From assembly GCA_018056375.1 (NCBI GenBank), contig JAGPFQ010000001.1, forward strand, positions 1 through 39,994: a DNA stretch of 39,994 nucleotides. Reading direction: 5' to 3'. This DNA comes from Candidatus Dojkabacteria bacterium. Its GTDB lineage: Bacteria > Patescibacteriota > Dojkabacteria > SC72. The position numbers and the translations under genes are program-made. The notes below the pieces were generated by a model. It made no database searches. It was not told where the DNA came from and saw only the letters and a program-made list of their open reading frames with translations. Positions 1 through 39,994 of the stretch are shown one piece after another (position 1 is the first letter of the stretch; each line of letters starts with the position of its first letter).

Positions 1-470
1 CCCTTGAGGGTATATGTAAAGTTACAGGAATAGGGAAGGTTACTGGTATGAAAATCCTTTGTGGTATTGAACTAGGAAGAAGAATATATGACCTTGGGCG
101 AGAACAAAAGAAGAGAATTAAATGTTCGGAAGATGCATACAAGATGTTGAGGTATATAGGGAAGAGGAAACAGGAACATGTTGTAGCTATATTCCTCAAC
201 TCTCGATTTGAAGTAATTTCAAAAAGAACAATATGTATAGGGACACTTGATGGTGTAAATGTTCTACCTAGAGATATCATAATTCCTGCTTTAGAAGTCA
301 ATGCGAGTAGTGTAGTAATGGCACATAATCATCCTTCAGGAGATAGTACACCTAGTATGGGGGATATAGAGATAACAAAAAGAATTAAAGAGAGCTTAGA
401 ACTTGTAGGGCTCACTCTTTTAGATCATATTGTGGTTGGAAAGGACGAATGGAGAATGGTAGAGATTTGA
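1..470 (+). CDS. radC: RadC-like JAB/MPN domain protein (5' end outside window)
   Basis: The reading frame is open to the left edge. Before the first ATG (48) it encodes a helix-hairpin-helix segment (VTGIGKVTGMK...IELGRR) typical of the RadC/UPF0758 N-terminal part, so the gene begins upstream and the ATG at 48 is internal. The C-terminal part is the JAMM/MPN metal-binding domain: a glutamate-containing strand region, then HNHPSGDSTPSMGD, which supplies the two histidines, serine and aspartate of the motif. RadC-family proteins are JAB-fold proteins of uncertain function, once linked to DNA repair and often found with mobile DNA. The stop is TGA. The next gene has its own promoter in the following gap, so this is probably the last gene of its unit. 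Confidence 0.9.
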   Translation, partial: LEGICKVTGIGKVTGMKILCGIELGRRIYDLGREQKKRIKCSEDAYKMLRYIGKRKQEHVVAIFLNSRFEVISKRTICIGTLDGVNVLPRDIIIPALEVNASSVVMAHNHPSGDSTPSMGDIEITKRIKESLELVGLTLLDHIVVGKDEWRMVEI

Positions 471-475
471 TAGGT

Positions 476-504
476 TTGCAAAATAATACATATATTTGTA
501 TAAT
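476..504 (+). promoter_or_regulatory. Promoter of rpsB
   Basis: TTGCAA (476-481), a 17-base spacer and a perfect TATAAT (499-504). This is the best sigma70-like site between radC and rpsB. It is bracketed by a GATAGG/CCTATC inverted repeat (469-474 and 505-510). The predicted start near 511 leaves a leader of about 85 bases. Confidence 0.6.
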
Positions 505-527
505 CCTATCTGTTTAATATATCTCAT

Positions 528-571
528 ATATTTCTGAACCAATCCTGGATAGAGATATCCTTCAGAAATAT
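528..571 (+). promoter_or_regulatory. Structured leader hairpin of rpsB
   Basis: An 11-bp perfect stem (528-538 with 561-571) encloses an 8-base bulge on the 5' side (539-546) and an inner 5-bp stem, GGATA/TATCC, closed by a GAGA tetraloop (552-555) of the GNRA type. It lies just upstream of the AGGAAAGG ribosome binding site. Ribosomal protein S2 is known to autoregulate rpsB through its leader in other bacteria, so this is a candidate S2-binding element. That role is inferred. Confidence 0.5.
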
Positions 572-596
572 TAATTAAAAGGAAAGGAATAAGCAT

Positions 597-1733
597 ATGG
601 CAGAAGCCACAAAAACAGTCTCTAAGAAAACAGAGACTAAAAACAAAAGTTTTCAAATGCCCGAACTTCTAGATTTGCTCAAGGTAGGTGCACACTTTGG
701 TCATAAAAAAGGAGCATGGAATCCTAAGATGCAAAAATATATCTACGAAGTGAGAAATGGAACACATATCATAGATTTGGTTAAGACATTGGAAAATCTA
801 GATGTCGCATTAACCAATCTTCATAAATATGCACAGAATGGACACATTCTAATTGTTGGTACAAAGGGACAGGCTGCAACTATTGTTGAAAATGTTGCAG
901 AAAAAACAGGTATGTTCTACATCAATAGGAGATGGCCTGGTGGTCTATTCACAAACTTTGATGCTATCAAAAAGAGTGTACAGTCATTAGTAAAGATGGA
1001 AGAGCAGTTAGCAAGAGGTGGTGTAGGTTTAGTTAAAAAAGAAATTCTACTTCTTGAGAGGGAGATTGAGAGACTAAACAAGATGTACAAAGGAATCAAA
1101 TTTATGGACAAATTACCTACAGCTATTTTGGTAATAGATAGTCAGGTTGAAAGCAATGCTATAAGGGAGGCAAGGAATGTTGGAATTCCAATTATTGCTT
1201 TAATAGATACCAACTGTAATCCAGACTTAATTGATTATCCTATTCCAGCAAATGATGACTCTCTTAAGAGTATCTCTCTGTTTGTGAATTTGTTTGGTGA
1301 TGTTGTAGCAAACTCAAAGAGGAGTCTCTCTGTAATTTCATTAAGGAGAGATAATGAGGCTTTGTTAGCAAGGTTGACTAAAGATGCCGAAGAGGAGAAG
1401 GAGAGAAGGCTTAAGATGGAAGCAGAAGAGAAGGAAAGAACAAAAGCACTAAGGGAGGGTAAGGTTGCATCTGTTGGTACAGGTTCTGTTGTTAGAGTTG
1501 TTAAGAAAGAAAAGGACATCGAGAAAGAAGTAAAGCAAGCTGAAGAGGTTAAGAAAGTTGAGGACAAGAAAGGTATGGAGGAGTTAGGTCTCCCTACTAG
1601 AATTGTAAATAGTCTTGAAGCTGCAGGAATTAAGTCAGTTGCACAGCTAGAAGCTCTCACAGATGAAGAATTGACAAACATCAAAGGTTTGGGAGAGAAA
1701 TCAATCAAAGATATTAAAAAAGCACTTAAGTAA
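597..1733 (+). CDS. rpsB: 30S ribosomal protein S2 with C-terminal HhH (alpha-CTD-like) extension
   Basis: S2 is a small-subunit ribosomal protein that binds near the head-body junction. Residues about 20-245 match S2: LLKVGAHFGHKKGAWNPKM near the start, then NRRWPGGLFTNF, and TNCNPDLIDYPIPANDDS. The protein has 378 residues against about 230-260 for a typical S2. The extra part is a charged, probably coiled segment (about 250-325). After it comes a compact helix-hairpin-helix domain (about 327-378) with AGIKSVAQLEALTDEEL and IKGLGEKSIKDI, closely resembling the RNA polymerase alpha C-terminal domain. The start is supported by AGGAAAGG ahead of the ATG. It is followed after 22 bases by tsf, the usual order. 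Confidence 0.95.
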   Translation: MAEATKTVSKKTETKNKSFQMPELLDLLKVGAHFGHKKGAWNPKMQKYIYEVRNGTHIIDLVKTLENLDVALTNLHKYAQNGHILIVGTKGQAATIVENVAEKTGMFYINRRWPGGLFTNFDAIKKSVQSLVKMEEQLARGGVGLVKKEILLLEREIERLNKMYKGIKFMDKLPTAILVIDSQVESNAIREARNVGIPIIALIDTNCNPDLIDYPIPANDDSLKSISLFVNLFGDVVANSKRSLSVISLRRDNEALLARLTKDAEEEKERRLKMEAEEKERTKALREGKVASVGTGSVVRVVKKEKDIEKEVKQAEEVKKVEDKKGMEELGLPTRIVNSLEAAGIKSVAQLEALTDEELTNIKGLGEKSIKDIKKALK

Positions 1734-1755
1734 ATAATTTGTTTTAAAAGAACTT

Positions 1756-2472
1756 ATGGCAAAGGTAACAATAAATGATATTAAAGATTTAAGAGAAAAA
1801 ACATCAGCAGGTATGGCTCTTTGTAAAGAAGCATTGGTTAAATCTGATGGAGATATGAAGAAAGCAATTGAATATATTAATAAGAGAAGTGATGTTATTG
1901 GAAGATTAAAAAACCTTACAGGTGCTAAAATTGGTCATTGCAAGCTAGCATATGAAGAGGCAGAAAAAGATTTTGAGAAGGCTGTTGAGATAATTAAGGA
2001 GAAAGGATGGGACAACCCGATAGAAGGTGATGTGGATGGCAAGGTTGAAGGAATAATTGATGCGTATGTACATGGTGCTGATAGAAAGCTTGTTGCTTTA
2101 GCAGAGGTTACATGTAAGACTGACTTTGTTTCTAAGAATGACGACTTTAGAGATTTTGTACATGAGATTGCCCTTCAAGTTGCAGCTATGAAGCCTGAGT
2201 TTGTTTCAAAAGAGTCAATAGATGAGAAAGTTCTTAAGGAGTTAGAAGAATCTTTTAGAAAAGAAGTAGAAGAAGAGAAGAAACCAAAGGAAATGATTGA
2301 GAAGATTGTTGAAGGTAAAATGAAGAAGTATCTTTCTGAAAAATGTCTTTTAGAACAGAAATGGTTCAAGGATGAGAGTAAGACAATTAGAGACCTTTTG
2401 GATGAAGCTACTCAGAAGATAGGGGAACCTTTAACAATTAAAAGAATTCTTCTTTGGGAGTTAGGGAAGTAG
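1756..2472 (+). CDS. tsf: Elongation factor Ts with a duplicated N-terminal UBA-like domain
   Basis: EF-Ts is the guanine nucleotide exchange factor for EF-Tu. Residues 5-43 form the usual UBA-like domain (LREKTSAGMALCKEAL, then GDMKKAIEYI). Residues about 48-86 look like a second copy (LKNLTGAKIGHCKLAYEEA, then KDFEKAVEIIKEKG). The core carries the signature CKTDFVSKNDDF, which matches the TDFVA motif that contacts EF-Tu. A KPKEMIEKIVEGKMKKY segment typical of the family follows. At 238 residues it is close to the short, single-core EF-Ts form. No clear Shine-Dalgarno sequence precedes the ATG. It is probably cotranscribed with rpsB. The canonical next gene pyrH is missing. Confidence 0.94.
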   Translation: MAKVTINDIKDLREKTSAGMALCKEALVKSDGDMKKAIEYINKRSDVIGRLKNLTGAKIGHCKLAYEEAEKDFEKAVEIIKEKGWDNPIEGDVDGKVEGIIDAYVHGADRKLVALAEVTCKTDFVSKNDDFRDFVHEIALQVAAMKPEFVSKESIDEKVLKELEESFRKEVEEEKKPKEMIEKIVEGKMKKYLSEKCLLEQKWFKDESKTIRDLLDEATQKIGEPLTIKRILLWELGK

Positions 2473-2502
2473 TTTAACTTCAATATAGACATCTCTTACA
2501 AC

Positions 2503-2531
2503 TTGATATACAATAACCATATTAATATAGT
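2503..2531 (+). promoter_or_regulatory. Promoter of frr
   Basis: TTGATA (2503-2508), 17 bases, TATAGT (2526-2531), each 5 of 6 to consensus, in the 71-base tsf-frr gap. The expected start (about 2538) is only about 6 bases before the frr ATG, so the transcript would be nearly leaderless. Confidence 0.55.
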
Positions 2532-2543
2532 TGGGATATTGGT

Positions 2544-3089
2544 ATGGATATTAATACTTTCAAAACAGATATATCAAAATGCATAGACCATGTAAAAGAA
2601 GACCTCTCACAGATAAGAACAGGTAGAGCTACACCTGAACTCGTAGAGGAAATCTTAGTAAATGCATATGAGACTCAATCGCCAGTAAAGAATTTAGCAA
2701 GCATTAGTGCTATGGATGCTAAAAGCCTATCTATTCAGCCTTGGGATAAAACAATACTAGAGAATATATCAAGGGGAATTTCTTCTGCAAACTTAGGGTT
2801 TCTACCTATCATTGAAGGAGATAGAGTTATTGTAAAACTTCCAGACCTTACAGAAGAAAGAAGACAAGAGTATGTAAAAATCATGAAAGAAAGAATAGAA
2901 GATGGAAGAGTTGCAGTAAGGCAAGTAAGACAGAAATTTATGCAAGGGATTGATGAACAACAGAAATCAGGGTTGTCTGAAGATGAAGCAGATAGGATAA
3001 GGGAAGAAGCAGAGAAAGTAGTTAAAGATGCTAATGCGGAGATAGAAAAGATTAGAGCAGAAAAAGAAAAAGAACTACTAACGATATAA
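2544..3089 (+). CDS. frr: Ribosome recycling factor
   Basis: RRF splits the post-termination ribosome together with EF-G. The 181-residue product has the family length and features: SQIRTGRATPELVEEI near residue 23, a domain II region with VKNLASISAMDAKSLSIQPWD, and the C-terminal helical part with LPDLTEERRQEYVKIMKE and RQVRQKF. It lies in the conserved rpsB-tsf-frr order, but pyrH is absent and frr has its own promoter. It is followed 17 bases later by rseP, with a possible TATAAT at 3085-3090 overlapping the frr stop region. Confidence 0.96.
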   Translation: MDINTFKTDISKCIDHVKEDLSQIRTGRATPELVEEILVNAYETQSPVKNLASISAMDAKSLSIQPWDKTILENISRGISSANLGFLPIIEGDRVIVKLPDLTEERRQEYVKIMKERIEDGRVAVRQVRQKFMQGIDEQQKSGLSEDEADRIREEAEKVVKDANAEIEKIRAEKEKELLTI

Positions 3090-3106
3090 TTTTTTGAAAC
3101 TAAAAC

Positions 3107-4252
3107 ATGCCATCCTTTATCATTAACATACTCCTTTTCATTCTTGTAATAGGTATCCTTACATTTGTGCATGAATTAGGACACTTCTTAGCTGCAAAAG
3201 CTGTGGGTGCAAAAGTCTTTGAGTTTGCAATAGGGTTTGGTCCAAAACTCATTTCAAAGAAAATAGGTGAGACTGAATACAGTATTAGATTATTACCACT
3301 AGGAGGTTATGTAAAGATTCTGGGGGATGGAGACCCAGGCGAAGAGAAAACAAAGAAAGGGGATGAGAAAAGGAATTTAAGTAAGAAACCAAAATGGCAA
3401 CAGATAATAGTGATGGCTGCAGGAGTAACAATGAATATATTTTTAGGCATTGTTATCTTCTACATAGTTCTTTCTTCTAATAACTGGGAATTAGTTTTAA
3501 ACAATGAATTTGCAGATTTTAAACCAATAGGGGCTACAGTTAGTAGAGTTAGAGAAGGAGATGTTGAATATTCAAAGCTAATAGAGGATGGGCAAGCTAA
3601 AAAGGCAGGTATGCCAGAGAGTGGTATTCTTCGAAGTATAAATGGTAGGCAGGTTGAATACTCTGATGATGTATCTAAGATGTTGGCTAGTAAAAAGAAT
3701 GAGGATGTTATTTTAAATGTTTGTCAGGAGGATGTTTGTACTGAGTATACAGTTACTACTTCAGAGGAAGGTAAGATAGGAATTTTACTTCCTGCTAACT
3801 ATTACATGTCTCTTTCATACAAAGAGAACAAAGTCTTTTCAGGATTTGCACATGTTTTGAATAATTTTAAATTGATATTTAGCAAGATGAAGGATATGTT
3901 TTCTCTTGCTAAAAAAACAGGTGATTATAGTGAGTTATCCAATTCTGTTTCTGGTCCTGTTGGTATATATTTTGTAATAGATTACTTTAAACAATTTGGT
4001 GTTATTCCTTTCTTAGGTATGATTGCTGATCTTTCTATGTCTTTAGCTTTAATTAATATATTACCAATTCCTGCATTGGATGGTGGTAGGATAATGATAT
4101 TACTTATAGAATGGATAGTAGGTAAGGAGTTGGATGAGAAAGTAGAGAGTAGAATCATTAATATCTCTTTTATATTTTTGATAATTTTGATACTATTTAT
4201 AATAATAAAAGATATTGTTAATATAGATAGTATTAGAAATATCTTTAGTTAA
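3107..4252 (+). CDS. rseP: Site-2 intramembrane zinc metalloprotease (RseP/RIP family)
   Basis: This membrane protease cuts transmembrane substrates within the bilayer, as in sigma-factor release and signal-peptide clearance. The first membrane segment carries HELGH (residues 22-26), the zinc-binding active site. Further along are GFGP and LPLGGYVK, a PDZ domain (about 140-225), and the third zinc ligand motif NILPIPALDGGR in a later membrane helix. The C-terminus ends in a strongly hydrophobic helix. Length (381) is normal. Its three downstream neighbours are membrane-anchored surface proteins about 10-20 bases apart. This suggests one unit, and possibly a role for RseP in processing their N-terminal membrane segments. 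That link is inference. Confidence 0.93.
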   Translation: MPSFIINILLFILVIGILTFVHELGHFLAAKAVGAKVFEFAIGFGPKLISKKIGETEYSIRLLPLGGYVKILGDGDPGEEKTKKGDEKRNLSKKPKWQQIIVMAAGVTMNIFLGIVIFYIVLSSNNWELVLNNEFADFKPIGATVSRVREGDVEYSKLIEDGQAKKAGMPESGILRSINGRQVEYSDDVSKMLASKKNEDVILNVCQEDVCTEYTVTTSEEGKIGILLPANYYMSLSYKENKVFSGFAHVLNNFKLIFSKMKDMFSLAKKTGDYSELSNSVSGPVGIYFVIDYFKQFGVIPFLGMIADLSMSLALINILPIPALDGGRIMILLIEWIVGKELDEKVESRIINISFIFLIILILFIIIKDIVNIDSIRNIFS

Positions 4253-4270
4253 TATAGATACCTAATAATT

Positions 4271-5764
4271 ATGGCTAATGTTAAGATGGGGTTGAGTAAG
4301 AAGAGTACTGTTATAATACTTATTTTAATCTTTTTATTAGTAGGTGGAGGTGGTGGTTATCTATTATGGAGAGTTAATCAGAAGGAGACTGTTGCTCCTA
4401 CTGATAGTGATGCTGGTTCATGGAGTTGTAGTCCTGTATATGATGTAACTTATTATCTTCGCAATGGTACAGAAAAAAAATGCGGAGCATGTACATCTAA
4501 TCCAGAAAAACCTACTGGTCAAGGTTGTGCAGCAACTGGTCTCTATAGATATGAATGTGGGAGATATTGCTTTCATGATGGTTGTGGAAAAGAAGCTTGT
4601 GACAATATTGGCAACCTACCTAAGTTTACTCTAAAGTATAGTGCGGATGAGAATGGTAAAGTTGACAACCCAGGGCCTCATACAGTTGAAAAAGGGAAGA
4701 GTGGTCCGGCTGTAACAGCAACTCCAAATAATGCTACGACACATGAATTTGATAAGTGGAGTGATGGAAAAACAGATAATCCTAGAACAGATACAAATGT
4801 TCAAGGTAATATAACCGTTAATGCTATATTTAAAGCAAAAAGTGTTCCTGTTGAAAACTTTACTCTTCAATATACAGTACAACCAGCTGGAAGTGGTACT
4901 ATTCAAGGGAAAGCAACCCAAACAGTAAAAAAGGGTGGGGATGGAGAAAAGGTTGTAGCTGTTCCTAATTCAGGCTACAAGTTTGTAGGATGGGGTGGGG
5001 AAGATGGTTCGAAAACACCTGAGAGGCAAGATAAGAATGTCCAGAAAGATATAACAGCGATAGCAATGTTCCAAAAAGAGGGTGTTCCAGTTGAAAAAGT
5101 AAACTTGATTTACCAAGCTGGTCCCGGAGGAAAAATTGAAGGACCTGATAAACAAACAATAAATAAAGGAACAAGTGGTACAAAGGTAACTGCTAAAGCT
5201 AATGAAGGATACAAATTTGATAAATGGACTGAAAGTCCTACTGGAAAAACACAGGCTATTGTAAGTACGATGATTCCAGATAACGGATTACAGAGTTCTA
5301 GAGTGGATACAGCAGTACAAGCAAATGTAACGATAACAGCCTCATTTAAAACAGCTTGTGGTGATGGTAAATGTGATAGTTGGGAAAATATGCAAAACTG
5401 TCCTACAGACTGTGCAGGTTGTGGAGATGGTGTGTGTGCAGACGGTGAAACCCCTCAAACCTGTCCTCAAGATTGTCCTGCAGTGTGCGGAGATGGTCTA
5501 TGTACAGAAGGAGAGAGTAGCGAGAGTTGTCCTGTAGATTGTGGAGCGCCTGTTACAGGTGATTCTGTTCCAGAAACAGGTCTCTTTGATGAAACTGAAA
5601 ATATTTTAATAATGGGAGGTGTACTTTTAGTTCTAGGTATGGGATGGACATGGATCTCTACACTTCCTAAGAAAGCATATGTTACAATATCAAAAGTAAA
5701 AGATAGAAATATTGTTAAAGAAAGAGAAAGTAGAAGAAGAAAATTGGAAGAAAGAATTAAATAA
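4271..5764 (+). CDS. Surface protein 1: InlB-type repeats, CGDG Cys-rich repeats, two membrane anchors
   Basis: A membrane segment (about 13-33) runs into LLWRVNQKETVAPTDSDAG (31-49), a motif shared with the next two proteins. Residues 50-117 are Cys-rich. Three InlB/Listeria-Bacteroides-type repeats follow (about 119-194, 195-273, 274-360), each with a K-G-x-x-G-x-x-V-x-A segment and a GYKF..W strand. Next are three units of the form CGDGxCxxxExxxxCPxDC (about 362-424), rich in possible Ca-binding Asp/Glu. The C-terminus has VPETGLFDETENI, a membrane helix ending in WTWIS and a basic tail, resembling a sortase signal (PxTG, helix, positive residues). The protein is probably displayed outside the cell. 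No Shine-Dalgarno sequence is visible. The ligand and function are unknown. Confidence 0.85.
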   Translation: MANVKMGLSKKSTVIILILIFLLVGGGGGYLLWRVNQKETVAPTDSDAGSWSCSPVYDVTYYLRNGTEKKCGACTSNPEKPTGQGCAATGLYRYECGRYCFHDGCGKEACDNIGNLPKFTLKYSADENGKVDNPGPHTVEKGKSGPAVTATPNNATTHEFDKWSDGKTDNPRTDTNVQGNITVNAIFKAKSVPVENFTLQYTVQPAGSGTIQGKATQTVKKGGDGEKVVAVPNSGYKFVGWGGEDGSKTPERQDKNVQKDITAIAMFQKEGVPVEKVNLIYQAGPGGKIEGPDKQTINKGTSGTKVTAKANEGYKFDKWTESPTGKTQAIVSTMIPDNGLQSSRVDTAVQANVTITASFKTACGDGKCDSWENMQNCPTDCAGCGDGVCADGETPQTCPQDCPAVCGDGLCTEGESSESCPVDCGAPVTGDSVPETGLFDETENILIMGGVLLVLGMGWTWISTLPKKAYVTISKVKDRNIVKERESRRRKLEERIK

Positions 5765-5786
5765 TTAAACTGTTCAATATATTAAA

Positions 5787-7466
5787 ATGGTTAATGTAAA
5801 ATTTAATTCAAAGAAGGTAATAGCAATATTTGCAGTTCTACTCCTCTTGTTTGGTGGTGCAGGTGGATACCTGTTATGGAGAATTAACCAAGAACAAACA
5901 GTAGCTCCTACAGATAGTGATGCTGGGAAATGTTTGGACAGTGTGGTTATAGTTGATTTTGCTCCTTACTCTGCTGTGTCAGGGCAGAATTCTAATGAAA
6001 TGGGGTACGTTGAGGAGGTTAGAGAACAAGCTTCAATGGAATCAAAGATTGTAAGACCAGTACCACATAAGGAGGGATATCTTAGAATTACTCTTAATAA
6101 CTCCTGTGCAACTGGTGCGAAGATTAAAGCAGTGCCAAAGCCTGGTTACAAATTTAGTCATTGGGAGGAACAGACTCAAGGAGGTGCTGTGATGTCAGTT
6201 GATGGTGCTGGAGAGAAAGAAGTACAAAAGGGTTTAGAAGCCAAACTGAATACACTAAACCCAATACAGGTTAAGAGAGAACATTCTACTTTCAAGACGG
6301 GGTATGTTGTTAAAAAAGATGTGAAATTAGTTGCTAAATTTGTTCCAGAAGGAGAAGGTGATTGTAAAGAAGTGTCTGTGGTATATGAAGGTCTTAAGAC
6401 TGCAGAAGGTAGTCTCACAATACTAAAAAAGGCTGGTAATGTTGTTGAAAAAAACAACACTATTATACAATCATTCACAAAGCCTGATGAGGTAGGGTCT
6501 CAGATTAAGGCAGTTCCAGCTAGTGGGTATAAGTTTAAGCACTGGGTAAATGCTGTTTCTGGTCAGATTGAGAGTACAAGTGTAATAATTCAAAAGGATG
6601 CTAAGGAACTTTTTGGAGATAAGACATGTATAGAGAGGTCTTTTAGCTTAGTGTTAAAACCGGTGTATGAAAAAACTGGGGCAGATATTGGTCCAGATAA
6701 GCAGGCGAGGGTAATATATCAAGCAACTCCTACAGAGTGTACTAAACTTCTTGTTTGTGCACCCTCAGATGAGAATAGATTAACAGCTGCTAATTGTTTA
6801 GAGCAAACAGCAAGTGAGAATGAACATGTTATGCCTATCTCAATAGATCCTTCTAAAGATAAAGAATGTGTTTTCCAGCATTGGCTTGTTAATGGTGTTA
6901 GGGATGGTTCTGAGTTAAAGAGACATGATAGAGCAGGTAAGGCTGGCTCTGTAACAACTATAATAGCTGTGTTTAAGAAAGAAGCGACACCAACGGAACA
7001 AACATATTCATTAAGATATTCAACAGAGGGGAATGGGAAATTAAGGAAGGATGGAGGGACTCCAAGTAGTAATACGATATCAGTCACCGTTAAAGAAGGT
7101 GCAAGTGGTCCTTCCGTCAAAGCTGAACCAAATACAGGATATGAATTTGCATATTGGATAGATAATACTACTAAAAAGAAAGATACAAGTTCTTTGGCTT
7201 CCACAAATCCTAGACAGGATACTAATGTAAAAGGGAATATTTCTTTAACCGCTCATTATGAGAAGAGTGGTGGTACCACACCTCCAGATGATGGTGATAC
7301 TAAACCTCCTTCAACTGGTGATACAGATAAAGATGATTTACCTGGTACAGCTGCATCACCAGAGGGTTCATTGTATATCATAGTGGTAGGTACATTGATA
7401 TTAAGTATGGGTATGTTGTTACCATACTTACCAGCTAAGATTAATATTAAGAGAAAGGAGAGATAA
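5787..7466 (+). CDS. Surface protein 2: InlB-type repeat protein with two membrane anchors
   Basis: The N-terminal helix and LLWRINQEQTVAPTDSDAG motif match those of its two neighbours. The extracellular part has at least four repeat-like units marked by GYKFSHW, GYKFKHW, CVFQHW and GYEFAYW, each preceded by a K-A-x-P strand, as in InlB B-type repeats. A Pro/Gly/Asp-rich linker (about 500-525) leads to LPGTAASPEG, a membrane helix and KINIKRKER. LPGTA is a weak or degenerate sortase-like motif, unlike the clean PxTG of the neighbours. Length is 559. It is separated from the gene before by 22 bases and from the next by 9, so cotranscription is likely. Function is unknown; adhesion or surface display is inferred. 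Confidence 0.82.
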   Translation: MVNVKFNSKKVIAIFAVLLLLFGGAGGYLLWRINQEQTVAPTDSDAGKCLDSVVIVDFAPYSAVSGQNSNEMGYVEEVREQASMESKIVRPVPHKEGYLRITLNNSCATGAKIKAVPKPGYKFSHWEEQTQGGAVMSVDGAGEKEVQKGLEAKLNTLNPIQVKREHSTFKTGYVVKKDVKLVAKFVPEGEGDCKEVSVVYEGLKTAEGSLTILKKAGNVVEKNNTIIQSFTKPDEVGSQIKAVPASGYKFKHWVNAVSGQIESTSVIIQKDAKELFGDKTCIERSFSLVLKPVYEKTGADIGPDKQARVIYQATPTECTKLLVCAPSDENRLTAANCLEQTASENEHVMPISIDPSKDKECVFQHWLVNGVRDGSELKRHDRAGKAGSVTTIIAVFKKEATPTEQTYSLRYSTEGNGKLRKDGGTPSSNTISVTVKEGASGPSVKAEPNTGYEFAYWIDNTTKKKDTSSLASTNPRQDTNVKGNISLTAHYEKSGGTTPPDDGDTKPPSTGDTDKDDLPGTAASPEGSLYIIVVGTLILSMGMLLPYLPAKINIKRKER

Positions 7467-7475
7467 TTATTACCT

Positions 7476-10157
7476 ATGAAGAATATTAGATTTAGAGCTA
7501 ATAAAAAGACATTAGTAATGCTACTAGTAGTTTTCTTAATATTAGTTGGTACTGGTGGTTTCCTATTATGGAGAGTTAATCAACAAGATACTGTAGCTCC
7601 TACGGATAGTGATGCTGGTGGAGGTGGTGGAAATGGTAGTGGTATACCTTGTTGTTGTGATAGCGTAAAGAAATCATGTGATGGAATTTCTGCTTGCAAG
7701 TATAAATATGTTTGTAAAAAAGAGGGTATCTGTTTAGCTCCTAAAACATGTGGAGGAAGAGATACAGGCCATTCATGTAATACTGACAAGGATTGTGAAA
7801 CTTGTGCAGAATATGGGTGTGTAAAGCCAGGAATTTGTAAGCCAAGTAAAGTATGTAGTACTAATCCTAATAAAAGCTGTAGAACAGATGATGAGTGTTG
7901 TGAACAAGGATGTATTAGAAAAAATACAGAGGAGTGTAAATTTGCATCTAGTGGAGGTGTATGTAAACATAACAGAAGTATATCTTGCGGCGAAGATAGT
8001 GACTGTTGCCAGGAAATAGAAAAAATTCTTGATAGCCCTGTTCCTAAGTGTACCTGTACAATGCTCGAAGGTTGTTGTCATAATGTTAATCAGTGTAAAA
8101 CGACTCCTCCAGGTGGTACTAGTAGACCAGATTGTCCATATAACTGTGTATGGCCATTTGTTTCTTGGTACTTTACAGGTGAACTTGAGGGAACAGAAAA
8201 AGGTTGTCAATGTGCACCATGTGATTATGATAGACCAGGAGCTGGTCCATATTGTTTGGATAATGCTCCTACATGTAACCCTGGAGCTTGTCCTGCAGGG
8301 TATCAAGAACATACATATGATTGGAATTGTAATGCAATGATGAATGGAGGTTTAGATAGATTAAATGCCTTCCTAAGAGAAAATGGAGTCCCAAATCCAA
8401 GACTATGTGGTGCTGGTAATAATGATAAAATATGTGTAACAGAATGCAAAGCAAAATGTGCTGGGTGTAATAATGAGTATAAAGCATATAGATATTGTGT
8501 AAAAGAAACTCCTGCACCTACTTGTGGTGATGGTAATCTAGATCCAGGAGAACAGTGCGATCCACCAGGCTCCACATGTGCTAATGGCCAGATATGTAGT
8601 ACTGATTGTACATGTCCAGAACCAGCACCTACTTGTGGTGATGGTAATCTAGATCCCGGAGAAGAATGTGATCCACCAGGTAGCACTTGTACTAATGGTC
8701 AAACATGTAACACTGATTGTAAGTGTCCTGAACCTCCTCGAGGACCAGAAGTCTGTGATGGTGTAGGTAAAGGGGATAAGATAATATTTAGCAATGGAAG
8801 AGAAGTAGATGGTAAGTATATTTACAACAACCATGAAGAAGTTCAATATGAATATGTAATGGGGGATAGTGAGGGTATAAACTTAGTACCGGGAGAACAC
8901 TATGTGAAAGTAAAAGTTGGAACAACTGATATCATTGGTTCTCGTCTACATCCTCAACCAACACTAACACCTAGTACTGGAAGTCCTAAGAAGGTAACTA
9001 TTCAAGGAAAACTAAACACATCGCTTCAACGTTTAAGTCCGGGAATAAAGCCCATGAGTATATTCTGGAAGCGAGTAGGAGAAACAGGAGCATATAGTGC
9101 AGCTTGTCAAGCCAAGAGAAGCTTTACCATTAATGCATGTGATGCAGTTGGAGCAAAATGGTCAATCTTACCTCCAAAGAAAATTACAGTAGGTAAAGAA
9201 ATCCCATTTAAATATATTACAGGTGATACCGATGGTGTTGATAATGCAAGTATAACTGTGTTGCTAGGGGAAGATTCTGTAAGTGTAACCAAAAAATCCC
9301 TGACTAATGGTATGGTTGAGATAACTGGAGAACTATCCTCATTAGAGACAGGGAATTACACTTTAGAAATAAAATGGAAAGATATATATGGAGCTGGCAA
9401 TACAACCCCTTGTTATGCAAAAGCAGAATTTGAGGTAGTTGAAAGAAGAGTACCAGATTGGGATATAGATAAAGTTGCGGCAGAGACATGTATAGATGAT
9501 CGTACAGAAAATCCTAAAGCTAAGATAACCAATACCATAACAGTAACAAATAATGGAGATGGTGTAGGTGGTTTGAAAAATATAGTTGACACATTAGATA
9601 CTAAGGTTGTTGGAGGTACAGTAACAGATATCTCTCATGGTGGAGTATATGCAAATGGTAAGATAACATGGACTTTTGAGACTGGTTCAGAGTTAGCCAA
9701 CTACAACCCAGGGCAATCTAAAACATTTACATACTCCTACATAGTAGAAAAAGATAAATTTGGTATCTATGACAACACAGCAGTTGCAACAACAGCAGGA
9801 GATAATACACTAGAAGCAGGAGCTAGTATAGAGGCAAGATGTAATGTTGTAACTCCAACCTGTGGTGATGGTAAAGTTGATAAAGATAAAGGCGAACAGT
9901 GTGATCCACCAGGCAGTACATGTATAAATGCTTATGGTCAAGAGAGTATATGTACAGACCTATGTGCTTGTCCAGGAGAAACTCCAATACCAAAGACAGG
10001 TCTATTTGATGAATCTGAAAACATTGTCATATTGGGTGCAGTCATACTATTTGCAGGTCTAGGATGGACATGGATAAGTAATACATATTCTGTGGTAAAC
10101 GGTAAATTAGTTCAGCGAAGAAAAGAGCAATTTGAACAAAGGGTGGTCAAAAAGTAA
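7476..10157 (+). CDS. Surface protein 3: large Cys-rich protein with two membrane anchors
   Basis: This 893-residue protein begins with the same membrane helix and LLWRVNQQDTVAPTDSDAG motif as proteins 1 and 2. A Gly-rich spacer leads to an exceptionally Cys-rich region (about 59-345), with runs such as CCCD and C-x(2-6)-C patterns expected of disulfide-knotted modules. Two near-identical 37-residue units starting CGDGNLDPGE lie at about 347-421, and a third variant near 796. Between them are Ig-like strands (about 425-660) and a DUF11-like repeat (about 676-787) with NTITVTNNGDG and YNPGQSKTFTYSY. The end, IPKTGLFDESENI plus a membrane helix and a basic tail, matches surface protein 1. So many cysteines imply an oxidising extracellular site. 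The binding partner is unknown. Confidence 0.82.
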   Translation: MKNIRFRANKKTLVMLLVVFLILVGTGGFLLWRVNQQDTVAPTDSDAGGGGGNGSGIPCCCDSVKKSCDGISACKYKYVCKKEGICLAPKTCGGRDTGHSCNTDKDCETCAEYGCVKPGICKPSKVCSTNPNKSCRTDDECCEQGCIRKNTEECKFASSGGVCKHNRSISCGEDSDCCQEIEKILDSPVPKCTCTMLEGCCHNVNQCKTTPPGGTSRPDCPYNCVWPFVSWYFTGELEGTEKGCQCAPCDYDRPGAGPYCLDNAPTCNPGACPAGYQEHTYDWNCNAMMNGGLDRLNAFLRENGVPNPRLCGAGNNDKICVTECKAKCAGCNNEYKAYRYCVKETPAPTCGDGNLDPGEQCDPPGSTCANGQICSTDCTCPEPAPTCGDGNLDPGEECDPPGSTCTNGQTCNTDCKCPEPPRGPEVCDGVGKGDKIIFSNGREVDGKYIYNNHEEVQYEYVMGDSEGINLVPGEHYVKVKVGTTDIIGSRLHPQPTLTPSTGSPKKVTIQGKLNTSLQRLSPGIKPMSIFWKRVGETGAYSAACQAKRSFTINACDAVGAKWSILPPKKITVGKEIPFKYITGDTDGVDNASITVLLGEDSVSVTKKSLTNGMVEITGELSSLETGNYTLEIKWKDIYGAGNTTPCYAKAEFEVVERRVPDWDIDKVAAETCIDDRTENPKAKITNTITVTNNGDGVGGLKNIVDTLDTKVVGGTVTDISHGGVYANGKITWTFETGSELANYNPGQSKTFTYSYIVEKDKFGIYDNTAVATTAGDNTLEAGASIEARCNVVTPTCGDGKVDKDKGEQCDPPGSTCINAYGQESICTDLCACPGETPIPKTGLFDESENIVILGAVILFAGLGWTWISNTYSVVNGKLVQRRKEQFEQRVVKK
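8514..8735 (+). repeat. Tandem 111-bp repeat inside surface protein 3
   Basis: Two direct copies with exact 111-base (37-codon) spacing start at 8514 and 8625, each encoding APTCGDGNLDPGE and then CDPPGSTC. The first 25 or so bases of each copy are identical, which suggests recent duplication. A diverged third unit starts near 9859. Confidence 0.8.
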
Positions 10158-10200
10158 GATCTTGTGATATAATCAGGTTGCATTTTTAATTTAAGGAGGT
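10144..10200 (+). promoter_or_regulatory. Promoter and strong ribosome binding site of rpsU
   Basis: Extended -10 TGaTATAAT (TATAAT at 10168-10173) with a weak -35, TGGTCA (10144-10149), inside the end of the upstream gene. AAGGAGGT (10193-10200) sits 4 bases before the ATG and is the strongest Shine-Dalgarno sequence in the window, fitting a highly translated ribosomal gene. Confidence 0.65.
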
Positions 10201-10204
10201 TACT

Positions 10205-10405
10205 ATGGCAGTTATCGTACACTCTAACGAAAACATAGACAGTGCTTTAAGAAGACTTCACAGAGAAGTCCTTAGAGAAAAAACTCTAGAAACTTTCAAA
10301 AACAAGCAGTACAGAATTAAAAAATCTGACCTTGAGATTGCCAAGAGAAAAGAATGGGCAAAAAGAAAGAGAAGAAGAAGAGCAGCTGCAAGAAGAGCTA
10401 GATAA
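10205..10405 (+). CDS. rpsU: 30S ribosomal protein S21
   Basis: S21 is a small, basic protein of the 30S platform near the anti-Shine-Dalgarno region. The 66-residue product shows the family pattern: VIVHSNENIDSALRRLHREV at the start, then the strongly basic C-terminus (KRKEWAKRKRRRRAAARRAR). It has its own promoter and an excellent ribosome binding site. As in many bacteria it is followed by yqeY, with an 18-base gap and then ybeY, so the three are likely cotranscribed. Confidence 0.95.
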   Translation: MAVIVHSNENIDSALRRLHREVLREKTLETFKNKQYRIKKSDLEIAKRKEWAKRKRRRRAAARRAR

Positions 10406-10423
10406 TTTTATCTACAAACCATT

Positions 10424-10867
10424 ATGTCCCTTTTAGAAACTTTGAGAAAAGATATGATTTTGGCTACAAAAGAGAAGAATGTATCCAAGATGGATATCCT
10501 TAAAATGGCTTTAGCTACTCTCAAGAATGAGGAAATTGCACAAGGTAAAGAATTGACAGATGAAGGAGTAGAGAAAGTTTTAAGAAAAGAAGTAAAAAAG
10601 ATAGAAGATTCAATAGAACAGTTTGGTCAAATGGGCAGAGAAGATTTAGTAACGAAAGAAAAAGAACAACTAGGGTATTTAGAAGAATATCTACCAGAAC
10701 TAATGTCTGAAGAAGAGGTAGAAAAGATAGTTAAGGGAAAAATAGAGGAGGTAGGTGCTCAAGGAATGAGTGATATGGGTAAGGTTATGGGGATAGTTAT
10801 GAAAGAAATCTCTGGGAAAGCTGACGGTAATTTAGTAAAACAGATTGTTCAAAAACACTTGCAGTAA
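10424..10867 (+). CDS. yqeY: YqeY/GatB-tail family protein
   Basis: This is a 147-residue, entirely helical protein homologous to the tail domain of GatB, the amidotransferase subunit that binds tRNA. Recognisable features are LRKDMILATKEKN at the start, TLKNEEIAQGKELTDEGVEKVLRKEVK, EYLPELMSEEEVEKIV and MSDMGKVMGIVMKEISGKADG near the end. Stand-alone YqeY proteins often neighbour rpsU, as here. The exact function is not settled; RNA or tRNA binding is inferred from GatB. Confidence 0.92.
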   Translation: MSLLETLRKDMILATKEKNVSKMDILKMALATLKNEEIAQGKELTDEGVEKVLRKEVKKIEDSIEQFGQMGREDLVTKEKEQLGYLEEYLPELMSEEEVEKIVKGKIEEVGAQGMSDMGKVMGIVMKEISGKADGNLVKQIVQKHLQ

Positions 10868-10869
10868 TA

Positions 10870-11295
10870 ATGAAATTAGATATATATAACTGGGAATTAC
10901 TTAAGGAAGTTTCTCCTAAATTTTCAATTTCTTTAAAAAAATTAGAGAAAGCTCTAAAAGAGCAATTTTCTGAGTACAATCTTTTTCAGGTGGGTATAGT
11001 TTGTGTTAATAGTGAGTATATACATAGGCTTAATTTAGAGTATAGAAAGAAGAACTATGTTACAGATGTGTTATCATTTAACCTTGATACAGAGCCATTA
11101 GTTGCAGAAGTATACATTTGTCCTGAGTATATATTTTCTAATACAAAACCATCACTTTTTGAAGAAGAGATAGTTAGGAATATAGTTCATGGTCTTTTAC
11201 ACATAGTAGGATACGACCATGGTGAGGATATGGAAAAAACAGAAATGTTGGTTAAACAGGAGGATATTGTTAAGAAGATTTTTAATACACTCTAA
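10870..11295 (+). CDS. ybeY: Endoribonuclease YbeY (16S rRNA maturation)
   Basis: YbeY is a single-strand-specific, zinc-dependent endoribonuclease acting in 16S rRNA 3' end maturation and ribosome quality control. The signature HGLLHIVGYDHGED, with the three zinc-binding histidines, lies near residues 110-123. YRKKNYVTDVLSFNLD is the usual upstream motif. The 141-residue length is normal. It begins 2 bases after the yqeY stop, so translation is probably coupled. Confidence 0.94.
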   Translation: MKLDIYNWELLKEVSPKFSISLKKLEKALKEQFSEYNLFQVGIVCVNSEYIHRLNLEYRKKNYVTDVLSFNLDTEPLVAEVYICPEYIFSNTKPSLFEEEIVRNIVHGLLHIVGYDHGEDMEKTEMLVKQEDIVKKIFNTL

Positions 11296-11304
11296 CTGTT
11301 TTTA

Positions 11305-11313
11305 TGGTATAAT
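11305..11313 (+). promoter_or_regulatory. Extended -10 promoter of the small RNA
   Basis: TGgTATAAT, a perfect extended -10, directly after ybeY. The predicted transcription start is about 11320-11321, right at the beginning of the structured RNA. No good -35 is visible. Confidence 0.6.
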
Positions 11314-11320
11314 TAAGATA

Positions 11321-11411
11321 CAAGGCTGGGCAGACCCCGTCCTCGATTGAGATAGGGAAACTTATCAAAAAGATCGCTAGTAAGGGGGGGTAGTCACCCA
11401 GCTTTATTTTT
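11321..11411 (+). ncRNA. Unidentified structured small RNA, about 90 nt
   Basis: One long rod can be drawn by hand. A closing 9-bp helix pairs 11322-11330 with 11397-11405. ACCCC (11334-11338) pairs with GGGGU (11387-11391). CCU/AGG and CGAU (11344-11347)/AUCG (11373-11376) lead to an apical 6-bp stem, 11351-11356 with 11361-11366, capped by a GAAA tetraloop (11357-11360). An A-rich internal loop (11367-11371) faces UGA. A T-rich tail (11403-11412) follows the closing helix, as in an intrinsic terminator. It has its own extended -10 promoter and no plus-strand gene follows for 600 bases, so a stand-alone RNA is more likely than a riboswitch. It lacks the conserved SRP RNA loop bases (GGAAGCAGCC) and matches no riboswitch I know. 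Confidence 0.65.
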
Positions 11412-11913
11412 TAAGAATAATCTCTTTTAGATCTTCTCTGTCAAAGATTAACAATCTAGATATTTCTTTGCCTCTATTTCTCTTGTTGTACATACTTAAC
11501 TGTTCTGCAACTTTTCTTTCTAAAGAAGCTCCTTTCAAATCTATAATATAATACTTTTTACCAGAAATAACTCCTCGTTTAATTAGTCCAGAGATACTTC
11601 CATAACTTTGTTTTGCTGGTCTCTTCAATTCCCACTCAATACCATTCCATATAAAGTCCTTTGTGGGGATATAACCACCTTTAGGAGAGGGTTGAGCTCT
11701 GTTTATCCAAGTAATTGTATATCCCAAATCTGTAAACTTTTGTGTAAAATCTTTTTCTTCTGTCTTTAAGATATCCCTATTCTCATAATCTTCTAAATTC
11801 AGTCCAATCCTCTTGTGTAAAGGAGTATCTCTTAACTTCCTCAATTCTATCTTTGATAGCTTAGGTTTTCGTATAGCTTTAAGACTCTTTGTTTTAGAAA
11901 CAACTTTCCTCAT
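11404..11913 (-). CDS. Putative nuclease, CdiA-CT/PD-(D/E)xK-like
   Basis: The product is a 169-residue soluble protein with a very basic first 35 residues. The C-terminal half has TKDFIWNGIEWELKRP, that is an Asp followed by a strand and E-x-K, then SYGSISGLIKRG and YYIIDLKG. This D...ExK arrangement and order of elements resembles the C-terminal nuclease domains of contact-dependent inhibition toxins and related PD-(D/E)xK-like enzymes, so DNA or tRNA cleavage is possible. The function is inferred from motif shape only. The gene runs against its neighbours, and its stop codon lies in the terminator tail of the small RNA. No immunity gene is recognisable beside it. Confidence 0.6.
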   Translation of the reverse strand: MRKVVSKTKSLKAIRKPKLSKIELRKLRDTPLHKRIGLNLEDYENRDILKTEEKDFTQKFTDLGYTITWINRAQPSPKGGYIPTKDFIWNGIEWELKRPAKQSYGSISGLIKRGVISGKKYYIIDLKGASLERKVAEQLSMYNKRNRGKEISRLLIFDREDLKEIILKK

Positions 11914-11977
11914 CCATAGATTCTAAACAAAAGAAATTAAATCTAGATTAACTCTGTGAATAATAATTGGGATGGGA

Positions 11978-11983
11978 TATAAT
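11978..11983 (+). promoter_or_regulatory. Probable -10 box of the pth-mfd unit
   Basis: A perfect TATAAT lies 26 bases before the pth ATG, in the divergent gap between the putative nuclease and pth. No convincing -35 is seen. Confidence 0.4.
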
Positions 11984-12009
11984 TTATCAATAGTTCAAAA
12001 CATACTTCA

Positions 12010-12570
12010 ATGAAACTAATAGTAGGATTAGGAAATCCAGGTAAAAAATATCAAACAACTAGACATAATACAGGGTTTCTCTTTCTTGATATGCTTAGAG
12101 AAACATTCCTTTTTCAAAAAGGATACAGAGTAACAGAATGGGAAGAAGAGAAAACATTCATGTCTGAACTATCTTTTCTTAAAAAAGGTTCTCAGGTTGT
12201 AGCCATCTTTCAAAAACCCTTAACTTTTATGAACAACTCTGGTCAAGCAGTAGGAAAAATTGTTAAAAAGTATGATATTGATGTCAAGAAAGATTTAATA
12301 CTAGTACATGATGATTTAGATTTGCCTCTAGGTAAATACAAATTACAATATGAAAAATCTCCAGATGGTCATAATGGAGTCATAGATGTCGAGAACATTT
12401 TAAAAACTAAAGAATTTTTAAGATTAAGATTAGGAATTGAGAGTAGAACAGGTAAGGAGATTCCAGGGGATGCATTTGTGTTGATGAACTTTAGTGAAGA
12501 TGAACAACTTCTCTTAGATGAAGTATTTCAAGATGCACTTAAATCAATTCTAGGAGAGATACTACTTTAA
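12010..12570 (+). CDS. pth: Peptidyl-tRNA hydrolase
   Basis: Pth releases peptides from prematurely dropped peptidyl-tRNA. The N-terminus IVGLGNPGKKYQTTRHNTGF includes the catalytic histidine and substrate-binding asparagine. KPLTFMNNSGQAV and VHDDLDLPLGKYKLQ follow with the conserved Asp. The usual GGxGGHNGL is relaxed to SPDGHNGV, and then LRLRLGIE. Length (186) is normal. It is followed after 2 bases by mfd, so the two are probably cotranscribed. Confidence 0.95.
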   Translation: MKLIVGLGNPGKKYQTTRHNTGFLFLDMLRETFLFQKGYRVTEWEEEKTFMSELSFLKKGSQVVAIFQKPLTFMNNSGQAVGKIVKKYDIDVKKDLILVHDDLDLPLGKYKLQYEKSPDGHNGVIDVENILKTKEFLRLRLGIESRTGKEIPGDAFVLMNFSEDEQLLLDEVFQDALKSILGEILL

Positions 12571-12572
12571 AT

Positions 12573-14990
12573 ATGGATACTTTTAGTGAAAAACTTCTCT
12601 CTAATTCTGCAGATTTGAAAGAGAAGATATCAGAGGTAAGAGCTGTTACAGGTGTAGATGAACAATATCTAGAATTTGTAGCTGAGTACTTAGGTCTTCT
12701 TTTAGGTAAATCTGTATGGCTTACTAGAAGTAAAAACAAAGAAGACATACTCTCTGATGAAAACTCTCTTTTGATTGAAGAAGGTGGAAAACTAGATATT
12801 AAGAAGTTATCAAGTTTAGGATATGAAAGGGTAGATAGAGTATGGAATGAAGGAGAATTTGCTATCCTAGGAGATATTTTAATCATCTGGGCTTTTAGCA
12901 TGCAGAATATTCTAAGGGTAAGCTTCCTAGGAGAGAAGATAGAGAGTATTGATATTGTTACAAGTGATAGTAGGAAGAAGATAGAATCTGTTAAGAGAAG
13001 GGTATTATTAAGTGAGTCTTCAGATTTGATTTTAGGTAATGAGGATGTAGAAGATTCGATTAGAATTGAAGTAAAAGAGAATATTGGTCTTTTACCAGAT
13101 GAAGCTGTTAATTTAGGTATTCATTCAATCCCTAATTTAGAGATGTATTCATCTGTACATGCAGTTAGAGAAATAGTTAAGAATTTTAAGAGTAGGGGTT
13201 ACACAATTCTGTATTTAACTGGTAACTATGATAGATACAAATTGGAGGTTGAGGATAGTCTTAAGAGTGAAATTGACTTGGTATACAGTGATATGGGTGT
13301 TTGGAAAAACCTAATTAAAAGGGGGTTTGTTTTTTCTAAACAAAATGTATTGGTTTTAACAGATATGGAGGTGTTGGGTGAGGTAGACCTTTCTGAATTC
13401 TGGACTAAAAATATGGGAATGGATCCTGGTTCGGTTGAGATTTTGAAGAAGATAATACCTGGTGACTATGTTGTACATGAAGATCATGGTATTGGTAGAT
13501 ATGTAGATATACAGATGAGAGAGGGTGGGTATTACATTCAGATATCATATGCAGGTAAAGATAGGTTGTTTGTGCCCCTCACAGCCTCTGAGAAGCTTAC
13601 AAAGTACATTGGTGCAGCAAAAGCCAAGCCAGTTTTAACAGGGCTTAATAGCGGGGCTTGGAGGAGGATTTCTAAGAAGGCAAGAGAGAGAGCTGAGAGT
13701 ATTGCAAAGGAACTTCTCCAACTTTATGCATTGAGAGAAACTTCAACTATTGATCCAGCACTTTTAGAAGAAGGAGAGTTAAGTGAGTTTGAAGTTTTTG
13801 TTAATAATTTTGAATACAAGGATACTGATGACCAACTTCTAGCAACTAAACAATTGGTGGATGATTTACAGAGTGGTAAGCCGATGGATAGGTTGTTGGT
13901 TGGAGATGTAGGGTATGGTAAGACAGAGATTGCTATGAGAGCTATGTTTGCAGTTGTTAATAGTGGAAAACAGGTTGCTCTTCTTGCACCAACAACAATT
14001 TTGGTATCCCAGCATCTTGCTGTCTTAAGAAAAAGATTTGAAGGTACACCTTTTAATATTCAAGCACTCTCTAGAATGGTATCAGAAGAAGAAAAACAGA
14101 AGGTAATTGAGGGTTTGAAAAACGGTAGTGTAGATATTGTAGTTGGAACTCATGCACTTTTGAGTGATAGTGTAAATTTCAAAGATTTGGGTCTTCTTGT
14201 TGTAGATGAGGAACAGAAGTTTGGAGTGAAGCAGAAGGAGAAGATAAAAGGGAAGAAGTTAAATACTAATGTGCTTTCCCTTACAGCTACTCCCATACCT
14301 AGAACTTTAAATATGGCTCTACTTGGTATTAGGGATATCTCTGTATTAGCAACACCTCCTAGTGGTAGGCAGGAGATATTGAATCATTTTGGTAAGTTTA
14401 ATTGGGATAGTGTAAGAGAGGCAATACAGAAGGAGTTGAATAGGGGTGGGCAGGTGTATTTTTTGCATAATAGGGTAGAGACAATACAGAATGTATATGA
14501 TAGGTTGGTCAAGTTGTTTCCCCATGTGCAAACGGTAGTGGTTCATGGTCAGATGGGTGTTCAAACTTTGTCTAGGAATATGGAGAGTTTTGTAAAGGGG
14601 GATGCTAAGATATTGCTTTGTACTACGATAATTGAGAATGGGTTGGATATCCCAAGTGTAAATACTTTGATAGTTGATGATGCTACAATGTTGGGTCTTG
14701 CACAAATGTATCAGATTAGGGGGAGGATAGGGAGGTCCAAGGTTCAAGCTAATGCATATTTCTTCTTTGATACACTGAGGGGAGATTCTGCTTTGAGGTT
14801 GGAAGCATTAAAGAGTTCTCAAGAGTTAGGGTCTGGTTTTCTTCTTTCAAACAGAGATTTGGAGATTAGAGGGGCGGGGGATATATTAGGAAGAAATCAA
14901 TCAGGAGCTATTAATTCTGTGGGTTATGGTTTGTATTCACAGATGCTTGCTGAAGCGGTTGATAGTTACAAGGAAAAAACTGTTAGCTAA
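12573..14990 (+). CDS. mfd: Transcription-repair coupling factor, shortened
   Basis: Mfd removes stalled RNA polymerase and recruits excision repair. The RNA polymerase-interacting domain starts near residue 292 (PGDYVVHEDHGIGRYV). It is followed by the RecG-like translocase: GDVGYGKTE (Walker A, about 443), LLAPTTILVSQHL, DEEQKFGVKQKEKIK, LSLTATPIPRTLNMAL, and IENGLDIP with QIRGRIGRS. The protein has 805 residues against about 1150 in E. coli. The region before the interaction domain is about 180 residues shorter than in E. coli. The chain ends soon after NRDLEIRGAGDILG, so the C-terminal autoinhibitory domain (D7) is missing. UvrA recruitment and self-inhibition may therefore differ. The assignment is safe because RecG lacks the interaction domain. 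Confidence 0.93.
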   Translation: MDTFSEKLLSNSADLKEKISEVRAVTGVDEQYLEFVAEYLGLLLGKSVWLTRSKNKEDILSDENSLLIEEGGKLDIKKLSSLGYERVDRVWNEGEFAILGDILIIWAFSMQNILRVSFLGEKIESIDIVTSDSRKKIESVKRRVLLSESSDLILGNEDVEDSIRIEVKENIGLLPDEAVNLGIHSIPNLEMYSSVHAVREIVKNFKSRGYTILYLTGNYDRYKLEVEDSLKSEIDLVYSDMGVWKNLIKRGFVFSKQNVLVLTDMEVLGEVDLSEFWTKNMGMDPGSVEILKKIIPGDYVVHEDHGIGRYVDIQMREGGYYIQISYAGKDRLFVPLTASEKLTKYIGAAKAKPVLTGLNSGAWRRISKKARERAESIAKELLQLYALRETSTIDPALLEEGELSEFEVFVNNFEYKDTDDQLLATKQLVDDLQSGKPMDRLLVGDVGYGKTEIAMRAMFAVVNSGKQVALLAPTTILVSQHLAVLRKRFEGTPFNIQALSRMVSEEEKQKVIEGLKNGSVDIVVGTHALLSDSVNFKDLGLLVVDEEQKFGVKQKEKIKGKKLNTNVLSLTATPIPRTLNMALLGIRDISVLATPPSGRQEILNHFGKFNWDSVREAIQKELNRGGQVYFLHNRVETIQNVYDRLVKLFPHVQTVVVHGQMGVQTLSRNMESFVKGDAKILLCTTIIENGLDIPSVNTLIVDDATMLGLAQMYQIRGRIGRSKVQANAYFFFDTLRGDSALRLEALKSSQELGSGFLLSNRDLEIRGAGDILGRNQSGAINSVGYGLYSQMLAEAVDSYKEKTVS

Positions 14991-15007
14991 TTTCCTATAC
15001 AGGGTTA

Positions 15008-15035
15008 TTGACATATGCCAGAAACTATGTATAAT
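15008..15035 (+). promoter_or_regulatory. Near-consensus sigma70 promoter of the DUF5320/DUF134 pair
   Basis: Perfect TTGACA (15008-15013), 16-base spacer, perfect TATAAT (15030-15035). A second TATAAT lies at 15045-15050. A GGGGGT Shine-Dalgarno-like run precedes the ATG at 15079. It is the best-scoring promoter by eye in the window. Confidence 0.8.
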
Positions 15036-15078
15036 GGTGGTGTATATAATATAAATGTTTTGAAAGGGGGTAAAGAAT

Positions 15079-15321
15079 ATGCCAAAGAGAGATGGAACAG
15101 GTCCTATGAGACAAGGACCTATGACAGGTCGAGGTTTAGGTAAATGTAATAATAGTGACAATGAGAAGTTTGGAACTGGTCGAGGAATGGGTAGGGGTCT
15201 GGGAAGAAGTTTAGTTAATCAAAAGGACTCTTCAAAAACAGAAAAAGAACTATTAACAGAGCAGAAAGCTATTTTGCAAAATCAACTCGAAGCTGTTGAT
15301 AAACAACTAGAGAATCTTTAA
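15079..15321 (+). CDS. DUF5320 family small protein
   Basis: An 80-residue protein starting MPKRDGTGPMRQGPMTGRG, the hallmark of DUF5320, followed by Gly/Arg-rich GRGMGRGLGR and a C-terminal coiled-coil helix (about 50-80) ending EAVDKQLENL. The function is unknown. Such proteins are common in anaerobic bacteria and archaea beside DUF134 and NifX/NifB-like metal-cluster proteins. Here it sits 16 bases before a DUF134 gene under a strong promoter. Confidence 0.85.
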   Translation: MPKRDGTGPMRQGPMTGRGLGKCNNSDNEKFGTGRGMGRGLGRSLVNQKDSSKTEKELLTEQKAILQNQLEAVDKQLENL

Positions 15322-15337
15322 TGTAAGAACAACTGAT

Positions 15338-15697
15338 ATGGCTAGACCAAGGAAATGGAGAAATGTTTGTAGTTTACCTAAGAATAATAGGTTTGGACCT
15401 CTGGGTGGGGTTACAGACATAGAGGATCATATTACCATGACTGTAGATGAGTACGAAACGATAAGGTTAATAGATTTAGAAGGTTTTACTCAAGAGGAAT
15501 GTGCTAAGCAGATGAATGTTGCTCGTAGTACGGTTCAGGGTATTTATGTTGAAGCTAGAAGAAAGCTTGCAGAGTCTCTGGTAAACGGAATTCCTTTGTT
15601 AATAGAGGGTGGTGAGTATCGACTTTGTGATGGAGAGGGACAAGGTTGCGGACATGGTTGTGGTAGGCGAAGGCGTGGCAACAGAGGGTGGAAATAA
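15338..15697 (+). CDS. DUF134 (UPF0251) HTH protein
   Basis: A 119-residue protein beginning MARPRKWRNVCSLP, the DUF134 signature. A sigma70 region 4-like helix-turn-helix follows at about 36-80: MTVDEYETIRLIDLEGFTQ, then ECAKQMNVARSTVQGIY. The tail has CDGEGQGCGHGCGRRRRG, a Cys/His cluster that could bind a metal or Fe-S cluster, then a basic end. A DNA-binding, possibly metal- or redox-sensing, regulator of the pair is likely. The regulatory role is inferred from the fold. Confidence 0.87.
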   Translation: MARPRKWRNVCSLPKNNRFGPLGGVTDIEDHITMTVDEYETIRLIDLEGFTQEECAKQMNVARSTVQGIYVEARRKLAESLVNGIPLLIEGGEYRLCDGEGQGCGHGCGRRRRGNRGWK

Positions 15698-15766
15698 TTG
15701 TAGTAAGTTTATGAACATATCTACATTCGACTGATTGAAAGTCCTTTATTGGTAAGTGTTTAGAAG

Positions 15767-15816
15767 ATAGAGTGGTTGTCTTGAAAATCACTATATTCCC
15801 AAAAGAAACCACCTAT
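15767..15816 (+). ncRNA. Long hairpin in the gap upstream of dnaX
   Basis: The 240-base gap 15698-15937 holds no gene-sized frame. Its main feature is a 14-bp stem with two single-base bulges. ATAG pairs with CTAT, GTGGTT with AACCAC, and TCTT with AAGA; the arms are 15767-15782 and 15803-15816 around a 20-base loop. SRP RNA often lies just upstream of dnaX, but the conserved SRP loop bases are absent, so no identity is claimed. It could be a leader element or a small RNA. Confidence 0.35.
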
Positions 15817-15937
15817 AGAATTGAAAAATAATTTCTTTTAACCTCTTTTTCTCCTTACTACATAGCCTTAAACTCATCAAATATATATGCTGGGTAAATA
15901 ATGTTCACTTGGCAAGGTTGAAAGTTTGGACTAACAT

Positions 15938-17506
15938 ATGACCATGTCTTCAGTACTCTATCAAAAATATAGGTCACAAGACTTTGACCAACTAAAAGGA
16001 CAGGATAATGTTGTTAAACTGCTAAAGAATGCAGTGCAGAAGGAGCAAATAGCACATGCATATCTTTTGGTTGGTTCTAGAGGGACAGGAAAGACATCCA
16101 CTGCTAGAATTTTTGCAAAAGCTATTAATTGTAAGAACCCTAAGAAAGATGGTAATCCGTGTTTAGAATGTGAGAATTGTAAAGCAATTGCAGATGGTAC
16201 ATTCTTGGATTTGATTGAGATAGATGCAGCATCAAATAGGGGGATTGATCAGATTAGAGAGTTGAAGGAAAGAATAGAGTTTTCGCCTGTTGAGGGTAAA
16301 TACAAGGTATATATCATTGATGAGGTTCATATGCTTACTACAGAAGCATTTAATGCACTCTTGAAGACTTTGGAAGAACCTCCAAAGCATGTTGTTTTCA
16401 TTTTGGCCACAACCGATGTACATAAACTGCCCCCCACGATCCTTTCAAGATGTCAGAGGTATGATTTTAGATTAGGTACTGATGATGAGATTGCTGACTT
16501 AATTAAATCTGTAGCTAATGAAGAGAAGATTAAGATAGAGGATGATGCTCTTGATATCATTGTTAAAAATGCAAAGGGTAGTTACAGAGATGCTCTATCA
16601 ATCTTAGATGTAGTATATAGTGGACAGGAGAAAGATAAAAATGTGATAACTTTGGATGAGGTACAGAAAACATTGGGTCTTCCAGATTCAGAGAAAGTTA
16701 TCTTACTACTTAAATATCTTCTTGCTGGTGATGGAGCTGAGGCACTTGCTATCATAGAGAGTTTGGAAGTCGATGGTGTTAATCTTCAGCAATTTACAAG
16801 TTTTGTTCTCGACTACCTTAGAAGTATTCTCTCTCAGAAGATAAAGAATGATTTTAGGAAAGATTTCCCATTTAGTAAGGATATAGATATTAGGGATATT
16901 CATAAGTTAATTAACCTCTTTTTAGAAGCGGAGAACAAGATTAGATATGCACATAATCAAGCATTAGTATTGTTAATGATTATTCCAGAGATGATGAAGC
17001 CTAATGTAAAGAGTGAGATAAAGATGGTGAATAGGGATGTGAAGAAGAGTTTACCTACAACAGAGGAAAAAGAAGATGAAAAGAAGAAAGAAGAGGTAAA
17101 AGTAAATGGTGAGAAGGCAGTAACAGTTGAGGAGATTAAAGAAGGTTGGGATAAGTTTGTTGATGAGATTAAACCTTTTAATCACCATCTTTATGCTTTC
17201 ATTGGTGGAGGGCATATTAGATCATTTGAGGGAGGTACATTACATTTGGAAGTCCCATTTAGTTTTCATAAGGATAGGATAGAGACACCAAAGAGTAGGA
17301 ATATAATATCGGAGGTGTTTGGTAAAGTGTATAGTGCACCTTGTAAGGTTGAGTGTTATGTTAATCCTGATATTAAACCTGTTGAGAAGGCTGATGCAGA
17401 TATTGTGTTGAAGAATCTTCCTGTTATCCCTAAGAAAAAAGAGACTGAAGAGAAACCAAAGAAGGCTACAGCTAGTGATATTGAAGCTATATTTGAGGGT
17501 GTATAA
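15938..17506 (+). CDS. dnaX: DNA polymerase III tau/gamma subunit
   Basis: DnaX is the ATPase of the clamp loader, which places the sliding clamp on primed DNA. It shows Walker A GSRGTGKTS (46-54), the four-cysteine zinc module (INCKNP, then CLECENCKA), Walker B with IIDEVHML, NALLKTLEEPP, and sensor SRCQRYDF. The remaining part has clamp-loader domain III and a charged Lys/Glu linker (about 365-395). A C-terminal domain follows with an INHAFIGGGH-like strand region, spelled LYAFIGGGH here. At 522 residues it is shorter than E. coli tau. It heads the conserved dnaX-ybaB-recR cluster, here split by mazG and a transposase unit. Confidence 0.95.
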   Translation: MTMSSVLYQKYRSQDFDQLKGQDNVVKLLKNAVQKEQIAHAYLLVGSRGTGKTSTARIFAKAINCKNPKKDGNPCLECENCKAIADGTFLDLIEIDAASNRGIDQIRELKERIEFSPVEGKYKVYIIDEVHMLTTEAFNALLKTLEEPPKHVVFILATTDVHKLPPTILSRCQRYDFRLGTDDEIADLIKSVANEEKIKIEDDALDIIVKNAKGSYRDALSILDVVYSGQEKDKNVITLDEVQKTLGLPDSEKVILLLKYLLAGDGAEALAIIESLEVDGVNLQQFTSFVLDYLRSILSQKIKNDFRKDFPFSKDIDIRDIHKLINLFLEAENKIRYAHNQALVLLMIIPEMMKPNVKSEIKMVNRDVKKSLPTTEEKEDEKKKEEVKVNGEKAVTVEEIKEGWDKFVDEIKPFNHHLYAFIGGGHIRSFEGGTLHLEVPFSFHKDRIETPKSRNIISEVFGKVYSAPCKVECYVNPDIKPVEKADADIVLKNLPVIPKKKETEEKPKKATASDIEAIFEGV

Positions 17507-17515
17507 TTGTCGTTT

Positions 17516-17524
17516 TGTTATAAT
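17516..17524 (+). promoter_or_regulatory. Extended -10 promoter of mazG
   Basis: TGtTATAAT just after dnaX, with another TATAAT at 17502-17507 overlapping the dnaX stop. The mazG ATG is about 29 bases downstream, with AAAAAGGT directly before it. Confidence 0.5.
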
Positions 17525-17553
17525 CAAACATCTAAAATTTCACTTAAAAAGGT

Positions 17554-17892
17554 ATGAATATTAAAGATATACAAAAATGGGAGAGAGATTTTACAAAAAG
17601 AAAAGGTATTGCACAGGATGAGGAGAAGGCTGTAAAGATTGCAATGCTTAAACTTACTGAAGAGGTAGGTGAGGTGTCTAAGGCAATATTGGAGAAGGAT
17701 TGGGATGGTGTTCTTGCAGAGGTTACAGATGTGATTGTCTTTGCATGTAAGGTTGCGAACATAGCTGAAGATTTTCATAACACAGAGAAGTTGGTAGATG
17801 TCATGAAAGAGAAGATAGAATACTCTGAGAAAAGGACTTACAACAAAGAAAAGAACAAATTTGACAAACCATCGGATAAAAAATTCCACTAA
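17554..17892 (+). CDS. MazG-like nucleotide pyrophosphohydrolase
   Basis: An all-alpha NTP pyrophosphohydrolase of 112 residues, the MazG-like single-domain size. The metal-binding helix pattern E-E-x-x-E is seen as KLTEEVGEVSKAI (about 31-43), and the second metal site as LAEVTDVIVFACKVAN (about 54-69). Such enzymes hydrolyse (d)NTPs to monophosphates, often as house-cleaning enzymes. It lies in the dnaX-recR cluster, which fits nucleotide-pool hygiene. The exact substrate cannot be read from the sequence. Confidence 0.88.
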   Translation: MNIKDIQKWERDFTKRKGIAQDEEKAVKIAMLKLTEEVGEVSKAILEKDWDGVLAEVTDVIVFACKVANIAEDFHNTEKLVDVMKEKIEYSEKRTYNKEKNKFDKPSDKKFH

Positions 17893-17893
17893 C

Positions 17894-17920
17894 AGGTCTG
17901 GCCTAGGTCTGCCCCTTGTT
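17894..17920 (+). repeat. Left REP-like sequence
   Basis: Begins AGGTCTGGCCTAGG and ends CCCCTTGTT. It starts 2 bases after the mazG stop and is followed by a T-run (17925-17931), so it may also act as the mazG terminator. It differs from the right copy by two T/C changes. Confidence 0.75.
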
Positions 17921-17929
17921 AAGATTTTT

Positions 17930-18385
17930 TTAATATTCTTTCCTGATGTACAACCAGCGATATCCGTCTATAAGTTCTTCCTCTTCTAGCATAAGGTCAA
18001 AGGGGTTTTGTCGTAGGTACTCTTTTGCTTTCTCCAAATCGTTGATTTTGGGAAGTCTTTTTGCTTGAAAGGGTCCTTGAAATAGTCTACCAACTTGTTG
18101 GTGTTTTCTGTTGAAGTACATAGCATATGCTGTCATAAAGCGTTGCATAAAACGAGAAACAGCTCTCTTGTTTTCCCCAATCTTTACGATTAGATGGTAG
18201 TGGTTTGGCATCAAACAGTAAGCTATGAGTTTTAGGCTAGAACCTTTGAGATATGTATAGAGTAGATTGACAAAAGTTTGATAGTCTTTTTCATCCCGAA
18301 AAATCTCCATCTTCCTATTTCCCCTGTTATACAGGTGGTAGTAGGAGTTTCGTTTGTACAAGAGAAAAACTTTTTCTTTTCGCAT
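17930..18385 (-). CDS. REP-associated tyrosine transposase (Y1/HUH)
   Basis: A single-strand HUH-type transposase-like nuclease. It begins YHLYNRGNRKMEIFRDEKDY, the family N-terminus. PNHYHLIV carries the His-x-His metal site, and the region around FMTAYAMYFNRKHQQVGRLFQGPFQAKR contains candidate catalytic Tyr residues. The end has YLRQNPFDLMLEE. I start it at the ATG at 18385, giving 151 residues. A longer frame to 18511 exists but would translate through the right REP sequence, which is unlikely to be coding. It is encoded opposite to its neighbours and flanked by inverted REP-like sites it probably recognises. Confidence 0.85.
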   Translation of the reverse strand: MRKEKVFLLYKRNSYYHLYNRGNRKMEIFRDEKDYQTFVNLLYTYLKGSSLKLIAYCLMPNHYHLIVKIGENKRAVSRFMQRFMTAYAMYFNRKHQQVGRLFQGPFQAKRLPKINDLEKAKEYLRQNPFDLMLEEEELIDGYRWLYIRKEY

Positions 18386-18421
18386 ACATCCATTATCGCA
18401 TGCAAAGATTAAATAATTATG

Positions 18422-18448
18422 AACGAGGGGCAGGCCTAGGCCAGACCT
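18422..18448 (+). repeat. Right REP-like sequence
   Basis: Inverted copy of the left repeat, with the core GGCCTAGGCC at 18433-18442. AGGGG (18426-18430) can also pair with CCCCT (18455-18459), and CTTTTTT follows, so on the plus strand it forms part of a terminator-like hairpin. Confidence 0.75.
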
Positions 18449-18511
18449 AATATTCCCCTCTTTTTTCATGTATAATACCAATGGATATATAAATTTTTTG
18501 TTTTTAAACAT

Positions 18512-18811
18512 ATGGGGTTACCAAATCCAATCGAGTTAATAAAGATGCAGAATGAAGCTAAAAAGCTACAAAACCAATTAAGAGAAAAGAAGATAAAAGG
18601 TGAATCTAAAAACGGAATGGTTAGAATATATATGAATGGAGCACAGGAATTTGAAGATGTATATATTGATGAAGAGTATCTAGATCCAGATATGATGGAT
18701 CAGATTAAAAAAGGCTTTAAGGAAGCATTCAAAGACTACCAGAAGAAACTACAGAAGGAGATGGTTCAAGATATGGATTTAGATCAGATAAAAAGTATGT
18801 TTGGAAAATAG
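18512..18811 (+). CDS. ybaB: YbaB/EbfC nucleoid-associated protein
   Basis: YbaB is a small dimeric DNA-binding protein found between dnaX and recR in many bacteria. The 99-residue product has an N-terminal coiled helix (IELIKMQNEAKKLQNQLREK), a central strand region with NGMVRIYMNGAQEFEDVYID, and a C-terminal helix with GFKEAFKDYQKKLQKEM. The preceding TATAAT (18471-18476) is a likely -10, located just after the right REP sequence. It is followed 3 bases later by recR. Confidence 0.92.
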   Translation: MGLPNPIELIKMQNEAKKLQNQLREKKIKGESKNGMVRIYMNGAQEFEDVYIDEEYLDPDMMDQIKKGFKEAFKDYQKKLQKEMVQDMDLDQIKSMFGK

Positions 18812-18814
18812 AAT

Positions 18815-19438
18815 ATGACAGTATTACCCAAAAGTGTTGAAAAAGTAATAGAGGAGTTTGGTAGGCTACCGGGTGTTGGTCCTAAGTCTGCATCAAGGAT
18901 GGCATATCACTATCTAAGATCCCCTAACAAAGATGCAACTAAGTTAGCTAATGCTCTTGTAGAGATGGATGAGAGTGTTGTGAATTGTAAGAAGTGTTTC
19001 AATGTAACGGATCATGAGGAGTGTAATATTTGTTCTAGTCCATTAAGGAAGAAGGAAAGGATATGTGTAGTTGAAGAACCATTGGATGTTGTAGCTTTTG
19101 AAAATTCTGGTGTATATGACGGAATATATTTTGTACTTGGTGGTGTAATCTCCCCTGCAGATGGCATTACATCCGAGGAATTAAGATTCAAAGAATTGAA
19201 AGCAAGGGTTGAGGAGTTGTTAAAGGAGGTAGGTAACTTAGAGATTATCATTGCAACAAATCCTAGTTTGGAAGGTGAGGCTACAGCTAGCTACATATAT
19301 GACCTGTTTCAAAGTCAAATGAAAGAAGGTAAACTTAAGATAACGAGGTTGGCAATGGGGTTACCTACAGGTGCTGACCTTGAGTATGCTGATAGATTAA
19401 CTTTAAAGAAAGCATTGGAAGGAAGGAGAGATTTTTAA
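18815..19438 (+). CDS. recR: Recombination protein RecR
   Basis: RecR works with RecO/RecF in loading RecA at gaps. The 207-residue product has the N-terminal helix-hairpin-helix (GRLPGVGPKSASRMAYH), the zinc finger (CKKCFNVTDHEECNICSS), and a Toprim domain (ICVVEEPLDVVAFENSG, then ATNPSLEGEATASYI). Near the end LAMGLPTGADLEYAD matches the usual LARGLPVGGDLEYAD. It is placed as expected after ybaB. Confidence 0.96.
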   Translation: MTVLPKSVEKVIEEFGRLPGVGPKSASRMAYHYLRSPNKDATKLANALVEMDESVVNCKKCFNVTDHEECNICSSPLRKKERICVVEEPLDVVAFENSGVYDGIYFVLGGVISPADGITSEELRFKELKARVEELLKEVGNLEIIIATNPSLEGEATASYIYDLFQSQMKEGKLKITRLAMGLPTGADLEYADRLTLKKALEGRRDF

Positions 19439-19455
19439 CTTAAACTTGCTTGATA

Positions 19456-21663
19456 ATGGATACACTAGGAGGTCGTTTTTTAAGTGAGAACGAAGATACT
19501 CTTGTTGACTCTAAACCTGTTCAATACAATGCTGAGCAGAAAGATATACATGATTCTTCTCCTGCGGAACAAGTGTCTTCTTGGACTGATACCGTGGAGG
19601 GTATATATACTAAACACAGGGATAACCCTGAGGTGATGGGTAGGATTAAGCAATACTATTATGATAAGTATGTAATCAAGGATGAAGATTTCCCAGAGAG
19701 CTACTTTATCAATCGACAGAGAAAAGCAGCAGAGGAAGGGCGTGGTAATACTGAGATAACAGATACGCTTAAAAGAAAGGACATGGATATGGAGCAAAAA
19801 GACCAGAAGCAATCATTGGATTTATGGATAGATTATTTTGCTTCTCCTGATTCAAACCATCTCCCTTCTTGGATGAAGTACTGGGCTTTTAATGGGATGG
19901 TTAAGTTAGCTAGATATAATGAGGAGAAAAAGGAGTTTGAGCCTAGGATGAAGGACACAGTTTCTAATTTTATATATCCCAATCGAGCTGCTTTAGCAAA
20001 GACACTTGATATATTACAGGCTAAATATGGTAAGGAGTATTTTAATTTAACAGATAGAATCACAGAGAAACATGCTCAACTTAAGGGTGTGGAGTCATTA
20101 GAGCGAAAGAAGAGGATATTAGAATTAGTAGAACAACAAGGTTTAGAACAGGTAAGTGGCAAAAATATTACAGTTAAGGATGAGGAGACAGGTCAGGTTA
20201 TGAATGTTAAGAGGAGAGATTTGCAGAGAATGCGAGAAGAAGCAATCGCATTAAAGGAATTAAAGCCTTTATCTAGTAATGAAATTAAAGAAGAGATACA
20301 AAGTTTAATCAACCAAAGATCTAAGGTTTTAGAAGAACGGGGAGTTCCAAAGAAGTTTACAAATATAGATATAAAGGACGAGGATTTTGCAAAGCTTTAC
20401 ACTTATGCCTACAATGAGGTTCAAGCTACTAAGTATATTGAAAAAGAAATTGTGGATGGTCAATGGGTGAAATTCCCACAGGGTTCAGATCCTAAGAAGC
20501 TCGTTGAAGCTATTCAGGGTTTTGGTACTGAATGGTGTACAGAGGGAGAAAGTACAGCTGAGAAACAATTGGGGCAAGGTGATTTCTATATTTATTTTTC
20601 TAATAATTCTGAAGGTAGGTCAGTTAATCCTAGGATAGCTATCAAGATGGAGTGGAGCCAAATAAGTGAGATTAGAGGCATAGATAAGGATCAGGAATTA
20701 GATTCTTATATTTTAGAATCAGGTGTTTTGGAAGAGAAGCTTAAGGAGTTTGGTGCTGAGAGTGCAAAATATCATCAGAGAGTAGAAGATATGAAGAGGA
20801 TGACGAGGATAGATAAGCAGGTCAAAGCAGGTGAAGATTTAACACAGGAAGACCTTTGGTTTTTGTATGAAATTGATAGACGCATAGAGGGTTTTGGGCT
20901 TAAGAAAGATCCTAGAATAGAGGAGATACTTTCAAAGAGGATTTTAAGGCAGGATTTAGCTTGTATTTTTAATTGTAGTGAGAATCAAATAAGTTTGACA
21001 AAGGAGGAGGCATTAAGAGGTGATATTAAATATCATCATGGTCGTCTTGATGTTAATCTTTTAATCGAAGTTAAAGATTTGGTTCTTCCAGAAAGAATAT
21101 GGGGAGACCTTACACTTGGCAGATTAACTACTGCTAGTGGTTTAATCTTTCCAAAGAATATAGGTGGAAGTCTTATAATGAATAATTTAACCGAGATCAA
21201 AGATTCCGTCTTTCCACAGAATATACAAGGAAGTCTTCGACTGAATGGTTTAACCAGAGCCAAAGACTTAGTTCTTACTGAGAATGTAGGTGGAGATGTT
21301 ACACTTGATTATTTGGTGAGTGCAAAAGGATTAGTTTTCCCAAAAAGTATAGGTGGAGACCTTCAACTTAATAGTTTGAAGAATGCGAAAGATTTGATTT
21401 TGCCAGAAAGTATAGGTAGAAATCTTGAACTTAATGGTTTAAGAAGTGCAAAGGGATTAATCATCCCAGATGGAGTAGTAAAAGAGGCTCTTTCTCTTTC
21501 TAACTTAAGAAGTACAAAAGGATTAAACCTTCCAAAGGGTGTAAAACATGTGTATATAGGAGAGTATATCAGTAATGGAGAGTTGTTCAAGTTAAGAAGA
21601 CAATATCCAGATATAAATATTCAGAGAGAGAAAGATCTTTCTGAATATTACAGACCCTTTTAA
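19456..21663 (+). CDS. Large protein of unknown function with 21-residue repeat tail
   Basis: I use the ATG at 19456 (735 residues); the only upstream in-frame start is a TTG two codons earlier. No signal peptide or membrane segment is seen, so it is probably cytoplasmic. Residues 1-340 are charged and helical. A conserved-looking block at about 350-400 reads AIQGFGTEWCTEG, then GDFYIYFSN and PRIAIKMEW, resembling a compact enzyme-like or binding domain that I cannot name. Residues about 542-700 are seven to eight units of about 21 residues with the pattern L-x-F/L-P-x-x-I-G-G-x-L-x-L-x-x-L-x-x-A-K-x, a leucine-rich or beta-solenoid-like tail. It lies between recR and cysS. Function unknown. 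Confidence 0.85.
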   Translation: MDTLGGRFLSENEDTLVDSKPVQYNAEQKDIHDSSPAEQVSSWTDTVEGIYTKHRDNPEVMGRIKQYYYDKYVIKDEDFPESYFINRQRKAAEEGRGNTEITDTLKRKDMDMEQKDQKQSLDLWIDYFASPDSNHLPSWMKYWAFNGMVKLARYNEEKKEFEPRMKDTVSNFIYPNRAALAKTLDILQAKYGKEYFNLTDRITEKHAQLKGVESLERKKRILELVEQQGLEQVSGKNITVKDEETGQVMNVKRRDLQRMREEAIALKELKPLSSNEIKEEIQSLINQRSKVLEERGVPKKFTNIDIKDEDFAKLYTYAYNEVQATKYIEKEIVDGQWVKFPQGSDPKKLVEAIQGFGTEWCTEGESTAEKQLGQGDFYIYFSNNSEGRSVNPRIAIKMEWSQISEIRGIDKDQELDSYILESGVLEEKLKEFGAESAKYHQRVEDMKRMTRIDKQVKAGEDLTQEDLWFLYEIDRRIEGFGLKKDPRIEEILSKRILRQDLACIFNCSENQISLTKEEALRGDIKYHHGRLDVNLLIEVKDLVLPERIWGDLTLGRLTTASGLIFPKNIGGSLIMNNLTEIKDSVFPQNIQGSLRLNGLTRAKDLVLTENVGGDVTLDYLVSAKGLVFPKSIGGDLQLNSLKNAKDLILPESIGRNLELNGLRSAKGLIIPDGVVKEALSLSNLRSTKGLNLPKGVKHVYIGEYISNGELFKLRRQYPDINIQREKDLSEYYRPF
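21079..21560 (+). repeat. 63-bp periodic repeat encoding the solenoid-like tail
   Basis: Units start at 21079, 21142, 21205, 21268, 21331, 21394 and 21457, exactly 63 bases apart, with a last unit near 21523 after one extra codon. Each encodes a variant of L-V-F-P-x-x-I-G-G-D-L-x-L. DNA copies have diverged while the protein pattern is kept. Confidence 0.8.
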
Positions 21664-21724
21664 TCTTTTATTTCCCACCTTTACATAATTATCATGTATA
21701 ATAAAGGGGAAGGAGAGATTTTTA

Positions 21725-23176
21725 ATGAAACTTTACTCTACATTAGACAAAAAGATAGTTGAGATTGAGCCAAATAAGGAGGGTGTGATATCTATGTATA
21801 ACTGTGGACCTACTGTCTACTACCGTATGCATCTGGGGAATATTCGAGCATATGTAAACTGGGATATTCTTCATAGAGCATTGTTGTATCTAGGATACAA
21901 GGTGAATAGGGTGATGAATATCACTGATGTTGGACATATGACCTCACAAGATGACTTTGGTGATGACTTTGGAGAGGACAAGATGGATAGACAGGCAGAG
22001 AGGGAGGGTGTAGAACCAATTGATATCGCAAACAAATATATTAATACAGTTCTTGATGATTACAGAGCATTACATATCCTTGCTCCAAATGGTAAAGAGA
22101 TTCCTGATGATTTGAATCACGAGAATGTTTCAGAGTATGGGTGGACTAGAGCAACTGAATATATTCAAGAGATGATTGAGATAATTAAGAGAATGGAGGA
22201 GAGAGGGTATACATATGAGACAGACCAAGCAATATATTTTGATGTAACAAAAGTTCCTGACTATACAATTTTCACAGGGCAGAAGTTGGAAGAGAAGAGT
22301 GTTGGTGTGAGGGAAGAGGTAGGGGTAGATCCAGATAAAAGAAATCCTGCTGACTTTGTCCTTTGGATGAAGAAAGTTGGAAAATACGAAGACCATTTGA
22401 TGAATTGGCCATCTCCTTGGGGTGACGGATTCCCAGGTTGGCATATTGAGTGTTCTGCAATGGGTACAGCAATTTTAGGTGAGAACTTTGATATCCATAC
22501 AGGAGGAATTGACCATATCCCAGTACATCATGCAAATGAAAGAGCACAGAACATAGGAGTTTTTGGACATCCTGTTGTGAAATATTGGGTACATAATGAG
22601 TGGTTGGTAAACAAGGATGATGAAAAGCTTTCAAAGAGTAAAGGTGCTGATACATTACCTGAGATTTTAGAATTAGGATATGACCCAATGGATGTAAGAT
22701 ATCTTTTCATCTCTGTTGGTTACAGAGTAAAGATGAATTTTTCTCTTGAAGCATTAGATGGAGCTAGAAATTCAAGGCTGGCTTTAGAGAAAAAAGTTCT
22801 TGAATTGGGTGAGAAAAAAGGAAAGCTTCTTCCTAAATATGTAGAAGCTTTCAAAAAAGAGTTAGAGAACAATCTAAATATATCTGGAGTATTAGCATTG
22901 GTAAATGAAATGCTTAAATCTGAGAATACAGATGAAGACAAGTTGGCTACGATTTTAGATTTTGATAGGGTTTTAGGTTTGGGATTAGATAATATTAAGA
23001 AGGATGAAGGATATTCTGAAGGAGATAGTGCAACATTAGATAGATTACTTAAGGAAAGATCAGAGGCTAGAGAGAACAAAGACTATACTAAGGCAGATAG
23101 TATTAGAGATCAAATAGCTGAACTCGGTTACAAAGTAATAGATGGTCCTGATGGACAGAGTGTAGAGAAAATATAA
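21725..23176 (+). CDS. cysS: Cysteinyl-tRNA synthetase
   Basis: This enzyme charges tRNA-Cys. Class I motifs are present: HLGN as the HIGH-box equivalent (after CGPTVYYRM, whose Cys is a zinc ligand) and KLSKSKG as the KMSKS loop. The other zinc ligands are in GWHIECSAM and HTGGIDHIPVHHANE. Length 483 is typical. A -10-like TATAAT (21697-21702) and GGGGAAGGAG precede the ATG. The stop overlaps the rnhC start (TAATG), so the two are translationally coupled. Confidence 0.96.
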   Translation: MKLYSTLDKKIVEIEPNKEGVISMYNCGPTVYYRMHLGNIRAYVNWDILHRALLYLGYKVNRVMNITDVGHMTSQDDFGDDFGEDKMDRQAEREGVEPIDIANKYINTVLDDYRALHILAPNGKEIPDDLNHENVSEYGWTRATEYIQEMIEIIKRMEERGYTYETDQAIYFDVTKVPDYTIFTGQKLEEKSVGVREEVGVDPDKRNPADFVLWMKKVGKYEDHLMNWPSPWGDGFPGWHIECSAMGTAILGENFDIHTGGIDHIPVHHANERAQNIGVFGHPVVKYWVHNEWLVNKDDEKLSKSKGADTLPEILELGYDPMDVRYLFISVGYRVKMNFSLEALDGARNSRLALEKKVLELGEKKGKLLPKYVEAFKKELENNLNISGVLALVNEMLKSENTDEDKLATILDFDRVLGLGLDNIKKDEGYSEGDSATLDRLLKERSEARENKDYTKADSIRDQIAELGYKVIDGPDGQSVEKI

Positions 23177-24054
23177 TGGGTCAAAATACAGTTTCAATAC
23201 AATTAAGTATGGATGAAGCCAAAAAGGTAAGAGATATTCTTCTGTCACTTGGTTGGAAAGATGCAGATATTAACAACGAATATATTGCACTAAGGATGAA
23301 AAATGAGAAAGGTGCTGTAGTAACTCTTTACACAAGTAGGAAAATTGTTTTTCAAGGCAAGGAAGATTTTACAGATATTGTTCAAGCTATACAGGGAGAT
23401 AGTAATGTTGATTTTGTATCACATATTGGTGTAGATGAGGTAGGTAAGGGTGATTACTTTGGTCCATTAGTAGTAGTATCTTGTTTTGTAGATGAAGAAT
23501 TTTTCAAAAAAGTAAAAGCAATTGGAGTAGGGGATTCTAAGAAATTTTCAGATAGTAGGATTTTGAAGATGTATGAGGAAATGAAGGAATATCCTTACTA
23601 CTATTCGTCAATTGTTTCTCCTGAGGAATATAATAGATTGATAAAAGAAACAGGTAATGTAGCTATACTTCTTGCAAAACAACACTCAAAAGTAATTGAA
23701 ATGGCATTAGAAGATTTAAGAAGGAAAAAGATTGAATGTAAGAAGGTTGTAATTGATCAGTTTTCAAGTAAGCAGAATAGGGTAAAGGATGAATTAGGTA
23801 CTTTGGGTAAAGGTGTGGAGTTTGAACAGTACCATAAAGGGGAGTCTGATATAGCTGTTGCTTGTGCATCTGTTTTTGCAAGAGCAATATTTTTAGAAGA
23901 GATGGAGAAGATGAGTAATGAATATTATTTTGATTTTCCAAAAGGAGCATCTCATGTGATAGAGCAGGGGAAGGAGTTTGTTAAAAGATATGGAGCTGAT
24001 GAATTAGGGAAGGTGGCGAAGGTGAGTTTTAAAACAACTAGGAAGTTAGTTTAG
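23176..24054 (+). CDS. rnhC: Ribonuclease HIII
   Basis: RNase HIII degrades the RNA strand of RNA-DNA hybrids. The N-terminal about 85 residues form the substrate-binding domain typical of HIII rather than HII. The catalytic domain starts HIGVDEVGKGDYFGPLVV with the DEVGKG motif. GVGDSKKFSD, VVIDQFSSKQN and KGESDIAVACASVFAR follow, giving the acidic active-site residues. Length (292) fits RnhC. The ATG overlaps the cysS stop by one base. Confidence 0.93.
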   Translation: MGQNTVSIQLSMDEAKKVRDILLSLGWKDADINNEYIALRMKNEKGAVVTLYTSRKIVFQGKEDFTDIVQAIQGDSNVDFVSHIGVDEVGKGDYFGPLVVVSCFVDEEFFKKVKAIGVGDSKKFSDSRILKMYEEMKEYPYYYSSIVSPEEYNRLIKETGNVAILLAKQHSKVIEMALEDLRRKKIECKKVVIDQFSSKQNRVKDELGTLGKGVEFEQYHKGESDIAVACASVFARAIFLEEMEKMSNEYYFDFPKGASHVIEQGKEFVKRYGADELGKVAKVSFKTTRKLV

Positions 24055-24145
24055 TCAATAAAAATTATGGAGAAAAACACAGAACAAGATGAGGTGTTAA
24101 AAGATGTATAGTATAATGTAATTAGTAAAATATTAAGAAAAATCT

Positions 24146-25273
24146 ATGAAACGTTTTCAGACTATAGTAGTAGGTGCAGGACCCGCAGGTTTATGTGCAG
24201 CTTTAGCTTTGTATAAAGAAAATATAAAGGACATATGTATTATAGAAATACAAAATAGAAATTTTCATAAACCTTGTGCTGGATTATTAACTTCTAAATC
24301 AAATGACAACTTCAAGCTCTTAGGTATCGATGTCCAGAGAGATTTGGAATACTACAAAGTAAAAAATATCCTTGTATTTAATGATGATGAATATATATTT
24401 GAAGTTCAATATAAAAACAAAGAAGATTTTTCCTTCCTTTTATCTCGCAAACCTGATCGAAAAACATTAGATACATATATGAGAGAAAAATGTGAAGATT
24501 TAGGTATAAAAATATTTTATGAGACACAAATAGAAGATTTAAATATTGAAGAGAAAGAGTTAAAGACTAATAAAGATGTATTTAAATATGATAGTTTAAT
24601 ATTTGCAGATGGAGTTAATGGTTTTAGTAGAAGGTATAACAAATTGAAATCTAAGAATATATCTGTTGAGGCAGTAGTAAAAGCTACTAGGAAAGAAGAG
24701 TTTGTGAATCTGTATTTTGGAGTTGCTGACCAAGGATATGCTTGGATAGCGAATACAGGCACATATGTTAATATTGGTTTTACTGATTTATTCGAAGAAA
24801 AAACAAACTATGTCAATAAGTTGATCGAATTTGCTAAAAAATATGGATATGACATAGCTAAGAAAGATGTTGTAGGAGCTACATACCCAAACCATCCGCA
24901 TAAAAACGTAGCTTTTGATGATATTTATCTCATTGGGGATGCTGCAGGAATAACAGATCCATGGACGGCAGAAGGACTTTATTATGCATCCTCAACTGCA
25001 ATGCTTGTTGCAAAAGCAATAAAAAACAATGATAACACTATCTATTTGAGAGGTATTAGAGGTTTTCAATCAAAATCTAAATTTCATCACAGAGTTAAGA
25101 AGTTTTTTTACAGACGATTTATTAGACAAAAATTTTTCAATCTATGTAAAAAGAAGACTGGATTTATATCTTTCCTGCTTTATCATTACCTTTTAAAGGG
25201 AACTTACAATACTATTGTAGAAGCATACCGTGAATATAAAAAGAGCAGGGAGATTGTTAAGAATGAGTTATAA
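24146..25273 (+). CDS. FAD-dependent oxidoreductase, geranylgeranyl reductase-like (copy 1)
   Basis: The Rossmann motif VVGAGPAGLCAALAL at the N-terminus binds FAD. KPCAGLLTSKSNDNFKLLG and the late FAD motif YLIGDAAGITDPWTAEGLYYA place it in the geranylgeranyl reductase/PHBH-like family. Relatives reduce isoprenoid chains or hydroxylate aromatics. The substrate is not clear. It has 375 residues with a basic C-terminal segment (RVKKFFYRRFIRQKF) that may touch the membrane. TATAAT at 24112-24117 may be its -10. It is followed 17 bases later by a paralogue. The stretch looks AT-richer than the flanking genes, which hints at acquisition. Confidence 0.82.
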   Translation: MKRFQTIVVGAGPAGLCAALALYKENIKDICIIEIQNRNFHKPCAGLLTSKSNDNFKLLGIDVQRDLEYYKVKNILVFNDDEYIFEVQYKNKEDFSFLLSRKPDRKTLDTYMREKCEDLGIKIFYETQIEDLNIEEKELKTNKDVFKYDSLIFADGVNGFSRRYNKLKSKNISVEAVVKATRKEEFVNLYFGVADQGYAWIANTGTYVNIGFTDLFEEKTNYVNKLIEFAKKYGYDIAKKDVVGATYPNHPHKNVAFDDIYLIGDAAGITDPWTAEGLYYASSTAMLVAKAIKNNDNTIYLRGIRGFQSKSKFHHRVKKFFYRRFIRQKFFNLCKKKTGFISFLLYHYLLKGTYNTIVEAYREYKKSREIVKNEL

Positions 25274-25290
25274 CCTATATGGACGAACAC

Positions 25291-26373
25291 ATGAAAAAAT
25301 ATCAAGTGATAATCGTTGGAGCAGGGCCTGCAGGATTGTGTACTGCCTTATCTTTACATCAAAACAATATCAAAGACATATGTATTATAGAGATTAACAA
25401 CGAAACATTTCATAAACCATGTGCTGGCTTTTTAACCTCTAAATCGAGAGATAATTTACAACTTTTGGGTGTAGATGTAGAAAAAGACTTAAATTATCAA
25501 AGAGTTAATAGTTTTGATTTGTTTAATAATAAAAAATATATCATGAATGTAAACAATCAATGTAAAGAAGACTTTATTATTATGTTTAATGAAAAACCAA
25601 ATAGAGAGGTTTTAGATAATCACTTGAGAAAGAAAGTAAAAGATTTAGGTGTTGAAATTTTTTATAACACAAAGATTACTGATGTAAATATCTCTAAAAA
25701 AGAAGTTGTTACTGAAGGTGAAATATTTAAATATAATTACTTAGTGTTTGCAGATGGAATGAATGGTTATAGTAGGAAATTTAATAAAGTTAAATCTAAG
25801 AATATATCGATAGAAGCAGTTTTTGAGCTAGATCAAAGAGTGGAACAATTTGTTGATGGATATCTTGGAGTGTCAAAACAAGGTTATGCTTGGGTTTTTT
25901 GCTCAGGAACTTATGTAAGTATTGGATTGACAGATTTTTACAAAAAGGAAGAAGATTATATAAACAAGTTGATTCTGTTTGGGAGAGAAAAAGGATATTC
26001 TATTAACAAGGAAGATATAAAAGGAGCTTTTTTCTCAGATGGTCTTAATAAGAATATAGTTTTTGATGATGTCTATTTGATTGGGGATGCTGCTGGTATG
26101 ACAAACCCTTTGTCTGCAGAGGGACTGTATTATGCAAGTGAGATGGCAATTCTTTTAGCAAAATCTGTTAAACAGAATGACCCTGATATTTATTTAGAAG
26201 AGATAAAACGACATGGGAAGGTTATAAATAAATATAAAAGACTGAGAAAACCATTTTTTAGTAAATTTGGGCGTTTTATTTTATTTGATATTATAGCTAA
26301 AAGATTTCCTGGGTTTGCAACTGAAGTCTTTTTGAAACAGATACAGAAAACATATAGGAAAAGGCATGTTTGA
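25291..26373 (+). CDS. FAD-dependent oxidoreductase, geranylgeranyl reductase-like (copy 2)
   Basis: A tandem paralogue of the gene before. The start at 25291 (MKKYQVIIVGAGPAGLC) aligns with that of copy 1; an ATG four codons earlier is possible. It has the same blocks: KPCAGFLTSKSRDNLQLLG, GYLGVSKQGYAWVFCSGTYVSIGLTDF and YLIGDAAGMTNPLSAEGLYYA. Copy 1 has DPWTAEG where this has NPLSAEG. Overall similarity is clear but well diverged, so the duplication is old and substrates may differ. Length is 360. Its TGA overlaps an ATG of a small downstream frame. Confidence 0.82.
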   Translation: MKKYQVIIVGAGPAGLCTALSLHQNNIKDICIIEINNETFHKPCAGFLTSKSRDNLQLLGVDVEKDLNYQRVNSFDLFNNKKYIMNVNNQCKEDFIIMFNEKPNREVLDNHLRKKVKDLGVEIFYNTKITDVNISKKEVVTEGEIFKYNYLVFADGMNGYSRKFNKVKSKNISIEAVFELDQRVEQFVDGYLGVSKQGYAWVFCSGTYVSIGLTDFYKKEEDYINKLILFGREKGYSINKEDIKGAFFSDGLNKNIVFDDVYLIGDAAGMTNPLSAEGLYYASEMAILLAKSVKQNDPDIYLEEIKRHGKVINKYKRLRKPFFSKFGRFILFDIIAKRFPGFATEVFLKQIQKTYRKRHV

Positions 26374-26534
26374 TGTTTAATATAAAAGGTATCAAAGTGA
26401 AGAAGATTAGAATCGCATTCTTTGGATTTTATATGTTTAACATATCCATTGGATATGGATATTTCAATATTATTCCTTTAGTGTTAATATTAATTTTTGT
26501 GCTCTTGATAATAAATCTCTCCTACAAACTCTAG
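26373..26534 (+). CDS. Possible small membrane peptide, 53 residues
   Basis: The ATG overlaps the TGA of the preceding gene (TGATG), the classic arrangement for translational coupling. The peptide has a basic start (IKGIKVKKIRIAF), then a hydrophobic stretch of about 20 residues (IIPLVLILIFVLLIINL) near the C-terminus. It overlaps the 3' end of the opposing acetyltransferase gene by 45 bases. No family is recognised, and in AT-rich DNA such frames can occur by chance. Confidence 0.35.
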   Translation: MFNIKGIKVKKIRIAFFGFYMFNISIGYGYFNIIPLVLILIFVLLIINLSYKL

Positions 26535-27275
26535 TTTAAAACCTAATTTATAATACCATGCTTCAACGGAACTATTTCTTTCAGTTTGAAGGAATAAAAC
26601 ATCTCCATTTAATTCTTTCCATTTGTCAATACAAGCTTTTGTTGTAGCAGTACCATAGCCTTTTCCTCTATATGATAGGTTTGTGCCAACATTATAGATT
26701 CCTCCTTTTCCATCAACAAAACATAATGTTGCAATTGAAATAGGTGTTAAATCGCTATAACAAACGAAATGATAGAATTTATCTAAATTACTGAAAGATT
26801 GTTTTAGTGCTGTTATATAAGTTTTATCTAGCTCACCATATGGTTGTTCTGCTGTTTTTTCTCCTCCATATGCATGAATGAAAACTTCTTCGAAATCTTT
26901 TTGTGTTTTTTCATCAATAGCTTGCTTTATAATAAAGTCTTTTAGGTCAATACCTATGGCTTTATCATTAGAATAAGTCATAAATGACTCAGTTGCTAGA
27001 AGAGTACAATCAGCATCAGATAGAATCTTTTTTTGTTGACTGTCACCATTAATGATATAAATAGCAGGAGTTCTGTTTATAGATAGAAAATTACTGGAAA
27101 TATTGTTTAATTCTTTTGATAGATCTAGGTCATTGGGTATAAAAGCATAATTCCAAAAACCATCTTCGATAATGTCACTAGAATAAATAAAATAAGAGCC
27201 AAGATTGGTTCTTCGACTAAAATACATTCCCTTTTGAACATCAAAATGCCATTCCATTAGTTGTTTTGTGTTCAT
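26490..27275 (-). CDS. GNAT family N-acetyltransferase
   Basis: An acetyl-CoA-dependent transferase. The C-terminal domain has motif A, YNVGTNLSYRGKGYGTA (R-G-x-G-x-G/A type), followed by TKACIDKWKELNGD and WYYKLGFKLE, the usual motif B region. The first about 130 residues form a less conserved N-terminal part, as in two-domain GNATs. I start it at the ATG at 27275 (261 residues) rather than the TTG at 27293. The acceptor is unknown. It is encoded opposite to its neighbours and belongs to the AT-rich stretch that includes the two flavoproteins. Confidence 0.82.
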   Translation of the reverse strand: MNTKQLMEWHFDVQKGMYFSRRTNLGSYFIYSSDIIEDGFWNYAFIPNDLDLSKELNNISSNFLSINRTPAIYIINGDSQQKKILSDADCTLLATESFMTYSNDKAIGIDLKDFIIKQAIDEKTQKDFEEVFIHAYGGEKTAEQPYGELDKTYITALKQSFSNLDKFYHFVCYSDLTPISIATLCFVDGKGGIYNVGTNLSYRGKGYGTATTKACIDKWKELNGDVLFLQTERNSSVEAWYYKLGFKLEFVGEIYYQEHKN

Positions 27276-27356
27276 AGTCTTGTTTTTAAACAATTTACTT
27301 CTGAGTAAATTCTATCACATTCCCATTGTGTAAATAAACGAAATCGATTGTGTTTA

Positions 27357-27365
27357 TGTTATACT
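27357..27365 (+). promoter_or_regulatory. Extended -10 promoter abutting the ABC ATPase start
   Basis: TGtTATACT ends 5 bases before the ATG at 27371. The expected start of transcription coincides with the start codon, so a leaderless mRNA is predicted. Confidence 0.55.
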
Positions 27366-27370
27366 AAACC

Positions 27371-28150
27371 ATGCAATATACCATAACCGTCCAAGATTTA
27401 TCAAAAACATTTAAAGTACCTCTTGGTTCTTCTAGAAAGTTCTTTGGAAAAAGAGAATTTAAAACTGTTGTTGCTGTAAACAATATTAGTTTCAATGTAA
27501 AGAAAGGCGAATTAGTTGGCTTCATTGGTAAAAATGGAGCAGGGAAGACTACCACATTAAAATGTCTCTCTGGTTTACTAGTTCCAGACAGTGGAGAGGT
27601 TGAAGTTTTAGGATATATACCATCAAAAAGAGAGTATGATTTCCTACAAAAGATATCTATGGTAATGGGTAATAGAAGCCAATTGTGGTGGGAATTACCT
27701 GCAAATGACACTTTCCTTTTGAACAAAGAGATTTATCAAATCGAAGATAATCAATACAAAGAAATTCTTGATGAAATGGTAGGCAGATTAGGTGTAAAAG
27801 ATTTACTCGATGTACCTGTTAGAAAGCTTTCTTTAGGTGAGAGAATGAAGTGTGAGTTCATTGCTTCACTTTTGCATGCTCCTGAGCTTATTTTCTTTGA
27901 CGAGCCTACACTAGGTTTAGATATTATCTCACAAAAGAATCTAAGAGATTTTCTTGTTGACTATCACAAGGAATATGACTCTACAATCATTCTAACAAGC
28001 CATAATATGGAGGATATTAGGGGAGTATGTAAGAGAGTTATCGTTATCGATAACGGTAAAATTCTTTACGATGGAGATCTTCTAGAGTTAATAGCAAAGA
28101 CTCCTGATATGTCTTTAGAAGAGATTGTAAGAAAGATGTTTACATCCTAA
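27371..28150 (+). CDS. ABC transporter ATP-binding protein (ABC-2 exporter type)
   Basis: An ATPase subunit with Walker A GKNGAGKTT, signature LSLGERMKCEF, Walker B ELIFFDEPTLGLD and switch histidine in ILTSHNMED. The stretch MVMGNRSQLWWELPANDTFLL is characteristic of the ABC-2 exporter subgroup whose partners are six-helix permeases. Length is 259. No permease gene follows; the next elements are tRNA-Ser and a glycosyltransferase, so the partner must be elsewhere. The substrate is unknown. Confidence 0.88.
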   Translation: MQYTITVQDLSKTFKVPLGSSRKFFGKREFKTVVAVNNISFNVKKGELVGFIGKNGAGKTTTLKCLSGLLVPDSGEVEVLGYIPSKREYDFLQKISMVMGNRSQLWWELPANDTFLLNKEIYQIEDNQYKEILDEMVGRLGVKDLLDVPVRKLSLGERMKCEFIASLLHAPELIFFDEPTLGLDIISQKNLRDFLVDYHKEYDSTIILTSHNMEDIRGVCKRVIVIDNGKILYDGDLLELIAKTPDMSLEEIVRKMFTS

Positions 28151-28176
28151 CTTTTTCATAATTGTTCTTGTTAATA

Positions 28177-28185
28177 TGGTATAAT
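28177..28185 (+). promoter_or_regulatory. Extended -10 promoter of tRNA-Ser
   Basis: TGgTATAAT (TATAAT at 28180-28185), 10 bases before the tRNA 5' end. No -35 is obvious. Confidence 0.5.
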
Positions 28186-28195
28186 TATCGGCATT

Positions 28196-28282
28196 GGAGA
28201 GATGTCTGAGTGGTCGAAAGAGACGGTCTTGAAAACCGTTGTACAGTCTTCTGTACCGTGGGTTCGAATCCCACTCTCTCCG
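28196..28282 (+). tRNA. tRNA-Ser (anticodon UGA)
   Basis: The acceptor stem GGAGAGA (28196-28202) pairs with TCTCTCC (28275-28281), with G as discriminator. The anticodon stem ACGGT/ACCGT encloses loop CTTGAAA with anticodon TGA (28230-28232). There is a long class II variable arm with TACAG/CTGTA, and the T arm is GTGGGTTCGAATCCCAC. The CCA end is not encoded and would be added by the cca product of this window. It reads decoding-ready, with no mismatches in the main stems. Confidence 0.97.
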
Positions 28283-28300
28283 TTGTATAATGATGTAATT

Positions 28301-29944
28301 ATGAAAAAGAATTCTAAAACTAAAAAGGATAAGGATTTAAATCATAAAACATATAGACCAAAGGACAGGTATGAGGGTTTTCCTAAAGATTTACCATATT
28401 GGCAAAGAAGAATATTTGAAATTATTCCAGGCTTTCTTCTCTGGACACTTCTACTTCTTCCTATAATTTTTGCAGTATTTAGACTAACAACAGCATATGT
28501 TATCTATATGGCCTTTATAGTAGCATATTGGTTCTTTAGAGCTATTAGATTTACAGTTGGGGTTAATATAGCAGTAAAAAGGATGGAAAAGGCTGTAGAA
28601 ACAGATTGGGTCAAAAAAGTAGAGGAGTTGAATGATGACAGGGTTGAAGACTTAAGATATATTTATCTCTGCCCTGTATATGGTGAGGAGTACAATATTC
28701 TAGACCCATCTTTTGAAGCTTGGTCAAAGAGTGATATTGGTGCTAAGAAAATTGATGTTGTAATGGCTATTGAAGAGAAAAAACAGGATCTTCAAATTGA
28801 AAATTTCAAAAAGTTAAAGAAGAAATATGGTGATAAATTTGGAAGTATGCAATATTATATTCACCCTGCAGGTATTCCTGGTGAAATAGCTGGGGTTAAA
28901 GGGGCTAACATTAACTATGCAACTAGACATTTTGTAGAGAAACTAGAAAAGGAGGGTAAGAATTTAAGGGACTACCTACTGATTACATGTGATTCAGATT
29001 TAAGACCTCATGAGAAGTATCTCTCTGCAATAACGTATAGGTATATGACAGTTGAGAATCCGGAGTATGCATTTTTCACATCAGCTATACATACGTTTAA
29101 TAATAATATTTGGAATGTACCATCATTGATTAGAAATTCCTCCAATATGACAACCATGGCGACAGCATACACTTGGGTGGTGGAGAAAACGGTGAAATCA
29201 TTGTTTACTGGGGAAGAATTCTATACGAAAGATACTTTCTCCTCATATATTGTCAATTTAAATACTCTCAAAGAGATGGAGTATTGGGATCCAGAGATAC
29301 CAAATGATGATACGGCATTTTACTGGAATACTATGGTGAGGAGTAAAGGTACTTTTAAAAGTTTCGAAGTATATACTCCAACATATAGTGATGCAGTTGA
29401 GAACAAGGATTTTGTGAGTACACATGTATCATTCTACAAACAGCAGTACAGGTGGGGTTGGGGTAAGATACCATTCCCAATTATGCTCTCTGTTATTTTA
29501 AGAAGAGGTAGTGGTATATCATTGTTTAAAAGGACACAGATGTTTAAAGCGGTGACAGAACAGATGTGGCTTTTTACAGTTGTAGTTGTTCTTACCTTTG
29601 GTGGCTTTTTGATATCAGTTCTCAATCCTGATTACAAACATACAATTTTCCCATACAATCTTCCTAGAATTATCAGTTACTTTTTAACATTTGCCATGAT
29701 TGTAAACATGTGGACTGTTAGGGCACGGAGAAAGATAACGCCTATCCCTAAAGATTGGAGTATATGGAGAAACATTTTAGATATTTTAGAGACATTTCTA
29801 CTCTCTGTGAATATGTTAACATTCAACTTAATACCTCATGTACAAGCAATTACAGAGATGATGTTGGGCAAGGGTAAGTTTAAGAGGAACTTCTACATTA
29901 CAGAGAAAGTTAGAAAAGAAGATATCTCTGTAGAAAATTCATAA
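28301..29944 (+). CDS. Membrane glycosyltransferase, family 2
   Basis: The first good start is the ATG at 28301 (547 residues). A longer frame from 28202 would translate the tRNA and is spurious. Two membrane helices (about 40-80) precede a GT-A domain with YLCPVYGEEYN, CDSDL (DxD-like metal site, about 230), NDDTAFYW (about 335) and QQYRWGWG (Q-x-x-R-W, about 380), the motif set of processive family 2 enzymes. More helices follow (about 420-510). It probably makes or exports a cell-surface polysaccharide using a nucleotide-sugar at the inner face. A TATAAT (28286-28291) lies 9 bases before the ATG. The sugar is unknown. Confidence 0.85.
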   Translation: MKKNSKTKKDKDLNHKTYRPKDRYEGFPKDLPYWQRRIFEIIPGFLLWTLLLLPIIFAVFRLTTAYVIYMAFIVAYWFFRAIRFTVGVNIAVKRMEKAVETDWVKKVEELNDDRVEDLRYIYLCPVYGEEYNILDPSFEAWSKSDIGAKKIDVVMAIEEKKQDLQIENFKKLKKKYGDKFGSMQYYIHPAGIPGEIAGVKGANINYATRHFVEKLEKEGKNLRDYLLITCDSDLRPHEKYLSAITYRYMTVENPEYAFFTSAIHTFNNNIWNVPSLIRNSSNMTTMATAYTWVVEKTVKSLFTGEEFYTKDTFSSYIVNLNTLKEMEYWDPEIPNDDTAFYWNTMVRSKGTFKSFEVYTPTYSDAVENKDFVSTHVSFYKQQYRWGWGKIPFPIMLSVILRRGSGISLFKRTQMFKAVTEQMWLFTVVVVLTFGGFLISVLNPDYKHTIFPYNLPRIISYFLTFAMIVNMWTVRARRKITPIPKDWSIWRNILDILETFLLSVNMLTFNLIPHVQAITEMMLGKGKFKRNFYITEKVRKEDISVENS

Positions 29945-30013
29945 TTGAGTTAATCTCGATTTAATCTCCTTGGTGTACCATATCTTTACTATTTAAATTT
30001 AGTAAGGGTATGT

Positions 30014-31333
30014 ATGAAAAAACTTCTTTCTTTAATATCTATCTTTCTACTGTCATTTTCCTTTTTTACAACATCTGTATTTGCAGATGGTTTTACTAAC
30101 AGTGGTGATAATGAGCAGAACTTGTTTTACTCAACAATAGCTTACAGTATCGATTCCTTATCACTTCCCGAATCTTCAAGTAGTCATGGTGGAATAGAGT
30201 ATGATTTAGCTAATGTAGTTGGGAGTATGACAGGTCAGGTGCATTGGGATTTATGGATGCTCAAAGAACCAGGTTATCCTTTTAGAAAAGGGACGGATGG
30301 AACGTATGTAGCTGTGCCTCCTGGGTCTGTAGTTGATGTTACCTACTTTTACTCTAATCAAACAGGTCATACAGTTTTCATTCCCGAAGTTGATGTTGCA
30401 TATACTAGAAATGAACCAGTAGAAGAATCTTTTTTTACTAACTTTGCATCATTTGAGAATGGAGAAGGAGATTTAAATTCTCTTGATTTGTTAAATATGG
30501 GACAAACAGTAATTAGAAATGGTGTTCTACGCAGGTATTCAGGTGTTGGTAATGTTGAGTATACTCATCATGGAAAAATGCATTTAGATAAATTGCATGT
30601 CAAAAATCCAATTTATCTAATAGATGCTTTTGCACAAGAAGAAGGTGATAGTTATCAAGTTTCTGTTAGACTTAGAAATGTTGGCTCTGATAAATTAAAT
30701 CGTGTGTATCTTAGACATAAGGATTTTTTTGGTGTCGCTTCTTTAGAACCACAGGAAGATGCTAATTTCATATACTACCTTCCTAAAGAAAACATTGAAG
30801 AGGATGGTACATTTGGTTCTTTTACTGTAGAGGTTCCTGATTCTTCAAAGAGATGTTCTGTTTTTGGTAATAACTTTAGTTACAATTTTAATATTGATTC
30901 TGTTTCTGTGTTTTCTGCAAGAATGGATGGTGGGCTGGTTTCTGGTTGGATGTTAGCTGAACCTAAAGAAGCTTTCTGTATTGAGAGGATTCCTTTTAAA
31001 ATGACTTCTTCACCAGTTATGTTAGTAGAAGAGGGGGATAACAGTAATGTGGAGGAGTTGTCTCCAGAAGTAGAAGAAGAGAGTGAACAGGAGAATGTTT
31101 TAAATGAAGATAAAAAGATTTTAGGTATAAGTTCATCTTTGAAAGAGTTACCAAAAACAGGGATTGATAATACATATTTAATTTACCCAACACTCTTACT
31201 CCTTGTTGTTGATATATTTCTCTGGTATTCTGTTCTTAGAAAAAGATTTAAAAAGAGGGTATATGGAAGTAGAAATATTTTTACCAAATTATGTACAAAA
31301 AGTAGCAAGAATTCTGTTAAAGGAAGGATTTGA
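30014..31333 (+). CDS. LPKTG-anchored surface protein of unknown function
   Basis: A clear signal peptide (MKKLLSLISIFLLSF to about residue 24, ending SVFA-DG) is followed by about 330 residues of strand-rich extracellular protein with few cysteines. An acidic linker (about 335-365) precedes ELPKTG (about 378-383), a membrane helix and RKRFKKR, the standard sortase sorting signal. No enzymatic motif is recognised. AAGGG precedes the ATG. Its last 71 bases overlap the start of cca in another frame, so the two are tightly linked. No sortase gene is in the window. Confidence 0.82.
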   Translation: MKKLLSLISIFLLSFSFFTTSVFADGFTNSGDNEQNLFYSTIAYSIDSLSLPESSSSHGGIEYDLANVVGSMTGQVHWDLWMLKEPGYPFRKGTDGTYVAVPPGSVVDVTYFYSNQTGHTVFIPEVDVAYTRNEPVEESFFTNFASFENGEGDLNSLDLLNMGQTVIRNGVLRRYSGVGNVEYTHHGKMHLDKLHVKNPIYLIDAFAQEEGDSYQVSVRLRNVGSDKLNRVYLRHKDFFGVASLEPQEDANFIYYLPKENIEEDGTFGSFTVEVPDSSKRCSVFGNNFSYNFNIDSVSVFSARMDGGLVSGWMLAEPKEAFCIERIPFKMTSSPVMLVEEGDNSNVEELSPEVEEESEQENVLNEDKKILGISSSLKELPKTGIDNTYLIYPTLLLLVVDIFLWYSVLRKRFKKRVYGSRNIFTKLCTKSSKNSVKGRI

Positions 31334-32699
31334 GGTGTATCTTGTTGGTGGTGCAGTTAGAGATATTGTTTTGAAAAAGACACCACATGATTATGATTTA
31401 GCAACAAATGCTTTACCAGATGAGATGCTCAATATGTTTCCAAGGTCTGTTTCTACTGGTGCAAAGTTTGGTACAGTAATCGTTCTTGCACAGGATGAAC
31501 ATGGAGAGACATATGAAGTAGAGGTTACAACATTTAGGAGTGAAGCTGGGTATGTTGATGGAAGGTGGCCTAGCTCTGTTGAGTTTGTAGATGAGATAGA
31601 TAAAGATTTGGGAAGGAGAGATTTTACTTTTAATGCCATGGCAATAGATCTTTCTAAGATAGATTTGGATGATGGTAAAGAAAAGAAGCAAGTTACAATC
31701 TATGATCCTTTTGATGGTATTGGGGATATTAAAAGAAAGCTTGTGAGAGCAGTAGGTACTCCAATAGAGAGGTTTAAGGAAGATGGTTTGAGGTCTTTTA
31801 AGGCTTGTAGAATGGCTTCTCAATTAGGATTTGATATAGAGGAGGATACATTTAATGCAATCAAAGAAGCTAATGCTGTTGCACAATCAATATCCATGGA
31901 GAGGATAAGGGATGAGTTTATGAAAATGCTACTTAATTCTCCTAAACCATCTGTAGGCATTGAGTTAATGAGGGAGACAGGTCTTCTTGCTATCTTTCTA
32001 CCTGAATTGTTAGAGGGAGTAGGTGTAGAACAGAGACTCTTTCATGCTCATGATGTCTATGAACATGCATTGAGAACATGTGATGTAGCGCATGATAGTG
32101 TTAAGTTAGCAGCACTGCTTCATGACATTGCAAAACCTAGAACAGATATGGGAAATGGACACTTCTATGGTCATGACAGAATGGGTGCTGATATGGCAGA
32201 AGAAGTTATGAAAAGAATGAAGTTTCCTAAAAATGAAATAGTGAGAGTAAGAAAACTAATTGAAAATCATATGTTCCACTATCCACATAAAAAGGAAGAG
32301 ATGACAGAGGAAGAAATTGAGAATGTAGAACTTCATCAATGGTCTGATTCTGCGGTAAGACGATTCATACAAAGAGTAGGAGAGGAGAATATTGAAGACC
32401 TTTTCAAATTAAGAATGGCTGATGCACAATCAAATCCATATAGCTCATTTAAACCTGAAGAAGTTACCCTCTTGCAACAAAGAATAGCAGAAGTAAGAAA
32501 ACAGGATATGGCATTAAAAATATCAGATTTAAAAATCAACGGTGAACAACTAGAAAAAATAGGTGTAAAGAAGGGTCCTAAGATGGGGGAGATTTTAAGA
32601 GAACTTTTAGATATTGTAGTGGAAGATCCATTGATGAATACAAGAGAGAAGTTGGAAGAACTAGCAATTAAGTTAAATGAAGAAAAGAATGAAAATTAA
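31263..32699 (+). CDS. cca: CCA tRNA nucleotidyltransferase with HD domain
   Basis: This enzyme adds or repairs the CCA end of tRNAs, which are not encoded with CCA here. The catalytic head has YLVGGAVRDIVLKKTPHDYDLATNA (GGxVRD and DxD-type metal site). RRDFTFNAMAIDL, DPFDGIGDIKRKLVRAVG and RFKEDGLRSFKACRMASQLGF follow. The C-terminal half carries an HD domain (HDVYEHALRTCDVAHDS, then LAALLHDIAKP). I start it at the ATG at 31263 after GAGGG (478 residues); an earlier start would lie in the signal region of the overlapping gene. It overlaps the preceding gene by 71 bases and dut by a few. Confidence 0.92.
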   Translation: MEVEIFLPNYVQKVARILLKEGFEVYLVGGAVRDIVLKKTPHDYDLATNALPDEMLNMFPRSVSTGAKFGTVIVLAQDEHGETYEVEVTTFRSEAGYVDGRWPSSVEFVDEIDKDLGRRDFTFNAMAIDLSKIDLDDGKEKKQVTIYDPFDGIGDIKRKLVRAVGTPIERFKEDGLRSFKACRMASQLGFDIEEDTFNAIKEANAVAQSISMERIRDEFMKMLLNSPKPSVGIELMRETGLLAIFLPELLEGVGVEQRLFHAHDVYEHALRTCDVAHDSVKLAALLHDIAKPRTDMGNGHFYGHDRMGADMAEEVMKRMKFPKNEIVRVRKLIENHMFHYPHKKEEMTEEEIENVELHQWSDSAVRRFIQRVGEENIEDLFKLRMADAQSNPYSSFKPEEVTLLQQRIAEVRKQDMALKISDLKINGEQLEKIGVKKGPKMGEILRELLDIVVEDPLMNTREKLEELAIKLNEEKNEN

Positions 32700-33117
32700 A
32701 GTAGATAATCAAAAATATCTTCCAGAAGTGAAAACAGAGTTTTCAGCTGGAGCAGATTTGAAAGTAAAGACAGAGAAAGATATTGTAGTAAAACCGAATG
32801 AGAGTGCAGAGATACATACTGGAGTGTACTTAGAAATACCTAAAGGATATGTTGGTCTACTCTTTGTTAGGTCTTCTTTTGGTAAGAAAGGTCTCATGTT
32901 AAAAAACTCTGTTGGAGTGATAGATAGTGATTACAGAGGTGAAGTGATTGCTCAAGTGATAAATACATCAAAGAGTGGTATTGTCTTAACCGATACTGAA
33001 AGATTTGCTCAAATAGTTGTTGTTCCATGTCTCTCACTTAAAAACAATCTTGAAGTTGTTGAAGAACTAGCAGAAACAGAGAGAGGTGAAGGTGGTTTTG
33101 GTTCTACAGGGAAGTAA
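32689..33117 (+). CDS. dut: Deoxyuridine 5'-triphosphate nucleotidohydrolase
   Basis: dUTPase hydrolyses dUTP to dUMP, keeping uracil out of DNA. All five motifs are present: SAGADLKV, RSSFGKKGL, GVIDSDYRGEV, RFAQIVV, and the C-terminal RGEGGFGSTGK that closes over the nucleotide. I use the ATG at 32689 (142 residues), where MKIKVDNQKYLPE aligns with the family start; an ATG 12 bases earlier is possible. It overlaps the cca stop region, so coupled translation is likely. Confidence 0.94.
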   Translation: MKIKVDNQKYLPEVKTEFSAGADLKVKTEKDIVVKPNESAEIHTGVYLEIPKGYVGLLFVRSSFGKKGLMLKNSVGVIDSDYRGEVIAQVINTSKSGIVLTDTERFAQIVVVPCLSLKNNLEVVEELAETERGEGGFGSTGK

Positions 33118-33162
33118 TTTTACTTACCCTTTTGACTGTAGTATTATATTACAGTAAGTAAT
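33118..33162 (+). repeat. Nested inverted repeat in the dut-MBL gap
   Basis: ACTGTA (33135-33140) faces TACAGT (33149-33154), with TTACTTAC near 33118-33125 complementary to GTAAGTAA downstream. It could be a weak transcription terminator or an operator for the next gene; no T-run follows. Confidence 0.3.
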
Positions 33163-33185
33163 ATTTGATATTCTAATCTGCCCAT

Positions 33186-34589
33186 ATGACAATACAGTTC
33201 CTTGGAGCAACAAAAACAGTAACTGGATCCTGTTTTTTGGTAGATACAGGTAGATTCAAGTTCTTAGTAGATTGTGGTGCTTTTCAAGGTGCAGAAGAAA
33301 TAGAGGAAAAAAACTATGATCCTTTTCCTTTTAATCCTGCTGATATAGATTTTGTACTCCTAACTCATGCTCATTTTGATCATAGTGGGAGATTACCTCT
33401 TTTAGTAAAACAGGGTTTTAGAGGGAGAATAATATCTACACAACCAACAAGAGATTTAACAAAGATAATACTTCTTGATTCAGCTAAACTGCAGGAGGAA
33501 GAGAACAAGAGATGGGTTGTACAAGCAAAGAAAGATTCTTCTAGTGAAGGTGTTCAGAAGCCCCTTTTTACAGAACAAGATGTCGAAGAAACAATGAAGT
33601 ATTTTGAAGTATATCCATACAATACTTCTGTAAATCTTTCTCAAGATACTCTAGAAGTAAGAATGAGAGATGCTGGTCATATCTTAGGGTCTTCTATCTT
33701 TGAAGTTTGGGCTAAAAATGAAGCAGATAGGTTAAGAAAGTTAGTCTTCTCTGGTGACTTAGGCCAACCTGGTGCTAGAATTGTAAGAGACCCAGATCTG
33801 ATAAGAGAGGCAGACTATGTCATCTGCGAGTCTACATATGGAAATAGATATCACAAGGATAGAAATGAGACAGTTCTAGAGCTGTTAGAAGCTCTGCATA
33901 GCGCTCAAAAAGTACAAGGTAATGTTCTGATCCCATCTTTTGCAATTGAGAGGACTCAGGAGCTTCTCTATGAGTTAAATCTGTTTGTTGAAAAGAAGCT
34001 ATTAGAAAATATGCCAGTATACCTAGACAGTCCTATGGCTGTTAAAGCTACAGAAATATTTAGACAGTATCCAGATTTCTATGATACAGATGCTAAGCGA
34101 TTAATAGAGAAGGGGGATGATCCTTTTGATTTTCCTGGTTTTAGAAAAATTGAAAGTACAGAGGAATCTAGGAGGTTAGTATCTAAACAAGGTGTTGTCA
34201 TAATTGCAGGAAGTGGAATGTGTACAGGAGGTAGGATACTTCATCATCTAAAAAATAATATAGAAGATCCAAAGACACATCTTGTGATTGTTGGCTATCA
34301 AGTTGCTGGTACTTTAGGTAGAAGAATAGTGGATGGAGAGAAGACAGTAAAAATACATGGACAGGAATATCAAAACAATGCAAAATTATACACACTGAAT
34401 GGTTTTTCTGGACATGGAGATCAAAGAGATCTCAGGTATTGGTTAAGGAGTTTTGGGCATACACCTAGAAAGATCTTTTTGGTGCATGGAGATAGTGAGA
34501 TAATAGATGCTTTTGCAGAGAATCTTAGGCAGGAGTTTAATAATGAAATATATATACCTGAGTATATGGAGAGTGTTAAATTAGATTAA
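33186..34589 (+). CDS. Beta-CASP metallo-beta-lactamase fold ribonuclease-like protein
   Basis: The metallo-beta-lactamase motif THAHFDHSGRLP gives the H-x-H-x-D-H zinc site. DAGHILGSSIFEV, FSGDLGQPG and CESTYGNRYHK follow. The beta-CASP part has PVYLDSPMAVKATEIF, AGSGMCTGGRILHHL and NGFSGHGDQRDL, and the end has FLVHGDSE. At 467 residues it matches the YSH1/CPSF-like family, usually annotated as an RNA exonuclease or endonuclease. RNA processing or decay is the likely role. It is followed 13 bases later by the ribose-bisphosphate isomerase gene. Confidence 0.9.
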   Translation: MTIQFLGATKTVTGSCFLVDTGRFKFLVDCGAFQGAEEIEEKNYDPFPFNPADIDFVLLTHAHFDHSGRLPLLVKQGFRGRIISTQPTRDLTKIILLDSAKLQEEENKRWVVQAKKDSSSEGVQKPLFTEQDVEETMKYFEVYPYNTSVNLSQDTLEVRMRDAGHILGSSIFEVWAKNEADRLRKLVFSGDLGQPGARIVRDPDLIREADYVICESTYGNRYHKDRNETVLELLEALHSAQKVQGNVLIPSFAIERTQELLYELNLFVEKKLLENMPVYLDSPMAVKATEIFRQYPDFYDTDAKRLIEKGDDPFDFPGFRKIESTEESRRLVSKQGVVIIAGSGMCTGGRILHHLKNNIEDPKTHLVIVGYQVAGTLGRRIVDGEKTVKIHGQEYQNNAKLYTLNGFSGHGDQRDLRYWLRSFGHTPRKIFLVHGDSEIIDAFAENLRQEFNNEIYIPEYMESVKLD

Positions 34590-34602
34590 TTTTGCAATAC
34601 CT

Positions 34603-35562
34603 ATGAAGGAGTATCCTGAAGTAAAAAAGATTTTTGATGATATACAAAAGTTGAACATTCAAGGTGCTACGAATGTAGCTATTTCAACTTTTGAAGGTAT
34701 GAAAATCTATCTTGAAAAAACTGAGGAAACAGACAAAGATGAGCTTTTCTCTGAATTGAGTAGGGTTGGATGGGAGTTAGCCCTTGCTAGAGATAATGAA
34801 CCACTTGCAAGAAATGGTGTAACATATATTCTTCATTTTTTTAAAGAGAGATTTCCTGTTTTACCAGAACTTTCGGTCATGAAACAAGAGTTGATAGCGT
34901 TGTGTGATGAGTACTTAGAGCTGATAGCATCTACTAAAAAAGATTTGATTGCTCAAAATGCAAAGAAACTTACATATATAGACAAGATGTTTACACACTG
35001 CCATTCTTCAACTGCTGTAGCTATTATGAAGGAGATAGGGAAAGGAGATCCTGATTTTGAAGTCGTATGCACAGAAACTAGACCAAGATATCAAGGTCGA
35101 AAGACAGCTAAAAGTATGTTAGAAGCGGGTGTTAAGACAACTTTTATTGCAGATAGTGCAGCGGAATCTTTCATAATTGGTAGAGGTAGTGTAAAAATAG
35201 ATGCTGTTTTCATTGGATGTGACCAGATTACTGCCGAGGGTCATACGATTAACAAGATAGGGAGTTGGGGAATAGCAATGGCATCATACTATGCAGGTAA
35301 GTCTCTCTATGTTGTAACCCCTTTGTTGAAGATTGACCCAACCTCGTTTCTAGATACTGTGAAGATTGAAGTTAGGGAGGGTAAAGAACTTTGGGAAGAT
35401 GCTCCTAAAGGTTTGCATATGTATAATCCAGCATTTGAGATTGTAGACTCTGTGTTAATAACAGGGTACTTAACGGAGTTTGGTATGGTTTCTCCTAATA
35501 ATATTAGAGATTTAGTTAAGGAGAAATACCCATGGATTTTTGATAATATGGTAGTTAAATAA
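34603..35562 (+). CDS. Ribose-1,5-bisphosphate isomerase
   Basis: The enzyme converts ribose-1,5-bisphosphate to ribulose-1,5-bisphosphate in the archaeal AMP pathway. It belongs to the eIF2B-alpha fold. THCHSST places a cysteine at residue 133, the position of the catalytic Cys133 of the characterised archaeal enzyme. GCDQI supplies the Asp near 207, and RPRYQGRKTA the substrate-binding stretch. Length 319 is typical. The adjacent AMP phosphorylase gene, 16 bases downstream, makes its substrate. This pairing distinguishes it from eIF2B or methylthioribose-1-phosphate isomerase homologues. Confidence 0.9.
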   Translation: MKEYPEVKKIFDDIQKLNIQGATNVAISTFEGMKIYLEKTEETDKDELFSELSRVGWELALARDNEPLARNGVTYILHFFKERFPVLPELSVMKQELIALCDEYLELIASTKKDLIAQNAKKLTYIDKMFTHCHSSTAVAIMKEIGKGDPDFEVVCTETRPRYQGRKTAKSMLEAGVKTTFIADSAAESFIIGRGSVKIDAVFIGCDQITAEGHTINKIGSWGIAMASYYAGKSLYVVTPLLKIDPTSFLDTVKIEVREGKELWEDAPKGLHMYNPAFEIVDSVLITGYLTEFGMVSPNNIRDLVKEKYPWIFDNMVVK

Positions 35563-35578
35563 TATAAGTGTTTTTAAT

Positions 35579-37090
35579 ATGGCACTCTACTTAAAAGGGA
35601 AAAATTTGGATATAGGACAAGATAATGATTTTAATGTAATTTTGCACAGAAAAGATGCTGAGAGAATAGGGGTTAAGGAAGGTGAGAATGTTTTGATAGG
35701 TTATGGTGATTTAGAATTGTATGCAACAGTCTTAGAGACATTAACAAAGGTAAATGAAGGAGAAGTTGGTTTGTTTGAAGAGCTTTGGGATGAGTATCAT
35801 ATTCCAGAAGAAGCATCCATCTTCATTGATATACCTCAGGTTAGTCAGTCACTGGAAGCTATAAGTAGGAAGTTGCTTGGAAAACCACTTTCTAAGGAAG
35901 ACCTTGAGAATATAATGAAGGATATAGGGAGTAGGAAGCTTAGGGAAACGGAAGTTGCTTTCTTTGTTTCAACCTTCTTTAATCCAGGGTTTAATGATGA
36001 TGAGATTTTCTGGATGACAAAAGGTATGGCAGAGTCAGGAGACTCTATGGATTTTAAGAATATTCGAGAAGGAGAAGAAATTGTTGCAGACAAGCATTCT
36101 ATAGGAGGGGTTGCAGGGAAAGCTATTACCCCAACCTTGATTCCTATCTTGGTTTCTGGTGGTTTGATTGTCCCAAATACTTCAACTAGAGCTATTACCT
36201 CACCAGCAGGAACAACAGATATTTTAGAAGTTGTGATGCCTGTGGCTTTAACAAAGGATAAGGTTTATGAAACCGTGAAGAAAACAGGAGGATGTATGTT
36301 CTGGGGAGGATCATTGCAACTTTCTCCAGCGGACGATGTTATTATCAATGTAGAAAGGTCTCTTAGAATTCAAGAATTCCAAAAGGTATTGGTGAGTATT
36401 GTTGCTAAGAAAATCTCTATGGGTATAACTCATATATTAATAGATCTCCCATATGGTAAGGGTTCTAAGGTAGAGAGTCCTGATGACGTATCTATGTTAG
36501 ATCGAGAATTCAGGAAACTATTCCAGAAATTCGGTATTAAGTGTGAAACGATAAGGAGATTGGTTAAGGGTCCTGATGGGAGGAGTATAGGACCAAATGC
36601 AGAGATTAGGGAAGCATTGAGAATATTAGAGAGGGCAGAGAACAGGTGTATAGAATTGGAGAAGGTTATTCTTGATATGGCAGGTATGTTGTTTGAACAG
36701 ACAGGTAAAACAGGAAAGGGGCAGGGTAAAAAGTTTGCTCGAAGTATTCTTGATAGTAAGCAGGCATTAAAGAAGTTTTGGGAGATAGCATTTGCACAAG
36801 GTGCTACAAGAGAGATTCATTCTACAGAGATAAAGGATGCTGGGCTTAGTGCTGATATGCTCTCAGATAGGGATGGAGTTGTTGCAGCTATAGATAATGT
36901 AACTCTGGTCAGTATTGCTAGGGTTTTAGGTAATCCAAAAGTAAAAGCTGCTGGTATTCGAGTTCATAAGATGCCAGGAGAGAGTGTTAAGAAAGGAGAA
37001 CCTCTTATAACTATATATGCACAAACAGAGAATAGACTAGAGAATGGTAAGAGAATGTTTAATATAGATAAGCTTTACAGGTTTAAATAG
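35579..37090 (+). CDS. deoA: AMP phosphorylase (archaeal-type)
   Basis: This enzyme phosphorolyses AMP to adenine and ribose-1,5-bisphosphate. Its 503 residues exceed bacterial thymidine phosphorylase (about 440) because of the extra N-terminal domain (about 1-85) typical of archaeal AMP phosphorylases. The core reads KHSIGGVAGKAITPTLIPI, then SPAGTTDILEVV. Later GPDGRSIGPNAEIREAL, SILDSKQAL and the C-terminal IYAQTENRL complete the pyrimidine-nucleoside phosphorylase fold. With the isomerase before it, it turns AMP into ribulose-1,5-bisphosphate, the RuBisCO substrate. Confidence 0.9.
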   Translation: MALYLKGKNLDIGQDNDFNVILHRKDAERIGVKEGENVLIGYGDLELYATVLETLTKVNEGEVGLFEELWDEYHIPEEASIFIDIPQVSQSLEAISRKLLGKPLSKEDLENIMKDIGSRKLRETEVAFFVSTFFNPGFNDDEIFWMTKGMAESGDSMDFKNIREGEEIVADKHSIGGVAGKAITPTLIPILVSGGLIVPNTSTRAITSPAGTTDILEVVMPVALTKDKVYETVKKTGGCMFWGGSLQLSPADDVIINVERSLRIQEFQKVLVSIVAKKISMGITHILIDLPYGKGSKVESPDDVSMLDREFRKLFQKFGIKCETIRRLVKGPDGRSIGPNAEIREALRILERAENRCIELEKVILDMAGMLFEQTGKTGKGQGKKFARSILDSKQALKKFWEIAFAQGATREIHSTEIKDAGLSADMLSDRDGVVAAIDNVTLVSIARVLGNPKVKAAGIRVHKMPGESVKKGEPLITIYAQTENRLENGKRMFNIDKLYRFK

Positions 37091-37096
37091 GAAGCT

Positions 37097-38926
37097 TTAT
37101 TCCTTGTTTCGATTAGTAATTTTTCTAAAGAGAGCAACTAAAGTTGTTACAAAGATAATAAGTATTATTACTGGGGCTGTTACGAGAAGAGCTCTCCCAA
37201 GTACAGTTGTTTTGAAGAAAGAATTTGATTTAGTAACCATATTATATCTTTTTTCACTTTCAATATCTTTTTCTGGAACAATTTCGTTATATTTCTTTAT
37301 ATCTGTCTCTGGCATATTATTTACTGCGAAGATTTCTACTTTGTAATTATCTTCAGAAAAGTTCTCTTCATCATTTATTGAGAAAATACTAATATTAGAT
37401 AGAGAATCATCATAGAATGTTTCCCACAAGACTCTATCTATCATTTGTCCCATTTTTCGATTCTTACTTTCAAATGTTGGGTCAATGCTAAACCAGCCAT
37501 GGTCAGGTATCCAAATTTGTACCCATTGATGTCTAACCTGTATTCTCTCTGTATCTCTTATATTGGCATATCCCAGAGCTGCTCTGGCAGGGATTCCTTG
37601 TGCTCTTAGTAGGGCAATCATAGAATCTGCATACTCCATACAAACAGAAGCTCCTCCAGAGAGAGCATTTGCAGCTCCTATTCTCGTGTTCTCTGAATTG
37701 GCCTTCTCCTCATCATACGTTAACTTCTCATTAACATATTCGTAATCAGCATCTACTACTTCAAAGAGTGTGTTTTTACCTTCAAGTAATGACTCTGCAG
37801 CTTCCTGGATGAAAGGGTCTCCTATCTCCCAATACTTTGTAGCAGTTAGATATTTAATATTTCCTTTATCCTGATTAATCTTTTCTAGATAATCTTTAAA
37901 ATTAATATTTAATTTTTGTACATGACTCTCAGGGTAACCTCGTTTATTTTGTTTTATGTATCCAGAGACTTTAATAGCACCATCTTTGTTAGAAGGTACT
38001 TCAAATGTTGCCATGACATTACCCTCTCTATTTCGAAAAATATTTTTTGGTGTAGGGGAGATAGTATCAATCCAAACCTCTTGGTTGGTTTCAGAATATT
38101 CTCTTGGTAAGGACATTTCATATATATTAGTAGAGAGAGCTTTGAATAATCCTGAGTATTCCTCAGGTATTAGTGTATCAGTCTTTGGAGTCTTGTATTC
38201 CAATTCAAAACGATATATGACCTCAGTTCCGAATTCTAATGTTGGAGAAGCAGCTTTTCTATCTTCTGTACTAAAATTATAGTATGTGAGACCATCTTCT
38301 TTTTGTTTTGTAAATCTAGGGTATGCTTTGGCTAGGAGTGGAATGTTCTTGTCAACAACAAAAGAGAAATAGTAGTTCAGTGATGTAGTAGTACCACTTT
38401 TAGCATCACCTTTTTCGTTTTGAGTACTCTCTGATATCGCAGATCCTATTAATGTAACTAAATCTCCAGCCTTAACTATATTATCATGTGTTTTGTATGT
38501 CATAGTAATAGAGTAGGGCATTGCTTTTGTTGTTTCTCTGTAATGAGGGACATGTACATACATTCCCTGCCCAATAGCTAATTGCTTAACACTGTATTTA
38601 ATTGGATTCTTGTTCGTATCTGTTACCGTCAAGCTATCTTCTTTAAATTTTCTTTCTTTTTCGATATTCTCAGTGTCTTTCTCTAAATCAGGAATATGGA
38701 AAACTTTCTCTCCTTCTCTTGTTAAGTAGAAAATACTGTTCTCAACTTTCTTTTCATAATTGTTTACAACAGTTACAAAATCTTGTCCTGTTGTATAGTG
38801 AATTCTTGTGTAGGTGTTAATGATAAAGTCGGCCTGTTTCTGTGCATAGATAGGTTTTGGTAGTAGGAGTAGTAATATTGTGGTTAGGATAACTGTGGCT
38901 GTTTTTGTTGTGGTTTTTGGGTTCAT
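37097..38926 (-). CDS. Membrane-anchored transglutaminase-like protein
   Basis: A signal peptide (about 1-28, ending IYAQ) is followed by a long strand-rich domain (about 40-370) and a transglutaminase-like core. The catalytic triad is seen as Cys429 (GGASVCMEYA), His466 (VRHQWVQIW) and Asp482 (SIDPTFE). A C-terminal membrane helix (about 575-597) and RKITNRNKE anchor it, so the domain faces outside. Members of this superfamily act as proteases or crosslinkers; which applies here is unknown. It is convergent with the AMP phosphorylase gene, ending 6 bases from it. It diverges from ychF across a palindromic promoter region. Confidence 0.85.
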   Translation of the reverse strand: MNPKTTTKTATVILTTILLLLLPKPIYAQKQADFIINTYTRIHYTTGQDFVTVVNNYEKKVENSIFYLTREGEKVFHIPDLEKDTENIEKERKFKEDSLTVTDTNKNPIKYSVKQLAIGQGMYVHVPHYRETTKAMPYSITMTYKTHDNIVKAGDLVTLIGSAISESTQNEKGDAKSGTTTSLNYYFSFVVDKNIPLLAKAYPRFTKQKEDGLTYYNFSTEDRKAASPTLEFGTEVIYRFELEYKTPKTDTLIPEEYSGLFKALSTNIYEMSLPREYSETNQEVWIDTISPTPKNIFRNREGNVMATFEVPSNKDGAIKVSGYIKQNKRGYPESHVQKLNINFKDYLEKINQDKGNIKYLTATKYWEIGDPFIQEAAESLLEGKNTLFEVVDADYEYVNEKLTYDEEKANSENTRIGAANALSGGASVCMEYADSMIALLRAQGIPARAALGYANIRDTERIQVRHQWVQIWIPDHGWFSIDPTFESKNRKMGQMIDRVLWETFYDDSLSNISIFSINDEENFSEDNYKVEIFAVNNMPETDIKKYNEIVPEKDIESEKRYNMVTKSNSFFKTTVLGRALLVTAPVIILIIFVTTLVALFRKITNRNKE

Positions 38927-38963
38927 ATGAATACCATATTATCACAATAAGGTTACCTTGAGC
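38927..38963 (-). promoter_or_regulatory. Promoter of the transglutaminase-like gene, within the palindrome
   Basis: On the minus strand, the arm containing AAGGTAACCTT is followed by TGTGATAAT (extended -10-like) and the start codon 11 bases later. The layout mirrors that of ychF. Confidence 0.45.
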
Positions 38964-39116
38964 AAAAAAGGAGTAGTAGAAAGAACTACATACTCTTTGA
39001 ACCTTAATATTTAATATACTAGAAGTTTTTAGTTTACTCATAGTATGTTAAATATTCTTCAAAAAACAGATATAGTTCTTTCTACACACAATTAAACGCT
39101 CAAGGTAACCTTATTG
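38945..39116. repeat. 172-bp imperfect palindrome between the transglutaminase-like gene and ychF
   Basis: Three inverted pairs share one centre (about 39030.5). The outer pair is 19 bases perfect (38945-38963 with 39098-39116, GCTCAAGGTAACCTTATTG on the right). The middle pair is 13 perfect (38976-38988 with 39073-39085). The inner pair is 15 of 16 (39006-39021 with 39041-39056). Spacers of equal or nearly equal length separate them. Outside the palindrome, both sides continue into similar TGATA-type -10 regions, so each promoter carries one arm. The 210-base gap (38927-39136) contains no other gene. Confidence 0.85.
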
Positions 39117-39120
39117 AATG

Positions 39121-39129
39121 TGATATAAT
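39121..39129 (+). promoter_or_regulatory. Extended -10 promoter of ychF
   Basis: TGaTATAAT ends 7 bases before the ATG at 39137, which predicts a leaderless mRNA. The arm with AAGGTAACCTT covers the -35 position and may be an operator. Confidence 0.6.
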
Positions 39130-39136
39130 CCAGACT

Positions 39137-39994
39137 ATGTCAGTTAAAAGATCACATTCACTATCATTAGGAGTTGTAGGATTACCAAATGTTGGGAAAT
39201 CTACCATTTTTAATGCAATTACAAAATTAAGTGTCCCCGCTGCCAACTTTCCGTTTTGTACGATAGATAAGAATGTGGGAGTAGTAGAAATTCCAGATGA
39301 GAGGTTGAAGAGAATGGCAGAGCATTTTAAGGCTGAAAAGGTTGTACCTTCTGCTATGACATTTGTAGATATTGCAGGTCTTGTACAGGGAGCATCTAAA
39401 GGAGAGGGATTAGGGAATCAATTCCTCTCTCATATTAGAGAGGTTGATGTCATTATGTATGTTCTGAGAGCTTTTGAAAGTTCAAATATTGTTCATGTGT
39501 ATGAAAGGATTAATCCAGTAGAAGATTTTGAGATCGTACAATCGGAATTGATATTAAAAGATATTGAAAGTGTAGAGAAGAGATTACATGCAGTAGAGAA
39601 AATAAAGAGAGTTGGAGATGAGAAAGGTACTAAAGAGTATGAGGTTTTGGAAAAAGTAATGAATGCTCTTAATGAGGGTATCCCAGTTATTGATATGAAG
39701 CTGAAAGAAGAGGAACAGGAGATTATTTATGACCTTTTTCTTCTTACAAACAAGAAGAGAATGTTTATCCTTAATTACAAGGAAGGTATTGCAAGAGAGA
39801 AAGTGGAGGAGTGGAAGAAGGAATTGGAAGAGAAGACAGGTGATAGGGTTTTGATAGTGGATGTTAAGTTTATAGGAGAGATGGCTAATATGTCTAATGA
39901 AGAGCTTGAGGAATATATTTCTATGTTAGATGAAAAACCTAGTCTAGTGAATGATGTTATTAAAGCTGCTTATGACACATTAGATCTTTTGACT
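39137..39994 (+). CDS. ychF: Ribosome-binding ATPase YchF (3' end outside window)
   Basis: YchF is an Obg-family P-loop protein that prefers ATP and binds ribosomes. GVVGLPNVGKSTIFNAIT is the G1 loop, NFPFCTIDKNVGVVEIPDERL the switch region, and DIAGLVQGASKGEGLGNQFL the YchF-specific G3 stretch. It is followed by IREVDVIMYVLRAF. The coiled-coil insertion (IESVEKRLHAVEKI) is present. The frame is open to the right edge (286 codons seen of about 360). The ATG sits 7 bases after an extended -10. Confidence 0.95.
   Translation, partial: MSVKRSHSLSLGVVGLPNVGKSTIFNAITKLSVPAANFPFCTIDKNVGVVEIPDERLKRMAEHFKAEKVVPSAMTFVDIAGLVQGASKGEGLGNQFLSHIREVDVIMYVLRAFESSNIVHVYERINPVEDFEIVQSELILKDIESVEKRLHAVEKIKRVGDEKGTKEYEVLEKVMNALNEGIPVIDMKLKEEEQEIIYDLFLLTNKKRMFILNYKEGIAREKVEEWKKELEEKTGDRVLIVDVKFIGEMANMSNEELEEYISMLDEKPSLVNDVIKAAYDTLDLLT

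Follow-up and report, generated by a model that had tools for sequence, protein, structure and literature searches.

A conserved N-terminal leader with a putative signal peptidase I site on surface proteins with sortase-type C-termini in Dojkabacteria

Sortase-anchored proteins of staphylococci and streptococci that carry the YSIRK-G/S motif have a conserved leader motif in common, so that leader and tail are shared while the middle parts differ. The Dojkabacteria protein family described here has the same layout. However, the YSIRK-G/S motif lies before and in the hydrophobic core, whereas the motif of the family lies at the end of the membrane helix and in the c-region of about 15 residues that follows; upon inspection, YSIRK and GxxS motifs were absent from all 53 leaders. 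At the other end, the proteins resemble those with an LPXTG sorting signal (TIGR01167), in that PxT[GA] is followed by a hydrophobic helix and a basic tail and sortases are encoded in the genome. The consensus is different, though, being xPxTG[IL]FD with I, V, A or Q often in place of the first Leu, and the long tail closes with a conserved [FL]E[KR][KR][VI]xK. Sec/SPI signal peptides are matched by the leader in the basic start, the hydrophobic core, Pro at P6, a small residue at P3, Ala at P1 and a small residue at P1′, but in the leader helix and site are some 15 residues apart and that stretch is strongly conserved. As for the middle parts, two of the proteins analysed, S1 and S2, carry repeats of the InlB B-repeat surface proteins (PF18998/PF09479), with no leucine-rich repeat invasin part seen, and the third, S3, has a DUF11-like, Ig-like membrane-proximal region as in DUF11 (PF01345) surface proteins.

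The window, that is, the whole stretch of DNA analysed, comprises 39,994 nt of a Candidatus Dojkabacteria genome. The open reading frames of S1, S2 and S3 were found at the coordinates of the original prediction, between a gene for an RseP-type protease and one for a 66-aa basic protein, which by sequence resemblance is likely ribosomal protein S21 (rpsU). The features of the locus are as follows:

3107 to 4252, + strand: RseP-type site-2 protease (M50), a housekeeping neighbour (PF02163, E = 2.8e-56)
4271 to 5764, + strand: S1 surface protein, 497 aa, type A paralogue
4271 to 4414, + strand: S1 leader, with basic N-terminus, membrane helix and LLWRVNQKETVAPTDSDA; putative cut after Ala48
4874 to 5080, + strand: best InlB B-type repeat match of S1, one of three stretches in the protein (PF18998, E = 1.2e-26)
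5567 to 5761, + strand: S1 C-terminal sorting-type signal, VPETGLFD, helix and basic tail ending RRRKLEERIK
5787 to 7466, + strand: S2 surface protein, 559 aa
5787 to 5924, + strand: S2 leader; putative cut after SDA
7005 to 7265, + strand: InlB B-type repeat of S2, in common with S1 (PF18998, E = 7.6e-16)
7338 to 7463, + strand: S2 C-terminal LPGTA, helix and basic end, of a class different from S1 and S3
7476 to 10157, + strand: S3 surface protein, 893 aa, type B paralogue, Cys-rich
7476 to 7616, + strand: S3 leader; putative cut after SDA, followed by GGGGG
9093 to 9875, + strand: conserved membrane-proximal region of S3, predicted all-beta, with Ig-like matches and including a DUF11-like part
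9987 to 10154, + strand: S3 C-terminal sorting-type signal, IPKTGLFD, helix and tail ending FEQRVVKK
10205 to 10405, + strand: 66-aa basic protein, likely rpsU; end of the conserved slot

S1, S2 and S3 all open with a membrane helix followed by GG[YF]LLWR[VI]NQxxTVAPTDSDAG, and no other protein of the genome carries the motif. The leader has a basic n-region and a hydrophobic core, the helix of about 20 residues including a conserved Gly-rich stretch and a Trp-Arg at its end. In an alignment of the three proteins, identity to S1 over the first 47-49 residues is 56-62%, and LLWR, NQ and TVAPTDSDAG are invariant. A profile of the motif matched proteins of relatives with E-values down to 6e-27, which excludes a chance origin and bears out the motif as originally proposed. 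A genome collection was scanned with the three-row alignment. The argument that its codons reveal selection held up only in part: Thr44 is indeed encoded by ACT, ACA and ACG, but over residues 29-49 identical codons occupy identical positions in 15 of 18 cases for S1/S3 (9 of 18 for S1/S2 and 11 of 17 for S2/S3), so that the argument is weak for the S1/S3 pair. The real evidence for constraint on the motif is provided by the relatives rather than by the codons.

In about 30 Dojkabacteria (WS6) relatives the family occupies the same slot, rseP-[1-3 copies]-rpsU-yqeY. The leader marks an old, vertically inherited Dojkabacteria family kept in one chromosomal position. The motif is kept across a genus, a family and an order, and in reduced form across the class, and in the relatives searched it always stands at the start of exported proteins. 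Its absence from relatives, which would have left recent gene duplication as the sole explanation, was therefore not what was observed. Class-wide the full motif sequence decays and the signal-peptidase-like site remains; matches beyond the class are weak, and most stop short of the site. There is thus good support for a conserved targeting or cleavage signal, but not for a scattered sorting tag, since most occurrences of the motif fall in one orthologous slot.

Among the 76 sequences of the class that can be aligned at the site, P1 is Ala in every one, P3 is S, G, T or A in 75, P6 is Pro in 65 and P1′ is G, A, S or T in 68. The pattern at P1, P3 and P6 matches the -3,-1 rule with a helix breaker at -4 to -6 (PMC9360617). 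Within the family, a 'small-x-A' ending 15 residues after the Trp (W+15) is found in 48 of 53 members and is kept in three more with indels of 1-3 aa, and 34 of 52 members have Gly at P1′, the background being 9.5%. Conservation drops sharply past the Ala of SxA. In one member (L034, 2409-4169) the site has been lost from a protein that is intact in other respects. The genome encodes a single signal peptidase I, with the SM and K motifs present, and no lipobox Cys of the Sec/SPII lipoprotein type is conserved at the helix end of the leaders. The geometry is unusual, however: helix and site are separated by about 15 residues (Trp33 to Ala48), including charges, and published c-regions measure 3-7 residues, or 9-11 in Gram-positives, while in one case, an engineered amylase, processing stopped at a c-region of 13 residues (PMC12190922). 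A cut nearer the N-terminus, within the Gly-rich end of the helix (GGGGG|YLLW), was weighed from the alignments and discarded, as other families of the class have not preserved small residues at that point, their helix continuing as AIYIGxRL.

The C-terminal end P[EK]TGLFDE[TS]EN-helix-WTWIS was confirmed as common to S1 and S3, S2 having LPGTA and a helix instead. Of the 48 complete members of the family, 44 end in PxT[GA] plus helix (38 PxTG and 6 PxTA). With TIGR01167, S1 scored 10.4 bits, below the cut-off of 15.9 and aligned to the N-terminal helix, and S2 and S3 gave no match. Three PF04203 (sortase) matches were found in the genome. The anticipated co-occurrence of motif and sortase is real but uninformative, because 96 of 97 genomes have a sortase. 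Furthermore, the same C-terminal module is found on another protein of this genome with an ordinary signal peptide (TAFA|AC), and in relatives behind ordinary signal peptides as well (IASA|EY, SFA|AG and PVSA|GS). This indicates that the N-terminal module takes the place of a signal peptide.

The ectodomains, originally described as completely different, are not so in S1 and S2, which have InlB B-type repeats in common (39% over 88 aa by blastp). The membrane-proximal region of S3, about 240 aa, recurs in more than 20 relatives (24-member alignment) and is modelled by AlphaFold with a pLDDT of 91, Foldseek giving matches to Ig-like and adhesin folds; its DUF11 (PF01345) match is below the curated cut-off.

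With about even confidence, we read the shared N-terminus as the conserved, long export leader of sortase substrates, which signal peptidase I would remove at SxA|G. The basic N-terminus and membrane helix would start Sec export; the long conserved stretch outside the membrane, RxNQxxTVAPTDSDA, would end in the S-x-A|G site, at which the genome's single signal peptidase I would cut; and one of the three sortases would cut the PxT[GA]-helix-basic tail and join the protein to the envelope. Removal of both conserved ends would leave the variable part in between as the mature protein. The main rival, which we hold to be quite possible, is that the N-terminal helix is never removed and serves as a permanent anchor, NQxxTVAPTDSDAG being a short, conserved membrane-proximal stalk, perhaps packed against a partner protein or against the C-terminal helix. 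In that case the ectodomain would be tethered N-terminally, and also C-terminally unless sortase cuts there. The helix-to-site distance, greater than in normal signal peptides, speaks for such an anchor, as do the helix of about 20 residues with its conserved Gly-rich stretch and a terminal Trp-Arg resembling an interface anchor. Moreover, a second-slot family (after HolA), used as a contrast set, has a related C-terminus and an N-terminal helix, and the site is absent from most of its members, so that keeping such an anchor at the N-terminus is evidently tolerated. A stalk, though, leaves unexplained why Ala at P1 and S, T, G or A at P3 are fixed while the flanks vary class-wide, and paralogues with the identical type of C-terminus have ordinary cleavable signal peptides.

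Conservation of the helix end and c-region goes far beyond the needs of an ordinary signal peptide. This could suggest that LLWRxNQxxTVAP is a routing signal, cut or not, read by a dedicated translocon partner, a chaperone or a septum-targeting system, in the manner of YSIRK-G/S in staphylococci, and in S. aureus septal secretion is directed by a signal-peptide motif of sortase substrates (PMC5962339, PMC11898559). We consider this possible but rather unlikely, given that no candidate reader gene was found and that shared descent accounts for part of the identity, the motif being mostly within one orthologous family. Recent duplication with a functionless shared N-terminus is extremely improbable: S1, S2 and S3 are tandem paralogues, but orthologues of the S1, S2 and S3 types occur separately in relatives and the site is conserved between families of the class. 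As a very unlikely extension of the leader reading, the cut at SxA would expose an N-terminal Gly, in many cases oligo-Gly (GGGGG in S3), as an acceptor from which sortase could build head-to-tail covalent PxT-to-N-terminus chains at the cell surface, with the long leader acting as the maturation signal that produces the acceptor.

RseP, encoded directly upstream, had been put forward as a candidate processing enzyme; that it is the dedicated protease of the leader now appears very improbable. It is true that rseP adjoins the surface genes in nearly all slots and that RseP of E. coli clears signal peptide remnants (PMC8144685). However, rseP belongs to the ordinary housekeeping order rpsB-tsf-frr-rseP, occurs in 92 of 97 genomes, and persists in two (G003 and G007) whose slot is without surface genes, so that retention and loss are not paired; nor do family copies at other loci adjoin it. 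G010 and G014 seem to have lost RseP together with the family, but frr is also absent there and a missing assembly block is most likely; in G019, frr is present and neither rseP nor yqeY was found. A role of RseP in the general clearance of a cut leader is possible. Cleavage of the helix by a rhomboid protease, for which the Gly-rich helix end could be taken as a rhomboid-like feature, is hardly credible, as the assembled part of the genome gave no match to PF01694 whereas 14 of 14 control genomes did.

Dojkabacteria have tiny genomes, and in the literature searched there is essentially no description of their surface proteins. A family with a defined locus, leader and tail provides markers for surface proteomics. 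Should cleavage occur at SxA, the signal peptidase of Dojkabacteria works as far from the membrane as the spacing at which the engineered amylase was no longer processed; if the leader is left uncut, the invariant Ala requires another explanation.

Three tandem genes of the window encode the surface proteins S1, S2 and S3. The genome measures 812 kb (98% complete), and those of its close relatives that have names belong to Candidatus Dojkabacteria / candidate division WS6.

4271-5764, S1
5787-7466, S2
7476-10157, S3

As originally noted, all three start alike. That is, a basic stretch is followed by a membrane helix and then by GG[YF]LLWR[VI]NQxxTVAPTDSDAG, and a whole-genome search matched this N-terminal stretch (hereafter the leader) only in these three proteins. 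S1 and S2 carry InlB B-type repeats, while S3 is Cys-rich and has a DUF11-like part. The ectodomains had been described as completely different, but S1 and S2 have 88 aa in common at 39%, so they are not wholly so. S3-type proteins have a membrane-proximal region of ~240 aa in common, with a confident all-beta AlphaFold model (pLDDT 91) whose structure matches, Ig-like and bacterial adhesin, had TM-scores of 0.2-0.4, supporting just that general resemblance and nothing finer. Elsewhere, the window encodes a 737-aa protein with C-terminal LRR-like repeats of the form ..LxxAKDLVLPENIGGDLxLxxL.. (19450-21663), a tandem pair of paralogues resembling FAD-dependent geranylgeranyl reductases, named by sequence resemblance alone (24146-26373), and, on the minus strand, a REP-associated transposase-like gene (17930-18511; YHLYNRGN...), a probable mobile element with a similar short ORF in locus L039.

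A search for the motif in relatives had been proposed, and a profile built from the three leaders did find it there, with E-values down to 6e-27 within the same genus and of about 1e-11 where the match lies in another family of that order. The gene order radC-rpsB-tsf-frr-rseP-[1 to 3 family genes]-small basic ORF (rpsU-like)-yqeY-ybeY-pth-mfd-dnaX was seen at about 30 independent loci, and a few family copies lie outside the rseP-yqeY slot. The leader motif marks an old family kept in one slot. In a tree of leader and tail sequences, S1, S2 and S3 each fall in a group with members from other genomes, indicating that the copies are older than this genome. The S1 clade has support 0.94 and the S2 pair 1.0, whereas S3 groups in this way on a node of its own that did not pass 0.85. 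The family is accessory, since its genes have been lost from the slot in two genomes of the same genus (G003 and G007). A single genus (g11) encodes a membrane-anchored protein of 205-207 aa between rseP and the surface gene (L064, 8165-8788, and L070, 4094-4711, both minus strand).

At the C-terminus, 38 of 48 complete family members have PxTG and 6 have PxTA, each followed by a helix; two further complete members have LPGTS or MPQTS. The consensus is xPxTG[IL]FD, then a helix in which two Gly are conserved, then a long basic tail that closes with [FL]E[KR][KR][VI]xK; the genome encodes three sortases. In the same genome, the long-tailed PKTGLFD C-terminus also occurs on a 390-aa protein with the ordinary signal peptide TAFA|AC (G000:C8:138160-139332 = L139:1161-2333), and in relatives the module is found on additional proteins whose signal peptides are likewise ordinary. 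This means that the module is separable from the leader, which replaces the signal peptide. Also in this genome, a 596-aa protein after HolA (G000:C2:540977-542767 = L140:2478-4268) combines an N-terminal helix with the PxTGIFD module. Nearly all relatives of the family have conserved surface proteins in this second slot, with an N-terminal helix, C[GA]CYYIDP conserved at the start, and this module; some genera show VSPTDTSA at the matching place after the helix, and most members are without any such site, making these proteins a useful contrast to the leader-bearing family. A secreted protein encoded next to a glycosyltransferase-like gene (window 30014-31333) pairs an ordinary signal peptide with the classical sorting signal ELPKTG.

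When 53 leaders were aligned on the helix-end Trp, a small-x-Ala ended 15 residues past it in 48, and 3 others keep it once indels of 1-3 residues are allowed for. In divergent families of the class, the counterparts of TVAPTDSDAG include VTPDESKAA, VTPTPGEAA, EAPEDSAAG and LGPDATLAG. In this wider set, P1, the residue before the proposed cut, is Ala in all 76 sequences aligning through the site, P3 is S in 60, G in 6, T in 5, A in 4 and I in 1, and P6 is Pro in 65, although the sequences are kin and these counts do not represent independent events. The informative part is the type of change: P3 swaps among small residues while its neighbours vary more freely. P1' is mostly G or A, and similarity among leaders stops past P1. 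Seven of 83 profile matches stop short of the site, one of them a genuine family member in which it has been lost (L034, 2409-4169). Small P3, Ala P1 and Pro P6 are features of signal peptidase I sites, which follow the -3,-1 rule with a helix breaker at -4 to -6 (PMC9360617). The genome encodes a single signal peptidase I, in which the expected SM and K motifs are present.

The proposed cut nevertheless lies ~15 residues beyond the helix, whereas according to a recent review c-regions usually span 3-7 residues, or 9-11 in Gram-positives, and processing of an amylase stopped at 13 (PMC12190922). Ordinary signal peptides of this lineage have short c-regions, as in VFA|DG and IYA|QK of the window (by inspection) and in TAFA|AC. 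This leaves three options: a signal peptidase with a longer reach in this lineage, cleavage by a different protease, or a helix retained as a permanent anchor, the last being the main rival. For these reasons, cleavage after SxA is put at about an even chance. As to other proteases, no rhomboid was found in the genome. The site-2 protease upstream, originally put forward as a candidate processing enzyme, is very unlikely to be a dedicated one, as 92 of 97 genomes encode RseP and it is kept where the surface genes are lost (G003, G007). In bacteria generally, rseP commonly follows frr. One RseP ORF of 470 aa (G023:C66:43745-45139, in L044) was matched twice, by overlapping parts of the query (2-235 and 160-380), which suggests internal duplication or an assembly fault. 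Sortases do co-occur with the motif, as had been asked, but this cannot discriminate, since 96 of 97 genomes have one.

Gly occupies P1' in 34 of 52 members, against a background of 9.5%, and in S3-type proteins it often precedes more Gly. As Sortase A takes an N-terminal Gly as nucleophile in ligation work (PMC10818881), head-to-tail joining of family proteins by sortase is conceivable as a speculative extension; a Gly run serving as a flexible linker would give the same picture.

These observations are most simply explained by a family of sortase-type surface proteins whose variable middle lies between two conserved ends, both removable. The N-terminal end would be an export leader that signal peptidase I cuts after SxA, and the C-terminal end a PxT[GA] sorting signal. 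Gram-positive wall proteins likewise combine leader and sorting signal, and among conserved leader motifs YSIRK-G/S comes closest (PMC5962339, PMC11898559). Because the leader departs from the usual Sec/SPI c-region length and S1-S3 do not satisfy the strict LPXTG profile, the family would be a variant of this type and not a plain member.
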